Assembly: GCA_938075415.1 (NCBI GenBank)
Contig: CALJHC010000003.1
Location: forward strand, 930,001-994,000
DNA: 64,000 nucleotides
Direction: 5' to 3'
Source of the DNA: an uncultured Rubripirellula sp.
GTDB taxonomy: Bacteria > Planctomycetota > Planctomycetia > Pirellulales > Pirellulaceae
Positions 1-64,000 of the stretch are shown here, piece after piece. A program made the translations under genes and the position numbers. Positions within the stretch are counted from its first letter, which is position 1, and each line of letters starts with the position of its first letter. The notes beneath the pieces were generated by a model. That model worked only from the letters and a program-made list of their open reading frames with translations, was not told the DNA's origin and ran no database searches.

Positions 1-295
1 AATCGCTCGACTGGGCAAATCCATAGAACGCTCGAGCCTCAACACTTGTTCGGGTGTGCAAGAATCGACGCACCAATTTCAGATCGCCCTGATAGCCCAG
101 AGAATCTCCAGAATCCTGAACCATGGGGTTCAATGCACCGTCAACTCCCAACTCATATTTCGGAAGAAAAACACCCCAAAGGCCATTACCAACTGATACG
201 TCCCATGGCCGATCAGTGATCGTGGTTTGTGCAGAAAGGCTGCTGACCAACGAAAGTGAGGCCACAGTAAGAGTGAAGATGATTACCTGGCGCAT
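1..295 (-). CDS. Secreted protein of unknown function (partial, cut by window edge)
   Basis: The minus strand is open from an ATG at 295 to the window edge, giving 98 codons with no stop, so the C-terminus is missing. Residues 1-22 form a signal peptide: Met-Arg-Gln, a hydrophobic stretch rich in Val, Leu and Ser, then SLSA before QTT, a good signal peptidase I site. The mature start contains the stretch VGNGLWGVFLPKYELGVDG and then RRFLHTRTSVEARAFYGF. The alternation of polar and aromatic residues would suit an outer-membrane beta-strand protein, but this is only an inference. I do not recognise the family. A gene call that requires a stop codon would miss it. Confidence 0.6.
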   Translation of the reverse strand, partial: MRQVIIFTLTVASLSLVSSLSAQTTITDRPWDVSVGNGLWGVFLPKYELGVDGALNPMVQDSGDSLGYQGDLKLVRRFLHTRTSVEARAFYGFAQSSD

Positions 296-677
296 CCGTG
301 TAGAACCAATAGCGAATGAGAAGAATCCGTTTCATTTTTCGATATCGAGTCGTTGAGTATCAAGCTTTCAACGGATCTCTAACAAAGGATCAGATTGACT
401 AATGCCGACTGTGCAAAATGAACGGTCAGTAAAAAAGAACCGGGCAGAGAAGATGGGAGGTCTGTGCGGATTAAACAGAAATTCTCGAATAGAAAAGCCG
501 CCTGCCTAACTACACACGAAGCTCTTTCCGAGGATGATCCAGATGCGAAACTGACGCAAACCATCAAAGAGGGAGACAAAGAATCCAAGCTGAAGAAAAC
601 TGATCACCTGTACCCAAATGTGCGGTGACAAAAACCGGTATCAAAGAGCAATGCGAGAAAGCGAAGCCACCTGTTAA
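296..677. other. Intergenic region with one doubtful small reading frame
   Basis: This holds the upstream region of the left-edge secreted protein and the downstream side of the SRAP gene. One plus-strand frame is open from 422 to a TGA ending at 628. A GTG at 464 is preceded by GGGAGG at 455-460, which is only 3 nt away. Its translation would be hydrophilic and rich in Lys, Asp and Glu (KEGDKESKLKK near the end). It could be a 54-residue protein or a gene remnant. I cannot support it strongly and see nothing else here. Confidence 0.25.
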
Positions 678-1406
678 TCAGAACAGTCGTTGCTGGACTT
701 CTCTTTGCTGCCTTTCCTCAGCCCCTTCGAGACACTGCGGACCCTCGTTACTAACCTGATTCACAAAGGTTGACACCGGTCGCTTGCAAAGTGGTTCCTG
801 CGAACTTGTCCGTAATAAATCTCTCAAGATTGACAGTTGCTGAATACTTGGGTCCAGCCACGTTTCATACTCAGAAGAATCCAAAATCACCGGCATCCGA
901 TCGTGTAAATCAGAGATCGCATCACTTGCTGTTTTGGTCAGGATGGCAAAACTGCGGGCAGCACCTTCGCCAATCCCATGCTTGATCGGTTCTTCCCATA
1001 AGCCAGCCATGACAAACGGCTTTTGATGGGCGGACTCAATAAAATATGGATAACGTCGCCTCCCCTCTCTTTTCCATTCAAAGAATCCATCGGTCAAAAC
1101 AAGACAGCGTCGCTTTGTGAAGGCATCTTTAAAAGTTGGCTTCAACTCTACGGTTTCTGACCTCGCATTGATCAGGCCAGAACCGCTTGCATGGTCAGCC
1201 GACCATGATGGTAATACACCCCAACGCAGCTCCGAGATTGAGACCGGCGAGCTCCTCTCCGCTTTCACCAGAACGGGCACATTTTGGGTTGGTGCGATGT
1301 TAAAACGCCCGACATGTTCAACCGATTGAATCTCGTCGACAAATCCTGGAAAGTGCTGTTGTGCCCAATTCGCAATTGGTGTCTGTAAGCAAAATCGTCC
1401 GCACAC
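678..1406 (-). CDS. SOS response-associated peptidase (SRAP/YedK/HMCES family)
   Basis: SRAP proteins cross-link through an N-terminal Cys to abasic sites in single-stranded DNA and protect them during replication. The Cys must be residue 2, exposed once Met is removed. The GTG at 1406 gives MCGRF at the N-terminus and has GAGAGG a few bases upstream. A longer reading from TTG at 1430 would bury the Cys and is rejected. The other family residues are present: Asn80 in LINARSET, Glu110 in DGFFEWKRE and His168 in LHDRMP. Length is 242 aa, normal for the family. It is a single gene with no SOS partner beside it, but dnaE2 lies 4.4 kb away. The Gln/Arg/Glu-rich tail after about residue 220 looks disordered. 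Confidence 0.93.
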   Translation of the reverse strand: MCGRFCLQTPIANWAQQHFPGFVDEIQSVEHVGRFNIAPTQNVPVLVKAERSSPVSISELRWGVLPSWSADHASGSGLINARSETVELKPTFKDAFTKRRCLVLTDGFFEWKREGRRRYPYFIESAHQKPFVMAGLWEEPIKHGIGEGAARSFAILTKTASDAISDLHDRMPVILDSSEYETWLDPSIQQLSILRDLLRTSSQEPLCKRPVSTFVNQVSNEGPQCLEGAEERQQREVQQRLF

Positions 1407-1827
1407 CCTAACAACCCTCTCGAAAATCAAAGATTACGTTTGCCCATGTAAATTCTTCATCCGCAGTTTACTACAGTCGATCGATGATGCTGTAGCAAAC
1501 TGCAACAGTTACCAGCAGCGAGTTCGGAGGATTGATCGACACAATCGAAATCAGAACAAATGAAACCAATTACCTGAGAGAGAGTGACAGGGATAAAGGT
1601 TGAGGGGGGGGTAGAGACTAGTGATCGGGGATCATGCCTCGAACAGATGCATATCGTTATATTCTTGAGTTTCACCAAAATGAAAAAAGATCGGGGCGGT
1701 ACCGCCTCCAGCACCGCCCCGATGTATTTGAGGAAAGATGATTCAATTTTGGGGATGAGACTCATCGATCCTCTATGAAATCGATAAGCAAATTCGGTGC
1801 CAACCTTGTGATCAACGTAGAAACTAC
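1407..1827. other. Intergenic region with a terminator
   Basis: About 420 bases lie between the SRAP start and the stop of the DUF4432 gene, both on the minus strand. The one clear element is the terminator at 1690-1723. The rest has no reading frame with a credible protein. Confidence 0.5.
1684..1723 (-). terminator. Rho-independent terminator after the DUF4432 gene
   Basis: A perfect 11-bp stem pairs 1690-1700 (ATCGGGGCGGT) with 1713-1723 (ACCGCCCCGAT) around a 12-nt loop. Read on the minus strand, the stem is followed by CTTTTTTC. It lies about 105 bases past the stop of the DUF4432 gene, so it should end that transcript before the SRAP gene. Confidence 0.85.
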
Positions 1828-3105
1828 TTAATCAAAATCGGGAATGGAGGGCGGATCTTTTTTTATCTCAGGAACTCGGCCCGCCATGATCTTGTTAACC
1901 CCCCCGATCGCTGCATTAATTTCCCGAGAGTCTGATAGCAGGCTGTATTCCAGCTCGAAGGCAACCGACTCACCTGCTGCGAGTTGCGGTACTCTTCCGA
2001 AATGTCTTTCCACCCTTCGATTAAAGGGATAACCGGTTCCTGGCTCAATCCCCGTGACATAACCGTCAGCCAAAGCTGCCGTATTTTTCCAGATCGTTAG
2101 ATAGGGAAGCGAACTGGTGGACCATCTCATCAATGCCCCAAGTTCTTTTTCGGCATTGTGAATGACAACACTTGTCATTCCGCCATCGTCACTCCATGGC
2201 TCGACCAAGTAAACTTGTTCGACGAAACCTTGTGTCGGCCTCAGGTAGGTGTCGTAAGAGGAGACAGAGTCAGCCGCATGCTGATTCATCGGAAGAACAC
2301 TTTTTGCTGGAATCACCACTTTGGCATTTTCATCCAAAAGTGGTGATCCAAAATTTGTGTGGTAGATGATCTGATACTCTTGCTTGGATGCGCCGACATT
2401 CTCAATCGTCTCAAGCAAGCGGAATTGCTTTAGCTTGGGCAACATATGGATTTCCGTAACAAGTCGCAATTGAGGACCATAAAACATTCGTTCCTCTACG
2501 ACCCCTCGTAACCTAAGGTCATAGGGAGGTTGATCGTTAATAATGAGTTCAACCTCTGAAGCCGGGATATTGCCAACTCGCCCATGCAAAGTCAGGTTCA
2601 ACTCATTGGTATCTCCGGTATTTGTCCGCATCACATCCGTTCCTGGGTGTCCTGCAAACTCAATCCCACATCGGGTCATCCACTCGTTAAAACCAAATAA
2701 CCAACCGAGACCTCCTCGACTCTCCAGATCCATCAAATTTGGATGGACTAATTCTTTCACGGGAGAATCCCAGCCAAACACCCGCTTACCGTTGCCTGTT
2801 TGTTCAACACTTAAAATACTCATGCCTCGGGTAGGAACGACCGTTACATGCAATTCACCATTGTCGAGAGTGATTACTTGCACACCCTCCTGTGTCCCAC
2901 CTCGAAGAGTCTTCAATCTGACTTGCCAACCATTAGAAATGGCAACTGGCAGATTCTCACTCAGATCGAATGAATCGAGCTGAATTGAGTCCCCTGAATT
3001 GGTGAATACAAAACGTTTCTCTTCAGATCTCACGGTGCCAAAACTCACCATGGCTAGAAAGGTAGCGAAGATTGGGTAAAAGAACATTTTTTTTCCCAGA
3101 CACAT
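1828..3105 (-). CDS. Exported DUF4432 (aldose 1-epimerase-fold) protein
   Basis: This 425-aa protein resembles the DUF4432 family, which has the galactose-mutarotase beta-sandwich fold. Family cues are VVPTRGMSI near residue 90, GFNEWMTRCGIEFAGHPG near 140, LHGRVGNIPA near 175, and HTNFGSPLL near 250. The N-terminus (FFYPIFATFLAMVSFGTVRSEE) is a signal peptide, so the protein should act in the periplasm or at the cell surface, probably on a sugar or sugar derivative; no substrate can be named. GAGG lies 9-10 nt before the ATG at 3105, and a second ATG at 3087 is possible. It stands alone with its own terminator. Confidence 0.85.
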   Translation of the reverse strand: MCLGKKMFFYPIFATFLAMVSFGTVRSEEKRFVFTNSGDSIQLDSFDLSENLPVAISNGWQVRLKTLRGGTQEGVQVITLDNGELHVTVVPTRGMSILSVEQTGNGKRVFGWDSPVKELVHPNLMDLESRGGLGWLFGFNEWMTRCGIEFAGHPGTDVMRTNTGDTNELNLTLHGRVGNIPASEVELIINDQPPYDLRLRGVVEERMFYGPQLRLVTEIHMLPKLKQFRLLETIENVGASKQEYQIIYHTNFGSPLLDENAKVVIPAKSVLPMNQHAADSVSSYDTYLRPTQGFVEQVYLVEPWSDDGGMTSVVIHNAEKELGALMRWSTSSLPYLTIWKNTAALADGYVTGIEPGTGYPFNRRVERHFGRVPQLAAGESVAFELEYSLLSDSREINAAIGGVNKIMAGRVPEIKKDPPSIPDFD

Positions 3106-3553
3106 TACTCAGCACCTCACCCAAGAGAATCACGTTAGTAAAAATCAATGCTTGCTTCAGCTGTAAAGCAGGAACTTGCCGGCGAAGAGCAGCAACCGAA
3201 GCAAACCGCAAGTCTGAACCCACTCATCGCGAGTCATGTTTGCAATCCATGCCATCAATATCTCGACTACTCGTACCATAAATTCCACTGCGACAACGGT
3301 GATGAGACTGAATTGAACGTCCCGAACGCTGCAAACATAGGCACGGAAGAATCAGCATATCTAATTTTCTCGTAGCGATTTGGGGTTAATGGCGATCTGG
3401 CGGGCCTTTTTCATCGACTCGGTGAAGGCCAACGGAATCAGTTGTGAGTACAGTGGTTGCGATCCAGCGAACGAACATCAGAATAAGAATCGATCAAAAG
3501 CCCTACTTTTCAATAGGGCTATCTAGCCAACCATCACAAGATGCGGTTAACCC
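3106..3553. other. Intergenic region between divergent genes
   Basis: This is the shared upstream region of the DUF4432 gene (minus) and trkH (plus). A short hairpin pairs AGCCCTA (3499-3505) with TAGGGCT (3514-3520) about 34 bases before the trkH start. It might be a leader hairpin or an operator. I see no gene or tRNA. Confidence 0.4.
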
Positions 3554-5167
3554 TTGAACTACCCGCTATTATTCAGACTGCTCGGGACTATCTGCCTTCT
3601 GATTGGCGGATCGATGCTTTTCAGCCTGCCTTTCACGATTCCAGCCTTATCGGGAGGCTCTGATACATCCCTGGCGTTTGAACAAAGAGGTGCCTTCGCG
3701 TTGCTGAAAAGCATGTCGATTTGTATTGCAATCGGTCTCTCGCTGCGATGGATCGGAAGGCGAGAAACACGTGGCGCACTCTATCAAAAAGAGGCAATGG
3801 CCGTGGTTGGCCTAAGCTGGATTCTAGCGACCGTGTTGGGGGCTCTCCCCTTCTACCTCAGCCAGACTGAGACCGAACCGGGTCAGTCAATCACTTTTAT
3901 TGAGTCTTTGTTCGAATCGCAGTCAGGATTCAGCACAACGGGAGCAACGATCTTAACCGACCTTGAATCTCAAGAGGCGGTTCCACGATGTATCTTATTT
4001 TGGCGGTCCTGGACTCATTTTTTGGGTGGGTTGGGAATTGTGGTTTTATTTGTTGCGATCCTCGGCCAAGGTTCGGCGGGTAAAGCAATGATGCGCGCCG
4101 AAATGCCCGGCCCAAACAAAGAGGGCAGCATACCGAGAATGCAGCATGCTGCGCTTGTATTCGCGTCAATCTATGTTGGCCTTAATCTGATTCTCTTGTT
4201 GATCTACATGATTGAAGGGATGACATTCTTTGACGCCGCTTGCCACGCATTCGGAACCATGGCAACCGGTGGATTCAGCACCTACAACGCGAGCCTTGGT
4301 CACTTTGATAGCGGCGTGATCGAGTACACCACGATTGCATTCATGATTCTTGCTGGCACGAACTTCACGCTTCTCTACCTAACCTTATTGGGTGGACCCA
4401 AGAAGCTGATGGCGGATAGTGAATTTCGAATTTACATAGGGATTATCATCGCCGTTACCGCGGGAGTTATTTTTTTTGGCATGCGTGCGAACGACGATCA
4501 GTTTGATACGCTGAGCCAAGGATTCAGAACCGGACTCTTTCAGGTTGTCTCCATCTTGACAACAACTGGATACGGCACAGCGAACTTTGATCAGTGGAAT
4601 GCTTTCGGACGAGGGGTACTGCTATTGCTGATGTTCGTTGGGGGCTGTGCCGGTAGTACGGGTGGCGGAATCAAAGTGATCCGTCACGTGCTTTTCTTCA
4701 AAGTGCTACGATTAGAAATCGAGAAATCCCATCGCCCAAGGGTTGTTCGATCATTAAGGATTGGTGGGAACTCAATTGATGAGCCAAATCTAGCCCACTC
4801 AATCGTTGTTTATTTTTCCATCATCTTGGCGCTTTTTGTTTTCTCTTGGTTGCTACTGATCACCTTTGAACCAAACACGCTCTGGCAAAGCAACAACCCT
4901 ATCATCGCAATGGATTCTCTTGGTCCCGAGGCGGAGCAGGCATTGGAATTAAGTACGCTCGAAGAAAAACTTCTCGACTCGGCGAGCGCGGTTGCCGCAA
5001 CCTTGAATAACATTGGTCCGGGACTCGGAGTCGTCGGACCTAAGAACAACTATGCAGGATTCAGCCAAGGAGCAAAGCTTCTGTTTGTATGGCTGATGAT
5101 GCTGGGGCGAGTCGAAGTATTCAGTGTCCTTGTGCTGGTCTTTCCATCATTTTGGCGACGCGTCTGA
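3554..5167 (+). CDS. trkH: TrkH-type potassium uptake protein
   Basis: TrkH/KtrB proteins are the membrane pore of sodium- or proton-linked K+ uptake and work with a TrkA/KtrA gating protein. The 537-aa sequence has the four repeated pore loops with filter Gly residues: STTGAT near residue 133, MATGGFSTY near 235, [10 protein letters not shown] near 340 and NNIGPGLG near 480. It also has [14 protein letters not shown] and the C-terminal [15 protein letters not shown]. Hydrophobic segments run through the whole protein. The start is a TTG at 3554; the ATG at 3541 is in another frame. No trkA lies next to it, so the partner must be elsewhere. Confidence 0.93.
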
Positions 5168-5796
5168 TTCGCAGTCAGTCTCAGACGCTGTGCTTCAACG
5201 CAATTAGCGAAGGAACAATTCAGGTCTGGTCTCACCAACAGATCTGCTGAAGAGACAGCATGCCGAGTACTCAAAAGGGCCAAAAATCAATGTGATCCAT
5301 TCGTTTTGATTGATTGCATTTTCTCTACCAGCTGGCAGCAAACATCCTTGCTAGACCTCTCATTCAGCAAATCGAATTGCTTTCGTTCTCGAGAAGACTT
5401 TTAAGCCTGAAAACCAAACGGAACCAGAGCCCGAGAGCTCAGATGATTGGAGTGGCATGATTAGGTACCACGAGGTTCTTTTCTTCATTTCCATTTCACG
5501 AAATAACTCTTCTTCTTCAGAGCCTTTTGGATTACCCGCCCGCTCTTCAAAAATTCACCTCGAATTCAGCGAAAGCTGCAAAATAGCCATGTCACCCAGC
5601 GATACCTCGAACGGACAAAGTCCCAATTGCTTTCAGATCGCTGCATTTCAATTCTCTGCCTTGATCCCCTTTGCCCGAGCCATTGGATAACAAGAGAGAT
5701 GCTTGATTGATAATCATTGCATCGCCATTGCAACAGGAACGCGGCGAAAGTATGGTGTACACCCTTACACCATCGTCCACCCGCTGCTCAGTATGA
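5168..5796. other. Intergenic region upstream of dnaE2
   Basis: About 630 bases without a convincing gene. A 77-codon frame at 5457-5690 has no family-like feature and I do not accept it. The one notable element is the dyad at 5752-5773. Confidence 0.5.
5752..5773. promoter_or_regulatory. Perfect dyad in front of dnaE2 (possible repressor operator)
   Basis: ATGGTGTA (5752-5759) and TACACCAT (5766-5773) are perfect inverted repeats with a 6-base spacer. The right arm ends 23 bases before the dnaE2 start codon. dnaE2 genes in many bacteria are controlled by LexA. The sequence is neither the E. coli CTGT-N8-ACAG box nor the GAAC-N4-GTTC box, so a link to LexA is an inference from position. A leader hairpin is the alternative. 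Confidence 0.4.
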
Positions 5797-8700
5797 ATGC
5801 GTTACGCCGAATTACGTTGCAAAAGTAACTTTTCGTTTCTACGAGGAGCCTCACACCCGCATGAACTGATCGAGGAGGCATCTCGACTGGGATATGCGGG
5901 ACTGGCCCTCACCGATCTAGCGTCCATTAGCGGCACCGTTCGGGCTCACACCACGGCAAAAGAACTTGGTTTGCCTTTCTTGATCGGGTCGGAAGTCCAG
6001 CTAGATGAAGGACCTACATTGGTTCTCTGGCCTATCAACCGTCAAGGCTACGGGCGCCTTTGCCGGCTGATTACTCGCGGTCGTGCGAGAACAGAAAAAG
6101 GGGAGTACCAAATCACGTGGCAAGATGTTTGTGAATTGAATGATGACATCATGAGCGGGGTAGTCGCAACGAATAGCCAAGACCTCGGATCCCATGAACA
6201 ATTTACACGATTTCTGAGTGGTCCATTTCGCGATGTTTTTCATGACCGTGGTTATCTTCTTTGCGAATTACACAGCGGTGTTGATGACCACAGCGTTCTC
6301 GATCAGATGCAATCGCTTGCAAAACAGACCAACAATCGTTTGGTCGCATCAGGCAACGTTCATTACCACGAAGCAAAGCGAATGCTGGTCCACGATTGCA
6401 TCACAGCGATTCGAAACGGAACAACAATTGACTGCATCCATCGTGAAAGATTTTCAAATAGCCAGCATCACCTACGCAGCCAAGAAGAACTAAAGAAAGT
6501 TTACAAGAACTGTCCAGAAGCAATTGAACGTACGGTAGAGATCGTGGATCGCTGCAACTTCTCACTGGACGAACTGCGTTATGAATACCCCGAAGAAATT
6601 GCACCGACTGGAATGCAGCAAGTCGAGCATCTCAAACGGTTGACCTGGGAGGGCGCAAAAAAACGTTGGCCAGCTGGCGTTCCCAATCGCGTCATTGAAC
6701 TCCTCAAGCAGGAGATGCAAATCATTGAGGAGTTGCAATACGAAGCTTATTTCCTGACAGTATGGGATCTTGTTCGATTTGCTCGCGAACAAAATATCCT
6801 TTGCCAAGGTCGTGGTTCAGCAGCAAATTCCGCAGTCTGTTATTGCTTGGGCATTACCAATGTGGATCCCAGCCAATCAAGTGTACTTTTCGAACGATTC
6901 ATCAGTCGCGAACGCAATGAAGCGCCAGACATCGACGTTGATTTCGAACACCAAAGACGCGAAGAAGTGCTGCAGTATCTCTATGCCAAATACGGACGTG
7001 ACCGCGCAGGAATGACCGCAACGGTTGTCTCATACAGAACAAAAAGCGCCGTCAGGGAAGTTGGGAAATCGATTGGAATATCATCTGACACCCTCGATGC
7101 AATTACCAAACTTGGTAGCCGTGATGATAGCTTCGATGAGCAATGTCGCCGTGGAGGCCTGAACCCAGAATCGGAACTTGGTCGCCGGTTCGTTTTTCTC
7201 GTCGGAACGATCAAAGGGTTTCCCCGGCATCTCTCACAACATGTGGGAGGAATGGTCATGACTGCTGGAAAACTGTGCGAACTCTGTCCAATTGAGAATG
7301 CATCAATGGAGGGGCGTACAATAATTCAATGGAACAAAGATGATCTTGATGAGCTTGGAATCCTCAAGGTCGATATTTTGTCTCTCGGCATGCTCTCGGC
7401 ATTGCACCGCTGCCTTAATCTCGTCAAACAACACCATCACCGAGCACTCACGTTATCGACAATTCCACCTGACGACCAAGCAACGTATCGGATGATTTGT
7501 CTGGCGGACACTGTTGGTGTCTTTCAAATCGAAAGCCGAGCTCAGATGAACATGCTGCCGCGTCTTCGGCCAAAATGTTTCTATGACCTTGTGATTGAAG
7601 TAGCCATCGTTCGTCCCGGTCCAATCCAAGGAAACATGGTGCATCCCTACCTCAAAGCAAGAGAGAACCCTGCACTCGTTCAATATCCAAATGCAGCGAT
7701 AAAAACAGTGCTTGAAAAAACACTCGGGGTTCCCCTGTTCCAAGAACAAGCAATGCGACTTGCGGTGGTGGCTGCAGGCTTCACCCCGGGAGAGGCTGAT
7801 CAGCTTCGTCGAGCAATGGCCGCTTGGCGCAGGCCGGGAGTCATCGAAAAACTGAGAAACAAATTACTCGATGGAATGAAAAAGACTGGGCTATCCGAAT
7901 CTTTTGCAGAACACACCTTCAACCAAATCAGAGGATTTGGTGAATACGGATTCCCCGAATCACATGCGGCAAGTTTCGCCCTGCTAGTGTACGCCTCTTG
8001 CTATCTCAAGTGCCATTACCCGGCAGCATTCTGTGCGTCATTACTCAACAGTCAGCCCATGGGGTTTTACGCACCAGCGCAACTTGTTGCAGATGCGAAA
8101 CAACATCACGTCACCATCAAGCCTGCTGATGTGAATTACAGTGACTGGGATTGCACACTCGAAGACTTGCAATCACCTGACTCCGATCCAAACCCTGCAG
8201 AGTCTGAATATTCCCAACCTGCTGTCAGACTTGGAATGCGAACGATTGCAGGACTACGCCGAGAAATCGCCAATCAGATTATCGACAGGAGGTTGAAAAA
8301 CGGCTCTTTTCGGAACATGAATGAATTTATCCAAAGAACAAAATTCACCAAAAACACGGTCGCGCATCTGGCGGATGCCGATTTATTTGGATCACTTAAT
8401 CAGAACCGCCGAGCAGCAATCTGGGATTCCTTGGCACAGGAAGCGAACCCGATTGAACAACCACTCCTGCAACAAATCACTGATGTCGAAAACACCCCTG
8501 AAACACTGCAACCAATGTCGCTTCAGGAAGAAGTGCTCGCAGACTACCAAACAAAGGGATTGAGCCTCCGCGCACACCCGATCTCATTTATCCGAAACGA
8601 ACTGACTGCGGAGAAATGCTCAAAAATTGAAGAATTAGCAACAATGCGATCCGGAAGACACGCTCGCGTTGCTGGAATTGTCTTGGTGCGACAACGGCCG

Positions 8701-8937
8701 TCAACTGCAAAGGGAATTACTTTCGTAACGATCGAAGATGAAACCGGTCAATCAAATCTGATCTTTTACGCGGCAGTGTGGAAACGATTTCTACGCGTTG
8801 CTCAAACCAGCCATGCTTGGATCATTGACGGGAAAGTAGAAAACTCCAACGGTATTGTTCATGTTGTCGTAGGAAGACTAAGCGACCTAAGTGAGAAGAT
8901 TGAAATGAGCAATCTCAACCCACGCAACTTTCATTGA
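5797..8937 (+). CDS. dnaE2: Error-prone DNA polymerase III alpha subunit DnaE2
   Basis: DnaE2 is a C-family polymerase used for damage-induced translesion synthesis, usually with ImuA and ImuB. The 1046-aa length and the short form fit DnaE2 better than replicative DnaE1 (about 1150 aa). An N-terminal PHP domain starts at YAELRCKSNFSFLRGAS. The polymerase core shows GRGSAANSAV near residue 345 and PDIDVDFEHQRREEV near 377 with catalytic Asp residues. Later come the finger and helix-hairpin-helix regions (GFGEYGFPESHAASFA), and the C-terminus holds an OB fold (ARVAGIVLVRQRPSTAKG, then FVTIEDETG). No imuA or imuB lies beside it. The start has no clear ribosome binding site. Confidence 0.95.
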   Translation: MRYAELRCKSNFSFLRGASHPHELIEEASRLGYAGLALTDLASISGTVRAHTTAKELGLPFLIGSEVQLDEGPTLVLWPINRQGYGRLCRLITRGRARTEKGEYQITWQDVCELNDDIMSGVVATNSQDLGSHEQFTRFLSGPFRDVFHDRGYLLCELHSGVDDHSVLDQMQSLAKQTNNRLVASGNVHYHEAKRMLVHDCITAIRNGTTIDCIHRERFSNSQHHLRSQEELKKVYKNCPEAIERTVEIVDRCNFSLDELRYEYPEEIAPTGMQQVEHLKRLTWEGAKKRWPAGVPNRVIELLKQEMQIIEELQYEAYFLTVWDLVRFAREQNILCQGRGSAANSAVCYCLGITNVDPSQSSVLFERFISRERNEAPDIDVDFEHQRREEVLQYLYAKYGRDRAGMTATVVSYRTKSAVREVGKSIGISSDTLDAITKLGSRDDSFDEQCRRGGLNPESELGRRFVFLVGTIKGFPRHLSQHVGGMVMTAGKLCELCPIENASMEGRTIIQWNKDDLDELGILKVDILSLGMLSALHRCLNLVKQHHHRALTLSTIPPDDQATYRMICLADTVGVFQIESRAQMNMLPRLRPKCFYDLVIEVAIVRPGPIQGNMVHPYLKARENPALVQYPNAAIKTVLEKTLGVPLFQEQAMRLAVVAAGFTPGEADQLRRAMAAWRRPGVIEKLRNKLLDGMKKTGLSESFAEHTFNQIRGFGEYGFPESHAASFALLVYASCYLKCHYPAAFCASLLNSQPMGFYAPAQLVADAKQHHVTIKPADVNYSDWDCTLEDLQSPDSDPNPAESEYSQPAVRLGMRTIAGLRREIANQIIDRRLKNGSFRNMNEFIQRTKFTKNTVAHLADADLFGSLNQNRRAAIWDSLAQEANPIEQPLLQQITDVENTPETLQPMSLQEEVLADYQTKGLSLRAHPISFIRNELTAEKCSKIEELATMRSGRHARVAGIVLVRQRPSTAKGITFVTIEDETGQSNLIFYAAVWKRFLRVAQTSHAWIIDGKVENSNGIVHVVVGRLSDLSEKIEMSNLNPRNFH

Positions 8938-8981
8938 AAACAAGAACCTAATGAAAAACACCAAAGACAAGACGATCCAAG

Positions 8982-9722
8982 CTACAACACATTAGGAGCT
9001 ACCAATCGTTTTGTACGGTAGGACTGCACATTTGATACATGCCATTGACCCTGACCTTTGCTGTCCACGATGTAATCAAGGGTCATGCTTATTTTCGTGT
9101 CCGACCCTCCTGACGGATCCATTAACACCAATTCTGCGTGTTGATTTTTATAACGGGTGTACAATCGAGTGGGCTTGTCGAATACCCACTCTGCTCCGGG
9201 ACCACGTTTACGAATGGATTCATTTACGCCACTTCCCTTGAACTGCTCGTAATTCTCTCGGGCCTGTTCTGCGCCCTGATAATGTTCTTCCAAAGACATC
9301 GTAGGATCCATGCGGTTCACATAATCCTTCTGTAACTCCATTGCGAACTCGGTCTCTCCCATTGCGACGACATCAATGTAGATCAAGGCAAATTTCTCTG
9401 CCTGCTGAGCAAGCATCATTGTTTTGAACCAAGGCATGAAAAAACTGCAGGATCCAAAACCAATCGCGAGACAGATACCCAGTTTTGCGGGCTTGATCCC
9501 CAGAGGTTCGGGACCGCTAAATTTTCTCAGTGCGAAAAACCCCAGAAAGACAGATAAGAACGAAATAGTGATCAGGGGTTGGCCGATTAAACCGAGACAA
9601 CTCAGCGCCCCAAGAATCAAACAGAAGTAGCCAGAGATTCGAAGCGGTGCGACATCCGATTCGTCGCCCTCATAACCCGCTTCGGCATTCATTTTGGGAA
9701 TCAGTGGGTCCATACCTAGCAA
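8982..9722 (-). CDS. Membrane protein of unknown function
   Basis: The 246-aa protein starts with an acidic stretch of about 25 residues. Three hydrophobic segments follow: ISGYFCLILGALSCLGLIG, ITISFLSVFLGFFAL, and a segment around LAIGFGSCSFFMPW. This layout resembles DUF4190-type planctomycete membrane proteins. The C-terminal 140 residues are hydrophilic and would form a soluble domain, with a basic stretch near LYTRYKNQHAELVLMDPSGG. I know no function. The ATG at 9713 is an alternative start to 9722. It converges with dnaE2 with a 44-base gap. Confidence 0.6.
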   Translation of the reverse strand: MLGMDPLIPKMNAEAGYEGDESDVAPLRISGYFCLILGALSCLGLIGQPLITISFLSVFLGFFALRKFSGPEPLGIKPAKLGICLAIGFGSCSFFMPWFKTMMLAQQAEKFALIYIDVVAMGETEFAMELQKDYVNRMDPTMSLEEHYQGAEQARENYEQFKGSGVNESIRKRGPGAEWVFDKPTRLYTRYKNQHAELVLMDPSGGSDTKISMTLDYIVDSKGQGQWHVSNVQSYRTKRLVAPNVL

Positions 9723-10099
9723 AGCCTTGGAACAGTTCGAGTTGAGTCAGGAGGTTAGAACAGGATCCCAATAATCGAGAAACACTGTCACTTCTATGGT
9801 TCTTGATTTACCGCTTTTCGTTTGAGATCCATGACCCCAAATCGAATACCAGATGCTGAGATTCGTTAATCTCTCCGCCTTCAGGAATCATGAATGTATT
9901 CGAAGGCAAAAAAACAGCGTTCTTCCCAAGATTCTGGAGCACCAAGTTATGGCAGAGGACCGACCCTGCGGGTTGCCACCAGAATCGTATCCAATGTAAC
10001 TACAGGATGAGCGTACGCAGCAAATCAGCAGACGGTTTCAGGTAAATCACGGGCATTTCATCAAAATCTACCCTGTGATCACGCTTCCTCCACTGAATC
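9723..10099. other. Intergenic region, nothing recognised
   Basis: About 377 bases between two minus-strand genes. I see no gene, strong hairpin or T-run that would make a terminator for lpxB. Confidence 0.4.
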
Positions 10100-11305
10100 T
10101 TAGGCAACAGATCGGCAAATTTTTGCCTGATCAGGACGTATTTTCCGATTGACCGCCACGGCTTCTACGATCCACTCAGCAGCACGCTGCGACGCTCCCG
10201 GTCGCGCAAAACGTGCCGATAATTCTTCAAGCGTCTGCACCGTTCGGGCTCGATACGCATCATCAGCTAAAAACCGATCAACGGTATCTGAAATGACCTT
10301 CACCGCCGGGTCTGTATTTCCAACGGAAATCACCTCCGGATAGACCATTTGCTCTCCCATCAAATTCGGTAGCGTAAAACTATCAAGATGCACCAGGCGC
10401 TTCGCAATGGCGTGAGTGACCCGACCGACGCGGTAAACCACCACGGCAGGTGTTCTTCGTGCCATCAACTCGAGGCTAACACTGCCGCTGACCATCATTG
10501 CACACTCAGACGATTCAATCACTTCGCTGGTTCGCTCGACGAAAAACTCAATCGGAAGATGACGATCGGAATCAAGCAACGATTCGCGGCAACGATCTCG
10601 CTGCTTTTGCCGGTAACAAGCCACGAGAAACTTTGCTTCGGGATGTTGTCGATGCAGTTGTCGAATCGACGCTAACATTATCGGCCAATTCTGACTCACC
10701 TCATTGTTCCTCGATCCAGGCAAAACTGCTACTAATCTGGATCCTGATGCTTTTACTTGTTCAAAACGACTTATCAATTTCGCATCAGGAACAGACTGTT
10801 CAACGGCATCAAAAAAAGGGTGGCCAACATAAACGCTTGGCACCTGATTATCAGAAAAATAATTTTGCTCGATTGGCAAGACCGCTAGAACATGGTCGAC
10901 CAATTGACGCATCTTCCTGATGCGCCATCCGCCCCAAGCCCAAAGCTGCGGTGGGCAGTAATAATAGACGGGTATCCCATACTTCTTCGCACGCCTTGCA
11001 ATGTGCCAGTTGAAGCCGGGGAAATCGACGAGGACGACCGCATCGACTGTTCCCTCTTGAAAGATACGCTCGGCTTCACGAGCGAACTGCAAGAACTTTC
11101 GAATCTTGGGTACCACCTCAAGAAAGCCAACCACAGCATGTTGCGTGAGATCCTCATCGATGCTGCATCCAGCTGCCTCCATCTCAGAGCCACCAAAGCC
11201 TCGAAACCGAAAGTTGTCTTGAGTACCTTTGATCTGCTGAATCAAGCGAGCAGCGTGCTGATCTCCGCTTGGCTCTCCAACCGAGAAGAATAGATTTCGG
11301 GTCAT
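10100..11305 (-). CDS. lpxB: Lipid-A-disaccharide synthase LpxB
   Basis: LpxB joins UDP-2,3-diacylglucosamine and lipid X to make the lipid A disaccharide on the inner face of the cytoplasmic membrane. The 401-aa protein opens with FSVGEPSGDQHAARLI, the family signature. It continues with FRGFGGSEMEAAGCSI, VVGFLEVVPKI, VLVDFPGFNW and YYYCPPQLWAWGGWR. The C-terminal GT-B half has AVLPGSRNNEV, ECAMMVSGSVSLELM and PNLMGEQMVYPE. The start MTRNLFFSVGEPSGD is normal for the family. It indicates an LPS-type outer membrane. It stands apart from other lipid A genes. Confidence 0.95.
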   Translation of the reverse strand: MTRNLFFSVGEPSGDQHAARLIQQIKGTQDNFRFRGFGGSEMEAAGCSIDEDLTQHAVVGFLEVVPKIRKFLQFAREAERIFQEGTVDAVVLVDFPGFNWHIARRAKKYGIPVYYYCPPQLWAWGGWRIRKMRQLVDHVLAVLPIEQNYFSDNQVPSVYVGHPFFDAVEQSVPDAKLISRFEQVKASGSRLVAVLPGSRNNEVSQNWPIMLASIRQLHRQHPEAKFLVACYRQKQRDRCRESLLDSDRHLPIEFFVERTSEVIESSECAMMVSGSVSLELMARRTPAVVVYRVGRVTHAIAKRLVHLDSFTLPNLMGEQMVYPEVISVGNTDPAVKVISDTVDRFLADDAYRARTVQTLEELSARFARPGASQRAAEWIVEAVAVNRKIRPDQAKICRSVA

Positions 11306-11481
11306 TGACCGGCACCAGGACTGTTAGAAAAAGCTTGAGACCACCCCTCCGGAGAGTCAGTAGTAAAAATGATAGCGAATAAAGTCAATGCTAATCATCA
11401 GAGCTGGAACACACCGACTGGCGAAATTGATGGTTTAAACCGTCAATTCGATTGGTGTGGAGCGAACTCACAATCCCTCCC

Positions 11482-11522
11482 AAAAAAAATGGCCCGCCAA
11501 GGATAACCTCGGCGGACCATTT
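11482..11522 (-). terminator. Rho-independent terminator after the Cys-rich gene
   Basis: The arm at 11487-11498 (AAATGGCCCGCC) pairs with 11511-11522 (GGCGGACCATTT) with one mismatch, and the inner AGG/CCT extends the stem. Read on the minus strand, the stem runs into TTTTTTTTGGG. It lies about 50 bases past the stop of the Cys-rich repeat gene. Confidence 0.88.
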
Positions 11523-11570
11523 GATTCACTACGTCTGAAGGGTACTCAGAGCATCTCCATCGATAGAAAA

Positions 11571-12308
11571 CTATCGAACGTAGACAGCACTGGCCTGAAT
11601 GACGCGGCGATTGGTGGACACTCTTACGCTTGGGTCAACCACAGGAGCTGGAATTGGAGCAGCTCTCATCGCTGCTGCAGGTGCAGCAACTCCACAAGCT
11701 GGCTCACATCCACATGCAGGCTCTTCACAACCACAAGCTGGCTCTTCTCCGCCTTGACCAGCGTCACAAGAGTCGCAGTCGGAGCTGGTCAAGCACGAGG
11801 GGAACAACTTAGCAAGTAGTCCACCACAGCTGGGTGCAGCAGCCGAATCACAACCGTTGTCGTCTCCAGCAGGCTCACAGCCACATGCTGGATCTTCTCC
11901 CGCCGAATCATCACAGCTGCTATCACAGCCACTCATCGTTGGGAAGAGCTTCGAAAGCAATCCACCGCACTTGGGTGCCGCTGAATCACATCCAGAATCA
12001 CATCCAGCAGCAGGTTCGCAACCGCAGGCTGGATCTTCATTCGCTGCAGGTGCTTCACAGCCACAAGCTGGCTCTTCACATCCGCAAGCTGGTTCCTCAG
12101 TGCCTGCAGGTGCTTCACAGCCACAAGCTGGCTCTTCACATCCACAAGCTGGTTCAGCTTCGCAATCAGCTGGTGCTTCGCAGCACGCGGTGTCGCAACT
12201 GCTGCCACACTTGATTCCGAGCATTCGATCTAAAAGGTCAAAGCCGAATGATGGGCTGCTGATACTGCAACCAATCACGATGGCCATTGTCATTATTGTC
12301 CGCTTCAT
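11571..12308 (-). CDS. Secreted cysteine-rich repeat protein
   Basis: From the ATG at 12308 the protein has 245 aa. MKRTIMTMAIVIGC... reads as a signal peptide; cleavage could follow SFG, or VIGC could act as a lipobox. The mature part holds 32 Cys, including eight copies of (E/D)PACGC, often in pairs seven residues apart. Two copies of CGGLL(S/A)KLFP are each followed by a Cys/Ser/Asp-rich stretch. The C-terminus is Pro/Ala-rich, then basic. The layout suggests a cell-surface protein held by disulfides or binding metal; this is inference. The frame is open further upstream to 12485, but a GGGAG site before 12308 and the signal peptide favour the shorter form. A strong terminator follows. Confidence 0.7.
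   Translation of the reverse strand: MKRTIMTMAIVIGCSISSPSFGFDLLDRMLGIKCGSSCDTACCEAPADCEAEPACGCEEPACGCEAPAGTEEPACGCEEPACGCEAPAANEDPACGCEPAAGCDSGCDSAAPKCGGLLSKLFPTMSGCDSSCDDSAGEDPACGCEPAGDDNGCDSAAAPSCGGLLAKLFPSCLTSSDCDSCDAGQGGEEPACGCEEPACGCEPACGVAAPAAAMRAAPIPAPVVDPSVRVSTNRRVIQASAVYVR
12044..12155. repeat. Tandem DNA repeat with a 60-bp period inside the Cys-rich gene
   Basis: A block of about 52 bases beginning CTGCAGGTGCTTCACAGCCA at 12044 recurs at 12104 with almost no change, so the period is exactly 60 bp (20 codons). It encodes the paired EPACGC units and a linker. Shorter, more diverged copies extend across about 11690-12180. The near identity points to recent duplication by slippage or unequal exchange. 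Confidence 0.75.
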
Positions 12309-12973
12309 TGGAGCCACGTCTCCCTTTCTCAATTTGGCGGGGCGGTTCGCCTTAACCTTCGCGAACACCAGCTTGATTGACAGGTCAGCGGCAACATGAC
12401 CGGAGGTGCAGTCGTCGGACGAAGTCGCCGGCGAGCACACCTCAATAAGTCTTTCGATCAACACAAGCGGGTCGGGTGCGGACACCCAGCCCGCCGACTT
12501 CGTTCAGTTGATCGGTTTCCGCTGAATTGCTTTCTCGAGCAATCGGTCTTCGAGTACAAAGGTTGTCGGCAAGGTTGCTGACATCCTCTGCCAGTCACCT
12601 TTTCAGACTTTGTCACAACTAGTGCGCCGGAAGGCTACAAGCCAAACAGCGTTATTTGTGATCCGTATTCGTATCGACGCGGATTGCCGCTTTAATCAGT
12701 GTTCTGAGCGATTTTTACCCTGTTGGAAAGCTTTAACGACTACGCAATTTGTGCGGGTGCATCTGCCTGATCGCGTTGCATGGAAAATTCAATCGGAAGT
12801 CGATAAAATCTACCGTCCGCGGAATCGGTTATTCCGCGTTAAAACCAAGAAAACCTAAAAACCCCCTCCGCAGAACCACTCTTTGTCACCGTCGGTCAGC
12901 GTCTTCTGGATCAACGATCGGATCAGGGGCAAATGCTTCCAGAATTCTTCCTAAAACCCTAAGGTGAACAAAA
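12309..12973. other. Intergenic region with inverted repeats between divergent genes
   Basis: This covers the upstream regions of the Cys-rich gene (minus) and the cupin gene (plus). ACGAAGTCG (12419-12427) and CGACTTCGT (12495-12503) are a perfect 9-bp inverted repeat that would lie in the leader of the Cys-rich transcript. Closer to the cupin gene, CGCGGAAT (12818-12825) and ATTCCGCG (12831-12838) form a perfect 8-bp dyad with a 5-base spacer. I found no known RNA family and no supported gene. Confidence 0.45.
12818..12838. promoter_or_regulatory. Perfect 8-bp dyad upstream of the cupin gene
   Basis: CGCGGAAT and ATTCCGCG flank CGGTT. No T-run follows on either strand, so it is a weak terminator candidate. 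It lies about 135 bases before the cupin start and could be an operator or a leader hairpin. Confidence 0.3.
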
Positions 12974-13321
12974 GTGGCCAGCGAAGCAGAAATGATCGAC
13001 CTGACCACCCTGCCGCCTATCGACTGCCCTTGCGGAATTGCCCGTCGTGCCTTCGCTGATCGTCCAGAATTCCCCGGAACCGTGCATTTGACGGACATCA
13101 GCCGGGATGCACGAGAACACTTTCACCAGACTCATACGGAGGTGTACGTGATTTTATCCTGCTCTCCGGGCGCTGTGATTGAACTGGATGGTATTCCTCA
13201 CAAAGTCAAACCGCTAACGGCAGTGCTAATCCCTCCGGGTGTCAGACATCGGGCTGTGGGCGAGATGAGAACGCTGATTATTTGCAATCCGAACTTTGAC
13301 CCAACAGATGAGATTTTCTAG
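12974..13321 (+). CDS. Small cupin-domain protein
   Basis: The 115-aa protein is a single cupin barrel. Motif 1 is seen as HFHQTHTEVYVILSCSPGAVIELDG, with His and Glu metal ligands. Motif 2 is PLTAVLIPPGVRHRAVG with the last His ligand. Cupins bind a metal and serve as small enzymes or sugar- and ligand-sensing proteins; the substrate cannot be read here. The start is a GTG at 12974 with AAGGTG just upstream; an ATG at 12992 is an alternative. It precedes the PQQ-propeller gene by about 108 bases on the same strand, but co-transcription is uncertain. Confidence 0.8.
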   Translation: MASEAEMIDLTTLPPIDCPCGIARRAFADRPEFPGTVHLTDISRDAREHFHQTHTEVYVILSCSPGAVIELDGIPHKVKPLTAVLIPPGVRHRAVGEMRTLIICNPNFDPTDEIF

Positions 13322-13429
13322 CGGATATCGGAACTCATCGCTTTTGCTTAACATTTATCATTAGACTGATGGGTTCTGACGTCTGAGTCAGGGTCCTTCC
13401 TTCCCTCACAATCCCTCCCGAGCCACGTC

Positions 13430-15688
13430 ATGCGTTTGCGTTCGAAATCTTCACTTTACCCTTCATTGGTTGCCCTTACCTTCTGTCTTGGTAGCAGCTC
13501 CCTCGTCTTCTCTGCGGATTGGCCCTACTGGCGCGGTCCCAAGTTTGATGGAACCGCGGAGGCGTCGAACCTGCCAGACGACTGGGACCCCGAAGGCGGC
13601 GAGGGGAGTAACCTGTTATGGGTTCGCGACGATATCGGCGGACCGTGTACCCCGGTCGTGATGAATGGAAAACTTTACACGATCCAGAGGTCAGAACCCG
13701 GGACCGCACGTGAGGGCGAAAAAGTTGTCTGCCTTGATGCTGCCACTGGCGAGACCCTCTGGGAGAACAATTATAATGTTTGGCTCTCGGATGTTCCTGC
13801 TGAACGAGTGGGTTGGAGCAGCGTCGTCGGTGATCCAGAAACCGGCTACGTCTACGCTCTTGGTGCTTGTGACATCTTCAACTGTATCGATGGATCTACC
13901 GGCGAAACCATTTGGAGCAGGCCGCTACATGAGCATTTTGGCATGCTCAGCACCTACGGCGGTCGAACCAACTTCCCAGTGGTTCATGAAGACCTCGTCA
14001 TCATCAGTGGAATCATCATCAACTGGGGTAACGCAGCGAAGCCAAACCATCGTCTGATCGGTATGGACAAGAAGTCGGGAGAAATCCGTTGGTTCAGCGG
14101 AACTCGTGATCTTCCCTATGACACGACCTATTCAGCACCCAGCCTGGTAACCATTGACGGGCAACGTCAATTAGTCATGGGTGCCGGAGATGGCGCCATT
14201 TGGGGGTTCCAGCCGAGGACCGGCAAGCCGCTTTGGCATTACAACCTGTCACGACGCGGAATCTTTGCCACACCTTTGATCGTTGGCAACCGAGTTTTTG
14301 CGAGCCACAGCGAAGAAAATGTTGCTCCCTTTAATAACCTCATGGGAGGCGTCGCTGGGCTGGAGATCTCAGGCACGGGAGACGAGACAACCGTAAAGGA
14401 ATTATGGAAGCAAATGGAAGTTGTTTGCGGCTACAGTGAACCGATCTTGATCGGAGAAAGGCTTTACGTCGTTGACGATCGATGCAAGATGTGGATTTTT
14501 GATGCTACCTCCGGCGAGCCAATTGTTGAACGGAAAGCCTTCGTTGGAAGTCGACAACGCTCCGCTTTACTCCATGCTGATGGAAAAATTTATGTGCTAA
14601 GTGAGAATGGTCGCTGGGCTGTGGTAGCACCCACCGAGGATGGCTTCGAGGTACTTAATAAGGGGCGAATTCGAGATGGTGATTTCGCGGGATCGCCAAT
14701 TGTCGCCGACGCAAAACTTTACTTCCCCAGCACCACCGCCCTGTATTGCGTCTCGACAGAAAACGCCACGCAAACACCGCAAGTGCTTGCCGATTCATTG
14801 GGCGAAGAAACACCCGTGTCAGAGAATACCGACATCACTCAAATTCAAGTCTTTCCCTCAGAAGCGATTTTAAAGCCGGGCGAACAAATGGAGTTGCAAA
14901 CCAACTTCTTCAACCGCCTCGGTCAAAAAGTTGACAACACCGGCTCGGTCGCCTTTGAAGTAACCGGTGCAGGTTCGATAAGCGGTAATGTCTACACCGC
15001 TCCTGATGATGCTGAACACACGGGTGTAACAATCACCGCGAAAGTCGGCTCGGTCAGCGGGTCCATGCGATTACGGATTGTTCCTGAATTGCCTTGGAAT
15101 TTCACGTTTGATGGATTGAAGGATCCACCACTTTCTTGGGTTGGTGCTCGATATCGTCATGTGATTCGTGAAGTGGATGGCTCCTCCGCTTTGGTCAAAA
15201 TCAATACGATCCCCAAGGGCGCTAGAAGTCGCGCGTGGATGGGGCCGAGCGAACTAACAAACTACACCATCAGTGCAGATGCTCGGGGCGCGAGAATGAG
15301 CGACCAATTGCCGGACATTGGACTGACCAACCTTGGTTACGTACTCGACCTCATGGGCGAGAGTCAACAACTGCAGATACGCACCTGGTCTGCTCAAAAT
15401 CGAATTTCGCTTGGCAATGATCGTTCCACGGTCGGCTTCGAATGGAAGGAAGACATTTGGTATCGCATGAAATTTCGCGTTGATATCGAAAGTGAGTCTT
15501 CCGCCGCAGTTGCAATTCTTCGCGGCAAAGTTTGGCCAAAAAATGAAGCCGAACCAGATGCATGGACGATCACCGCCACCGATGAATCACCGAACTTGGC
15601 AGCGTCACCCGGTCTCTACGGAAATGCCAAGGTCGCTGAACTCTACCTCGATAATATCGAAGTTGCTGCAAACAAAGATGAGCCTTGA
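13430..15688 (+). CDS. Exported PQQ-type beta-propeller protein with C-terminal sandwich domains
   Basis: The 752-aa protein has a signal peptide (VALTFCLGSSSLVFSA) followed by ADWPYWRGPKFDG, the usual opening of planctomycete outer-membrane-assembly-like propellers. Blades are marked by repeats such as VVCLDAATGETLWENN, FNCIDGSTGETIWSRP and MDKKSGEIRWFSG up to about residue 450. A bacterial Ig-like segment follows (ITQIQVFPSEAILKPGEQ, then VTGAGSISGNVYTAPDD). The last 190 residues resemble a concanavalin-like sandwich domain (WNFTFDGLKDPPLSW). No PQQ ligand set can be verified, so it may be a scaffold rather than a dehydrogenase. The next propeller gene starts 106 bases on. Confidence 0.82.
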   Translation: MRLRSKSSLYPSLVALTFCLGSSSLVFSADWPYWRGPKFDGTAEASNLPDDWDPEGGEGSNLLWVRDDIGGPCTPVVMNGKLYTIQRSEPGTAREGEKVVCLDAATGETLWENNYNVWLSDVPAERVGWSSVVGDPETGYVYALGACDIFNCIDGSTGETIWSRPLHEHFGMLSTYGGRTNFPVVHEDLVIISGIIINWGNAAKPNHRLIGMDKKSGEIRWFSGTRDLPYDTTYSAPSLVTIDGQRQLVMGAGDGAIWGFQPRTGKPLWHYNLSRRGIFATPLIVGNRVFASHSEENVAPFNNLMGGVAGLEISGTGDETTVKELWKQMEVVCGYSEPILIGERLYVVDDRCKMWIFDATSGEPIVERKAFVGSRQRSALLHADGKIYVLSENGRWAVVAPTEDGFEVLNKGRIRDGDFAGSPIVADAKLYFPSTTALYCVSTENATQTPQVLADSLGEETPVSENTDITQIQVFPSEAILKPGEQMELQTNFFNRLGQKVDNTGSVAFEVTGAGSISGNVYTAPDDAEHTGVTITAKVGSVSGSMRLRIVPELPWNFTFDGLKDPPLSWVGARYRHVIREVDGSSALVKINTIPKGARSRAWMGPSELTNYTISADARGARMSDQLPDIGLTNLGYVLDLMGESQQLQIRTWSAQNRISLGNDRSTVGFEWKEDIWYRMKFRVDIESESSAAVAILRGKVWPKNEAEPDAWTITATDESPNLAASPGLYGNAKVAELYLDNIEVAANKDEP

Positions 15689-15794
15689 TCAACTGATACC
15701 AACCCCTCTCGAAACCACCACTCACTCCGGTTCGAGTGTCGTCAAAACTTGCTTCAAACCATTCCCACCTATCTCATTCCCTTGCCTCTGAAAC

Positions 15795-17969
15795 ATGTTG
15801 AAAAAAGAACTAACTGCTGGGTCGCTACTTTTAACCGCAATGCTCGCTGGCTGTCTTGCCATAGTTGTCATGAGTGGATGCAAGCCACCGACTTCTGAGA
15901 ATTTGGATCTTTCCACTGGCGAGTATCAGCCTGAAGCGACTGGTTCAAGCAATGTGACTTCACAAGAGGATTCGGTGTCCAGCAACCTTACCGCAGGACC
16001 CAGCAGCACAGTGGAAACGCCTTCAGAAAGTGAAGCGACTGAAACTGTACCACCAGTGGACGCGCAGTCTTCGCAAGAAGAATTTGCGGCACCAGAGGTC
16101 GTGATGACCTCGGGTGGTGACTGGCCTCAATGGGGTGGAACTCGCGAAAAGAACAATGTGCCCGGCGTGAAGGATGCACCAACGGAGTGGAACATTGGCA
16201 AGTTTGATCGTCGCACTGGAGAGTGGGATAAAACGAAGGCTCAGAACATCAACTGGTATGGCAAACTTGGCAGCCAAACCTATGGAAACCCCGTCATTGC
16301 GGGGGGACGGGTTTACGTCGGCACCAATAATGGGGCAGGACATATTCAACGCTACCCCTCCGAGGTTGACCTTGGGTGTCTTCTCGCATTCGAAGAGAAA
16401 ACGGGTGAGTTTCTCTGGCAGCACAGTAGCGAGAAATTGATCACGGGCCGTGTTCATGACTGGCCTCTTCAAGGGATCTGCTGTGCACCGCTCGTGGAAG
16501 GGGACCGTCTTTGGTTCGTAACCAACCGGGGTGAAGTTCGTTGCGTTGATACCGAGGGTTTCTACGATGACGAAGATGACGGACCGGTAAAAGAAGAAAC
16601 CGCATTCGTCGCTGCATTCATGAATGCAGGTCCCGCCGCTGAATCTCATGCCGCTACAGTCGCAGCCCTCGCCGAGGGCACTTTGGCCGATGTTGCGAAG
16701 GAGCTGCTTGCTACGGCTGGTGAGCCAATTGAGGGAGAAGTTGCAATCGAGACGGTCACCGAGGGTAAAGCTTGGAAACTAACGGGTAATTTCAACGGCG
16801 TCGATCGAACGATCATGGCAAAGCAAATCGGTCCCAGAATATCATTCTTTAAAAATCTGGGTGTCAATGACAAGCGAGATGCTGACGTGGTCTGGGTTTA
16901 CAACATGATGGGCCCTCAAATGGGGATTAGCCAACACAACATGTGCTCCTGCAGCGTAACCAGCTACGGTGACCTTCTTCTTATCAATACCAGTAACGGT
17001 CTTGATGAATCTCATTTGAACCTTCCTGCCCCTGAAGCACCCAGCTTCATCTGCATGAATAAGAACACTGGCGAGCTGCTATGGAGCGACAGTTCCCCGG
17101 GAGCCAACATCCTGCACGGCCAATGGTCCAGTCCGTCCGTCGGAATTTTCAACGATGTTCCACAGGCCCTCTTCGCCGGTGGTGATGGCATTCTCTACAG
17201 CTTTCGGGCTGATGAAGGCAAAGATGGCAAGCCTGAGCTTCTCTGGAAATTTGATTGCAATCCTAAAACAAGCAAGTGGATTCTAGGGGGTGAGGGAACT
17301 CGCAATAACCTCATCGCTACGCCAGTTGCCTACAATGGACTGGTTTATATCGCCGTCGGTCAGGATCCCGAACATGGTGAGGGTGAAGGTCATCTTTGGT
17401 GCATCGACCCCAATAAACGCGGCGATATCTCTCCGACCTTGGCCATGAAGATTGACGACAATGGTGAACGAACACCGATTCCTCACCGACGAATCCAAGC
17501 GGTTGAGCCTGAGAATGGAGAGGTCGAGGTCGATAACCCGAACTCTGGGGTACTTTGGCATTACAGCATGAACGATAGCAACGGCGATGGAGAAATCGAT
17601 TTCGAAGAGAAAATGCATCGCTCCATTGGAACCTGCGCGATCAAAGATAATGTCCTCTACCTGGCGGATTTCTCTGGTCTCGTCCACTGCTTGGATGCTC
17701 GAGGATCAAAGGATGGAAAAGCAATCGTCCATTTCACCTATGACATGCTGGCGCAGAGTTGGGGCAGTCCTCTCATTGCAAACGGTCACGTTTACATTGG
17801 CGATGAGGATGGTGATGTCGCAATCTTTGAATTCGGCAGTGAAAACGTAGAACCCGTTGATGAAATCAACATGGGCAGCAGTGTTTACAGTACGCCTGTT
17901 GCAGCCAACGACACGCTCTTCATCAGCACGAAAGACAAGCTTTTCTCAATCAGTTCAAAAAAAGACTAG
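15795..17969 (+). CDS. PQQ-type beta-propeller lipoprotein with an insertion
   Basis: The 724-aa protein begins with a hydrophobic segment ending in VVMSGCKPP, a lipobox-like site near residue 34, so it is probably a lipoprotein. A Ser/Thr/Glu-rich linker of about 80 residues follows. The propeller opens with GGDWPQWGGTREKNNVPG, and blades show LLAFEEKTGEFLWQH, CMNKNTGELLWSD and WCIDPNKRG. An acidic stretch near DDEDDGPVKEE and an Ala-rich helical insertion (about residues 255-355) break the regular blade pattern. A further loop near NDSNGDGEIDFEEK looks like a calcium-binding EF-hand type sequence. It is paired with the propeller gene upstream. Confidence 0.8.
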   Translation: MLKKELTAGSLLLTAMLAGCLAIVVMSGCKPPTSENLDLSTGEYQPEATGSSNVTSQEDSVSSNLTAGPSSTVETPSESEATETVPPVDAQSSQEEFAAPEVVMTSGGDWPQWGGTREKNNVPGVKDAPTEWNIGKFDRRTGEWDKTKAQNINWYGKLGSQTYGNPVIAGGRVYVGTNNGAGHIQRYPSEVDLGCLLAFEEKTGEFLWQHSSEKLITGRVHDWPLQGICCAPLVEGDRLWFVTNRGEVRCVDTEGFYDDEDDGPVKEETAFVAAFMNAGPAAESHAATVAALAEGTLADVAKELLATAGEPIEGEVAIETVTEGKAWKLTGNFNGVDRTIMAKQIGPRISFFKNLGVNDKRDADVVWVYNMMGPQMGISQHNMCSCSVTSYGDLLLINTSNGLDESHLNLPAPEAPSFICMNKNTGELLWSDSSPGANILHGQWSSPSVGIFNDVPQALFAGGDGILYSFRADEGKDGKPELLWKFDCNPKTSKWILGGEGTRNNLIATPVAYNGLVYIAVGQDPEHGEGEGHLWCIDPNKRGDISPTLAMKIDDNGERTPIPHRRIQAVEPENGEVEVDNPNSGVLWHYSMNDSNGDGEIDFEEKMHRSIGTCAIKDNVLYLADFSGLVHCLDARGSKDGKAIVHFTYDMLAQSWGSPLIANGHVYIGDEDGDVAIFEFGSENVEPVDEINMGSSVYSTPVAANDTLFISTKDKLFSISSKKD

Positions 17970-18021
17970 AAGCAACACGCAGTGGGTCATTGATCCGTTC
18001 AGAAAATTGAGATTGAGCCAA

Positions 18022-18047
18022 CACGGTAACTCGATGAGCTTGCCGTG
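18022..18047 (+). other. Hairpin between the propeller gene and the receiver gene
   Basis: CACGGTAACTC pairs with GAG plus TTGCCGTG around a GAT loop, with one G-T pair and one bulged C. It lies 53 bases past the propeller stop. No T-run follows, so it is not a classical terminator; it may protect a 3' end. Confidence 0.35.
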
Positions 18048-18093
18048 AGATGAAACTTAAGCTTCATGAAGAGATTACTTAGATTAAGAGAGA

Positions 18094-18471
18094 ATGGCCA
18101 AAACACTACTTGATTGCGGCAACTGTCCGCCTGATTTCAATAGCATTCAAAATCTTGCTCTCAAAGCCTTCAATGCAAAGGTGTTGCAAACTCATGGCCT
18201 CGATGACACGATTGCCATGATTCGTTCAACAAAGATTGACCTCGTCACCATTAATCGCAAGCTTGACCGTGACTACAGTGATGGCATCAAGATTGCCGAA
18301 GCGATTAAATCTGATCCCGATATTTGCGACACTCCTGTGATGCTGATCACGAACTACGAAGATCATCAAGATGCGGCTGTGGCAATCGGTTGCGAACGAG
18401 GCTTTGGCAAACTATCGATGGCAGCACCATCGACTCGCGAACTACTGCGCCCCTTTCTTGGTGAATCCTAG
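18094..18471 (+). CDS. Degenerate receiver-domain protein
   Basis: This 125-aa protein has the length and strand pattern of a CheY-like receiver. The site that normally carries the phospho-acceptor Asp reads LVTINRKLDRDYSDG, with Asn-Arg at residues 54-55 instead of Asp. The N-terminal acidic pair is missing (LLDCGNCPPDF). The later Lys is kept in GFGKLSM, and PVMLITNYED matches the fourth strand. Phosphorylation at the usual site is therefore unlikely. There is no output domain. It may act as a pseudo-receiver that binds a partner. It stands alone between the propeller gene and panD. Confidence 0.7.
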   Translation: MAKTLLDCGNCPPDFNSIQNLALKAFNAKVLQTHGLDDTIAMIRSTKIDLVTINRKLDRDYSDGIKIAEAIKSDPDICDTPVMLITNYEDHQDAAVAIGCERGFGKLSMAAPSTRELLRPFLGES

Positions 18472-18588
18472 GCAACGTTGGTTTACGGCGAACCATTAGA
18501 TTCGTCGCTCACCTTGCTTCACGACCCTTCTCAGCCCAAAAATCTTAGGTAGATTGGAGAGTGTCCGAAACACTCTCTTGGCGATTCG

Positions 18589-18999
18589 ATGCACAGCCCC
18601 TTCCGCAAACTTCTTTCAGCGAAGATTCATCGAGCAACGGTGACGGCTGCCGATGTGGACTACGAGGGCAGTGTGACGATTCCTCCAGAACTCCTCGATG
18701 CATCGGGGATCATTCCCTACGAATCTGTTCACATCTGGAACACCACACGGGGAACCAGACTGGAGACTTATGCGATAGCTGGTCAACCGGGGACAAGCGA
18801 TATCTGCGCCAATGGAGCAGCTGCCCACCTGGTACGCCCTGGTGACCAGATCATTCTTGCAGCCTTTGTTCTTGTACCTGAGGAACAGGTATCGTTACAC
18901 AAGCCAAAACTGATCTTTGTAGATGATTCCAACCAAATCAAGCATTGCGGGCCAGAAGTCGCCGGTCCGATGACGCGATCCGCAAAGGAGGAATGCTGA
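18589..18999 (+). CDS. panD: Aspartate 1-decarboxylase PanD
   Basis: PanD makes beta-alanine from L-aspartate for pantothenate and coenzyme A. It is made as a proenzyme and cleaves itself between Gly and Ser to create a pyruvoyl group. The site is Gly27-Ser28 in DYEGSVTIPPELLD. Lys12 in SAKIHRATV and the NTTRGTRLETYAI segment, with Arg, Thr and Tyr, match the active site. GQPGTSDICANGAAAHLV and GDQIILAAFV complete the barrel. Length is 136 aa, slightly above E. coli. The stop is one base before the next start, so the two genes look co-transcribed. Its position just before the acyl-carrier cluster suits a role in phosphopantetheine supply. Confidence 0.95.
   Translation: MHSPFRKLLSAKIHRATVTAADVDYEGSVTIPPELLDASGIIPYESVHIWNTTRGTRLETYAIAGQPGTSDICANGAAAHLVRPGDQIILAAFVLVPEEQVSLHKPKLIFVDDSNQIKHCGPEVAGPMTRSAKEEC
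18984..18991 (+). promoter_or_regulatory. Strong ribosome binding site that fixes a TTG start
   Basis: AAAGGAGG inside the end of panD lies 9 bases before the TTG at 19001. The ATG at 18993 is followed after two codons by a stop, so the TTG is the start served by this site. It is among the best Shine-Dalgarno sequences in the window. Confidence 0.8.
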
Positions 19000-19000
19000 G

Positions 19001-19540
19001 TTGATTCAGAATTCAGGCATTCTCGTTGTCGCAATTGTGATCGGCCTTTTAGCGGGTGCACTGCTTGGGGCTCAGCCGAGTGTAAATGGATATCTGGGGC
19101 GGCAGGTCGAACATCCGCTTCAGGCCGCTTTGATATCCTTCGCATCGGGCACGGTAATCTTGCTGTTTCTTTGCATCGCTACTGGGCATTTCCCGCCATC
19201 CTTTCAGACAGAAATTGGTAACCTTCCGTGGTGGACGTGGTTTGGCGGTGCAATCGGTGTTGTACTTGTCACCTCCTCGTTGGTGCTTGTACCCCGTATC
19301 GGATCATTACCGTGGTTTGCCGCAGTCATGACGGGGCAAACCGTTGCAGCCTTGGTACTCGATCACTTCGGCCTACTGGGTAATCCGCGAAGTGTCATTT
19401 CACCGTTTCGACTGCTGGGCACCACACTATTGATTGGCGGTGTTTTGGCCATCGTTCAGGCAAAACGGCTCGAAAGCAAATCGCTCGATGACGGCTTGAA
19501 AGCCGCTAGTGTCTCGGAAAGGAACAAGAGTCGCGAATAA
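19001..19540 (+). CDS. DUF606/YdcZ-type membrane transporter
   Basis: The 179-aa protein has five hydrophobic segments, beginning VVAIVIGLLAGALLGAQPSVNGYLG, the DUF606 (YdcZ) hallmark of the drug/metabolite transporter superfamily. Later segments include ISFASGTVILLFLCIAT, WWTWFGGAIGVVLVTSSLVLV, VMTGQTVAALVLDHFG and LLGTTLLIGGVLAIVQA. The family is thought to export or import small metabolites, but substrates are mostly unknown. The TTG start is supported by AAAGGAGG. Direct coupling to panD suggests a substrate tied to beta-alanine or aspartate, but that is only inference from position. Confidence 0.85.
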   Translation: MIQNSGILVVAIVIGLLAGALLGAQPSVNGYLGRQVEHPLQAALISFASGTVILLFLCIATGHFPPSFQTEIGNLPWWTWFGGAIGVVLVTSSLVLVPRIGSLPWFAAVMTGQTVAALVLDHFGLLGNPRSVISPFRLLGTTLLIGGVLAIVQAKRLESKSLDDGLKAASVSERNKSRE

Positions 19541-19764
19541 TCGGATAAATCCGAATTTGCACGTTTTTCTGGGACCAGTGATTGCTTAATTCGGATTCTG
19601 CGTCAGCCGGTCGAATCGAGCACCACAAAAAAGCTGGGTAAACTGGCGAATCCGCGTAGAACGTCCGAAACCCAACTTGAGGCAAATATTAGCGGACCCT
19701 ATTGTATTGGGACCGATTCTGGCTCTAACTGGACCCGTCCAGGAAAACTCGTCGACGCCAACAC

Positions 19765-20253
19765 ATGAAATACTGTCAACTTGACCGCATTACCTCTATT
19801 GATCCAGGCCGACAATTGACGGCGGAGAGAACGCTGCGCGCCGAGGAATCGTACTTGAAAGACCATTTTCCGCTGTTTCCAGTGATGCCGGGAGTCATGA
19901 TGCTTGAAGCCCTCCAGCAGGCTGCAGCATGGCTCGTTCAGGTGGGGGACGGGTTTCAGTACCCCATCGTTCTCCTCTGTGAAGCAAGAGGAGTGAAATT
20001 TGGAGATTTCCTTAGCCCAGGAGAGACATTGGAGATCTCTGCAAAAATGGTCAAGGATGATGGGGATCGAGCGACGGTGAAAGCCACTGCTTCGAAGCAA
20101 GGACGCGTTACCGTCAGCGCCCGGCTGATCATGGAACGCAGTTCGAGCGGGGACCCCGCTTGGCTTGGAACTGACGACCGAGTTCGATCACTCGTCGAAC
20201 AACTGTTTCACGATCGTTTTGGTGACCCTGCCAAAATTCCCCGATCGCTCTAA
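19765..20253 (+). CDS. FabZ-like 3-hydroxyacyl-ACP dehydratase
   Basis: FabZ enzymes remove water from 3-hydroxyacyl-ACP during fatty acid elongation. The 162-aa hot-dog protein has the catalytic motif DHFPLFPVMPG with His34, and Glu48 in MLEALQQAA, so both catalytic residues are present. The central helix and the strand FGDFLSPGETLEISAKMV fit the fold. The last 30 residues (DPAWLGTDDRVRSLVEQLF) extend past ordinary FabZ. It is the first gene of a four-gene plus-strand cluster with ACP, a second hot-dog protein and FabF. Whether it serves housekeeping or special lipids cannot be told from sequence. Confidence 0.88.
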   Translation: MKYCQLDRITSIDPGRQLTAERTLRAEESYLKDHFPLFPVMPGVMMLEALQQAAAWLVQVGDGFQYPIVLLCEARGVKFGDFLSPGETLEISAKMVKDDGDRATVKATASKQGRVTVSARLIMERSSSGDPAWLGTDDRVRSLVEQLFHDRFGDPAKIPRSL

Positions 20254-20324
20254 TTACCATTCAAACGAACAACAAAACACTAGTAACTTCCACTCACAAA
20301 ATATTCGCAGAAGGACTGTAACAC

Positions 20325-20711
20325 ATGGCACTTGACCGAAACGAAATTTTCGAAAAGGTACAAGAAGCACTCGTTGAGGCTTTGGGCGTTGATGATGATG
20401 ACGTGACCGAGGGCGCCACATTGGTGGGTGACTTGGGTGCAGAATCTATCGACTTTCTCGACATTGTCTTCAAGCTTGAAAAAGCTTTTAGCATCACCAT
20501 CCCACGTGAAGAACTCTCCCCCGAGGACGTGCTCACCAACAGTGACTACGTGCAGGACGGAGTCGTAACTGGGGATGGAATCGCTGAGCTAAAACGACGG
20601 ATGCCATGGGCTAACCTAAGCGAATTTGAAAAAAACCCACGCGTGCAGGACTTCGGCAACCTTCTTACAGTTGGTGACTTGGTGGGGTATGTCGGAAGCA
20701 AGACGGAGTAA
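20325..20711 (+). CDS. Acyl carrier protein with an internal insertion
   Basis: Acyl carrier proteins hold growing acyl chains on a phosphopantetheine arm attached to Ser in DSL. Here the site reads DLGAESIDFLDIVFKLE with Ser41. The N-terminal helix is acidic and typical (NEIFEKVQEALVEALGVDDD). The protein has 128 aa against about 80 for a housekeeping ACP. The extra length is an insertion of roughly 45 residues, about 65-112, between helix II and the last helix (LLTVGDLVGYV). The insertion is charged and contains RRMPWANLSEFEKNPRVQDFG. It sits between two hot-dog genes and probably serves them and the FabF. Confidence 0.88.
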   Translation: MALDRNEIFEKVQEALVEALGVDDDDVTEGATLVGDLGAESIDFLDIVFKLEKAFSITIPREELSPEDVLTNSDYVQDGVVTGDGIAELKRRMPWANLSEFEKNPRVQDFGNLLTVGDLVGYVGSKTE

Positions 20712-20780
20712 ATCACGTCGGCAAGCTAGTCCCAATTATCTCGTTTCTTCCTGAGTTCATCACTTGTAAAGACACAGTCA

Positions 20781-21302
20781 ATGCGTTGGTTTTGGATCGA
20801 TCGATTCACCGATTTCGTCAGCGGTCAATGCGCAAAAGGGCTAAAGAATGTCACGATGGGCGAGGAGGTCGTTGATGGTTTTTGGCCTGACTTTCCTATC
20901 CTACCTTCAACACTGATCATCGAAGGCATGGCTCAACTTGGTGGAATCCTGGTTGCTGAGCACCATGGTTTTGAAAAACAGGTGGTACTCGCGAAGGTCG
21001 GCAAAGCAAGTTTCTTGCGACCAGCAAGGAATGGTGATCAGCTTCACTACACGGTGAAGCTCGACAGCATGCAAGATCTTGGTGCGACGGTAAATGCGGT
21101 CAGCCATTGTGATGGTGAGATCCAAGCAGAAGTTGATTTGATGTTTGCGTTTTTGGAGCAAGGCAGATTCACAGACGGTCCTTTGTTTGGGCCCGGTGAT
21201 TTAAGAACCATGCTTCGAATGATGAATTTTTTCGCCGTTGCCGTCGACAGTGATGGAAAAGCGGTGGAAGAATACCCAGCGCTCCGTGACGAAAATCCCT
21301 AG
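20781..21302 (+). CDS. FabZ-like hot-dog protein lacking the catalytic His
   Basis: The 173-aa protein aligns with FabZ through GFWPDFPILPSTLIIEGMAQ, but the catalytic His position is Phe34 and the next Phe is Trp35. Glu48 is kept. Residue numbers coincide with those of the first FabZ-like gene (His34, Glu48), so the change is easy to see. The rest of the fold is intact: VVLAKVGKASFLRPARNGDQLHYTV. It is probably unable to dehydrate by the usual mechanism. It may bind acyl-ACP, form a mixed complex with the first dehydratase, or have thioester chemistry of its own. Confidence 0.82.
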   Translation: MRWFWIDRFTDFVSGQCAKGLKNVTMGEEVVDGFWPDFPILPSTLIIEGMAQLGGILVAEHHGFEKQVVLAKVGKASFLRPARNGDQLHYTVKLDSMQDLGATVNAVSHCDGEIQAEVDLMFAFLEQGRFTDGPLFGPGDLRTMLRMMNFFAVAVDSDGKAVEEYPALRDENP

Positions 21303-21325
21303 CGATCTGCGATCACTCGCGGGCC

Positions 21326-22645
21326 GTGAATCAAGCTCCCACAAGTAGCAAGAGAATCCTGATGCGTCGCCGAGTTGTCGTCACCGGTATTGGCATGGTC
21401 AACCCAATGGGCCACGATCCTGAAACCGTATGGTCTGGTTTGAAGGAGAGTAAAAGCGGTGTTGCTCGCACAACACTTTTTGATGCAACCGGTTTTCCGA
21501 CGCAAATCAGTGCGGAAGTGAAAAACTGGGAGATCGATAGCTGCGGGGAATCGATTGAACACTGGCAAAATCGCGGCAGGCACACCAAATTTGCGGCAGG
21601 CGCCGCAAAGCAAGCGATAACCGATAGTCATGTCCTACCGTCGATCTCTGACCCTACTCGGTTTGGAGTTTATCTTGGCAGTGGTGAGGGGAATCAGGAC
21701 TTCACCACGTTTAGCAAGATGATGGCGGCCGCAATTGCAAATGGTACGTACGATGGCTCAAAGTTCATTCAGGCTGGCTTGGAGTTATTGAACCCGGCCG
21801 CAGAACTGGAGCAAGAACCAAATATGCCAGCTGCGCACATTGCCGCGATGCTGAACGCTCAAGGTCCCAACTTTAATTGCTTGACTGCCTGCGCGGCGAG
21901 CAGCCAAGCCGTGGGTGAAGCGACGGAACTGATTCGGAGAGGAGATGCTGACGTCATGCTTGCTGGAGGTGCGCACAGCATGATTCACCCCTTTGGCGTC
22001 ACCGGATTTAATCTTCTCACAGCTCTCAGTGAAAGCAACGAAGAACCAACAAAAGCTAGTCGACCATTTGATCGACTTCGAAACGGATTCGTGCTGGGTG
22101 AAGGTTCTGCGATGGTCATTTTGGAAGAGCTTGACTCAGCCAAAAACCGCGGAGCGAAAATTTACGGAGAAATCGCTGGCTACGGCACAACAGCAGATGC
22201 CTATCGAATCACCGACATCCCACCAGATGGTCACGGTGGAATCGCTGCCATGAGAATGGCTATTCGTGATGCTGACCTAACACCTGATCACATTGATTAT
22301 GTCAACGCCCATGGAACCAGCACGACCGTTAATGACAAAGTAGAATCCAAAGCGTGTCGAGAAGTCTTTGGAGCAAGAGCAGACAATGTTCCCGTCAGCA
22401 GCACGAAGAGCATGATGGGTCATTTAATCGCAGCGGCTGGAGTAACGGAAATGATTGTGTGCTTACTTGCAATGCGAGACTCAGTGATTCCGCCTACGAT
22501 CAATTACGAGAACCCGGATCCTGAATGTGATCTGGATTACGTTCCAAATCATGCGAGAGATGCATCCGTCCGTTACGCACTCAATAATAGCTTTGGTTTT
22601 GGCGGGCAAAACATTTGTCTTTGCCTTAGCCGTTTCGAAGACTAG
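21326..22645 (+). CDS. FabF-like beta-ketoacyl-ACP synthase
   Basis: KAS II enzymes condense malonyl-ACP with an acyl chain. The 439-aa protein has the thiolase-fold triad: Cys189 in CLTACAASSQ, His in NAHGTSTTVND, and His in MMGHLIAAAG. RRVVVTGIGMVNPMG is a normal KAS opening. An extra loop around residues 120-170 (FTTFSKMMAAAIANG and on to NMPAAH) makes it longer than the usual 412 aa. The start is a GTG at 21326; an ATG at 21362 just before RRRVVVTG is also possible. It follows the His-less hot-dog gene by 23 bases. Confidence 0.92.
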   Translation: MNQAPTSSKRILMRRRVVVTGIGMVNPMGHDPETVWSGLKESKSGVARTTLFDATGFPTQISAEVKNWEIDSCGESIEHWQNRGRHTKFAAGAAKQAITDSHVLPSISDPTRFGVYLGSGEGNQDFTTFSKMMAAAIANGTYDGSKFIQAGLELLNPAAELEQEPNMPAAHIAAMLNAQGPNFNCLTACAASSQAVGEATELIRRGDADVMLAGGAHSMIHPFGVTGFNLLTALSESNEEPTKASRPFDRLRNGFVLGEGSAMVILEELDSAKNRGAKIYGEIAGYGTTADAYRITDIPPDGHGGIAAMRMAIRDADLTPDHIDYVNAHGTSTTVNDKVESKACREVFGARADNVPVSSTKSMMGHLIAAAGVTEMIVCLLAMRDSVIPPTINYENPDPECDLDYVPNHARDASVRYALNNSFGFGGQNICLCLSRFED

Positions 22646-22668
22646 CCTTCCAAAGGTTTGGCCGAGCA

Positions 22669-23070
22669 ATGACTGCATTCACCGACGCGGAACTCATTGC
22701 ATTTCTGGACGAAGCGCTGCCATCAGATCGTTCCGTTGAGCTTGAAGCCGCCTTGAGATCAGATACAGAACTGCAACGCAGACTGGTGGGAATTTCTGGC
22801 CGACAGATAGCTGGCCTCCACACCATTGCCGCAATTTGGCAACGGGCCCGGCTATCCTGCCCTCGACGATCACAGCTTGGTCAATTCCTGCTTGGCGCTC
22901 TTGGAGACGAGGAAACCGAATACATCCGCTTTCATATCAAAACGGTTGGCTGCCGTTACTGCGAAGCAAATCTGGCAGACCTCCAGCTTGAAATTGGTCG
23001 CGATGAATCCTCAAATCGAAGACAACGGTACTTTCAAACGAGCGCGGGATACCTCGGTGGCAAGAAATAA
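22669..23070 (+). CDS. Small planctomycete-type protein with a His-Cys-Cys motif
   Basis: The 133-aa protein starts with an acidic helix (ELIAFLDEALPSDRSVELEAALR) like the N-terminus of anti-sigma factors. It then has RLSCPRRSQLGQFLLGALGDEE and the putative metal site FHIKTVGCRYCEANL (His-x5-Cys-x2-Cys). It ends RRQRYFQTSAGYL. I recall similar proteins from planctomycetes but know no proven function. There is no membrane segment and no sigma factor gene next to it. Its start is 23 bases after fabF, so it may be co-transcribed and could regulate the acyl-carrier cluster. Confidence 0.7.
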   Translation: MTAFTDAELIAFLDEALPSDRSVELEAALRSDTELQRRLVGISGRQIAGLHTIAAIWQRARLSCPRRSQLGQFLLGALGDEETEYIRFHIKTVGCRYCEANLADLQLEIGRDESSNRRQRYFQTSAGYLGGKK

Positions 23071-23081
23071 TGGATGCCTTA

Positions 23082-23402
23082 TCAAGCAGCCCGATGATGC
23101 ATCTTCTCCAGACGATTCAGCGTGGTCACTAGATGGTTCCACTCAGTCATTGCGTCCAACGTTGACATTTCACAGGCATCATCTCGGTCGAAGCCTTGAT
23201 CACTGATAGTCACTTTTCCCGACAGAACGGCGTAGGGCGTCTCGGGTGATTGCTCTGTGGATTCAATGGAATCTCCATGAGTGTCCGCGAAGGGTACTAC
23301 CTGCTCAATAGCTTTTTGCACCGCCCACATCGCTGCATTTCGATTTGTCTCAGCCTCAATTACCCTTCGAAAAGAACCTGATTGAACATAAAACTTTGCC
23401 AT
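23082..23402 (-). CDS. Small planctomycete-type protein of unknown function
   Basis: The 106-aa protein opens MAKFYVQSGSFRRVIEAE, then ETNRNAAMWAVQKAIEQVVPF. The C-terminal half has SGKVTISDQGFDRDDACEMSTLDAMTEWNHL. The pattern of short beta strands and one helix suggests a small globular cytoplasmic protein. I recall a similar conserved family in planctomycetes but no function. It converges with the preceding gene with an 11-base gap. Confidence 0.65.
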   Translation of the reverse strand: MAKFYVQSGSFRRVIEAETNRNAAMWAVQKAIEQVVPFADTHGDSIESTEQSPETPYAVLSGKVTISDQGFDRDDACEMSTLDAMTEWNHLVTTLNRLEKMHHRAA

Positions 23403-24226
23403 TTTCTTCTCCGGCTAAATAAAAGTCAGGGCGAATCGATCAATATGCGATGAATCTCAAGATCGTCGTTCGGAATCAGAGATCTCGCCTGCACAGTGAT
23501 GATCGCGAAGTTTTTGACAAGTCTGGTCAACCTTGAATCAAAAAATGAAACAAACTGCCGAAGCGTTTATATCAAAACCAGCTGTCGCGAATCACTTCGC
23601 GACACTCCAGAGCGAGATTGCCTGACACGGCCGGAAACCAAAAACAGTCGAGAAGAAAACAGATTCATCTACACTGCACAGGGCAGGCAAGACTGACATC
23701 CCCCTCCCGAATTAAAAAGACAACACCAAGAATTCCTAGCTGCCCTATCGTATTCGTCACAACAAGAGATCTCGTCGCCAGAATTGAACTTCTTTCAAAT
23801 GACATCGAATGCATACTGTTTACCGATGTTCGTTTTAGTCGCTGGGTCCGCCCCAGTATTGGTGGGTCGGTTACTTGGTTTATCGAATTCGTTGAGGCTT
23901 TCAGATAGCGTGACACCTCTTCTTGATTGAGGACCTACCCTACGACCAGTAAACAGGCATTGAGATCGTCTTCGATTGGCTTTGAAGCATATTCAAGCAA
24001 TACCCGCTCCCTTACCATAAGTTAACCACGCTAATCTGAGCAGTTTTAGAAAGTCATGTGAGTAGTAGCGACGAACCAAAAAGCGAGAAAAAATCAGGAT
24101 CTTTGATTCATAATGCTTTAACAATTGCTGCAGAGATCAAACCTAAGAATTTTCCTCGGCAAGACTTGATTGAACCAACACATTTCCAAAACATCGCAAC
24201 CGCCTTCAAACATAAAGAGAAACAGC
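23403..24226. other. Intergenic region upstream of hemB, with a perfect dyad
   Basis: About 820 bases without a supported gene. Frames at 23496-23696 and 23618-23908 give basic or irregular proteins with no family cue. The one distinct element is the dyad at 23583-23604. Confidence 0.45.
23583..23604. promoter_or_regulatory. Perfect dyad TGTCGCGA-N6-TCGCGACA
   Basis: TGTCGCGA (23583-23590) and TCGCGACA (23597-23604) are perfect inverted repeats with a 6-base spacer. It lies 180 bases upstream of the 106-aa minus-strand gene. It has the same 8-6-8 geometry as the dyad before dnaE2 but a different sequence. It could be an operator or a stable hairpin. Confidence 0.35.
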
Positions 24227-25234
24227 ATGCCAGACTTTGCCAGAGGACCGTTTCCTTCAACGAGAATGCGAAGGCATCGATCTCACGAATGGTCACGCCG
24301 CCTTGTTCAAGAGACTCAACTTAGTGTCAACGACCTAATCTGGCCCCTATTCATCATTGATCAACCTGCATCCGAATCGGTTCCGAGTTTACCAGGGGTC
24401 AAAAGATTAGGTACTGATGAAGTGGTGGCTGCCGCAGAACGAGCATGTCGCTTGGGGATACCTGCAATCGCTCTATTCCCGGCGACTGATACGAGCTTGA
24501 AAACAGAAGACGCAATCGAGGCGACGAACCCGGACAATCTTGTCTGCAGAACTGTTCGCAACATCAAAGATGCAGTTGGTGATCAACTTGGAGTCATTTG
24601 TGATGTGGCTTTAGACCCTTACAGCAGTCACGGTCAAGATGGTCTTGTAAGAGATGGCTGTATCCTCAACGACGAAACCATCGCCGTTCTTTGTCAGCAG
24701 GCGATTATCCAGGCTGATGCGGGCTGCGACATCATCGCACCAAGCGACATGATGGATGGACGCGTCGGAGAAATCCGAGATGCACTAGATGATCATGGAC
24801 ATCAAAATGTTCAGATCATGTCTTACGCTGCCAAATATGCCAGCTCGTTTTATGGCCCTTTTCGTGACGCAGTGGGATCATCGACCAACCTGGGCACAGG
24901 TGATAAAAAGACCTACCAACAATCACCCCATCAAACGGATGAAGCATTGCATGAGGTGGCTCTCGATTTACTCGAGGGCGCTGATAGCGTCATGATAAAA
25001 CCGGGAATGCCCTACCTTGATATCCTTCAAAGAGTGAAAGAGACCTTCAGAGTCCCCACCTACGTCTATCAGGTCAGCGGAGAGTACGCGATGCTTTGTG
25101 CTGCCGCTGAACGCGGATGGCTAGACAGACGCCAAACAATCTTGGAAAGCCTGCTTGCATTCAAGCGTGCTGGTGCAGATGGAATTTTGACTTACTTCGC
25201 CGAAGAAGTCGCTAGCTGGATTCAGCAGGATTAA
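24227..25234 (+). CDS. hemB: Delta-aminolevulinic acid dehydratase (porphobilinogen synthase) HemB
   Basis: HemB joins two 5-aminolevulinate molecules into porphobilinogen in tetrapyrrole synthesis. The 335-aa protein has both active-site Lys residues, in SYAAKYASSFYGPFRDA and SVMIKPGMPYLD. The metal loop reads DVALDPYSSHGQDG in place of the Cys-rich loop of zinc enzymes, so it belongs to the Asp-rich, magnesium-type group. The ATG at 24227 gives MPDFARGPFPSTRMRRHR, a normal start; an upstream in-frame ATG at 24170 adds 19 unlikely residues. The methyltransferase gene starts 3 bases after the stop. Confidence 0.95.
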   Translation: MPDFARGPFPSTRMRRHRSHEWSRRLVQETQLSVNDLIWPLFIIDQPASESVPSLPGVKRLGTDEVVAAAERACRLGIPAIALFPATDTSLKTEDAIEATNPDNLVCRTVRNIKDAVGDQLGVICDVALDPYSSHGQDGLVRDGCILNDETIAVLCQQAIIQADAGCDIIAPSDMMDGRVGEIRDALDDHGHQNVQIMSYAAKYASSFYGPFRDAVGSSTNLGTGDKKTYQQSPHQTDEALHEVALDLLEGADSVMIKPGMPYLDILQRVKETFRVPTYVYQVSGEYAMLCAAAERGWLDRRQTILESLLAFKRAGADGILTYFAEEVASWIQQD

Positions 25235-25237
25235 TTC

Positions 25238-25957
25238 ATGGGATCACTCCAAACAGGCGTTAATGCAGAAGAATCTACTCAATCGACCTTTGACGCCCTC
25301 GTTCAAAGAGCCGACAAACGCTTTCAATGGCACTGGCAACAAACAATTGTTGCAGGTACCGAAACCAGAATAGCTGTTGCCTCAGATCCCGATGGCATGC
25401 TCATTGAGGCTTGTCGCCGACAAGATGAGGGCGAGGAGGGTGTAATCGACCCGTTTTGGGCGACCACATGGCGAGCCGCAGCGGGCCTTGATCACTATTT
25501 GAATCGTATTGAATTGACCGGAAAGCGTGTCCTCGAGGTCGGCTGCGGAACTGGCCATGTTGGCCTCTCGGCAGCCTTGCGGGGTGCTTCTGTCACGCTC
25601 ACGGATGGCGTTTCTGATCCGTTGCTTCTCGTGCAACTAAGTACTTGGGAATTACGAGATCAATGCACTATCAGGCGATTAAGGTTTGGGTTGGATCAAT
25701 TAGAGCAACCAAAGTTCCCGATCATCGTCGGCAGCGATGTCACTTATCTCCGTCAACTTTGGCCAGAACTAAATGAGTGCTTGAAACAGCACCTCGCTCC
25801 GGGTGGGCAAGTTTTTCTTAGCGACCCATTCCGTATCATCGCAAATGAATTCAAGCAATGGCTTGGTTCAACAAACTGGAACTACGACGAGACGAGCATT
25901 GAACTGAATGATGATCGCGAGCACCCAATACGGATAATGAAGTTAACGAGGTCATGA
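25238..25957 (+). CDS. Class I SAM-dependent methyltransferase
   Basis: The 239-aa protein has the SAM-binding motif RVLEVGCGTGHVGLSAALRG near residue 100, then VTLTDGVSDPLLL and PIIVGSDVTYLRQLW. The part before it (GVIDPFWATTWRAAAGLDHYL) resembles the METTL/nicotinamide-N-methyltransferase-like group of lysine methyltransferases, where a W-P/W-W segment precedes motif I. The substrate cannot be named. It follows hemB by 3 bases and is probably co-transcribed, though no known link to heme synthesis exists. Confidence 0.82.
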   Translation: MGSLQTGVNAEESTQSTFDALVQRADKRFQWHWQQTIVAGTETRIAVASDPDGMLIEACRRQDEGEEGVIDPFWATTWRAAAGLDHYLNRIELTGKRVLEVGCGTGHVGLSAALRGASVTLTDGVSDPLLLVQLSTWELRDQCTIRRLRFGLDQLEQPKFPIIVGSDVTYLRQLWPELNECLKQHLAPGGQVFLSDPFRIIANEFKQWLGSTNWNYDETSIELNDDREHPIRIMKLTRS

Positions 25958-26029
25958 AGTGCAAATTCACACTCAACGAACACCTACTTCAATCAATGAT
26001 CGTCCAGTGCCTCCGCGATTACCGTTTGA

Positions 26030-29000
26030 TCAGGAAGCGTCAATTTCAAACTCTTCGGGTAACTTGTAACTTTCTCTTTCGGCAGCCTGACGAGTCGTTA
26101 TCAGAATCTCACTTTCGCCTGAATCACTTTCAGCAATAACCCATATCAGAGATTGCTTAATATCACTTGGTCCTGTGGCTGACTTATCAGGATTTGCCTG
26201 CACCACTAAGTCAGTAAGGACTGCCCGTAAAGATTGCTCTGATTTTGAGAAATCTCGCACCTGCTGGTTTTGCGTGATTCCCATCAGTTCTAAATCCCCA
26301 CCAACAATCCGAGCCTTCGGCATTTGGTTACCATCAGGTAATCCTTCTTGAAACGCATTAGAAATCGCCTCCAATGCGAACTCCAGTGATTCCTGATCAA
26401 ACGAAACTGTCATCTCAAGATCGAGCATTTGTTCGACTGACAGCATTTCCACCGGCGCGACGGTGGTGCTGGATGCATCACCAGACGAGGGCGTATTCAT
26501 GGCTAGAAGACCAGCAAAGAACACCTGTGGAAATGCGTTCTGAGGCAGATAAGCATTGGCCACCACGGCATTATCCGACAGGCCAAATCGCACTCTTGCG
26601 AGCAGGTACTCCATCATCTGTGGCATTCGACTTGCCAAAAGTCGCCATGACGAATCAGGTACTGATTCAAGAATAAATTCGTTTGCCCAATTCGGCCATG
26701 AGCTAACCGTTGTGTTCACTTTATTCATCAACGCTGCTTCGCTGATACCACCACTGGGAGCAAATCTGGATTCAATAAAAACCGACTCGTCACCATTCAA
26801 CTTAATGGTGATCAATCCGGCATTGATATCAGGTTGCGTGAAACGTTTCAGAGGTCCCACTAATTCAGGCATCGCTGTAGTGAGCATCGCGCGCCCATCA
26901 GCAAAAAGGAAATTAGGGGTGAACAAAACGATGAAGTCAGAATCAACACTTGTGCTTGACCAAAGTGCCTGCGATGTCCTAGGCAGCGGGATTTCCCCAC
27001 CTTCCAAACTTGCAACCTCGCTAATACGTGGCACCGTACCGACAGCATATGCCGACACTAAACCGCTCTCTTGGTCTACATTCCAATAATACGCATCCGA
27101 TCCGTCTTGATCCCCAACGAAGATCTTTTGATTTTCTCTTGTTCGGGCTTCCTCAACGCCCAATAGTTCGATTAACTCGGTGGAGTCCACTGGCTCGTTC
27201 AATTCAACCGCAATAGAAACTTCAGGCCATCCCGCTTCTCCGGAGTAGAGCGATATCGTCAGTCGCTTGACATTTGTCGCATCTGCTTTCAGACGCTCAA
27301 CTGCCTGCTCAAGCATCCCCTCCGCTCCGGTAGACACTCCCGAAATGAGATCGTCAGCCAGGGGATGTTTTAGGAATTCACTCAAACGCAATGACAGAAT
27401 GACGGAAGGGCCCGGTGGCAGCAACGACAATGGAACCGTCGGCGAATCGGTCCCGTAAGGTGGAGCAAAAAGTAGACTATCGTCTTCGATGATTTGATAA
27501 CCAGCCACGACAGTGGATTCCGTCGTTTCCTCCGTTTGATCGGTATCCTGCTTACCGCCGGTAACAGAGGGTACAACGGTTGGCAGGGGGCGTCGCTTAC
27601 GCGGCTCAGGTTCCGTGGTATCCTCACTCGGCGTCCTAACGATTAAACCGATCAGCAGAATCAGTACTGCAACACACATCCCGCCCAAAATCAGAGGTGC
27701 TTTCGTTTTTTTCTTTCGTCGACGACTTTGCCGACGATTCATCGATGACTCAAATTCACCGTCCGGATCATCGACGGTTATCTCAGCGGACACCTGATGG
27801 ATAGGGCGATCCGCTAACGAGACTTTCTGAATGGGTCGATCAACCTCGATGACCACGGGCGCAATATTATCGGTTACCTCAACATTGAATTCTTTGAAAC
27901 CCAATGTTTTGTTAGCCACAATCTCACCCGAATCTTCAGTGGAGGGATGACCTATCGCTGATTTACCAGTGGAATCCTCCGCATTCCCATCACCATTTGC
28001 GTCTCGTTGAAGACATTCTTCCTCTTCCTTTGCATTGGCATTGATACCGGGTTCGCGTGAAGTCGGTTGCATTTCTGGAGGCCCTTGTTGAGCCATCCTT
28101 GTATCTTTTTCTGGAACAACAGGATTCTTGATATCCGATTGTTCTGAACGCGCACGAGTTCGAGAATCCTTCACTTCAGGCAACTTCATTCCTGCTGAAA
28201 CACCCTGCTCTTCCCCTGGCTTCAAAGAGCTTTTTTTCTCGACGTTCTGTGTCGCAGCAATAGTTTTTTTCTCGGAATTTGTTCGAGAATCTTTCTTTCC
28301 CTGCTGAACTCCCGATTGCTCAACGACGGGAGCTACCTTCTTTTCCGATGGAGGCTTCTTCCGCGATGTACGTCTCTTTTCTTTGATCTCCGGTTCTGGT
28401 TTGTTCTCAGTTAAGTTGTCACGCGATCCTTCGGCAGATGCTGCATCCGAAGGGGTTAACAATACTTCAGCAGCGTGAAGCGCATTCTCAAATTCCTGTA
28501 CTGTCTGAAATCTTGCTTGTGGTTTTTGTGCTAGAGCAAAGGCGAGCACACGAAAGAGAGGTTCTCCAGAGACCCCAGCATCGATTGCCTCCGACAGCTC
28601 TCTCGGAATGATCCATGACTGACCCTGTGGTTCCGAACCCGAATAAGGATCTCGCCCTGTGGCTAGACGAAATAAAACGCAACCGAGACTAAAGATATCC
28701 GTCTGGCTGGACAAGGATTGTCCCCCGAGGACAGCTTCAGGAGCAACAAATCGCGTCGAGTCATTAGACACCTTCAATTCTGCTTGTTGAAGATCAAGAC
28801 TTGGCTCAAGCAATAAAGTCACTTTGCCATCCTTACCAATCCAAAGATGATCCAAAGTCAAGCATCCATGAACAGATGATAGCGAGTGAATTGCATCCAA
28901 GGCCTTAGACACAGCGATCCCTAATCGGCAAACCGTTTTGTGATCAATCGCCGATTTGGTCATCCGTTTCTTCGAAAGCGTTTTCCCCGGAGGCAACACC

Positions 29001-29437
29001 GAGAACAAGTAACACGATTCGCCATCTTTCGTGATTTCAAAACTTTGAATTGAATCACGTTCCCTGTTGGAAGAGCCAACTGCATCGAAAAGCAATGGCG
29101 AGATTGAATCCTCGCGCATCTCGATCAGAAGCCCCAAATCATTGGTTGAGATTTTTTTAGCTGATGTCCAGTTCTCAAAAGGTGTGTCGACCTCATCAGA
29201 AACCAACAAATAATCCCCAACCTTCAGCGCGCGTCCGCCCTTCCCTAGCAACTGCTTGGCCTGAAACTTCGTTAACAAGCCCTTCTTAATAAGGTAGTTT
29301 GCGACCAAAACAGGATCACCTAGCCGCGCGCCGCTATTCTTTTTGTCCAGTGAAACTTGCAGTGTTTTGCAATCCTTGGCGGAGCAAATACCCGAACTCT
29401 CAAGTCGCTTCCAGAAATCACTTAACGAAATGGTCAT
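26030..29437 (-). CDS. Membrane-anchored serine/threonine pseudokinase with large C-terminal region
   Basis: The 1135-aa protein begins with the small domain that precedes many planctomycete kinases (FWKRLESSGICSAKDCKTL, then LIKKGLLTKFQAKQLL). A kinase fold spans about 75-330. The catalytic loop reads VHGCLTLDHLWI at 189-200, lacking the Asp of HRD, and the DFG site reads LLLEPS, so catalysis is unlikely. APE (232-234) and DIFSLGCVLFRLATG are kept. A Glu/Lys/Ser-rich linker follows to about 580, then one membrane segment (LILGGMCVAVLILLIGLIV). The outer 500 residues are of unknown fold; FLKHPLADDLISG and FIVLFTPNFLFADGRAML are typical stretches. It likely relays a signal by binding. Confidence 0.85.
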   Translation of the reverse strand: MTISLSDFWKRLESSGICSAKDCKTLQVSLDKKNSGARLGDPVLVANYLIKKGLLTKFQAKQLLGKGGRALKVGDYLLVSDEVDTPFENWTSAKKISTNDLGLLIEMREDSISPLLFDAVGSSNRERDSIQSFEITKDGESCYLFSVLPPGKTLSKKRMTKSAIDHKTVCRLGIAVSKALDAIHSLSSVHGCLTLDHLWIGKDGKVTLLLEPSLDLQQAELKVSNDSTRFVAPEAVLGGQSLSSQTDIFSLGCVLFRLATGRDPYSGSEPQGQSWIIPRELSEAIDAGVSGEPLFRVLAFALAQKPQARFQTVQEFENALHAAEVLLTPSDAASAEGSRDNLTENKPEPEIKEKRRTSRKKPPSEKKVAPVVEQSGVQQGKKDSRTNSEKKTIAATQNVEKKSSLKPGEEQGVSAGMKLPEVKDSRTRARSEQSDIKNPVVPEKDTRMAQQGPPEMQPTSREPGINANAKEEEECLQRDANGDGNAEDSTGKSAIGHPSTEDSGEIVANKTLGFKEFNVEVTDNIAPVVIEVDRPIQKVSLADRPIHQVSAEITVDDPDGEFESSMNRRQSRRRKKKTKAPLILGGMCVAVLILLIGLIVRTPSEDTTEPEPRKRRPLPTVVPSVTGGKQDTDQTEETTESTVVAGYQIIEDDSLLFAPPYGTDSPTVPLSLLPPGPSVILSLRLSEFLKHPLADDLISGVSTGAEGMLEQAVERLKADATNVKRLTISLYSGEAGWPEVSIAVELNEPVDSTELIELLGVEEARTRENQKIFVGDQDGSDAYYWNVDQESGLVSAYAVGTVPRISEVASLEGGEIPLPRTSQALWSSTSVDSDFIVLFTPNFLFADGRAMLTTAMPELVGPLKRFTQPDINAGLITIKLNGDESVFIESRFAPSGGISEAALMNKVNTTVSSWPNWANEFILESVPDSSWRLLASRMPQMMEYLLARVRFGLSDNAVVANAYLPQNAFPQVFFAGLLAMNTPSSGDASSTTVAPVEMLSVEQMLDLEMTVSFDQESLEFALEAISNAFQEGLPDGNQMPKARIVGGDLELMGITQNQQVRDFSKSEQSLRAVLTDLVVQANPDKSATGPSDIKQSLIWVIAESDSGESEILITTRQAAERESYKLPEEFEIDAS

Positions 29438-29725
29438 TCAAACTTCAGGGGGAAAGGCAAAAGGTTGATCATTCAGCATCACAGTCAGTTTACTTGATAG
29501 ACGCCCGCAAGCCGACCACAACCGCTGCAAAGCCAAAAAACGATGGGTTATTCAAGCACCCTAATAACAAATTTAGTGGTGGGATACAGGGGCTTCAGAC
29601 CGCTATTTTGGTTCTCCATGGTATCCCTTGATATGGTTGACTAAACTCTCAGAATTCCCTGGACCAAGGATATTGCAATCAACTCTGGGAATTATTTCCT
29701 AGAGTGAGTTGAGGAATTGTTACCT
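29438..29725. other. Divergent upstream region with two inverted repeats
   Basis: GGGATAC (29581-29587) pairs with GTATCCC (29621-29627), and AATTCCC (29653-29659) pairs with GGGAATT (29687-29693). Both are perfect 7-bp arms with long spacers. They lie between the pseudokinase and glgA starts and might be part of either leader. Confidence 0.3.
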
Positions 29726-31225
29726 TTGAACATTGTCTACCTAACATCCGAAGCAATTCCTTTTGCAAAGACCGGCGGTCTCGGAGACGTGGGTGGCACG
29801 CTGCCGACACAACTCGCCTCGATGGGACATCATGTCTCAGTAATCCTTCCCGCTTTTCAAAGCATTTATTCAGCGGGCATCGAAATTGCCCCGACCGATA
29901 TTAGCTTTGCTATCTCAATGAGGCCGGGAAAAGTTGTTGGATGTCGTTTGTTACGCAGCAAACTGCCCGGCAGTGCAGTAACGGTCTGGTTTCTTGATCA
30001 GCCTCAATATTTTGATCGAGATTCTCTGTATGGGTCCACTGAGACGGATTTCCCGGACAACGCCGAGCGATTCACTTTTTTTAATCGAGCAGCAGTCCAA
30101 GCAATCCATCGCCTGGAGCTAAATCCAGAAATCATTCACTGCAACGACTGGCAGACCGGACTCGTCCCTGGCCTGCTCAAATATGACCCAAGTCTCAATC
30201 AGTGTTTTCGTGATACCGCCTCCCTGATAACGATTCATAACCTTGCATACCAAGGTCATTTTCCAGCACAGTGCTTCGAATTGACAGGTCTCAGTTGGGA
30301 CCATTTTCATCCCAACTCATTCGAGTTCTATAACCACCTGAACTTTTTAAAAGCAGGAATTATTTCGTCGGACATGGTAACAACCGTTAGTCCACAATAT
30401 GCCAAAGAGATAACAACGCAACAGCATGGATGCGGACTAGATGGCGTCTTACGATCTGTCTCAAATCGACTGATTGGAATTACCAATGGAATTGACGAAT
30501 CGATCTGGAACCCTGCAACCGACCCGGCGATTACAGTTAACTACGATGTGTCATCGTGGCGAGAAGGAAAAGCGTCGAATAAGCAAGCACTTCAAAAGCG
30601 ACTTGGTCTTGAACAAAACCTAGATGTTCCACTGATCGGTCTCGTCGGGCGACTAGCTGCCCAGAAGGGTTGGGACCTGGTTTTGCCTGTCTTACGATGG
30701 CATCTATCGGAACGTCGCCCAACTCAGTGGGCTGTACTCGGAAGCGGCGATCCTCGCTATGAACGTGAACTGCGAGAGCTTTCCAACAAGTATCCAGAAC
30801 AATTCGCTTTACACGTTGGCTTTAGCGATAACCTTGCTCACCAGATAGAGGCATCATCGGACCTTTTCTTGATGCCGAGCCACTATGAACCCTGTGGCCT
30901 GAATCAACTCTACAGCCTCCGATACGGCAGTATTCCTATCGTGAATCCCACCGGCGGCCTTGCCGATACGGTCATCAACGCTAGTACAAGCAACATTCAA
31001 AACAACACGGCGACCGGTTTCCACCTCGAAAGACCGCATCCCAGAGCACTTGATGAAGCATTGGGTAAAGCCTTGCATCTGAAGTACCACCAACCAAAAG
31101 ATTGGTCCCAAATCGTTGAGACCGGCATGTCGCAGGATTGGTCATGGCATCGCAGCGCCGAGGCGTACCTTGTTCACTACAAGAAAACGATTGCACGTAA
31201 AAAAAGAAAGGTCCAATCGGATTGA
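29726..31225 (+). CDS. glgA: Glycogen synthase GlgA
   Basis: GlgA adds glucose from ADP-glucose to the end of alpha-1,4-glucan. The 499-aa GT5 enzyme has the N-terminal donor site SEAIPFAKTGGLGDVGGTLP, HCNDWQTGLVPGLLKY and TIHNLAYQG. The C-terminal half has ITNGIDESIWNPATD, LVGRLAAQKGWDLV and PSHYEPCGLNQLYSLRYG with the catalytic Glu. Two TTG codons could start it, at 29717 and 29726. GAGGA at 29711-29715 is properly spaced, 10 nt, only from 29726. It leads the plus-strand group glgA, galT-like, GH57. Confidence 0.94.
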   Translation: MNIVYLTSEAIPFAKTGGLGDVGGTLPTQLASMGHHVSVILPAFQSIYSAGIEIAPTDISFAISMRPGKVVGCRLLRSKLPGSAVTVWFLDQPQYFDRDSLYGSTETDFPDNAERFTFFNRAAVQAIHRLELNPEIIHCNDWQTGLVPGLLKYDPSLNQCFRDTASLITIHNLAYQGHFPAQCFELTGLSWDHFHPNSFEFYNHLNFLKAGIISSDMVTTVSPQYAKEITTQQHGCGLDGVLRSVSNRLIGITNGIDESIWNPATDPAITVNYDVSSWREGKASNKQALQKRLGLEQNLDVPLIGLVGRLAAQKGWDLVLPVLRWHLSERRPTQWAVLGSGDPRYERELRELSNKYPEQFALHVGFSDNLAHQIEASSDLFLMPSHYEPCGLNQLYSLRYGSIPIVNPTGGLADTVINASTSNIQNNTATGFHLERPHPRALDEALGKALHLKYHQPKDWSQIVETGMSQDWSWHRSAEAYLVHYKKTIARKKRKVQSD

Positions 31226-31354
31226 CCCCGTTCGTTGTATCCATGCATTGAAAACAGGTCACAACCTGAGTAATCACGCAAAGACCTCGACTAAATATCA
31301 GAATCTGCCACTGTGCTTACGATGACGAATGGTTCGTGACGGAATGCCACCCAA

Positions 31355-32473
31355 ATGTCTGGAAAAAACCAAGCATCCAACAGAACAAGCTGCAGTGCAA
31401 AGATGAAAATCGATGAAGCATGCGAATCAAGATATGACCCAGTCGATGATAACTGGACGCTTTTTGCTCCTAATCGCATAACACGACCTATTGAACTCGA
31501 CATTGCATCAGACTTAAAGAAAACTGAAGCCAGTTGCCCCTTTTGCCCGGGTCAAGAATCACAAACCCCTCCAGCGATTTGGCTCGGCAAAGCAATTGGA
31601 AAGCAACAAGATCCAGTCCGCGTTCAACTTACCCAACAAGTTGAACCTGAATTGGATTGGTCGGTGCGAGCGTTCCCAAACCGGTTCCCAGTCGTTCAGC
31701 ATGACGCCATCACTTCACCGCATCATCCACCGCTCCCAAGCAAGTATCTCGCAACGACCGGTGGTCACGAAGTCATTGTTGACACGCGAACTCACACAGA
31801 TCAAATCTCAGAAACAAGTGCTGTAGAAACACAGCTGATGTTTCTTGCAATGAAGGACCGCATCAATACCTGGAAGCAATTTCATGAAATACGGAACATT
31901 GTCGCATTTAAAAACTCAGGAGCTGCCGCCGGTGCATCGCTGAAGCACTCCCACTGTCAGCTCATCGCAACAAATCATTTACCCTCTCGTCTTCAAAGAA
32001 ACCAGGCTCGTCTCGAAGCCTATCGAGAGAAACGTGGTCGTTGCATTCACTGTGACCTCATTGGTGAGGAAACGAAGGAAGGCAAACGAATCGTCGCTAT
32101 CGACGAAGACTTAATCGCTTATTGTCCTTACGCAAGCCCGCTTCCAATGCTTGCTCGCATCACCACTCGTCAACACCACGCCGCCTTCGAGGAATTAAGC
32201 GACAGCTTGGTCCTCAAAATTGCATCACTAACACGAGATGTCATCTTGGGGTTGCAAAAAATACACGTCAATGCGTCCTACAACTTGGTTCTATCAACAG
32301 TGCCGCCAAACTCATCCTGCAACAGCGAGGCTTTTCATTGGACGCTGGACATCTGCCCAAGACTTTCCCGAATTGCTGGCTATGAGATTGCGACAGAGAG
32401 CTACATCAACCCAGTGATGCCAGAAAATGCAGCGTTGCAATATCAGGAAATCCTACGGGAAAGAAATTGCTAG
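31355..32473 (+). CDS. galT: Galactose-1-phosphate uridylyltransferase-like protein (HIT superfamily)
   Basis: GalT enzymes move a nucleotidyl group between hexose-1-phosphates through a uridylylated His. The 372-aa protein has ESRYDPVDDNWTLFAPNR at the start, the zinc-type pair CPFC near residue 60, NRFPVV, and the active-site segment SGAAAGASLKHSHCQLIA. A second Cys pair, CIHCDLI, fits the metal site of the C-terminal half. The active site reads HSHCQ instead of the usual HPHGQ. Sitting between glgA and a GH57 enzyme, it may act on glucose-1-phosphate and an ADP- or UDP-sugar. An ATG at 31403 is an alternative start. Confidence 0.85.
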   Translation: MSGKNQASNRTSCSAKMKIDEACESRYDPVDDNWTLFAPNRITRPIELDIASDLKKTEASCPFCPGQESQTPPAIWLGKAIGKQQDPVRVQLTQQVEPELDWSVRAFPNRFPVVQHDAITSPHHPPLPSKYLATTGGHEVIVDTRTHTDQISETSAVETQLMFLAMKDRINTWKQFHEIRNIVAFKNSGAAAGASLKHSHCQLIATNHLPSRLQRNQARLEAYREKRGRCIHCDLIGEETKEGKRIVAIDEDLIAYCPYASPLPMLARITTRQHHAAFEELSDSLVLKIASLTRDVILGLQKIHVNASYNLVLSTVPPNSSCNSEAFHWTLDICPRLSRIAGYEIATESYINPVMPENAALQYQEILRERNC

Positions 32474-32624
32474 TAAGGGTTTTGAAAATGAATACATACG
32501 TGCCCCGATTATTGAAGCAGGTAATATTCAACAAAACTGCTTCGCTGTTTTAGAGCACTCGATCTCAGCATCTCGTGATTGATACTTGCCCATCCTCAGC
32601 GTCGTCCATAAGACGAATCGATCA

Positions 32625-34772
32625 ATGAAAAAACCCGCCCGACTTTGTTTAACTTTCCACAACCATCAACCAGTGGGGAATTTCGATTGGGTCTTTGAGC
32701 AAGCCTACCAAGATAGCTATCTGCCTTTTCTTGATACGTTTGAACCATTTGAACAATTGAAAATATCGCTGCACTCTTCGGGCCCTCTGATGCTCTGGCT
32801 TGCAGAAGAACACCCTGAATACTTGAATCGTGTTCGCGAATTATGTAAATCTGGTCGCATAGAAATACTCGGCGGACCAATGTATGAACCCATCATGACC
32901 ATGCTTCCGCCGCGTGACGCCGTAGGTCAAATTCAGGCCTATGCGTCATGGATTCGGGATTTTTTTGGTGTCTCGCCCCGAGGCATGTGGTTACCAGAAC
33001 GAGTCTGGGAACCACAACTGACTTCTATCCTGGCGAATGCCGGTATCGAATACACGATTCTTGACGACTTTCATTTTAAATCAGCGGGGCTTTGCGATGA
33101 GGAGCTATATGGCTACTTCCTCACTGAGGATAACGGCAAACTTCTACGAGTCTTCGCCGGATCTGAATCGCTTCGATACAGGATTCCTTTCCAGGCAGTG
33201 GATGAAACGATTGATTACTGCCAAGCCGTGGCAGAGCAATTCCCGGATTCAATCCTGACGTTTGGAGATGATGGGGAAAAGTTTGGAAGCTGGCCCGGGA
33301 CGAAGGAGCATGTCTATGACGGTCAATGGCTTCGGAATTTCTTCCAAACATTGAGCAAGAATCAGCATTGGCTGCGAACCATGACACTCAGCGAAGCGGT
33401 GTCGGAAACAAGGCCCTTGGGTAAGATCTATCTGCCAAATAGTAGCTACCGAGAAATGACCGAGTGGTCACTTCAAACTGAACAACAAGAAAGAAGACAG
33501 GGTTCAATCGCTCAACTGGCGATTCGGTTCGATCACGAAATCATACGACAAGGGCTACCTCAAGGATTTTGGCGTAACTTCAAGACCAAATACAGTGAAA
33601 CGAGTGAGATGTATGCGAGAATGATGTACGTCAGTCATGGCATTGAAGCGGCGATCACTGCAGGGGTCTCATCAGAAAACCTTGAAGTCGCCAAAATGCA
33701 TCTTTATCAGGGCCAATGCAACTGCTCGTATTGGCATGGAGCTTTTGGTGGTGTCTACCTTCCGCATCTTCGAGATGCAATCTACAAGCACCTGATCGCT
33801 GCAGAAAAAAACCTAGATCAATCCTTGGGTAGGCAAGAAGAACTTCACTGGCAAATCACAGATTTTGACTTTGACGGCAACGATGAAATCATGGTCAGAA
33901 ACGCGATGACTAGTCTTTGGATAGCACCGTCACGTGGTGGTTCCATTTACGAAATGGACATCTATCCCATCGAGCATAATCTGTTAGCCACACTGCAACG
34001 CAGGCGTGAAATCTATCATCAAAAAGTTCTGGATGGCCCAAAAGAAGAAAACGATGACCTAGCCAGTATTCACGATCGAGTGGTATTCAAACAACCAAAC
34101 TTAGATCAACACCTTATCTATGATACTTACCCACGGAAGTCTCTCGTTGACCACTTCCACAGCGTTGACACAACGATTGACGCAATCAAAAAAGGAACGA
34201 CTGTTGAACTGGGCGACTTCGTTGACGAACCGTACGATTCAACAGTAAATCAACACCCTGAGAGATTGAACGTTCGACTTCACCGACAAGGTAAAGTGAT
34301 GAATTACCCGTTGGATCTGAGTAAATCTGTCCAACTCGAAAGGAATTACAATAGAATCCGAATCGGATACAACCTTGAAAACATCTCCGCTGATGCCAAG
34401 TTCATCTTTTCACCTGAATTCAACTTTTCTGGCTTACCAAGCAATCAGGAAGACCGATTTTTTAGTGATCTTGATGGAAATCGATTGGGGCACCTTGGAA
34501 CAACACTTGATCTACAAAGCACCCAACAGATAAGCCTAAGTGATCAGTGGCTGGGCATTGACATTCAACTCTCTTGGAGTCAGCCAAGCGGATTATGGGC
34601 GTACCCTGTTCAATCCGTCAGTCAAAGCGAAAGTGGCTTTGAATTAGTCCACCAGAGCGTCTGTGTTATGCCCTACTGGATCATCGATGGCCAATCAAAG
34701 AATGATTGGGATCTCTCGATGGAGATTAAAATTGTTTGCGAAAGTGGTGAGTCAGATAAAGCATCACCATGA
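32625..34772 (+). CDS. Glycoside hydrolase family 57 (alpha-amylase / 4-alpha-glucanotransferase type)
   Basis: GH57 enzymes cut or rearrange alpha-glucans with retention. The protein starts KKPARLCLTFHNHQPVGNF, the GH57 opening. The nucleophile Glu is in GMWLPERVWEPQL near residue 124, and the acid-base Asp in LTFGDDGEKFGSWPG near 214. Residues after about 300 match the DUF1925 and DUF1926 parts found in 4-alpha-glucanotransferases, e.g. WHGAFGGVYLPHLRDAIY, then YDTYPRKSLVDHF. Length is 715 aa from the ATG at 32625; a TTG at 32586 would add 13 residues. No signal peptide, so it should act on internal glycogen. Confidence 0.92.
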   Translation: MKKPARLCLTFHNHQPVGNFDWVFEQAYQDSYLPFLDTFEPFEQLKISLHSSGPLMLWLAEEHPEYLNRVRELCKSGRIEILGGPMYEPIMTMLPPRDAVGQIQAYASWIRDFFGVSPRGMWLPERVWEPQLTSILANAGIEYTILDDFHFKSAGLCDEELYGYFLTEDNGKLLRVFAGSESLRYRIPFQAVDETIDYCQAVAEQFPDSILTFGDDGEKFGSWPGTKEHVYDGQWLRNFFQTLSKNQHWLRTMTLSEAVSETRPLGKIYLPNSSYREMTEWSLQTEQQERRQGSIAQLAIRFDHEIIRQGLPQGFWRNFKTKYSETSEMYARMMYVSHGIEAAITAGVSSENLEVAKMHLYQGQCNCSYWHGAFGGVYLPHLRDAIYKHLIAAEKNLDQSLGRQEELHWQITDFDFDGNDEIMVRNAMTSLWIAPSRGGSIYEMDIYPIEHNLLATLQRRREIYHQKVLDGPKEENDDLASIHDRVVFKQPNLDQHLIYDTYPRKSLVDHFHSVDTTIDAIKKGTTVELGDFVDEPYDSTVNQHPERLNVRLHRQGKVMNYPLDLSKSVQLERNYNRIRIGYNLENISADAKFIFSPEFNFSGLPSNQEDRFFSDLDGNRLGHLGTTLDLQSTQQISLSDQWLGIDIQLSWSQPSGLWAYPVQSVSQSESGFELVHQSVCVMPYWIIDGQSKNDWDLSMEIKIVCESGESDKASP

Positions 34773-34929
34773 AAAGGCAAAAAATTCTTTGGCACTCGCC
34801 TGTAATTGCAGCACCGATCTATACGATGCTTGTAGCGACCCTAATCGCAACGATGCCTCCTCAATAACCTGTTCAAAATCAGCATCACTCATTGATGAAA
34901 AAATCAGGCGTTTTCTGTGGGTAGAGTCT

Positions 34930-35658
34930 CTATCCCGAAATCCGTTTAGGAAAGGGAAATTCGAGGACAAATTTTGTACCCCGACCTGCCTCGCTTTGGA
35001 CACTGATTCTTCCGCCGTGAGATTCAATGATTCTTCTTGCGGTCGGTAATCCTAACCCCGTCCCACCATCCTTCGTGCTGTAAAAGGGCTCAAACATGTG
35101 TAATACCGTGACATCATCCACACCTCGGCCAGTGTCAATTAAATCAAGAGCGACACTCGTGCGAGTCGTATAGGTTCGGACCATTAACTGCCCCCCCCCT
35201 GACATCGCCTCAATTGCATTCTTCACCAAATTCATTAAAGCAGCCTGCAAAGAATCGCTGTGCAAAAGTATCGCAGGTAGATCGGTATCCAAATACTTTT
35301 CGACGTCAATATCTTCCTGTTCAGCCTGAGCTTGGTAAGCGCGAAGAACGAGGTCAATTTGGTCATTGAGGCTACCAGGTAGTAAATCAATATCTCGCAA
35401 ACGGGTGTAACGTAAGAAATCCCTGAGCAACGATTCCATCCGCTCGCATTGTCCGCGAACAATATCGATTCGATTAAGAGGTCGACGACTCAGCCGCGAG
35501 TCCATTTCCGCGAGGTCCTCGCTCAGTAGATCGATGTTCATATGGATGACAGAAAGCGGATTCTTGATCTCATGCGCGAGGGATCCCGCCAACTCGGCGA
35601 GCTCCTCGTATCTGGCCCGCATCGGATCAATCTCGGTGCTCTTTTCATTTGGATTCAT
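34930..35658 (-). CDS. Soluble sensor histidine kinase
   Basis: The 242-aa protein consists of a HisKA dimerisation domain and a HATPase domain only. The phospho-acceptor His29 is in GSLAHEIKNPLSVIHMN, NtrB-like. The N box is NLVKNAIEAMSGGG, the G1 box DTGRGVD, the F box MFEPFYSTKDGGTG and the G2 box GLGLPTARRIIESHGG. There is no membrane segment or PAS domain, only about 20 residues before the H-box. It needs a sensing partner. No response regulator is next to it; a distant candidate is not visible in the window. It converges with the GH57 gene. Confidence 0.92.
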   Translation of the reverse strand: MNPNEKSTEIDPMRARYEELAELAGSLAHEIKNPLSVIHMNIDLLSEDLAEMDSRLSRRPLNRIDIVRGQCERMESLLRDFLRYTRLRDIDLLPGSLNDQIDLVLRAYQAQAEQEDIDVEKYLDTDLPAILLHSDSLQAALMNLVKNAIEAMSGGGQLMVRTYTTRTSVALDLIDTGRGVDDVTVLHMFEPFYSTKDGGTGLGLPTARRIIESHGGRISVQSEAGRGTKFVLEFPFPKRISG

Positions 35659-36111
35659 ATTGAACTAAATCAAGCTGAGTAATCTTGGATTCGGTAAACG
35701 TATTGTATCGCAGAAGATTAGCATCGAAATCGCAGCTAGCCCGCTAGATCAGCTATAATTGCAATTCGTTCCAATTCTTCTTGGCCATGGAGCATGCACT
35801 GCCTCAGTAACTTCATCAGTGCAATGAAAGGACTGATCCTTGACTACATGAAAAGGCCGAGAAATTTGCTTATATTTGCCGCTGACAGAGGCATCAGCAA
35901 GCAATCATCATTAGTTTGATCTGGTTAGCACCCTTGTTGAAGCACAGCGAGGAAACGTAATTTGGAGTCCAGTCCTCGGCGCCGGAGCTTTGGATTTTAA
36001 ATATCGGCCAACGGGTCTAACTTGATTGTGTCAACGTGGTAGCTCCACGTCTGTTCGGTCGAAATCACACCTTCCATCACACATTATTTTCACGAGGCCC
36101 CTGCTTCGACG
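35659..36111. other. Intergenic region before dapL
   Basis: About 450 bases between divergent genes. A TATAAT at 35753-35758 might be a -10 element. ACGTGG (36034-36039) and CCACGT (36045-36050) form a short dyad 62 bases before the dapL start. I found no riboswitch pattern I can name and no gene. Confidence 0.35.
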
Positions 36112-37368
36112 ATGTCCAACGCAGCTCAAGAAAACACAACCGATCCCTATTTCCAATCCCTATTCGCTGATCGAATCGGAGGCGTGAACTACGGTAAAGA
36201 CACGGAAATCTATAAATTCGAAAAAATCAAACGAGCAAAACGGAAAGCTTTATCAGAGCATCCTGACCGTGAGTTACTGGATTTTGGAATCGGTGAAAAT
36301 GACTCAATGGCGGATCAGTCAGTCCGCGACGTGATGGCACAGGAGATCAATAAAACCGAAAACCGAGGCTACGCAGATAATGGCGTTGCGGAGTTCAAAG
36401 AAGCTGCTGCGAGATTCATGAGTCGTCGCTTCTCGGTTGAACTCGATGCCGCGACGCAGTTCAACCACTGCATCGGCAGCAAACCGGCATACGCGATGCT
36501 GCCAGCTTGCTTCATCAACCCCGGTGATATCACGCTGATGACCGTACCGGGATACCCTGTCGCCGCGACACACACCCGATACTACGGTGGAGAAGTCTTT
36601 AAACTGCCTTTACTCGCGGAGAACGATTTTCTCCCTGATTTAGATTCAATTCCAGACGATATCTACCGCCGTGCAAAACTACTGGTATTGAATTACCCCA
36701 ACTCACCGACTGGTCGCACGGCGACACCCGAATTTTACGAAAAAGTCGTTCGGCTCGCGAAGGAAAAAGAGTTCGTTGTTGTCCAAGACGCCGCTCACAT
36801 TCTTCTCACCTTTGACGGTGAAGCACGAAGCTTCTTACAAACACCGGGTGCCGCCGACGTCGGCGTCGAGGTTCACTCCATGAGTAAGGGCTTCGACATG
36901 ATCGGTTGGCGTATGGGATTTGTCTGCGGCAATGCGCGTATTGTCTCGGCCTTTGCTGATGTGAAAGACAACAGTGACAGCGGTCAGTTCATTGCCACTC
37001 AGAAAGCTGCTGCTGCCGCGTTGGATAACGATGCCCTTCCAAATCAAATCCATGAAAAATACCGTCGACGTTTAGACAAATTGGTAACGACGCTTAGAGA
37101 TTGTGGCTTTGAGTGCGAAATGCCCGGTGGCACCTATTTTCTTTACACCAAAGCACCAAAAGGTACCGAAGCCGGGGAACAATTTGCTGCTGCAGAGGAT
37201 GCCACGCGCCACCTCATTGAAGAACTCGGAATTGTCACGGTTCCTTGGGATGATGCCGGATCCTTTCTGAGATTCAGTGTTACCTACGTGGCAGACAGTG
37301 AAGCCGACGAAGATAAGCTGATGCTGGAAACAAAGATGCGGCTGAAAAATGCAGCGTTGTGTTGGTAA
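36112..37368 (+). CDS. dapL: LL-diaminopimelate aminotransferase DapL
   Basis: DapL converts tetrahydrodipicolinate directly into LL-diaminopimelate, bypassing the succinyl and acetyl branches, for lysine and peptidoglycan. The 418-aa PLP enzyme of fold type I has the FADRIGGVNYGKDTEIYKFEKIK opening, LDFGIGENDSMAD, and NRGYADNGVAEFKEAAA. The PLP Lys is in SMSKGFDMIGWRMGF, and the final Arg in SFLRFSVTYV binds the carboxylate. NYPNSPTGR and VQDAAH are the usual PLP contacts. Planctomycetes, chlamydiae and plants use this route. It is a single gene. Confidence 0.9.
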   Translation: MSNAAQENTTDPYFQSLFADRIGGVNYGKDTEIYKFEKIKRAKRKALSEHPDRELLDFGIGENDSMADQSVRDVMAQEINKTENRGYADNGVAEFKEAAARFMSRRFSVELDAATQFNHCIGSKPAYAMLPACFINPGDITLMTVPGYPVAATHTRYYGGEVFKLPLLAENDFLPDLDSIPDDIYRRAKLLVLNYPNSPTGRTATPEFYEKVVRLAKEKEFVVVQDAAHILLTFDGEARSFLQTPGAADVGVEVHSMSKGFDMIGWRMGFVCGNARIVSAFADVKDNSDSGQFIATQKAAAAALDNDALPNQIHEKYRRRLDKLVTTLRDCGFECEMPGGTYFLYTKAPKGTEAGEQFAAAEDATRHLIEELGIVTVPWDDAGSFLRFSVTYVADSEADEDKLMLETKMRLKNAALCW

Positions 37369-37542
37369 ACGTCGCAGGGAAGAGCGATTGAGGCATTGCA
37401 TAAAAAGCCAATCGACTCAGCAAGTATTGCGCAACAACCGTTCGTGAGACGCCCAATCTTCTCGGACGCTGAACCAACGTTGTTGTTATCGAAAAACCGC
37501 TTCGCTACAGGGATTTTTGATTGCGATTTCAATCAGCGCATG

Positions 37543-37575
37543 AAAAAAACACTTGCCAAAAACGGTAAGTGTTTT
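37543..37575 (-). terminator. Rho-independent terminator after rpsT
   Basis: AAAACACTTGCC (37546-37557) pairs with GGTAAGTGTTTT (37564-37575) with one G-T pair and a 6-base loop. On the minus strand the stem runs into a T-tract (TTTTTTT). It starts 26 bases past the rpsT stop. On the plus strand it is weaker but may also help end dapL. Confidence 0.88.
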
Positions 37576-37600
37576 AAAAAAGTTTTGATGATCGGAGATT

Positions 37601-37864
37601 TCAACCAGCCGACTTAATAAGCTTAACCAGCCGACTCTTGGTTCGAGCAGCGGCATTTCGATGAATCAGCCGTTTGCTGGCCGCTTGATCAATCGATTTT
37701 TGAGCTCGTCGAAACTCTGACTGTGCTGAATCAGCATCGCCTGCCTTCACAGCTTCCTGAACCCGTCGAATTTGCGAGCGTAGGTTGCTTCTTGCAGAAC
37801 GGTTTTGCGAACGTAATTTGTCGTTTTGTCGAAGGCGTTTCTTCGCACTGGCGGTATTTGGCAT
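37601..37864 (-). CDS. rpsT: 30S ribosomal protein S20
   Basis: S20 binds 16S rRNA and helps assemble the small subunit. The 87-aa protein is a highly basic three-helix bundle with the family opening MPNTASAKKRLRQNDK, then RNRSARSNLRSQIRR and a C-terminal AASKRLIHRNAAARTKSRL. The Met-Pro-Asn-Thr start is standard. It is a single gene with its own terminator. Confidence 0.96.
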   Translation of the reverse strand: MPNTASAKKRLRQNDKLRSQNRSARSNLRSQIRRVQEAVKAGDADSAQSEFRRAQKSIDQAASKRLIHRNAAARTKSRLVKLIKSAG

Positions 37865-37991
37865 CTTGTTTAGACGTCGTCGACGTCGTCTTACTGGAAG
37901 TTAAATTTTTCGAAATTTTTTGCGGTCGCGTAGTATGGCGACCAACTCGCCCGCTGTCCAGAGTCGATATGTAATGCGCACAATGCGAATT

Positions 37992-39494
37992 ATGAAAGGT
38001 TGTGTCTATCTTATCGGCGCCGGACCCGGCGATCCTGCTCTTTTGACGCTTCGTGGCGCCGAACTGCTATCGATCGCGGAAGTCGTGCTCTATGACGGGC
38101 TCTGTAACCCCGAAATCCTTGCCCATGCTCCCCAAGCTGAACAGATTTGTGTGGGAAAACATGGTCAATCACGCATTTGGCGGCAAACCGAAATCATCGA
38201 CGAAATGCTCGCGCAAGCCCGAAGTGGCAAAGCCGTAGCCCGCCTAAAGGGGGGTGACCCAGCCGTTTTTGCCAGAACCGCCGAAGAAATTACAGCTCTG
38301 TCGGATGCAAAAATTCCGTTTGAAATTGTTCCCGGGATCACCGCGGCACTCGCTGCCGGTTCGTATGCCGGAATCCCCGTGACTCATCGTGGGCTCGCCT
38401 CGGCGGTTGCTTTGGTTACCGGCCACGAAGAACCAGACAAGTGTGAATCAGCTCTGGATTGGGCTTCGCTCGCGAAATTCCCGGGTACATTGGTAATCTA
38501 CATGGGTGTGACGACCGCAAAAACTTGGACCGATCACTTGATTTCCCAAGGTAAGCCACCGAGCACCCCTGTTGCCATCATCCGAAGATGCAGTCTTTCG
38601 GACCAACAAACGATTCGGTGCTCACTTGGCGAAATCCCTGACCTGCTTCAAGAGCGGGGAAAAATCCGCCCTCCTGTTATCGTAATCATCGGTGAGGTAG
38701 CCAACCTTCAAATGGAGCCCTTTCAAAGAACCCGATCTGAACAGCCTCTATCGGGTCAATGTGTGTTGGTGACACGACCAACCCAACAGGCTAACTCACT
38801 CGCGACACCCTTGCGCGACCTAGGGGCAAATGTCCTTTTTCAGCCCATGATCAAGATCTCACCTCCTGATCAATGGTCCGAAGTGGATGAACTGATCGAC
38901 AATCTTTCATCTTGGGACTATTTAATCTTTTGTAGTCAGAATGGGGTTCGTTATTTCATGAACCGCGTCCACGAGAGAGGATTTGACTCTCGCTGTCTCT
39001 TTGGTGTGAAGCTTGGAGTGGTGGGAACGAAGACAGGTCAAGCACTCAGGGATTTTCATCTCGAACCCGATTTTATTCCCGATGTTTTCACCGCTGAAGC
39101 ACTTTCAATGACACTGGGCGATTCGGCTCAGGGCAAGCGGGTTGCGATCCTTCGTGCGAGTCGAGGAAAAGACGAGATTGCCAATCTGCTTCAACAGTTT
39201 GGTGCTCAGGTAAAGCAAGTCGTTACTTACCAACACGAAGACGTGGAAGAAATTGACACCAGTCTTTTGGCTTTGGCGGAAGCAGCGAAAATTGACTGGG
39301 TTACGGTTATGAGTGGCGAATCAGCAAGGAACCTTTATCGAACCTTTGGTGATCGGCTTTCGAAGATGAAGATTGCCTCCATCAGCCCGTTGACATCGAG
39401 GGTCATCGAAGAACTAGGCTTCAATGTCGTCGCTGAAGCAACTCCTCACACAACCTCAGGTTTAATTGACTCCATGATAAAGGCTCGAAAATGA
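37992..39494 (+). CDS. cobA-hemD: Uroporphyrinogen-III methyltransferase fused to uroporphyrinogen-III synthase (CobA-HemD)
   Basis: The first half is SUMT/CobA, which methylates uroporphyrinogen III twice to precorrin-2, the siroheme and B12 precursor: VYLIGAGPGDPALLTLRG, VVLYDGLCNPEILAHAP, VARLKGGDPAVFAR, and GIPVTHRGLASAVALVTGH. The second half, from about residue 255, is HemD: VLVTRPTQQANSLATPLRDLGA, DYLIFCSQNGVRYFM, VGTKTGQALRDF and WVTVMSGESARNLY. The ATG at 37992 puts MKGCVYLIGAGPGDP at the N-terminus; in-frame starts at 37920 and 37974 are possible. The stop overlaps the next start. It joins tetrapyrrole synthesis to siroheme. Confidence 0.93.
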   Translation: MKGCVYLIGAGPGDPALLTLRGAELLSIAEVVLYDGLCNPEILAHAPQAEQICVGKHGQSRIWRQTEIIDEMLAQARSGKAVARLKGGDPAVFARTAEEITALSDAKIPFEIVPGITAALAAGSYAGIPVTHRGLASAVALVTGHEEPDKCESALDWASLAKFPGTLVIYMGVTTAKTWTDHLISQGKPPSTPVAIIRRCSLSDQQTIRCSLGEIPDLLQERGKIRPPVIVIIGEVANLQMEPFQRTRSEQPLSGQCVLVTRPTQQANSLATPLRDLGANVLFQPMIKISPPDQWSEVDELIDNLSSWDYLIFCSQNGVRYFMNRVHERGFDSRCLFGVKLGVVGTKTGQALRDFHLEPDFIPDVFTAEALSMTLGDSAQGKRVAILRASRGKDEIANLLQQFGAQVKQVVTYQHEDVEEIDTSLLALAEAAKIDWVTVMSGESARNLYRTFGDRLSKMKIASISPLTSRVIEELGFNVVAEATPHTTSGLIDSMIKARK

Positions 39495-39808
39495 TTCCCA
39501 AGTCGTATCAAAGAATGCAGCAGATGCATCCCGAGCTAATGCAAGCGTATGAAAGTTTTGGTGAGGAAACCCGAAACGCTGGTCCTCTTTCAGAACGAGA
39601 AATCTCACTTGTCAAATTGGCTATCTCCCTCGGTGCAGGCCTCGAAGGTGCCGCACACTCTCATGCTCGCAAGGCACTCCAGTCTGACTGCTGCTCGGAA
39701 GACTTGTTTCACGTTGCGATTTTATCAGCACCCACAATCGGATTTCCAACCATGATGCGGGCGCGTTCTTGGATAAATGATGTTGTTGAGAAGCAAAACA
39801 ATGCCTAG
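39491..39808 (+). CDS. Carboxymuconolactone decarboxylase (CMD/AhpD-like) family protein
   Basis: The 105-aa protein has the CMD all-helical pattern, with MHPELMQAYESFGEET, ISLVKLAISLGAGLEGAAHSHARKALQSDCC and SAPTIGFPTMMRARSWI. AhpD proteins carry a CxxC redox pair in front of this His; here it reads AAHSHARKAL, so the resolving pair is missing and peroxidase chemistry is unlikely. It overlaps cobA-hemD by 4 bases (ATGA) and mobA by 8 bases. Its fixed place between siroheme and molybdenum cofactor genes suggests a part in nitrate or nitrite use, but that is inference. Confidence 0.8.
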   Translation: MIPKSYQRMQQMHPELMQAYESFGEETRNAGPLSEREISLVKLAISLGAGLEGAAHSHARKALQSDCCSEDLFHVAILSAPTIGFPTMMRARSWINDVVEKQNNA

Positions 39809-40415
39809 CTGTGTTCAGTCATCATTGCTAGGTGTTGTGTTGAATGGTGGGCAATCAAGCAGAATGGGTCGAGATAAATCATCCCTTCAATTGCTTGATG
39901 GAAATAGCTTCCAGGAATTTGCGGTGCAACGCCTGCACACCGTATGCCAACAGGTGGTGATCTCTGTACACAACAATCCCGTGATGAATCTGCCATCAAA
40001 GACGAACATCATTGTGGATCAGGGCGAAGGTCATGGCCCAATGGTTGGAATGTTGTCTTCTTTAACACATGCTGACCAAAACGGTCTGGAAGGATGTATC
40101 TTTACACCGATCGATACTCCCTTGCTTCGGCCAGAAGATCTCAAACTGCTTTTAGATGCATGGGTTCAATCACCGGAAAAACCGGTATGCGCAGTCAATC
40201 AAAGCGAGATGCGATTGGAACCGCTAATCTCAATCATTCCGGCAACCTATCGATCCAAACTTCGAGTTGCCCTGAAGGCTGGGAATTTCTCAGTCTTTAA
40301 ATGGATGCTCGCGAATGAAGCCGTGCAAGTAACCATCGAGCCTGAACGGCTCAAAAACGTTAATCACCCTTCAGATTTGATCCATTTGAATCAAGTTCCG
40401 CCGCAGATTAGATAA
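39801..40415 (+). CDS. mobA: Molybdenum cofactor guanylyltransferase MobA
   Basis: MobA attaches GMP to molybdopterin to form the bis-MGD cofactor of DMSO-reductase-type enzymes. The 204-aa protein has GVVLNGGQSSRMGRDKSSLQL, the nucleotide signature LxGGxSxRMGxDK with Asn in the third position. DQGEGHGPMVGMLSSL, FTPIDTPLLRPEDL and RLEPLISIIP complete the family pattern. The ATG at 39801 overlaps the CMD stop by 8 bases; a start at 39777 would add 8 residues. The GTP site looks intact. Confidence 0.9.
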   Translation: MPSCVQSSLLGVVLNGGQSSRMGRDKSSLQLLDGNSFQEFAVQRLHTVCQQVVISVHNNPVMNLPSKTNIIVDQGEGHGPMVGMLSSLTHADQNGLEGCIFTPIDTPLLRPEDLKLLLDAWVQSPEKPVCAVNQSEMRLEPLISIIPATYRSKLRVALKAGNFSVFKWMLANEAVQVTIEPERLKNVNHPSDLIHLNQVPPQIR

Positions 40416-40468
40416 TCCGTTTCGTGGCGAAATGCAGACTTTCCATCCAAACACTTAACGTTTGAGAT

Positions 40469-40516
40469 GACAAACTTTTGTCTGGAAAGGCTAATCACCA
40501 ACCTGATCAGTTGGTG
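40469..40516. terminator. Hairpins between convergent mobA and TadE genes
   Basis: CACCAAC (40496-40502) pairs perfectly with GTTGGTG (40510-40516) across a 7-base loop that includes the TadE stop codon. GACAA/TTGTC at 40469-40482 forms a second small hairpin. T-runs are short, so termination is only a possibility. Confidence 0.35.
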
Positions 40517-40950
40517 CTTTCCCGTCGCATCACTGATTCCGCGACCATTTCACCAGAGGAAAAGTGAAAATAGCTTGGCACCCAACTTACCTCGCTGAGA
40601 TCTAATCGCACTCGAACAGTCACTTCTGAACCCGGCGGAGCGGTCTCAATCGAGGCTGGAACCGTTTCGACAACGGCACCTTGAATATTAAGAAGCGCCA
40701 GCTCTGCCTCCACACGTTCTGAGACTTCAACGGTTACCGCCGTTGGCCTCACCGCAATCCGTGCACCCTCACGTGTCGCGTGAGTCGCTGTTTGCTTGAC
40801 CATTGAAATTCTTCCAACTTCAATCAAGCCAAATGTGAACAACAACATAAGCGGCGCAATGGAAGCAAATTCGACAACCGCCGCCCCGGTCATCAGGCGA
40901 CCACGCCTCTTTGCTTGGTATTGATTTCGATATCTGAAGATACGCTTCAT
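40507..40950 (-). CDS. TadE-like pseudopilin
   Basis: TadE/TadF proteins are minor pseudopilins of Flp-type pili and are also common in planctomycetes outside pilus loci. The 147-aa protein has a basic start (RNQYQAKRRGRLM), the TadE signature TGAAVVEFASIAPLMLLFTFGLIEVGR as one membrane segment, then QTATHATREGARIAV. The C-terminal 80 residues form an extracytoplasmic domain. It is the last gene of a three-gene minus-strand operon. No prepilin peptidase, ATPase or Flp major pilin is seen nearby. Confidence 0.85.
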   Translation of the reverse strand: MKRIFRYRNQYQAKRRGRLMTGAAVVEFASIAPLMLLFTFGLIEVGRISMVKQTATHATREGARIAVRPTAVTVEVSERVEAELALLNIQGAVVETVPASIETAPPGSEVTVRVRLDLSEVSWVPSYFHFSSGEMVAESVMRRESTN

Positions 40951-40953
40951 GGC

Positions 40954-42177
40954 TCATTCCACCAGCAGAACAGGGGTCAACAAGTGTGAAGAAACATGAC
41001 TACCGGTGTAGTCAACTCGAGCGTGTCGCGCGATGACTCTTTGAGGCTGCACAATCACCCGTTTGGACTCTTTCTTTCCAGTGAGTTTGACGTCTAAAAT
41101 CCTCACTCCCTCCCAACGAACGATCTTGAACATTGCGTTGTTTCCGTTACCTACGACCTCGCTGTAAATTGGAATGATGCGTGTCTTTCCAATCAAACTT
41201 GCCAATTCATTCTTAATTCCAGCACTAATTCCCGTGTCCCCGTTTAATTCAAGTTCGCCATTTTCGTCAAACTCGAGTGACTTACCCAAATCAATAATGT
41301 CTTGGCGAGAGATCCCGGTCAGAACCTGCCTTGATAAGTCGTTTGTACTATTATCGGCGCCACCAATATCAACCGTACCGCGATTGCCGGGTGCACCAGT
41401 TCCTTGCGGATAAAGATTCGCCTCGTGGACCCCATCCGATCCAGATTGCACACCGTTCTCAGTGAACTGAAGCTCATCACCGGTTTGACCACTGGTCGCT
41501 GAGATCCACGTTTCAAGGTCAAGGGCAATCGGCAACACGTTTAGAATTTCTCCACTTTCCGGCTCATAAAAACCATCAATCTCATAGAACATGGCCGCCG
41601 TCGCTGTCGCATACAGACCCTGTGAAGACCTTCCCGTAATGGCACCAAAGAAAAGTGGAAGTTCACCATTGGTGGATGACTCGCGTCTTAAAGTGACTCG
41701 TACGGCATTTGTGGGTAGGTTCGTTTCTTCACTCCAGTTGCCATCAACGTTGAAGTGACCCAAGTGCAGATCGTTTGCGTCCAGAGCAGCGAAAGCTTCT
41801 CCAACGGAATTCGACGCAGCAATCCCATTGCAGGCGTCTTCAATCGACTGGTAATCGTAGTCGTCAGATCCACTCGCTTTTACTTGCTCGAATAATTCCC
41901 AGCACCCTGCCATGGCAACCGCATCTGCTGAACGCCTCAGCTCTGTCTGGACCAGACGGATATAGCCCAGGTCCATTGTCACCGCTGTGAGACCGATGAC
42001 CCCAATCGACAGCAAGAGACCGAGAACAAGTGCACTACCATCTCTTGCACTTCGACTCCTGCGAACAAATCCATTGGTTGAACTGATTTGCTTCTTATCG
42101 ACGATTACTGATGAACAGATAGATCGATCGCGCATCCTATGCCTCCTTAGCTTGATGTGACGGGGTAACTTGTTCAT
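40954..42177 (-). CDS. TadG-like pseudopilin / Flp pilus assembly protein
   Basis: The 407-aa protein has a basic lead of about 45 residues and then a membrane segment of TadG type (GSALVLGLLLSIGVIGLTAVTMDLGYIRLVQTELRRSADAVAMAG). The remaining 330 residues are extracytoplasmic. They carry NLYPQGTGAPGNRGTVDIGG, a nucleotide- or calcium-like Gly/Asn stretch, and a C-terminal repeat-like region that ends SSHLLTPVLLVE. It overlaps the upstream secreted-protein gene by 4 bases and precedes TadE by 3 bases. The product is likely held in the membrane and exposed outside. Confidence 0.82.
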   Translation of the reverse strand: MNKLPRHIKLRRHRMRDRSICSSVIVDKKQISSTNGFVRRSRSARDGSALVLGLLLSIGVIGLTAVTMDLGYIRLVQTELRRSADAVAMAGCWELFEQVKASGSDDYDYQSIEDACNGIAASNSVGEAFAALDANDLHLGHFNVDGNWSEETNLPTNAVRVTLRRESSTNGELPLFFGAITGRSSQGLYATATAAMFYEIDGFYEPESGEILNVLPIALDLETWISATSGQTGDELQFTENGVQSGSDGVHEANLYPQGTGAPGNRGTVDIGGADNSTNDLSRQVLTGISRQDIIDLGKSLEFDENGELELNGDTGISAGIKNELASLIGKTRIIPIYSEVVGNGNNAMFKIVRWEGVRILDVKLTGKKESKRVIVQPQRVIARHARVDYTGSHVSSHLLTPVLLVE

Positions 42178-42827
42178 GGCGAGCGATTCACCTCGATGGT
42201 TTCAACCGTTTCGTCCAATCTGAACAAACGCACCTGCTTAAGACAGATCGAAGCAACTCGATTCTTACCAAACCCCACGTCGACATTTTCGAGGCTCTGT
42301 TCAAAACGATAGTTCTGAAGATTGACTACTGAACTCTGCTCAATCCGAACCAAGTATTCGGGCCCACCAAATTGCCCCCACTCTTGGCCATGACCATCTT
42401 TCACTGCGAAAAGTAGTTTGCCCTCCACCACAGCCATCACGTTGGTCCATTCAATCTCGTCTTCAGGATTGGAAAGAGTGATTTGCTGGGCACTGCGTTC
42501 CTCATCGACAATTTCACCCTCTCGCACTGCTGCAACATGAAATCCACCAGCAGAGAAAGATTCATCTGCCTCGTAATTCATCTGCAACTGGAAGTAGGAA
42601 TCATTTTCCGCCGCGTCAGGCGTGGAAAAAAAAGTTACCTGCGGCGAAAAAATGCTCGGGTCGGGCTGAAAAGTTTTCAGTTGCCAATCTTCTTCAACTT
42701 TCCAGACCGCCGCCTCTTGAGCGACAACATTTTCAAATGCAATTACGAGATTGCAAAGTAAGAGAATCCCAACGCAGCTAAGTACTTTTAATCTAATTTC
42801 ACAAGGAGGAATGAAGTTTAGGTTCAT
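42174..42827 (-). CDS. Secreted protein of unknown function in the Tad-like operon
   Basis: The 217-aa protein has a signal peptide (RLKVLSCVGILLLCNLVIAFENVVAQ), then a mature part of about 180 residues. Its strands are regular (WQLKTFQPDPSIFSP, YFQLQMNYEADES, YLVRIEQSSVV, VASICLKQVRLFRLDE). It looks like a beta-sandwich domain of an extracellular protein. I do not recognise the family. It starts the operon with the TadG and TadE genes and overlaps TadG by 4 bases, so the three are translated together. Confidence 0.65.
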   Translation of the reverse strand: MNLNFIPPCEIRLKVLSCVGILLLCNLVIAFENVVAQEAAVWKVEEDWQLKTFQPDPSIFSPQVTFFSTPDAAENDSYFQLQMNYEADESFSAGGFHVAAVREGEIVDEERSAQQITLSNPEDEIEWTNVMAVVEGKLLFAVKDGHGQEWGQFGGPEYLVRIEQSSVVNLQNYRFEQSLENVDVGFGKNRVASICLKQVRLFRLDETVETIEVNRSP

Positions 42828-43161
42828 GGCTCGGATCCTCTTAATTTCGCGTTGGTGAAAAAGACCAGTAATGGCTGGTTCGATCGCAAAACTTCTCGCA
42901 CTGACCCGTACCCAATCAGAGAAAGAAATGAGTCAATTCAGCCCTAGTCCGCGGCGTCCTACTGAACCGTAGGTCACATTTGCCGGGTAGGCAAATTACT
43001 GTTTAGTCAATCGGTGAGGATAAACACCGTTTTCTCTGAATGCAGGGATTACAAGGCCGGAGTGTTGTCAAATTGACACATGACGGCGTACCCTCAGAGA
43101 CCAACGAAATGGTTTAAAGTAACGAATTCACTTAGCAAGATTTTCAAAAGAGCGCTCGGTA
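42828..43161. other. Divergent promoter region between the Tad-like operon and moeA
   Basis: About 330 bases. ATTTGCC (42978-42984) and GGCAAAT (42990-42996) form a perfect 7-bp dyad with a 5-base GGGTA spacer. It is about 150 bases upstream of the secreted-protein start and could be an operator for either side. I see no gene. Confidence 0.4.
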
Positions 43162-44355
43162 ATGCAGCACAAGCAACCAAATTCAGCGATTTCGATGCTG
43201 ATTGAAAAACTAAAACCCGTCGATTCTTCCGAGTTTGCTGAACTAGCTCCGGGTCGCATCACCGCTGAAGATATTCAAGCCGATCGGGATAGCCCAGCTG
43301 CCGATGTATCCGCCATGGATGGATTTGCATTTCGCATCGCTGAACTAGAAGAGCACGGACAACTACCCGTGCAAGGTGAATGCAAAGCAGGATGCCCTCC
43401 TGTTCCTCTGCAACCCAGAACCGCGTCTCGAATCTACACCGGTGCGATTGTTCCACAAGGTGCAGATTTAGTCCTCAAACGCGAAGATGCTTCTGAAAGT
43501 GAGTCAGTACTGAAACTTAAAAAACCGACTCAACAACTGACCACCGGAGACAACATTCGAAAGGCTGGCGAAAATGCAAAGCAAGGAAATCTTGTTCTAG
43601 CCGCAGGAAGCTGTATTAATTCAGCCAATGCTGCAACGATCGCAAATTTTGGACCTTCAAAAATCAAATTAGTTCGACCATTGCGCGTGGCAATTGTGAC
43701 CACCGGTGATGAGGTTGGGAAATTCGAAACTTCTTCACCAGACCCTTGGCAACTTAGAAACAGTAACCTCAATTCCCTTCTCACGTTTTGTGCGGGACAA
43801 CCATGGATTCGAATCGCATCGCACACACATTGCACAGATAAGAAGCAAGCCATTATTGATAACTTTCAAAATGGCCTTTCGAACGCAGATGCAGTCCTAG
43901 TCACCGGTGGCGTATCAGTCGGTGATTATGATTTTGTTCCAGATGCTATTGGTAAAGTCGGGGCCGAAATACTTTTTCACGGATTACCCATTCGACCGGG
44001 CAAGCCAATCTTGGGTGCAGCGACTCAGGAGGGAAAACTGATCCTCGGTCTTCCGGGTAATCCAGTCAGCGCGTTGATCGGATGCTGTCGGATTGGCATG
44101 CCTGTTCTTCGTTACTTGGCTGGCTTTAAGGAATGGACCCCCAGGCGTCCGTTGATACGGCTCGCTACACCAGACACGAAGACAATTCCCCTGACTTGGA
44201 TGAGGCTCGTTAGCCTCAATGAAAAGGGTGACGCTGAATTATGTCCGAGCCTCGGATCTGGAGATTTAGTATCACTGGGACAAAGTACTGGATTTATCGA
44301 AATACCGCCCAATGAATGTGGCAGCGGACCCTGGCCTTACTTTGCCTGGGCATAG
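43162..44355 (+). CDS. moeA: Molybdopterin molybdenumtransferase MoeA
   Basis: MoeA inserts molybdate into adenylated molybdopterin. The 397-aa protein has ADVSAMDGFAFR with the catalytic Asp, ASRIYTGAIVPQGAD, and the MPT-binding domain with VAIVTTGDEVG, VLVTGGVSVGDYDFV, FHGLPIRPGKPILGA and LGLPGNPVSALI. The C-terminal beta-barrel domain starts near WTPRRPLIRLATPD. It shows normal length. It belongs with mobA 2.7 kb upstream, with the Tad-like operon set between them on the other strand. Confidence 0.94.
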   Translation: MQHKQPNSAISMLIEKLKPVDSSEFAELAPGRITAEDIQADRDSPAADVSAMDGFAFRIAELEEHGQLPVQGECKAGCPPVPLQPRTASRIYTGAIVPQGADLVLKREDASESESVLKLKKPTQQLTTGDNIRKAGENAKQGNLVLAAGSCINSANAATIANFGPSKIKLVRPLRVAIVTTGDEVGKFETSSPDPWQLRNSNLNSLLTFCAGQPWIRIASHTHCTDKKQAIIDNFQNGLSNADAVLVTGGVSVGDYDFVPDAIGKVGAEILFHGLPIRPGKPILGAATQEGKLILGLPGNPVSALIGCCRIGMPVLRYLAGFKEWTPRRPLIRLATPDTKTIPLTWMRLVSLNEKGDAELCPSLGSGDLVSLGQSTGFIEIPPNECGSGPWPYFAWA

Positions 44356-44433
44356 TAGCCTTCACACACGCTCAACCAAGATGTTGGAATCACTTCGCTA
44401 CCCAAACAGTCTGAGTCAATTTTGAAGACAAAA

Positions 44434-45918
44434 TCAAGCGATGATTTCGTGAAGCACATTACCATGCACATCAGTCAGCCGAAAATCGCGACCAGCATAG
44501 CGATAAGTCAGTTTCTGATGATCCAGACCAAGTAGATGCAAAACGGTTGCGTGCCAATCATGGATGTGACACGGTGAATCAACCGCTTCATAGCCATGCT
44601 CATCCGTAGCGCCGTAATTGAACCCACCTTTCACACCTCCGCCGGCCATCCAGATTGTGTAACCGCGATTGTTATGGTTTCTGCCATCAGCCCCTTGGGC
44701 CGCGGGAGTACGTCCGAACTCACCTCCCCATATCACCAAAGTATCATCCAATAAATCTCGCTGCTTGAGATCCTTGAGCAACGCCGCGATCGGTTTGTCA
44801 CAAGCGTCAGCACGTGCTTGATGATCAGCTTTCAAGTTAACATGCTGGTCCCAGTTCCCATGAGTGACCTCAACAAATCGCACACCCGTTTCAACAAACT
44901 TTCGCGCCAATAAGCATTGCTTGCCAAAGGTTGCCGTCGTTGGATCATCAACACCATACATCTGCCTTGTTGCCTGTGTCTCATTGGAAAGATCCATCAC
45001 CTCTGGCATCGCACTCTGCATTCGAAACGCTAGTTCGTAGGACTCAATCAAACCCTCAACCTCAGGTTGAAACGCCTCCCGCTTAAGTTTTTCCCGGTTC
45101 AGATCCTGAATGAAATTTAACTGCTTGCGCTGCTGACTCTGATTAAGTGATCGATGTTTAATATCGGGTATCGAAACATCTTCTCGATCACGACCAAAGC
45201 GATTTCCCCGTTCACTTCGTCCCACTTTGGTTCCACCATAAATTGCTGGTAGAAATGCGCTGCCATAATTTCTCGAGGAACTCGGAGGAGGACTAAGTGA
45301 AACAAAACCAGGAAGATTTTGATTTTCGGTACCCAAACCATACAAAGTCCACGCGCCTATCGATGGTCGAATGAACTGAGCAGTTCCCGTATGCATTTGG
45401 GTCATCGCCCCGGGATGGACAGGCTGATCACATTGCATGCTTCGTATCAAGCAAAGATCATCTGCAAATTTCGCCGTGTTGGAAAATAAATCCGAGACCC
45501 ACAAACCACTCTGTCCATGTTGGCGAAATTGCCACGGTGATTTCAGTAACTTACCACCATACTTTCCAGTCTTGCCGTGATCTCTCTCCAATTGCGGCTT
45601 GTAATCAAAAGTGTCGAGGTGTGAGGGACCACCCGACATACACAAGAAAATTACACGTTTCGCTTGACTTGAAAAATGAGGTGTCCGCGGCGCGAGGGGG
45701 CCAGTCAAATTACCATTGGAATCTGCAACTTCATCTGCCAATGCGAGTCGCTCAGAGAAACCTCCACACAATCCTCCTAGAGCGAGCATACCGAAGCCAG
45801 CCGAGGTATTTGTCAGCATGTGACGTCGGGAAAATCGCTGACTTTCGCCCGCTTCTTTGGATGAAGACAAATGAGTTTGTCTGATCATGGAACTGCTCTC
45901 CAACTTGATGGTCAACAT
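44434..45918 (-). CDS. DUF1501 domain protein (exported)
   Basis: DUF1501 proteins have an alkaline-phosphatase/sulfatase-like fold and are very numerous in planctomycetes. The protein begins with SQRFSRRHMLTNTSAGFGMLALGGLCGG, a Tat-type leader (SRRHML). Family motifs are RVIFLCMSGGPSHLDTFDYKPQL, RSMQCDQPVHPGAMTQMHTG, RFVEVTHGNWDQHVN and LVIWGGEFGRTPAAQG with the metal residues, and NHNNRGYTIWMAGGG. The ATG at 45918 shares one base with the stop of the PSD1 gene (TGATG), so the genes are translationally coupled; an ATG at 45888 is an alternative. The function is unknown; glycan breakdown is often suggested. Confidence 0.9.
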   Translation of the reverse strand: MLTIKLESSSMIRQTHLSSSKEAGESQRFSRRHMLTNTSAGFGMLALGGLCGGFSERLALADEVADSNGNLTGPLAPRTPHFSSQAKRVIFLCMSGGPSHLDTFDYKPQLERDHGKTGKYGGKLLKSPWQFRQHGQSGLWVSDLFSNTAKFADDLCLIRSMQCDQPVHPGAMTQMHTGTAQFIRPSIGAWTLYGLGTENQNLPGFVSLSPPPSSSRNYGSAFLPAIYGGTKVGRSERGNRFGRDREDVSIPDIKHRSLNQSQQRKQLNFIQDLNREKLKREAFQPEVEGLIESYELAFRMQSAMPEVMDLSNETQATRQMYGVDDPTTATFGKQCLLARKFVETGVRFVEVTHGNWDQHVNLKADHQARADACDKPIAALLKDLKQRDLLDDTLVIWGGEFGRTPAAQGADGRNHNNRGYTIWMAGGGVKGGFNYGATDEHGYEAVDSPCHIHDWHATVLHLLGLDHQKLTYRYAGRDFRLTDVHGNVLHEIIA

Positions 45919-48602
45919 CAATCGAGGTAACGAAAATCGGCTGATGCAAAGAGGCTCTGACAGAAAGTGGCAAGACCCTCATTTCTATTTGACACTTTTG
46001 ACTCAGTGCGCCATGCCTTTACGAATTCAACCGATTTGGATAACTCATCAAAAGTAGGATGTCGGTTGAAAGCAAGCTGAAAACCATACTGAATTTGATC
46101 AACAAGGCGACTGGAATGCTTGGATAACCTGTCGGCAAATGCCTCGCTACGTTCAATCACAAATGAATTATTCATCAGGTAAAGTGATTGGTTTGCCGTG
46201 TTGGAACTTTCTCGTTTACCCACCACGATACTCGAATCGGCAAAGTCAAAAACAACTAAAGATCTTGGTTCATGATCTCGAACAGAGGGTAGATAAATAC
46301 TGCGGCACAATGCGTCTTCCATGTCGAGCTGCGAGGTGATCTTCCGTAATGACTCTTCAACTGCAAGGCGAAATTGGTCTCGGACAATCCCGTCAAAACG
46401 TGATCCCTGAGAAAATGCTCGACTTTGTCCGGTGATCCTACTTGGTGGAAAATTACGAGGGCTGGCGGTCACCGAATTCGAATTCCGGACCGCTTGCCCT
46501 GCCATTTGCATTGCTCTTCGATTCAATTCACGAGGATCACCAAGAAAACTACCTACCACTCGCTGATACCCCGCCTTGGATACCTCCGAACCTCGAGGTC
46601 GCGAATAATCAATCTCTCCACTGACACTCAGCATTGAATCACGAATCGACTCCGCATCAAGCTGCCGCGCAGGAAATTGCCAGAGTAAAGTGTTATCCGA
46701 ATCAATCAGATGAGCCTCTTCACTAAAGTCAGAGGCAGTCCGATAAAGATGTGAAGTTGCAATCTCACGTATGATCGTTTTCATCGACCAGCCGGATCGA
46801 ATTAATTGCACCGCCAGATAATCCAGCAAAGCGGGGTGACTCGGCGATTGGCCAGTGACTCCAAAATTTTCAGTTGACCTGACGAGACCCTCGCCAAAAA
46901 GATTTTTCCAAAGGCGATTCACCAGTACACGGGCCGTCAGAGGGTTCCGATCACTTCCGACCCACGAAGCAAATTCCAACCGACCACTGGAGGATTCTGG
47001 AACTGTTTCAGAATGAAGACAAAGCACTCTCGGAAAACCTCTTCTCACGCTCTGGGCGGGAAGATCAATCTCCCCACGCATCAGAATTCGGGCATCTTGA
47101 TACTGCCCTTCAAGATCTTGAACTCCCATGCAGTAACTATTAGGAATCCCATTCTCGTCAACAACCGAAAGCTTTGCGGAAAGACTGGTTATCTGATTCA
47201 ACAGTCGAAGACGTGTTCGCTGTGCATTGGCTCCACCTTGCGCGGCAGACCGTCCACTTCGGCGGAGCTCTGAGAGTGAGTTCTGAACATCTCTTATTTG
47301 CTGATGTAAATCATCCAGTTCTGATGCGGAATATTTTTTGTCGTCAGCATGTACATCCTGCACGGGCAATTTCAAAAGGCTGCTCTGCCGACGCAACTGC
47401 GCAAATGAATAGCTACCATATTCCGAGGGTGGAATCCCAAAGTACGTCTGTGCGTTTTGAAAGATACCCACAAGTGAGTAATAATCCTGTTGCGCGATTG
47501 CGTCAAACTTGTGATCATGACATCGGGCACAAGAGACAGACGTTCCCAGAAACACTCTCGTCACAGCATCTATTTGCTCATCAATCAGATCCGCTTTAAA
47601 TTGCAATCGATTCTGCTCGTTAACATTTTTTGGGCCAATAGCTAAAAATGTGGTAGCGATTAGATTTGATGCCCACTGCTCATCTGTTGCGACTGGGATG
47701 AGATCACCAGCGATTTGCTCTCGAGCAAATTCATTAAAAGGCTTGTCGTTATTGAACGCATCGATAACGTAATCTCGGTAACGCCAAGCGTACGGGTAGG
47801 TCATATTGACTTCGCGACCGGTGGACTCAGCGTATCGAGCAACATCTAACCAATGCCTGCCCCACCTCTCTCCAAACTGGTTCATCGCCAGCAACTTTTC
47901 GACAGCATCCTCGACAGCTTGCTGTGGATCTTTTAACCAAGCTTCTCCAAATTGCTTCTGCAAAGTGACAGTCGGAGGCAGACCCACCAGGTCAAAGCAT
48001 AGACGACGTAAGACGACAAAATCAGTTGCATCCCCAGCGGGACCAAGCCCGGCTTGCTCTAATTTGTCCAACACAAAATGGTCGATTGATCCACTCGGCC
48101 ACCAATCCTGTTCCACGTTTGGCAGGGTCGGCATCATGGGCGATTGGTAAGCCCAGAATGTTTCCTTGGCCCTCGCAACGTCCTGATCCGATACCTGCCC
48201 TTGCACCTCGGCAACCGCTTCAACACGCGGATCAGGTGCACCCATCTCAATCCACTTTCTGAAATCCTCAATCACGTCATCGGAAAGTTTTTTGCGGGGT
48301 GGCATTTCCCAATCTTCGTGCCTCATTGCACTTAGCAGCAAACTGGCATCCGGATCTCCGGGAACGACTGCGGGACCGCTGCTACCACCGGAACGTGTCA
48401 AAAATTGGCTATCAAGGCGCAATCCGCCGCGAACATTTCCTGACTGGCTGGAATGGCAACCAAAGCATTCCTTCACCAGAACAGGCCGGATTTTAGACTC
48501 AAAAAACGCAATCTCCTCCTGAGAAGACTCAGCTGCCGATAAATGAGGTCCAAAAAACAATGTGGACGTTCCGGCTAAAACTATCTTTGCAAAGAAATGC
48601 AT
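45918..48602 (-). CDS. PSD1 cytochrome c / DUF1549 / DUF1553 protein
   Basis: This planctomycete-specific layout joins a c-type haem domain to DUF1549 and DUF1553. The 894-aa protein has a signal peptide (FFAKIVLAGTSTLFFGPHLSAA), then VLVKECFGCHSSQSG, a CxxCH haem site, and RLDSQFLTRSGGSSGP. DUF1549 spans about 180-380 with NQFGERWGRHWLDVARYAES and VSCARCHDHKFDAI, a second CxxCH. DUF1553 covers roughly 550-890, with NPLTARVLVNRLWKNLFGEGLVRST. The ATG at 48602 is more likely than 48620, as it sits at the start of the signal peptide. It is coupled to the DUF1501 gene by TGATG. The pair is seen in dozens of copies in planctomycete genomes. Confidence 0.92.
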   Translation of the reverse strand: MHFFAKIVLAGTSTLFFGPHLSAAESSQEEIAFFESKIRPVLVKECFGCHSSQSGNVRGGLRLDSQFLTRSGGSSGPAVVPGDPDASLLLSAMRHEDWEMPPRKKLSDDVIEDFRKWIEMGAPDPRVEAVAEVQGQVSDQDVARAKETFWAYQSPMMPTLPNVEQDWWPSGSIDHFVLDKLEQAGLGPAGDATDFVVLRRLCFDLVGLPPTVTLQKQFGEAWLKDPQQAVEDAVEKLLAMNQFGERWGRHWLDVARYAESTGREVNMTYPYAWRYRDYVIDAFNNDKPFNEFAREQIAGDLIPVATDEQWASNLIATTFLAIGPKNVNEQNRLQFKADLIDEQIDAVTRVFLGTSVSCARCHDHKFDAIAQQDYYSLVGIFQNAQTYFGIPPSEYGSYSFAQLRRQSSLLKLPVQDVHADDKKYSASELDDLHQQIRDVQNSLSELRRSGRSAAQGGANAQRTRLRLLNQITSLSAKLSVVDENGIPNSYCMGVQDLEGQYQDARILMRGEIDLPAQSVRRGFPRVLCLHSETVPESSSGRLEFASWVGSDRNPLTARVLVNRLWKNLFGEGLVRSTENFGVTGQSPSHPALLDYLAVQLIRSGWSMKTIIREIATSHLYRTASDFSEEAHLIDSDNTLLWQFPARQLDAESIRDSMLSVSGEIDYSRPRGSEVSKAGYQRVVGSFLGDPRELNRRAMQMAGQAVRNSNSVTASPRNFPPSRITGQSRAFSQGSRFDGIVRDQFRLAVEESLRKITSQLDMEDALCRSIYLPSVRDHEPRSLVVFDFADSSIVVGKRESSNTANQSLYLMNNSFVIERSEAFADRLSKHSSRLVDQIQYGFQLAFNRHPTFDELSKSVEFVKAWRTESKVSNRNEGLATFCQSLFASADFRYLD

Positions 48603-49047
48603 GGTCGATGAACCTTCCATTTGCCCTTAGCCACTCGTGTATCCCAAGCAGGAATCTGCGACCCCAAGCCGCCGCATCTATTCTCCGGTTGAGTCGAATG
48701 TAGAGGTCATCTCTGGAAAAGATAACCCGAATTCGAAGATCCATTCAAAAGAGAATGCTCCAAGACAAGTCACTGACTTGAGTTGCTCACGCTTTTTAAA
48801 CAACTCAAGTCCGAAGAAGTTCCGATAATTGACTAGGCAGGAATTTTTTTGGCGCGGTAATCAGTCACGATTCTCGGCATCTTCTTGGTTTCGAAAGTCG
48901 GCGGGCATCCGCAACAAGACCAACGGAAAGCCTTGTATATTATCAGGCGAAAACACTTCCAGTCTGCCCAACGCAATCCAAGCAACCAAATCAATCACCG
49001 TGACTTCAGTGCAAAACATCTCTTCCAGCCTACAGCATGCAAACAGC

Positions 49048-50091
49048 ATGACCAGACGCATCACCTTGGGAATGATTGCTGCAATCCTATTTTGCAACAC
49101 AAATTGGTTGAATGCTCAATCGTCAAAGAACCAAACACCTAGGCCGCTAATATTTGATACTGACATTGGCAATGATGTTGATGACGTTTTGGCACTGGGC
49201 ATGATACATGCCCTCCAAGATCGCGGAGAATGCGAACTATTGGCGGTTACGATTACCAAAGACAGTCCATTAGCCGCTAGTTTTACCGACGCGGTCAATA
49301 CTTTTTATGGACGTGGGAAAATTCCTATCGGTGTGTGTAATAGTGGGATCACATCCGAGGCGGGTAAATTCAACGCGTTAGCACAGCAAAGAGATGGGGG
49401 AGCCTTGCGATACGAACACGACCTTCTTTTGGGACAGAAGCCACCACACGCAGTCACGGTTCTTCGCTCTGCACTCGCAAAAGCACCCGATCATTCAGTA
49501 GCCATTGCACAAGTCGGCTTCTCAACAAACTTGGCTGACCTCCTGGCATCTCCTCCCGATACGATCAGTCCCCTCAGCGGAAAACAACTGATCGAGAAAA
49601 AAGTTTCAGTGCTCTCCATCATGGCTGGCGCGTTTAAAAAAATCCCTGACGCAAATGGAATGCTAAACGATCACCATGAATACAATGTGATAAAAGATAT
49701 TCCATCTGCCCAGTTACTAGCAGAGACATGGCCTACAAAAGTCATATGGAGCGGTTTTGAAATTGGAATCGCCATTCCGTTCCCCCACGAGAGCATTGAA
49801 CAAGACTTCAATTATGTCGACCATCATCCGCTTCGCGATGCTTACATTGCTTACAGTCCACCACCTCATAACCGACCAACATGGGATCTAACAAGCGTCC
49901 TTTATGCGGTTCGCCCAGACCGAAACTACTTTGATCTTTCACCGATTGGAGCTGTGGAAATATCTAATGCCGGATTGACCACATTTACCGAATCACCTGA
50001 AGGAAACCACCAATACTTACGAGTGGACCAAGATCAGGCTATCCGGGTAACCTCCACCCTCGTCTCGCTTTCAAGCCAACCACCTCGGTAA
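49048..50091 (+). CDS. Exported nucleoside hydrolase (IUNH family)
   Basis: Nucleoside hydrolases split N-ribosides into ribose and a base, using a calcium ion held by an Asp cluster. The cluster is seen as PLIFDTDIGNDVDDVLALG near residue 35. The 347-aa protein has a signal peptide, MTRRITLGMIAAILFCNTNWLNAQ, so the enzyme should act outside the cytoplasm. The start at 49048 rests on this signal peptide; the open frame extends to 48829 but adds a non-signal sequence. Late motifs SIMAGAFKK and YVDHHPLRDAYIAY fit the family. It leads the operon with ribokinase and a ribose-type importer. Confidence 0.88.
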   Translation: MTRRITLGMIAAILFCNTNWLNAQSSKNQTPRPLIFDTDIGNDVDDVLALGMIHALQDRGECELLAVTITKDSPLAASFTDAVNTFYGRGKIPIGVCNSGITSEAGKFNALAQQRDGGALRYEHDLLLGQKPPHAVTVLRSALAKAPDHSVAIAQVGFSTNLADLLASPPDTISPLSGKQLIEKKVSVLSIMAGAFKKIPDANGMLNDHHEYNVIKDIPSAQLLAETWPTKVIWSGFEIGIAIPFPHESIEQDFNYVDHHPLRDAYIAYSPPPHNRPTWDLTSVLYAVRPDRNYFDLSPIGAVEISNAGLTTFTESPEGNHQYLRVDQDQAIRVTSTLVSLSSQPPR

Positions 50092-50117
50092 CCTTCGCCC
50101 ACACGGAATTCAACCAA

Positions 50118-51050
50118 ATGCGCGTGCCGAAAATTGCTGTTGTAGGCTCTCTCAATATCGACTTGGTAATGCGTTGTGAGAGACTACCTTCGCCGGGGGA
50201 AACCATCATGACAGACGATGTCCTGACTGTTCCGGGCGGAAAAGGAGCCAACCAAGCTGTCGCCGCCGCACGCGCCGGGGGTGAAGTTTCGATGATCGGC
50301 CGAATCGGTGACGACGCTTATGCGCCGATACTGATCAACAACTTGAGACAGCAGAAAGTGATCACCAATCAGATTCATATGACGCCATTAAAAAGCAGTG
50401 GGGTTGCCGTTGTTGCTGTGGACTCAAACGGCCAAAACGCGATCATGGTCTCCCCCGGTTCCAACGCCACTCTTAGCCCAGAAGATATTGATGATGCAGC
50501 CGATGTGATTCGGGATGCCGAACTGTTGATGATTCAACTCGAAACTCCCATGGAAACGGTCCTGCATGCAATTCAAATTGCAAAGCAAACCGATACCCGA
50601 ACCTTACTCGATCCCGCTCCAGCGCCCTCCAAGCCAACACCGTCCAATCTGTTCAGTGTTGATTTTCTATGCCCCAATCAATCGGAGGCAGCGGCGTTGA
50701 CTGGTATTACCATTCGCAGTCAGGAAGATGCTTTCCGCGCTGCATTTGATTTACAAAAAAGAGGTGTCCAAACGGTAATGATTACCCTGGCCGAAAAAGG
50801 TGTCGTCTTGCTCGATAACGATGGGCCTCGCGTTATCCCCCCTCTCCAAGTCAAACCCGTCGACACGACCGCCGCGGGCGATGCATTCGCCGGAGCATTT
50901 GCTGTTCGCGTCGTGGAAAGCGATTCCACTGACGATGCTGCCTACTTTGCTGCCACGGCAGGTGCTATGTCGACAACGACGCACGGTGCTCAACCATCAT
51001 TGCCCACTCGAAAGGAAATCCTTGAAAACTGCCCCACTTCAAACCAATAG
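50118..51050 (+). CDS. rbsK: Ribokinase RbsK
   Basis: RbsK phosphorylates ribose at C5 for entry to the pentose phosphate route. The 310-aa PfkB-family protein has VGSLNIDLVMRCERLPSPGET, the ribose-binding VPGGKGANQAVAAARAGG, and the anion-hole/catalytic motif VDTTAAGDAFAGAFAV with the base Asp. VMITLAEKGVVLL is the ATP-site strand. It follows the nucleoside hydrolase by 26 bases and overlaps the proposed start of rbsB. It is the intracellular end of the scavenging route. Confidence 0.94.
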   Translation: MRVPKIAVVGSLNIDLVMRCERLPSPGETIMTDDVLTVPGGKGANQAVAAARAGGEVSMIGRIGDDAYAPILINNLRQQKVITNQIHMTPLKSSGVAVVAVDSNGQNAIMVSPGSNATLSPEDIDDAADVIRDAELLMIQLETPMETVLHAIQIAKQTDTRTLLDPAPAPSKPTPSNLFSVDFLCPNQSEAAALTGITIRSQEDAFRAAFDLQKRGVQTVMITLAEKGVVLLDNDGPRVIPPLQVKPVDTTAAGDAFAGAFAVRVVESDSTDDAAYFAATAGAMSTTTHGAQPSLPTRKEILENCPTSNQ

Positions 51051-52032
51051 CTGGATCAGCACTTTGAATTCTGAAAAGTTTTTACCGATCATCCTCTCGG
51101 CATTGATTCTTGCTCAGGGCTGCTCGTCTGAGTCACCCGTTAACTCAAGCGTCAATGACGAGAGCAAAAAGCCACGCATTGCATTAATCATGAAGTCGCT
51201 GGCGAATGACTTCTTTGCCTCAATGGAGCGAGGTGCGAGACAACACCAAGAATCCAATTCAATTCGCTACGAATTAATTTGCAATGGCATCAAAGATGAA
51301 TCCGACTTAGGTCGGCAAGTAGCATTGGTGGACGAAATGGTTGCCGCTGGTGTTGATGCAATCGTAATAGCCCCCGCAGACTCCAAGGCTCTCATTCCCG
51401 CGATAAAACATGCCAAGCAAGCCGGTGTCATTGTGGTCAACATCGATAACAAACTTGATCAGGAAATTCTCGCAAAAGAGACCGTGACTGTCCCGTTCGT
51501 TGGACCCGATAATCGAAAAGGCGCAGCAATGGTTGGGAATTACCTTGCATCCAAACTAGAAAAAGGTGACGAGGTGGCGATTTTGGAGGGTAAAACAACC
51601 GCTTTCAACGGTGTTCAACGCAAACTTGGCTTCCAAGACGCGATGAACAAAGCTGAAATAAAAGTCGTCAGCAGTCAATCGGCAGACTGGGAAACCAACA
51701 AAGCCAATACAATCACCTCGTCGATTTTAAGAGAACACCCCAACCTCAAGGCTGTCCTGGCGGCGAATGACTCGATGGCAATTGGTGCCGTTGCCGCGGT
51801 AAAGGCACTTAATCGATCAAAGCAAGTTATGGTCATTGGATTTGATAATATTGACGCTGTGCAAACGCTTATTCGTGAAGGCAAAGTATTAGCGACTGCC
51901 GACCAACATGGCGAAGATCTTGCCACTTTTGGCATTGAAACCGCTCTCGATCTTCTTGCTGGCAACTTGATAACACCTGCGGACATGCAAACGCCAGTCG
52001 ATCTTATCAATCAGAGTACGCTGACGGACTAA
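51022..52032 (+). CDS. rbsB: Ribose-type ABC transporter substrate-binding lipoprotein RbsB
   Basis: The protein is a periplasmic-binding protein of the ribose/galactose group (Peripla_BP_4). FLPIILSALILAQGCSSES is a lipoprotein signal with lipobox LAQGC. The first domain has ALIMKSLANDFFASMERGARQ and VDAIVIAPADSKALIPAIKHA. The second has VAILEGKTTAFNGVQRKLGFQ, LKAVLAANDSMAIGAVAAVKA and VMVIGFDNIDAVQTLI, the hinge and sugar contacts. No ATG is available. TTG at 51022 has AAAGGA 5 bases upstream; TTG at 51064 gives a tighter lipoprotein signal. The start overlaps rbsK by 29 bases if the first is used. Confidence 0.9.
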   Translation: MKTAPLQTNSWISTLNSEKFLPIILSALILAQGCSSESPVNSSVNDESKKPRIALIMKSLANDFFASMERGARQHQESNSIRYELICNGIKDESDLGRQVALVDEMVAAGVDAIVIAPADSKALIPAIKHAKQAGVIVVNIDNKLDQEILAKETVTVPFVGPDNRKGAAMVGNYLASKLEKGDEVAILEGKTTAFNGVQRKLGFQDAMNKAEIKVVSSQSADWETNKANTITSSILREHPNLKAVLAANDSMAIGAVAAVKALNRSKQVMVIGFDNIDAVQTLIREGKVLATADQHGEDLATFGIETALDLLAGNLITPADMQTPVDLINQSTLTD

Positions 52033-53543
52033 TGCCTAAAATAATCTTGTCCGTTAACGATGTCTCTAAAAACTTTGCGGTTCGGGTATTAGACAAAATA
52101 CAGTTCGATTTGCGCCTGGGAGAAATACACGGTTTGATTGGTGCTAATGGCGCTGGAAAAAGCACCCTTTGCAAAATAATCTCGGGACTACTGTTACCTG
52201 ATTCAGGAGAGATGAAACTGAATGGAGTCCTCTATCGACCCAAAAACCGCAACGACTCTGAACAGTCAGGCATACAGATTGTTCATCAAGAACTGTCACT
52301 GGTTGACACACTGACCGTATCAGAGAATCTCTTTCTTAATCGACTACCAACCCGCTTTGGCTGTTTGAATAAAACATCTTTGTACCGGAAGGCAAAAAGC
52401 ATTTTGAACAAATTTGGGCTGAAAGACATCAACCCTGACTCGCTTGTTGGATCCTTGGGGATTGGACAAAAGCAACTAGTTCAAATTGCAGTCTCACTTT
52501 CCCGTGATTGCAAAGTATTAATTCTTGATGAACCGACCAGTAGCCTAAACCAGCGGGAAACCGAACAGCTTTTCTGCTGGTTGCAATCACTGAAACTTCA
52601 GGGAATCGGGATCATTTTCATCTCTCACCGAATTCCGGACATAAAGACACTCACAGACAGAGTCACGGTACTTCGCGACGGACAATCAATCACTACCTGT
52701 GACACCAAAGATGTGTGTTCTAAATCTATTCTTAGCTATGTCGCTGGCGAATCCACAGCGAGAGTGACAAAAAAACCATTCCAGTCATATTGCTCACATG
52801 AACCTGGGATTCGTCTGAGTCACCTTGAAGTTCAAAATGGAATACAGGACATCTCTTTCACAGCCTATCGAGGTGAGCGTGTTGGTATCACTGGACTCGT
52901 TGGATCAGGCAGAACACAACTGCTTCATGCAATCTTTGGATCGACGAAGACAAAACGGGGTTCGATACAAATTGGTGCAAGTGAACCAACGACCTGTTTC
53001 ACACACCCAAAAGATGCGTTGCGATCAGGGATTGGAATGGTAACCGAGGATCGCAAACAAACCGGCCTCATGATGTCTTTAGACGTTAAAACCAATTTGA
53101 CGTTTGCTTCCCTCAAATCTCGCTTTTCAAGCAATGGTCTCATTCATGAGACTGAGGAGCAAAAAGAGTCGAGCAAACTGCGAAAAGATACACATCTAAA
53201 ATGCAATAATCTGCAGCAACCCGTCAAAACATTGAGCGGAGGAAATCAGCAAAAAATCGCCCTAGGTAAATGGCTCGCTTGCGATGTCAAGATCCTGCTT
53301 CTTGATGAGCCAACACGAGGGATTGATGCAGTGGCAAGACAGAACATCTACACGAAAATGGAAGACCTCGCCAAACAGAAAAAAACAATTGTCATGGTGA
53401 GCAGTGACTTGGATGAATTACTAGACAACTGCGACCGCATCTTAGTGATTTCACAAGGACGATTAACAGCAAGCTTCACCCGGCCGGATTGGTCAAGTGA
53501 CCGAATCACTTCTGCATGCTTTACAGACCAGGTGGACAATTAG
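52032..53543 (+). CDS. rbsA: Ribose-type ABC transporter ATP-binding protein RbsA
   Basis: RbsA carries two fused nucleotide-binding domains. In the first, Walker A is GANGAGKST, the signature-like SLGIGQKQLVQIA and Walker B VLILDEPTSSLNQRE. The second has the degenerate Walker A GLVGSGRTQ typical of sugar importers, with TLSGGNQQKIALGKWL and LLLDEPTRGIDAVARQ. Length is 503 aa. Its ATG overlaps the stop of rbsB by one base (TAATG). Confidence 0.94.
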   Translation: MPKIILSVNDVSKNFAVRVLDKIQFDLRLGEIHGLIGANGAGKSTLCKIISGLLLPDSGEMKLNGVLYRPKNRNDSEQSGIQIVHQELSLVDTLTVSENLFLNRLPTRFGCLNKTSLYRKAKSILNKFGLKDINPDSLVGSLGIGQKQLVQIAVSLSRDCKVLILDEPTSSLNQRETEQLFCWLQSLKLQGIGIIFISHRIPDIKTLTDRVTVLRDGQSITTCDTKDVCSKSILSYVAGESTARVTKKPFQSYCSHEPGIRLSHLEVQNGIQDISFTAYRGERVGITGLVGSGRTQLLHAIFGSTKTKRGSIQIGASEPTTCFTHPKDALRSGIGMVTEDRKQTGLMMSLDVKTNLTFASLKSRFSSNGLIHETEEQKESSKLRKDTHLKCNNLQQPVKTLSGGNQQKIALGKWLACDVKILLLDEPTRGIDAVARQNIYTKMEDLAKQKKTIVMVSSDLDELLDNCDRILVISQGRLTASFTRPDWSSDRITSACFTDQVDN

Positions 53544-53549
53544 ACTTCC

Positions 53550-54506
53550 ATGAACATGCTCGGAACCTTCAAGCCACAGAAACAGCAAGCTGGACTCACT
53601 GCGGTCTTGATTTTGCTCTGTGGAATCTTTGGTGTCTCTAGTGAAAACTTTCTCGCCACACCCACGTTTATCTCCATTGCGAATCAGATCCCAGATCTCA
53701 CGCTGGTTGCGGTTGGGATGACCTTCGTGCTCGTCATTGGGGGAATCGACCTTTCAACCGGTTCAACCCTTGCCCTCTCATCAGCCGTTTTCGGGGTACT
53801 TCTAACCGAACATGACTGGACTCTTTTTCCGGCAAGCATCGCTTGTATCGCCACAGGATCATTGTGTGGATTGGCAAACGGGTTCATCTCAATCAAAGCA
53901 CGAATTCCTTCGTTCATAGTAACGTTAGGAATGCTTGAGATTGCCAGAGGTGCGACAAAGGTGGTCACGCAATCACAAACGAAATACATCGGTTCAATTA
54001 CTGACCCAATCAGTGACCCATTGCCCGTTCTATCTGTATCGCCGGCCTTTCTCGTCGCCGTCTTTGCCGTAATCGCAGGACAATTCGTTCTTTCAAAAAC
54101 GGTATTTGGTCGGTACTGCATTGCGGTCGGCACCAACGAGGAAGCCGTTATCATGTCAGGTGTGCGAATTGCACCCTACCAAATCATGGCATTTTGCGTT
54201 TGCGGCGCTCTTTGCGGAATTGCCGGTCTGACACATGCTGCGAAACTATCTACCGCAGATCCCAATGCAGCGATTGGTATGGAACTGTCCGCAATCGCAG
54301 CCTGCGTCATTGGCGGAACCAGTCTCATGGGTGGACGAGGAAACGTTATCAGCACATTTTTGGGCGTTCTTATTATTTCCGTGCTTCAGACCGGCCTTGC
54401 CCAACTGGGAGTCAGTGAACCGATGAAACAGGTCACCACCGGGTCGGTCATCATTATCGCTGTACTGTCGGATGCACTTCGAAGACGATGGAGCAGTAAT
54501 GGGTGA
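53550..54506 (+). CDS. rbsC: Ribose-type ABC transporter permease RbsC
   Basis: The 318-aa membrane protein has about 8-10 hydrophobic segments. Family marks are LTLVAVGMTFVLVIGGIDLSTGSTLAL, GLANGFISIKARIPSFIVTLGML, and the cytoplasmic contact GTNEEAVIMSGVRI. GMELSAIAACVIGGTSLMGGRGNVISTFLGVL is the usual late segment. It follows rbsA by 6 bases. No regulator such as LacI/RbsR and no rbsD gene lie beside the operon. Confidence 0.93.
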   Translation: MNMLGTFKPQKQQAGLTAVLILLCGIFGVSSENFLATPTFISIANQIPDLTLVAVGMTFVLVIGGIDLSTGSTLALSSAVFGVLLTEHDWTLFPASIACIATGSLCGLANGFISIKARIPSFIVTLGMLEIARGATKVVTQSQTKYIGSITDPISDPLPVLSVSPAFLVAVFAVIAGQFVLSKTVFGRYCIAVGTNEEAVIMSGVRIAPYQIMAFCVCGALCGIAGLTHAAKLSTADPNAAIGMELSAIAACVIGGTSLMGGRGNVISTFLGVLIISVLQTGLAQLGVSEPMKQVTTGSVIIIAVLSDALRRRWSSNG

Positions 54507-54591
54507 TGGTAAATCACATTTCCACGCTCAGGGCGATGGCTGGTACCACCAACCCTCTATCGAGCAGTCGATGGCTAATCTACTGCCAGTG

Positions 54592-56472
54592 TTAATCTTT
54601 TATCTCAATCACTGAACCGACTTCATAAATACGATTGGATCCGAAATCCTCTCCGATGAATGCGGCAAACCGAACTGCCTTTACTTCAAGATCTGTGGGA
54701 ATATCAAAGAATAATTCAACACTTGCTTTCCCTTCAACCTCCACCACCTGTCGGTCAATCCGCTCATTGAGGGCACGCGTTTGGTCGGATAAAACACGTT
54801 TCAATGTAACGTGTAATTTTTGCTTGCCGATTTCCCTTGGTAGATCAAATGAGATTTCAATGCGGCAGGAACTTTCTTTTTCAACTTGCCCTGAGTGTCG
54901 AAACTGCAATGCGTTTTCGCCTAACTTTCCTGCCTCGGGTCTCTTTGACTTTCCACGCTTTGCTCGACGTTTCTCTCGATTTTCAATTGCACGCTGATCT
55001 TCTTGATTCATGTACCGCTCGATCTCCTGATGATCCAACGATTCCTTCAGCAAAACAGCCACAGGGTCGTCAATCCTCTCTAACTCTGTCTTGAGTCGAC
55101 CTCGAAGAGTTGTGGCTTTCTGCTTATGTTCGGTGTATCCGATCAAATTCTCGAGGCAATCCGAATCAGATTGGATATCGTAGAACTCTTGCAGAACTCG
55201 ATAATCAAAAAGATGAAGTCGGCGACTGATATCTGCATCTTCAGAGGACAATTCTTGCATTCGACGATACGAAACAGTGCCGGTAGTTGCCGTTGCAAAC
55301 TTCCGATTCCCATCCGACCAAGGATTAAACAAGTAAAGCGATTCCTTGGTTTGCACTCCTCTGATCGGGTGACGATTACCGCCGGAATTTTCATTGTATT
55401 GCAGAATGACAAAATCACGTTCTGATTGCTGAAATCCACGAAGAAGCGGTGCAAAAGATCGACCTTGTAATCGATCGGGGGTTGGATGCGGATGATCCAT
55501 CACGTCTAAGAGTGTGGGCAGGAAATCAACCGCGGAGACCATGTGCATTTCATCCATTTCTCCTGATGGAGTAACGCCGGGCCAACGGATCATCAATGGA
55601 GTTCTCGTGCTGTGGTAATAGAGCTGAGTTTTTGCGAACGGCAGCGGCATCCCATGATCTGAGCAAAAGAAAACAAAGGTGTCATCAAGATGCCCGGTAT
55701 CAACAAGAGCGGAGTGTATCTCGCCAAAAGCGTCATCCGCTCGCCGCACCGATGAATAATACAGAGCCAATTCTTCTCGTACTTGTTCATCTTCAAAAAG
55801 AAATCCGGGAACCGTAATGTCCTCCGCCTCAAATATTTTTGACGGAGTGAATCGATCAACTGGTCTCCCTGCTCGACTGCCACGAGCGTAGAAAGGCTTG
55901 TGTGGATCGGAGATGTTAATCATCAAGCAAAAAGGCTTGTCCTCGTCTTTGGCTAGAGCAATTCCTTGCCTTGTGGACTCACCATAGCTTTGGGGGTCCT
56001 TCACATGGTATTTCTTCCCGTCTCGGCCAACGTCAAGCACGGCATCCCAAGCATAGGGCGTGTAAGGGGTAGAATGCGAAACCTTCCCACGAATGGCGCT
56101 AAAGTAACCAGCCTGCTGCGCCAAATCACAAAGCACTGGATAATCAGCGTTGGGGTTTTGGACAAATCCTTCTACACCAGTTTGGTGTGCATAGAGACCC
56201 GACCACATGATATTCCTGCCAGGCATGCAGTTTCCGACTTGAACATGAGCGTGCTTGAATCGGAGTGCCGTTCGAGCAAATGCGTCGATGTGGGGTGAGG
56301 TATCGCCAACCGTGCATCCATAGACCCCCAATGAGTCAGCGCTCATGTCGTCAACGGTAATGATCAGAATATTGGGTTGCTTTGACGGCTTAATAGCGCA
56401 AGCCACAAACCCATTCAAAACAGTCTGCAGAAAACAAACTAAAACGAAGATGAAAAATGAAAATCGGGACAT
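54592..56472 (-). CDS. Exported family S1 sulfatase
   Basis: Type I sulfatases remove sulfate esters using formylglycine made from Cys in CxPxR. Here the site is NCMPGRNIMWSGLY with Cys82, so it can be matured. A signal peptide (FFIFVLVCFLQTVLNGFVACA) marks export; PNILIITVDDMSADSLGVYG is the metal-binding opening. DTFVFFCSDHGMPLPFAKTQLY holds late catalytic residues. It resembles heparan-N-sulfatase-like enzymes (GNCMPGR, ISDPHKPF). The C-terminal 170 residues form an extra region with a charged coiled stretch (REKRRAKRGKSKR) and a beta-rich end. Marine planctomycetes use many sulfatases on algal polysaccharides. It converges with rbsC. Confidence 0.93.
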   Translation of the reverse strand: MSRFSFFIFVLVCFLQTVLNGFVACAIKPSKQPNILIITVDDMSADSLGVYGCTVGDTSPHIDAFARTALRFKHAHVQVGNCMPGRNIMWSGLYAHQTGVEGFVQNPNADYPVLCDLAQQAGYFSAIRGKVSHSTPYTPYAWDAVLDVGRDGKKYHVKDPQSYGESTRQGIALAKDEDKPFCLMINISDPHKPFYARGSRAGRPVDRFTPSKIFEAEDITVPGFLFEDEQVREELALYYSSVRRADDAFGEIHSALVDTGHLDDTFVFFCSDHGMPLPFAKTQLYYHSTRTPLMIRWPGVTPSGEMDEMHMVSAVDFLPTLLDVMDHPHPTPDRLQGRSFAPLLRGFQQSERDFVILQYNENSGGNRHPIRGVQTKESLYLFNPWSDGNRKFATATTGTVSYRRMQELSSEDADISRRLHLFDYRVLQEFYDIQSDSDCLENLIGYTEHKQKATTLRGRLKTELERIDDPVAVLLKESLDHQEIERYMNQEDQRAIENREKRRAKRGKSKRPEAGKLGENALQFRHSGQVEKESSCRIEISFDLPREIGKQKLHVTLKRVLSDQTRALNERIDRQVVEVEGKASVELFFDIPTDLEVKAVRFAAFIGEDFGSNRIYEVGSVIEIKD

Positions 56473-56725
56473 TGCTTTAACTCACACGCAGTTAGTCGTT
56501 TACCAATCTTCTCGATGATGATTCGAAAAGCGTCTGCCACAGTGCCAAAGAAAGAAGAACAAAATCCACCGTACCATGCAACAATCAATTGCACATCCGC
56601 CATACGGAATCCCACCCAAGCCTTATCAAGAGATAACATCAAACCCACCTAAAGATGATCAAGCCGATATCGCAAAAAAACAGGCCGTCATTACAGGGAA
56701 AGACATTTAGCAACCATCCAGGGAC

Positions 56726-57253
56726 TCAACATCGGCCAATCCAGAATCTTAGCGTCTCACTAACTTCTTCCTCTTCCAGATGCTCGTGGGCTAGAAGCGC
56801 ATCGGCCAAGGCTGCCACCGCTGGCCAGCAATCATCTCGCCCCAATATCTCTTTCAACTGCATGACCACACCACCAAGTATTTTTAATTTGGCCGCTTTC
56901 TCTGAGGCCAACGAACCCACGAGGTGCCAAGCCATCTGCCAATCCTGCTGCCAAGGGGCAAACTCACCGATTCCAAATGACTCACCGCGATAAACCATTT
57001 CAGCCGCCGGTCCAGCCAAAATGGTCAAGATCTCTCTCTGGCATTGAGTGTTTAGGTTGCTTCCAACACCCTTCCATGCGATTCGACAATCACCAAATTG
57101 TCGCACGCCCGGATGATCACTCTCACCGCCCAATTGCATCGACTCAACTGCACCACCCAAGACAAAACCGATCGTGGCGTGCCCTGCTTCGTGGTAAGCC
57201 GTTAGCGTTTCCTCGTCATCCAAAAGCCAACCCTCGTGTGCTAGAATTTCCAA
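56726..57253 (-). CDS. Stand-alone M41-like metalloprotease
   Basis: The 175-aa protein has the zinc motif HEAGH at residues 21-25 in TAYHEAGHATIGFVLGGAVE, then TQCQREILTILAGPAAEMVYRGE as in the protease half of FtsH. It lacks the AAA ATPase and membrane parts of FtsH. A helix-rich C-terminus (LADALLAHEHLEEEEVSETL) follows. The start is a TTG at 57253; a TTG about 12 codons later is also possible. It may be a small M41 peptidase that works with a separate partner or an inactive relative. It lies divergent from an alcohol dehydrogenase. Confidence 0.72.
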   Translation of the reverse strand: MEILAHEGWLLDDEETLTAYHEAGHATIGFVLGGAVESMQLGGESDHPGVRQFGDCRIAWKGVGSNLNTQCQREILTILAGPAAEMVYRGESFGIGEFAPWQQDWQMAWHLVGSLASEKAAKLKILGGVVMQLKEILGRDDCWPAVAALADALLAHEHLEEEEVSETLRFWIGRC

Positions 57254-57369
57254 TCATTCGAACTGAACCGTTAAATATCTAATCCTTCAACTCATTGAGT
57301 TGAAGGTAATTAACGGTCACAAAAATCTTCCATCTATCATTGACAACCTACCCAGAACGAAACCTGAAC

Positions 57370-58407
57370 ATGAAAGCTTTATTGCTAACCGAATACGAGA
57401 AGATGGAAGTTACTGAAGTAGATGAACCCGTGACCGGGCCTGATGACGTTTTGATTCAAGTGGAAGCCTGCGGTATCTGCGGTAGTGATATACACGGATA
57501 CGATGGTAGTACAGGTCGACGCATCCCTCCACTGGTCATGGGGCATGAGGCCGCTGGTGTAGTCGTCAAGACTGGCAGCAATGTTAACGATTTGGCCGAG
57601 GGCACTCGTGTTACTTTCGACTCGATGGTTTCGTGTGGAAACTGTGAGTTCTGTCGCCGAGGCTCCGGGAACTTGTGCGACAACCGCATGGTTCTTGGAG
57701 TGTCATGCGGTGAGTATCGTCGGCACGGTGCTTTTGCCGAGCGAATCAGTGTACCCAGACGCATCGTTTACCAGATTCCTGAGACTTTACCTTTTGAGCA
57801 TGCCGCCTTGGTGGAAGCAGTATCAGTCGCAGTCCACGCGGCGAATGTTACACCAATCCAACTTGGGGACACTGCTGTTGTGGTTGGAACCGGAATGATT
57901 GGGCTGCTAACTCTGCAAGCAGCCAGAGCAGCCGGAGCTAGCCAAATCATCGCAGTGGATGTGAATTCAAAACGACTCGAAGTTGCCCAGCAACTCGGTG
58001 CTGATCACGCGTTGAATGCCAACGAACATTCTATCGCTGATCGGGTGCGCGAACTAACGGGTGGTCGAGGAGCGGACGTGGCATTGGAGGTGGTAGGAGC
58101 AACCTCCACAATCGGTACAGCAATTGAGTCTGTGCGAAAAGGAGGCAATGTCACGTTGGTCGGTAATATTTCTCCAACAATCGAGCTACCGCTACAGTCG
58201 GTCGTCACCCGTGAAATTACCCTTCGCGGAACCTGCGGTTGCAATGGTGAGTATCCCGAATGTATCGATCTGATGAATCGCGGCGTCATCAATGTAGCTC
58301 CCCTTATCACTGCTGAAATCCAGTTAAAAGAAGGACCCGAATGGTTCAATCGCCTACACGCCGGTGACGCAGATCAAATGAAGGTTGTTGTGAAGCCACA
58401 AACGTGA
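57370..58407 (+). CDS. Zinc-dependent alcohol dehydrogenase (sorbitol/galactitol type)
   Basis: The 345-aa MDR protein has the catalytic-zinc sites CGICGSDIHGYDG and GHEAAG, and the structural-zinc Cys set in SCGNCEFCRRGSGNLC. The Rossmann motif is AVVVGTGMIGLLTLQAARAAG with VDVNSKRLEVAQQLGA downstream. It resembles galactitol-1-phosphate and L-threonine 3-dehydrogenases, which oxidise secondary alcohols with NAD+. An Asp after the second strand (AVDVNSKR) suits NAD. The ATG at 57370 gives MKALLLTEYEKM; an in-frame ATG at 57340 is less likely. The substrate is unknown. Confidence 0.9.
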   Translation: MKALLLTEYEKMEVTEVDEPVTGPDDVLIQVEACGICGSDIHGYDGSTGRRIPPLVMGHEAAGVVVKTGSNVNDLAEGTRVTFDSMVSCGNCEFCRRGSGNLCDNRMVLGVSCGEYRRHGAFAERISVPRRIVYQIPETLPFEHAALVEAVSVAVHAANVTPIQLGDTAVVVGTGMIGLLTLQAARAAGASQIIAVDVNSKRLEVAQQLGADHALNANEHSIADRVRELTGGRGADVALEVVGATSTIGTAIESVRKGGNVTLVGNISPTIELPLQSVVTREITLRGTCGCNGEYPECIDLMNRGVINVAPLITAEIQLKEGPEWFNRLHAGDADQMKVVVKPQT

Positions 58408-58634
58408 AGCTCGGCCCAATGTTGGCTGGAATCCAGTACCCGGGTCTTATCTAAAATGTGATCCTCAGATAGCAAATCTATCCTGGCGATTTTCATCCTC
58501 GACCTAAACTGGAAACGAACCAAGAAGCGATGGAAGTTTAACGAGTATGCTGGGTCAATCATCAGATCCAGCAATTGCCAACCTCCTGTGGAAATTTTTT
58601 TGCTTACAACTATCTCACCTCCTCGATCAGACTT

Positions 58635-60761
58635 ATGAATCAAAAATCGCAAACAAACCGTTTGAAACAGATTCAAAAGATGAGAACCAACCCTCTCCAC
58701 CCTTGGTTTGGGGGCCTTGCGATCGCCATAGCTCTGAACCTGGGACTCCCAGCTCAAGGCGACGGACCAAAAGACAATTTGCCTGATTCGGTGCGGCCCA
58801 TTCCGCCCAGTGGAATCTCAATCGATGCCTCCGCACGACAGGCCTTACTATGGCGGTGCAAGGCGATTCGAACACAATGGCAAAGCCTTTTATCCACAAA
58901 GGCAGAGGAAAAAAGGAGTCAACAACGACAAGATGAAATACGTTCGCTCGAACCAGAAGTCCTTGTTTTTCCCCGAGCGGTAGAGCTGGCGATTGAATTC
59001 AACCAATTCTACAAACAAAAAGAACTTCAAGCGGCCTCTAACCTGCTTGACGAAGCAGCTCAAAGGATCAAAAGGGTCGCGGAGGGTTCCCAATGGGCAG
59101 AAGTCGTTGGATTGAACAAATCCGATGACACTAGATCTATCATCGGTGGATTTAAGTCCAATCTGGATGACTCCTATCAACCGTATGGCCTCGTAGTTCC
59201 CAATGGCTTTAACACGAGCAAACGTAATAGTCATCGCTTGGATATCTGGTTTCACGGAAGAGGAGAGACGCTCAGTGAAGTGAATTTTCTTTCCCAACAA
59301 GGAAATGGACTGGGGCAATTCACACCGCGCGACACTTTTGTCTTGCATCCCTACGGCCGGTACAGCAATGCGTTTAAGTTTGCAGGTGAGATCGACGTGC
59401 TAGAAGCGTTAGCTTACGTGCAATCGAAGCTAACAATTGATGAACATCGTATCAGTGTTCGAGGATTCTCCATGGGCGGAGCGGGTTGCTGGCAATTCGC
59501 CACTCATTATTCGGATCGTTGGTTTGCATCCAATCCGGGAGCTGGATTTTCAGAGACACCTGAATTTCTTCGTTTTTTTCAAGACGAAAATGTGAAAGAC
59601 TCCGCGCCACCCTATCAGCAGACACTGTGGAACCTCTACGACTGTCCACCTTGGTCCCGCAACCTGCTGCAATGCCCAACGGTTGCGTACAGTGGAGAAA
59701 TTGATCGACAAAAACAGGCAGCTGACGTCATGGCCGAATCCCTGAAAAAACATGGGGTTAATCTGACCCACATCATTGGGCCGGACACTGCGCACAAAAT
59801 TCACTCAGACGCGAAAATCGAAATCGAACGCCGATTACGTTTGATCGAACGCAACACTACCTCAACAACACCAAACCATCTTGATCTGACGACCTTTACC
59901 TTACGATACAACCGACAACACTGGGTAACGATTCTTGGATTGGAAAAACACTGGGAAATCGCAAACGTCCAAGCCACCATCTCCGAGGCCCAGCTAATTG
60001 CGAAAACGACAAACATTTCTCACCTAAAGTTTTCTTTTGATTCTGGTGAATTGGCCGAACATTTTTCGCAACCTATCACCGTCACGATTGATGGGCAGGA
60101 GCTAACCGGCCCCTGCCAAGAATCAGATCGATCTTGGACGATGGAATTAATCAAACAGGAAGGACAGTGGCTGAAAAAAACCGACCAAAAGACTGCCGGA
60201 AAAAAACCGTCCCTGCAAGGTCCAATCGATGATGCGTTCATGGGCCGGTTCATCTTCGTTCTACCGAGTCAAGCAAGCAAAGATCCACTGGTTGAACAAT
60301 GGATCCAGGAAGAAGTGGAACACGCCATTACTCACTGGAGAAAACACTTTCGGGGTGATATTAGAAAAGTGTTGGATAATGATTTATTAGAAAGTGACAT
60401 CGCCTCTTCACATTTAATCCTGTTTGGTGATGTTGACTCCAATTCAATCATCAAAGAAATAGCAAACGATCTTCCCATCACGTGGAATGATGAAGACCTT
60501 TCACTTGGTAGGCGCCGTGTGCCCCGGAAAGGACACATTCCAATTCTTATCTACCCCAATCCGCTAAATCCTGAACGCTACATAGTTCTTAATAGCGGAT
60601 TTACCTTTCGGGAATATGATTATCTAAACAATGCTCGCCAGACACCAAAGCTTCCGGATTGGGCGTTGGTCGATGTGTCAAAGGGGGCAACCAGTCAGGA
60701 TCCTGGCAAGATTATCCACGCAGAATTTTTCGATGAGAACTGGCAACCGATATCCGACTGA
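58635..60761 (+). CDS. Exported alpha/beta-hydrolase of esterase type
   Basis: The protein has about 708 aa. A hydrophobic signal (WFGGLAIAIALNLGLPAQG) is preceded by about 20 basic residues, so the start may be 58635 or 58680. The alpha/beta-hydrolase core lies near 170-420: LDIWFHGRGETLSEVNFL, the nucleophile elbow VRGFSMGGAGCWQFA with Ser, and GPDTAHKIHSDAKIEIE with the His. Residues before the core form a helical domain (KELQAASNLLDEAAQRIKRV). The C-terminal 250 residues hold a beta-rich region (FSQPITVTIDGQELTG) and one with LIYPNPLNPERYIVLNSG. It is like large planctomycete esterases (DUF). The substrate is unknown. Confidence 0.78.
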   Translation: MNQKSQTNRLKQIQKMRTNPLHPWFGGLAIAIALNLGLPAQGDGPKDNLPDSVRPIPPSGISIDASARQALLWRCKAIRTQWQSLLSTKAEEKRSQQRQDEIRSLEPEVLVFPRAVELAIEFNQFYKQKELQAASNLLDEAAQRIKRVAEGSQWAEVVGLNKSDDTRSIIGGFKSNLDDSYQPYGLVVPNGFNTSKRNSHRLDIWFHGRGETLSEVNFLSQQGNGLGQFTPRDTFVLHPYGRYSNAFKFAGEIDVLEALAYVQSKLTIDEHRISVRGFSMGGAGCWQFATHYSDRWFASNPGAGFSETPEFLRFFQDENVKDSAPPYQQTLWNLYDCPPWSRNLLQCPTVAYSGEIDRQKQAADVMAESLKKHGVNLTHIIGPDTAHKIHSDAKIEIERRLRLIERNTTSTTPNHLDLTTFTLRYNRQHWVTILGLEKHWEIANVQATISEAQLIAKTTNISHLKFSFDSGELAEHFSQPITVTIDGQELTGPCQESDRSWTMELIKQEGQWLKKTDQKTAGKKPSLQGPIDDAFMGRFIFVLPSQASKDPLVEQWIQEEVEHAITHWRKHFRGDIRKVLDNDLLESDIASSHLILFGDVDSNSIIKEIANDLPITWNDEDLSLGRRRVPRKGHIPILIYPNPLNPERYIVLNSGFTFREYDYLNNARQTPKLPDWALVDVSKGATSQDPGKIIHAEFFDENWQPISD

Positions 60762-60991
60762 TCTTTCTTTTTAAGCACTTAGGCCCCCACGGAATCACTC
60801 AGTGACCTAACTGAGAGGTGCTTGGGAGAACATGCCATGAAGCTTGGTCGTCATGAATCATTCATGAAAGGCACATTACGGCCAATCATGAAGCCAGTGA
60901 AAAAACAAAACCCCTTGTTCGCTGGTTCCCTATTCACCCGGTAACCCAGACGACTGCGAATCCGTAAGTCCTGCGTTCCACCATTTGAAAC
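60762..60991. other. Convergent intergenic region with dyads
   Basis: TCATGAA (60851-60857) and TTCATGA (60861-60867) form a perfect 17-base dyad with a TCA centre. CTCAGT (60798-60803) and ACTGAG (60810-60815) form a hairpin nested within AAGCAC (60773-60778) and GTGCTT (60818-60823). No T-run follows, so they are doubtful terminators. I see no gene. Confidence 0.35.
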
Positions 60992-62233
60992 TCACTCAGA
61001 CTGGTGCGTAGAAAACCAAGATATCGTGGATTCCGCAATACTTTCATGGCCGCCATCAAAAATAGTTAATCGAGCAGATCCGCTATACCTTCTCAGAAAA
61101 TAACGCCTCCCCATAACCCGGTCAAAACCAAGGTCACTTGCTTTCGGCAATTGCAATCTCCCATCAGGTTTTGACAACTCCTGAATTTCTTTTTCCGTTA
61201 CGATTTCATTACCGCTGGCTTTGCATATTCGATTAAAAGCATCAATTGAATGTCGAATAGGAACGCTTCCCTTATGCCCGTCATCTATTCCAGCCAAGAT
61301 CTCAATCGGTAGTTCAGCAGCACCAGCAATCACATGAATCGGACTTCTTTTTCGATACTCGCTATCGATGCTGGTTGATTCTCCGGGCACACCACCACAA
61401 CACTTTTCAATCATTTTTCCATACCGACCATTTCGATGTTTTTGGTGCCAAGAGACCAAGTCGCTGATCCCAACCCAAGCCGAAGCGGCTTTCCATCGTT
61501 CCGGATACAAACCCGCCATTAGCATGGTCATGTGACCGCCTCCGGAGCTACCTGTCAGAAAGACCCTTGAGGAATCCAGAGAATATTTCTTGATGACAAA
61601 ATCTATCGAATCAAGAATGTCTTGCTGTGCCAACTTCGAACCGCAAGCTGCCGGGGTTTGATTGGCACCTCGAAAATTGGGAAAGAGATAAAACCAGCCT
61701 TGACCACTAACCAGTTTTTCTAGTGGGGATCGCTGATTCAAATCTGCACTCCACGAATGCAGATTCACTACAAGCATTGGCTTTTTGTCGGTTACAACTT
61801 GGGGTTCAATAACGAACGCCTGCTGCTGCGTACCATCGATTGAACTTTCAAAACTGACTAACTTTCTAATTCCCTCTAATTCCGTTTCTTTGATCGCGCA
61901 CAATTGAACAACAGCAGGTGTGTTCGAAAAACACCGCGTTGCCCCACTCTCACTTGCCGCATCGAATCGATGTTCAACGGATTGGCTTTTCTCCTGCGTC
62001 GCGCCACCGCGCGGCAAACCGTCTCGTCGGTCACCAACCCCAATTGAGAAGTCTCGGTCAACCACAGACGCTTGGATTACCTTAAAGAACTCTGGTTTTC
62101 TGTCACTAACCTCCATCAATTGCGTCGAGATTGCCGAGCAGTGTAAAGCTGTCGGCGAATAACAGAAAGCGTAAACGAGGAATGATGTCGCATTTACCAA
62201 CGCAAATAACCGGAAGATCAGTTTAGTGGGCAT
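60992..62233 (-). CDS. Exported S9-like alpha/beta hydrolase
   Basis: The 413-aa protein has a signal-like N-terminus (LIFRLFALVNATSFLVYAFCYSPTA) if started at the ATG at 62233; the frame extends to 62305. Catalytic elements are GSSGGGHMTMLMAGLYPERW with Ser, ILAGIDDGHKGSVPIRHS, and DGGHESIAEST with the late His, a prolyl-oligopeptidase-like order. MLVVNLHSWSADLNQ is the oxyanion strand. It is similar in type to the upstream hydrolase but shares little sequence. The two face each other. Substrates may be peptides or esters of polysaccharides. Confidence 0.75.
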   Translation of the reverse strand: MPTKLIFRLFALVNATSFLVYAFCYSPTALHCSAISTQLMEVSDRKPEFFKVIQASVVDRDFSIGVGDRRDGLPRGGATQEKSQSVEHRFDAASESGATRCFSNTPAVVQLCAIKETELEGIRKLVSFESSIDGTQQQAFVIEPQVVTDKKPMLVVNLHSWSADLNQRSPLEKLVSGQGWFYLFPNFRGANQTPAACGSKLAQQDILDSIDFVIKKYSLDSSRVFLTGSSGGGHMTMLMAGLYPERWKAASAWVGISDLVSWHQKHRNGRYGKMIEKCCGGVPGESTSIDSEYRKRSPIHVIAGAAELPIEILAGIDDGHKGSVPIRHSIDAFNRICKASGNEIVTEKEIQELSKPDGRLQLPKASDLGFDRVMGRRYFLRRYSGSARLTIFDGGHESIAESTISWFSTHQSE

Positions 62234-62421
62234 GGCTCTCAGTTTCTCAATAATGATGACCAGAACAAAAACAATGACATTCAAGATCAAAATGATGCTG
62301 TCCAAAAGTCAGCAAAAAGCAATCCGAATCAGCAACCGCCCTAGAACTTATCTTTCTCTACCCACTAATCCACGTCATACTCCCCTTAAATAATCTGACT
62401 AACCTGCTTGGAGAGCGCGAA

Positions 62422-64000
62422 ATGTGTGGCATCACGGGGGCAATTTGGCTTGACCCTCAACAAGCGATCTCTCGGGAATTGCTTGCGAAAATGACTGATG
62501 TCGTTGCTCATCGAGGCCCAGATGAGTCAACATTATGGCATAACAGCGATCATCGTGACCCGTATGGAAAAAACATCGGTGTTGGCCTTGGATTTCGACG
62601 CCTGAGTATCATTGATCTGGAAGGCGCGCAACAACCACTGAGTAATGAAACAGAGCAAGTTCGCCTGGTTTTCAATGGCGAAATCTATAATTACCAGTCA
62701 CTTCGAAAACGACTGCAGGGTGCTGGCCATCAATTCAAAACGAACGGTGATGGAGAAACCATTCTTCACCTCTACGAGGACCTAGGGACGAAGTGTTTTT
62801 CAGAATTAAATGGAATGTTTGCTCTGAGCATCTGGGACGCTGATCGCAACCGACTGATTCTCGCTCGTGATCGAATTGGACAAAAACCACTCTATTATGC
62901 TTTTAAGAACAATCGATTTGTATTCGGTAGTGAATTAAAAAGCCTTACACAGGTCGAAGGTATCTGTGAGAAGATCAATCAGAAAGCGATCGACAATTTC
63001 TTGACCTATCAGTACATCCCTCACCCCGAGACAATCTGGGAGGGTGTTTACAAATTACCACCCGGTCACTTTTTGATCTTTGAGAATGGGTCCATCCAAG
63101 TTGAAAAATATTGGAAGATTAATTTAGTCAACGAAAATCCTATCTCAGAAAATGATGCTGTCGAACAACTTAGAGATCTATTCAGTGACTCCGTTCGACT
63201 TCGATTGCAAAGCGACGTTCCGCTTGGCTCATTTCTCTCTGGCGGAATCGACTCTTCACTGGTGACGGCTGAAGCTCAAAAACTCATGGATGATCCCGTC
63301 AGGACATTCAGCATTGGGTTTCCAGTAGCTGATTTTGATGAAACAGCCTATGCAGCCCAAGTTGCTCACCACTTAGGAACATCACACCAACGGTTTGAAG
63401 TACAACCCAATGGTGTTGAGATTCTCGACAAATTAGTTTGGCACTATGACGAACCTTTTGGCGACTCCTCAGCCGTTCCAACATGGTACCTTTCGGAGTT
63501 GACTCGAAGAGAAGTGACCGTTGCCTTATCGGGTGATGGTGGTGACGAACTTTTCGCTGGTTACGAACGGTACCGGGCACTGTGGCTGAGCCAAAAACTA
63601 CAAAGGCTCTTCCCAGTTCATCGTTTTCCGGGCATTAACCTGCTGCAACGGCTACCAGACTCAAATCGTCGAAAATCCTTGGTACGTCGAGCAAAAAGAT
63701 TCCTGGAGGCTTTTGGGCAAGAAACCCCTCGCCGATATCTCAATTGGTTGCAAATCTTTCCAGAAACATTGCGAGGGTCACTCTATCGTGACGAATTTGT
63801 AGAAACACTTCCCGATGAAGATCCATTTGATTTCCTCGAGCAGAACTGGTCCATGAGCCAAGGTAGAGACGTTGTAACGCGAGCGTCGCTAACAGATCTT
63901 CAAACCTATTTACCCTGCGACCTATGTACCAAAGTAGACATAGCTTCAATGGCTCACGGCCTTGAGGTTCGACAGCCATTCCTAGATCATAGGCTTGTAG
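62422..64000 (+). CDS. asnB: Asparagine synthetase, glutamine-hydrolysing (partial, cut by window edge)
   Basis: AsnB moves the amide of glutamine to aspartate with ATP. The frame is open from ATG 62422 to the window edge for 526 codons and has no stop. MCGITGAIW puts the glutaminase Cys at residue 2. RGPDEST, RRLSIIDLEGAQQPLSN, FNGEIYNYQSLR and NGDGETILHLYE mark the N-terminal glutaminase. SGGIDSSLV and SGDGGDELFAGYERYR mark the synthetase. GGAGAG at 62410-62415 is 6 bases before the ATG. The family usually has about 620-650 aa, so some 100 residues are missing. Such AsnB proteins often occur in exopolysaccharide clusters, but the neighbours are not visible. Confidence 0.92.
   Translation, partial: MCGITGAIWLDPQQAISRELLAKMTDVVAHRGPDESTLWHNSDHRDPYGKNIGVGLGFRRLSIIDLEGAQQPLSNETEQVRLVFNGEIYNYQSLRKRLQGAGHQFKTNGDGETILHLYEDLGTKCFSELNGMFALSIWDADRNRLILARDRIGQKPLYYAFKNNRFVFGSELKSLTQVEGICEKINQKAIDNFLTYQYIPHPETIWEGVYKLPPGHFLIFENGSIQVEKYWKINLVNENPISENDAVEQLRDLFSDSVRLRLQSDVPLGSFLSGGIDSSLVTAEAQKLMDDPVRTFSIGFPVADFDETAYAAQVAHHLGTSHQRFEVQPNGVEILDKLVWHYDEPFGDSSAVPTWYLSELTRREVTVALSGDGGDELFAGYERYRALWLSQKLQRLFPVHRFPGINLLQRLPDSNRRKSLVRRAKRFLEAFGQETPRRYLNWLQIFPETLRGSLYRDEFVETLPDEDPFDFLEQNWSMSQGRDVVTRASLTDLQTYLPCDLCTKVDIASMAHGLEVRQPFLDHRLV

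What the first reader, a model, noticed from the sequence alone, without database searches (positions are those of the whole stretch)
49048..54506. Operon linking an exported nucleoside hydrolase to a ribose importer and ribokinase
Seen: a signal-peptide nucleoside hydrolase, then rbsK, rbsB, rbsA and rbsC on one strand, with gaps of 26 bases or less, a rbsK/rbsB overlap, a TAATG overlap and a 6-base gap. Known: each family. Inference: nucleosides are split outside the cytoplasm and the ribose alone is imported and phosphorylated, so bases are left outside or taken separately. Known nucleoside hydrolases are mostly cytoplasmic, so an exported one coupled to Rbs is unusual. Neither rbsD nor an RbsR-type repressor is next to it.
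Basis: partly seen in the sequence, partly recalled or inferred. Interest (0 to 1): 0.62.

Follow-up and report, generated by a model that had tools for sequence, protein, structure and literature searches.

The report
Exported nucleoside-hydrolase and ribose-importer operon
A planctomycete operon appears to cut nucleosides outside the cytoplasm with an exported enzyme and then import and phosphorylate only the ribose; the strategy is known from other bacteria, but the enzyme belongs to a branch of its family with an altered metal-binding signature for which I found no test.

Summary
Confirmed. Five same-strand genes (49048-54506) encode a nucleoside-hydrolase-like (NH) protein with a signal-like N-terminus, a ribokinase, a lipoprotein sugar-binding protein, a double ATPase and a permease. 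The order recurs in relatives. In 60 related genomes the close NH ortholog is in 20 of 22 that carry this RbsB and 0 of 38 that lack it (threshold set after the fact; with any family member, 21 of 22 and 12 of 38). In 15 of the 20 the genes lie about 1 kb apart. Among 80 RbsB loci from many phyla, NH genes of at least three remote subfamilies sit beside the same RbsB clade, so the pairing looks selected.

Best reading: extracytoplasmic nucleoside cleavage, then ribose-only uptake. The concept is known (periplasmic Nuh of P. aeruginosa), so 'unusual' was overstated. The more interesting part is the enzyme: a 10-residue fingerprint DxDxxxDxDD that fits the HopQ1/XopQ motif, and Trp in place of the leaving-group His, as in purine-specific hydrolases. 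RbsB keeps 8 of 10 ribose contacts but misses the ribose-equivalog cut-off. Several relatives have a LacI-type regulator upstream; this window does not. Activity, substrate and export are inferred, not shown.

The parts
49048..50091 (+). Exported nucleoside-hydrolase-like protein (347 aa)
   Evidence: PF01156 54.8 bits over cut-off 34.2; AlphaFold2 model pLDDT 95.3, nucleoside-hydrolase fold, Z up to 29.4
49048..49116 (+). Predicted signal peptide (about 23 aa; cleavage site NA|Q guessed by eye)
   Evidence: Hydrophobic N-terminal extension in 41 of 41 aligned family members, starts chosen by me; model helix 2-27; no dedicated signal-peptide program was available
49156..49185 (+). Extended Asp fingerprint DTDIGNDVDD (D37-D46)
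   Evidence: DxDxxxDxDD in all 47 related ORFs listed; D37, D39, D43, D45, D46 invariant in the 41-row alignment
49882..49887 (+). W279-D280, counterpart of His-Asp at the last Ca2+ ligand
   Evidence: D280 invariant, W279 at least 90% in alignment A2; profile alignment to a solved RihC (8qnd) sets them against His-Asp
50118..51050 (+). Ribokinase RbsK
   Evidence: TIGR02152 338 bits over cut-off 299.65; the only close match in the genome
51022..52032 (+). RbsB-like lipoprotein sugar-binding protein (start TTG 51022 or TTG 51064)
   Evidence: PF13407 192.3 bits; lipobox Cys invariant among 11 aligned orthologs; 8 of 10 ribose contacts as in E. coli RbsB
52032..53543 (+). RbsA-like double ABC ATPase (CUT2 type)
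   Evidence: PF00005, two stretches
53550..54506 (+). RbsC-like permease
   Evidence: PF02653 155.7 bits; best NCBIfam match is ribose permease, below its cut-off

Best explanation
A ribose-scavenging operon. The hydrolase is secreted across the inner membrane (inferred from its signal-like N-terminus), binds Ca2+ through its Asp fingerprint and D280 (inferred from homology), and hydrolyses the N-glycosidic bond of nucleosides, probably with a leaning to purine nucleosides since W279 replaces the proton-relaying His (inferred). Released ribose is captured by the lipoprotein RbsB, imported by RbsA/RbsC and phosphorylated by RbsK to ribose-5-phosphate. Shown here: gene content, order, conservation, co-occurrence, predicted fold, conserved residues. 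Inferred: export, catalysis, substrate, ribose specificity, direction of flow.
For: Among 60 relatives the close NH ortholog (best E<=1e-120) is in 20 of 22 RbsB-positive and 0 of 38 RbsB-negative genomes (within the genus 13 of 13 and 0 of 9); with any match at E<=1e-10 the figures are 21 of 22 and 12 of 38. In 15 of the 20 the two genes are 0.9-1.3 kb apart, a 16th is split by contig ends, and 4 keep both although unlinked. In 199 genomes drawn across the phylum, 8 have both and 5 of the 8 are co-located, the window's included. Of 80 RbsB loci, 41 have at least 5.5 kb on both sides, and 21 of these 41 have an NH-type gene within 5.5 kb on the same strand. The associated NHs include three groups 18-27% identical to each other beside the same RbsB clade. 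Signal-like N-terminus in 41 of 41. N48, F50, F51, D128, R186, N235, D261 and Q281 of RbsB match ribose contacts of E. coli RbsB (sites from passages of PMC2630998 and PMC3676853). Only one close ribokinase in the genome. High-confidence NH fold.
Against: RbsA, RbsB and RbsC all fall below the NCBIfam ribose-equivalog cut-offs; RbsB scores higher on the D-allose model (172.6 versus 154.5) and RbsA best on AraG. Two pocket positions differ (R90N, F164W). [quoted passage not shown] XopQ is inactive on common nucleosides. 12 of 38 RbsB-negative genomes have a more distant NH of the family; 11 of these 12 show no rbs-like genes nearby, one lies beside a different ABC pair. 20 of the 41 well-covered RbsB loci have no NH nearby on the same strand. 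In the 199-genome sample both genes are rare (10 and 15). A nucleoside permease exists elsewhere in the genome. No expression or enzyme data.
Confidence: 0.7

Rival explanations
1. The exported NH-like protein acts on another extracellular riboside, such as ADP-ribose/NAD fragments, modified nucleosides, nucleotides or cyclic nucleotides, rather than plain nucleosides; ribose may still be the product that is imported.
For: The fingerprint fits DXXXDXDD, described for HopQ1/XopQ, which fail on standard nucleosides; XopQ binds ADP-ribose; a 2',3'-cNMP phosphodiesterase activity is cited for XopQ and cleavage of a cytokinin riboside monophosphate for HopQ1. XopQ entry 4p5f has the lowest rmsd of the 50 rows (2.5 A).
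Against: XopQ is said to have no residues for leaving-group activation, whereas this family conserves Trp before the last Asp as in active purine hydrolases. The family profile matches XopQ weakly (E 0.1) and several active NHs better (E about 1e-7). Ordinary NHs lie in the rbs clusters of Pseudomonas.
Confidence: 0.15
2. The transporter imports a different sugar (D-allose or another pentose/hexose) and the NH neighbour is only loosely related.
For: RbsB scores higher on the D-allose model than on the ribose model and shares Trp at position 164 with AlsB.
Against: The ribokinase passes its equivalog cut-off. At position 16 the family has Phe as in RbsB, where AlsB has Trp. P. aeruginosa PA7 RbsB from an rbs cluster has the same letters at 10 of the 11 positions compared (one of the 11, F214, was added from memory) and the same profile bias. 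None of the five genes is an isomerase or epimerase.
Confidence: 0.08
3. Coincidental adjacency with no functional link.
For: 4 of 20 genomes keep the two genes apart; further NH paralogs are common in these genomes.
Against: Co-occurrence and linkage counts; remote NH subfamilies beside one RbsB clade in different gene orders.
Confidence: 0.03

Closest known systems
Pseudomonas aeruginosa periplasmic nucleoside hydrolase Nuh with ribose uptake
   Same: Periplasmic cleavage of adenosine/inosine; ribose taken up and phosphorylated (PMC5437708, passages seen; PMC5522865, whole text)
   Different: Nuh is quorum-sensing controlled, and no NH-type gene was detected in the 10 kb on either side of RbsB in the P. 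aeruginosa PA7 locus L143, whereas the window's NH lies in the operon. Nuh's own sequence was not compared.
Pseudomonas rbsB-rbsA-rbsC-LacI-rbsK loci with an NH gene (P. putida, P. umsongensis, P. fluorescens, P. cerasi, P. sp. KUIN-1)
   Same: RbsB 50-53% identical to the window's in the three compared; an NH gene follows in 6 of 8 Pseudomonas loci
   Different: The NH has DTDPGADD and fits RihA/RihC models best, below cut-off, in the two scanned; about 20% identical to the window's; 2 of the 6 have a clear signal-like N-terminus, 3 do not, 1 is unclear
HopQ1/XopQ-type nucleoside-hydrolase-like proteins
   Same: Asp motif DXXXDXDD fits D39-D46; NH fold, XopQ Z 28.8, rmsd 2.5. Over 3,600 sequences with the non-canonical site are reported in PMC6019455 (passages)
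   Different: HopQ1/XopQ are injected effectors without shown activity on standard nucleosides; the window's family has a signal-like N-terminus, keeps Trp before the last Asp and sits in ribose operons
Group II purine nucleoside hydrolases (Trypanosoma vivax IAG-NH)
   Same: Trp immediately before the last Ca2+ Asp (PMC8910321); first row of the structure list, Z 29.4, tied with many other NHs
   Different: 14% identity; the second stacking Trp of group II was not looked for by structure
Bifidobacterium RbsR2/RbsR3 regulons with rihC and rbsK
   Same: Hydrolase, ribokinase and transport genes predicted to be co-regulated (PMC4746261, passages)
   Different: The transporters are predicted nucleoside transporters, so nucleosides are presumably imported first
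Bacillus exosporium nucleoside hydrolase
   Same: Another hydrolase outside the cytoplasm (PMC8910321, passage)
   Different: Linked to spore biology, not to ribose uptake
Bacteroides thetaiotaomicron rus locus (Glowacki et al. 2020)
   Same: Recalled only: ribose-scavenging locus with ribokinases and a nucleoside hydrolase
   Different: Recalled only: SusC/D-type outer membrane uptake; the paper is not held

Membership tests
Nucleoside hydrolase family (PF01156) | Profile score above Pfam cut-off | tested here: met
   54.8 versus 34.2 bits
Nucleoside hydrolase family (PF01156) | NH fold | tested here: met
   pLDDT 95.3; the 50 PDB entries listed have Z 26.3-29.4 and are nucleoside hydrolases or XopQ
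Canonical nucleoside hydrolase | DxDxxxDD fingerprint | tested here: not met
   DxDxxxDxDD instead, 2 residues longer; a gapped alignment still pairs four Asp with the canonical four
Canonical nucleoside hydrolase | Glu/Asn after the Ca2+ loop and the last Ca2+ Asp | tested here: met
   N213 and D280 invariant, E211 at least 90% in A2; counterpart roles taken from homology
Canonical nucleoside hydrolase | Hydrolysis of nucleosides | not testable with these tools
   Needs an enzyme assay
HopQ1/XopQ-like proteins | DXXXDXDD motif | tested here: met
   D39xxxD43xD45D46 against the motif as printed in PMC3608555; HopQ1/XopQ sequences were not fetched, so the extra D37 was not compared
HopQ1/XopQ-like proteins | Common ancestry within that clade | not tested
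   Only a weak profile match to XopQ, E 0.1
Ribokinase | TIGR02152 equivalog cut-off | tested here: met
   338 versus 299.65; the PRK11142 ribokinase model is missed, 306.3 versus 341
NCBIfam RbsB/RbsA/RbsC equivalogs | Equivalog cut-offs | tested here: not met
   154.5/337, 395.7/745, 185.5/398. Comparison: P. aeruginosa PA7 RbsB also misses its cut-off, 141.4/337
CUT2 sugar ABC importer | Peripla_BP_4 binding protein, double ATPase, BPD_transp_2 permease | tested here: met
Ribose-binding protein | Ribose-contact residues of E. coli RbsB | tested here: inconclusive
   8 of 10 published contacts identical, R90N and F164W differ; all constant across 11 aligned orthologs

The most novel reading that the evidence does not exclude
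The extended-fingerprint (DxDxxxDxDD) proteins are a distinct, widespread and active clade of exported ribohydrolases in planctomycetes, verrucomicrobia and allies. They use a lengthened metal loop and Trp stacking to release ribose from purine nucleosides, and they are free-living kin of the puzzling HopQ1/XopQ effectors, so the ribose operon reveals what that motif is for.
Probability: 0.3. Interest if true: 0.62.

Novelty: new variant of a known kind. Interest (0 to 1): 0.45.

Why it matters
If true, some free-living planctomycetes and verrucomicrobia take ribose from dissolved nucleosides without having to import the base, which bears on how nucleic-acid debris is recycled in water and sediment. 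It also gives a natural test of the HopQ1-type Asp motif: an operon that needs free ribose predicts that a protein with this motif can be an active ribohydrolase. The pairing of one RbsB clade with at least three remote hydrolase subfamilies, in different gene orders, is good genomic evidence that hydrolase plus ribose importer is a selected unit.

Tried and rejected
phmmer of the NH against PDB sequences gave nothing at E<=0.01; a 41-row profile was needed. NCBIfam gave no family for the NH at E<=1e-5. The upstream conserved gene at 43162-44355 was suspected to be a regulator but is MoeA-like. The single LacI-family gene found in the genome was tested as a trans regulator: 31-34% identical to the LacI genes that head the planctomycete operons (up to 38% to Pseudomonas pieces), beside an ORF that looks like a sugar transporter by eye (not scanned), so rejected as ortholog. 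Promoter and terminator scans gave no more than shuffles. One RbsD_FucU gene lies on another contig; whether it is RbsD or FucU was not settled. Literature searches: (all 10). That I found no report of the planctomycete operon or a test of its NH rests in an open-licence library, mostly on listings.

Choices and limits. The E<=1e-120 line for 'close' hydrolases was drawn after seeing the data, in the gap between 4.4e-125 and 7.5e-116; the count at the search's own limit (E<=1e-10) is given beside it. Fisher values are not corrected for relatedness. The 80 named loci and the 60 relatives overlap: L073, L074, L077, L079 and L085 have the contig lengths of L033, L036, L041, L049 and L169, so the two sets are not independent. 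A2 used 41 of 47 NH ORFs; A3 used 33 of the 43 NH-type ORFs of the 80 loci, plus the window's. In the tree the label 'contigs_linked' was put on every row from the 80 loci, including two (L084 second gene, L090) that are not on the rbs strand; the program warns of long branches (L096, L084, L090, L071) and possible false joins. The hydrophobicity threshold was mine and is imperfect: 4 of 15 RbsK controls pass it, 0 of 18 RbsA. The model's first 26-31 residues are outside the aligned range of the fold comparison.
Full report
What is there. The window holds five same-strand genes at 49048-54506 with gaps of 26 bases or less. The first encodes a 347-residue nucleoside-hydrolase-like protein (PF01156, 54.8 bits against a cut-off of 34.2). 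The others are a ribokinase (TIGR02152, 338 against 299.65) and a CUT2-type sugar importer: lipoprotein binding protein, double ATPase and permease. The start of RbsB is ambiguous: TTG 51022 overlaps rbsK by 29 bases, TTG 51064 does not overlap. The three importer genes miss the NCBIfam ribose-equivalog cut-offs; RbsB of the P. aeruginosa PA7 rbs cluster misses its cut-off too, which suggests the model is narrow. The nearest named relatives by RbsB are two Rubripirellula MAGs.

Conservation. In 60 related genomes (the window's included), 33 have a hydrolase of this family at E<=1e-10 and 22 have the RbsB ortholog at E<=1e-80. The close hydrolase (best E<=1e-120, a line drawn after seeing the data) is in 20 of 22 RbsB-positive and 0 of 38 RbsB-negative genomes (Fisher p about 5.5e-14); inside the genus it is 13 of 13 and 0 of 9. 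With any hydrolase of the family it is 21 of 22 and 12 of 38 (p about 7e-7). None of these values is corrected for relatedness. In 15 of the 20 the two genes lie 0.9-1.3 kb apart; in a 16th (G007) contig ends separate NH-RbsK from RbsB-RbsA-RbsC; in four (G019, G032, G034, G035) they are unlinked but both kept. The two RbsB-positive exceptions are G025 (no hydrolase match) and G028 (only a more distant one). Of the 12 RbsB-negative genomes with a hydrolase, 11 show no rbs-like gene near it and one (G054, L057) has it beside a different RbsA-RbsC pair. In 199 genomes drawn across the phylum, 10 have RbsB (E<=1e-60), 15 have the hydrolase (E<=1e-40), 8 have both, and 5 of the 8 are co-located, the window's included. 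The operon is thus conserved where present but not widespread in the phylum.

Beyond the group. Of 41 loci with at least 5.5 kb on both sides, 21 have an NH-type gene within 5.5 kb on the same strand and 20 do not; over all 80, many with short flanks, 32 do. At least three hydrolase types, 18-27% identical to each other, are found beside RbsB: the window's type (upstream of rbsK in planctomycetes, downstream of rbsC in Verrucomicrobia), a Phycisphaerae-centred type (L103, L120, L123, L133), and a RihA/RihC-like type in six of eight Pseudomonas loci. The same importer clade has therefore probably been paired with hydrolases more than once. In the tree all 16 first-gene hydrolases lie in one clade of 24 rows (98/93 support) with 4 rows from the named loci and 4 unlinked rows; those 4 (L039, L040, L046, L050) come from the four genomes that keep an unlinked RbsB.

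The enzyme. The AlphaFold2 model (34-row alignment, pLDDT 95.3, pTM 0.90) has the nucleoside-hydrolase fold; the first row is T. vivax purine hydrolase (Z 29.4), with many others within 1 Z unit, including XopQ (Z 28.8, rmsd 2.5). All 47 family ORFs listed carry DxDxxxDxDD where canonical enzymes have DxDxxxDD. A gapped profile alignment pairs four of the Asp with the canonical four and leaves two extra residues; read without gaps, D39-D46 fits DXXXDXDD, the motif described for HopQ1 and XopQ (PMC3608555, PMC11685791 and PMC6019455, passages seen). PMC6019455 reports over 3,600 sequences with such a site, from plant-pathogenic bacteria, fungi, algae and mosses; planctomycetes are not named in the passages I saw. 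N213 and D280 are invariant and E211 nearly so. W279 precedes the last Asp, as in group II purine hydrolases, where Trp stacking stands in for His in leaving-group activation (PMC8910321, section 2.3, first of two parts read). XopQ is described as lacking leaving-group residues and inactive on common nucleosides (section 2.3.4 read); HopQ1 failed on standard substrates but is cited as cleaving a cytokinin riboside monophosphate. My inference is that this family is active and leans to purine nucleosides; no call tests it.

Export. All 41 aligned members have a hydrophobic N-terminal extension (maximum 10-residue hydropathy at least 1.6, starts chosen by me); controls: RbsK 4 of 15, RbsA 0 of 18. 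Of the 31 hydrolases near RbsB listed, 27 pass; the four that do not are from Pseudomonas. No dedicated predictor was available, and periplasm versus outside cannot be told.

The binding protein. Eight of ten published ribose contacts of E. coli RbsB are identical; Arg90 is Asn and Phe164 is Trp, constant across the 11 planctomycete orthologs and the Pseudomonas and other relatives compared. This favours a monosaccharide over a nucleoside but does not separate ribose from allose.

Genome context. The operon's ribokinase is the only close one found in the genome (a second match is 28% identical over part). There is a CNT nucleoside permease, three PF01048 matches over the cut-off, one of them short and weak at 30.2 bits, and a second hydrolase with the canonical fingerprint and no N-terminal extension, so uptake of whole nucleosides probably exists in parallel and 'bases are left outside' remains open. 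The genome is 87% complete, so absences are not firm.

Regulation. The two scanned match the NCBIfam RbsR model NF047341 best, at 207.8 and 190.2 bits against a cut-off of 382. The window has none, and the only LacI gene found in the genome is not an ortholog.

Known or new. Extracytoplasmic nucleoside cleavage with ribose uptake is known for P. aeruginosa Nuh (PMC5437708, passages; PMC5522865, whole text); hydrolase, ribokinase and transport genes are predicted to be co-regulated in bifidobacteria (PMC4746261, passages); a similar Bacteroides locus is recalled only. What I found no report of, within the searches named under Tried and rejected, is the planctomycete/verrucomicrobial operon and a test of its extended-fingerprint enzyme. 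Verdict: real and conserved, a new variant of a known kind.

Noticed in passing
L075, L086, L106, L124, L127, L150 (and 9 further loci of the 80 with shorter flanks): RbsB is followed within 600 bases by RbsC with no RbsA-like ATPase found in the locus: 15 of 80 loci by tblastn with the window's RbsA at E<=1e-5; 14 have no hit, L110 has weak ones upstream. The six named have about 9 kb or more on each side. The importer may borrow an ATPase encoded elsewhere.
   Followed up: partly
L034:6868-7890, L048:11189-13200, L049:12351-14406, L089:13382-14425, L093:13121-14428: One or two further exported hydrolases of other subclades follow rbsC in several relatives, giving operons with two or three hydrolases, perhaps for different bases.
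   Followed up: partly
window 44434-48620: A DUF1501 and PSCyt1/PSD1 gene pair on the other strand lies between the MoeA-like gene and the operon here and in L037, whereas in L035, L036, L043 and L044 the MoeA-like gene is directly upstream of the hydrolase: an insertion or loss within the genus.
   Followed up: no
window 54592-58407: A sulfatase, a 175-aa protein without a Pfam match and a zinc alcohol dehydrogenase follow the operon in the same order in L036 and L044.
   Followed up: no
L057:10725-14378: Another hydrolase of this family follows a different RbsA-RbsC pair, only 36% and 31% identical to the window's: possibly a further pairing of hydrolase and sugar ABC importer.
   Followed up: partly
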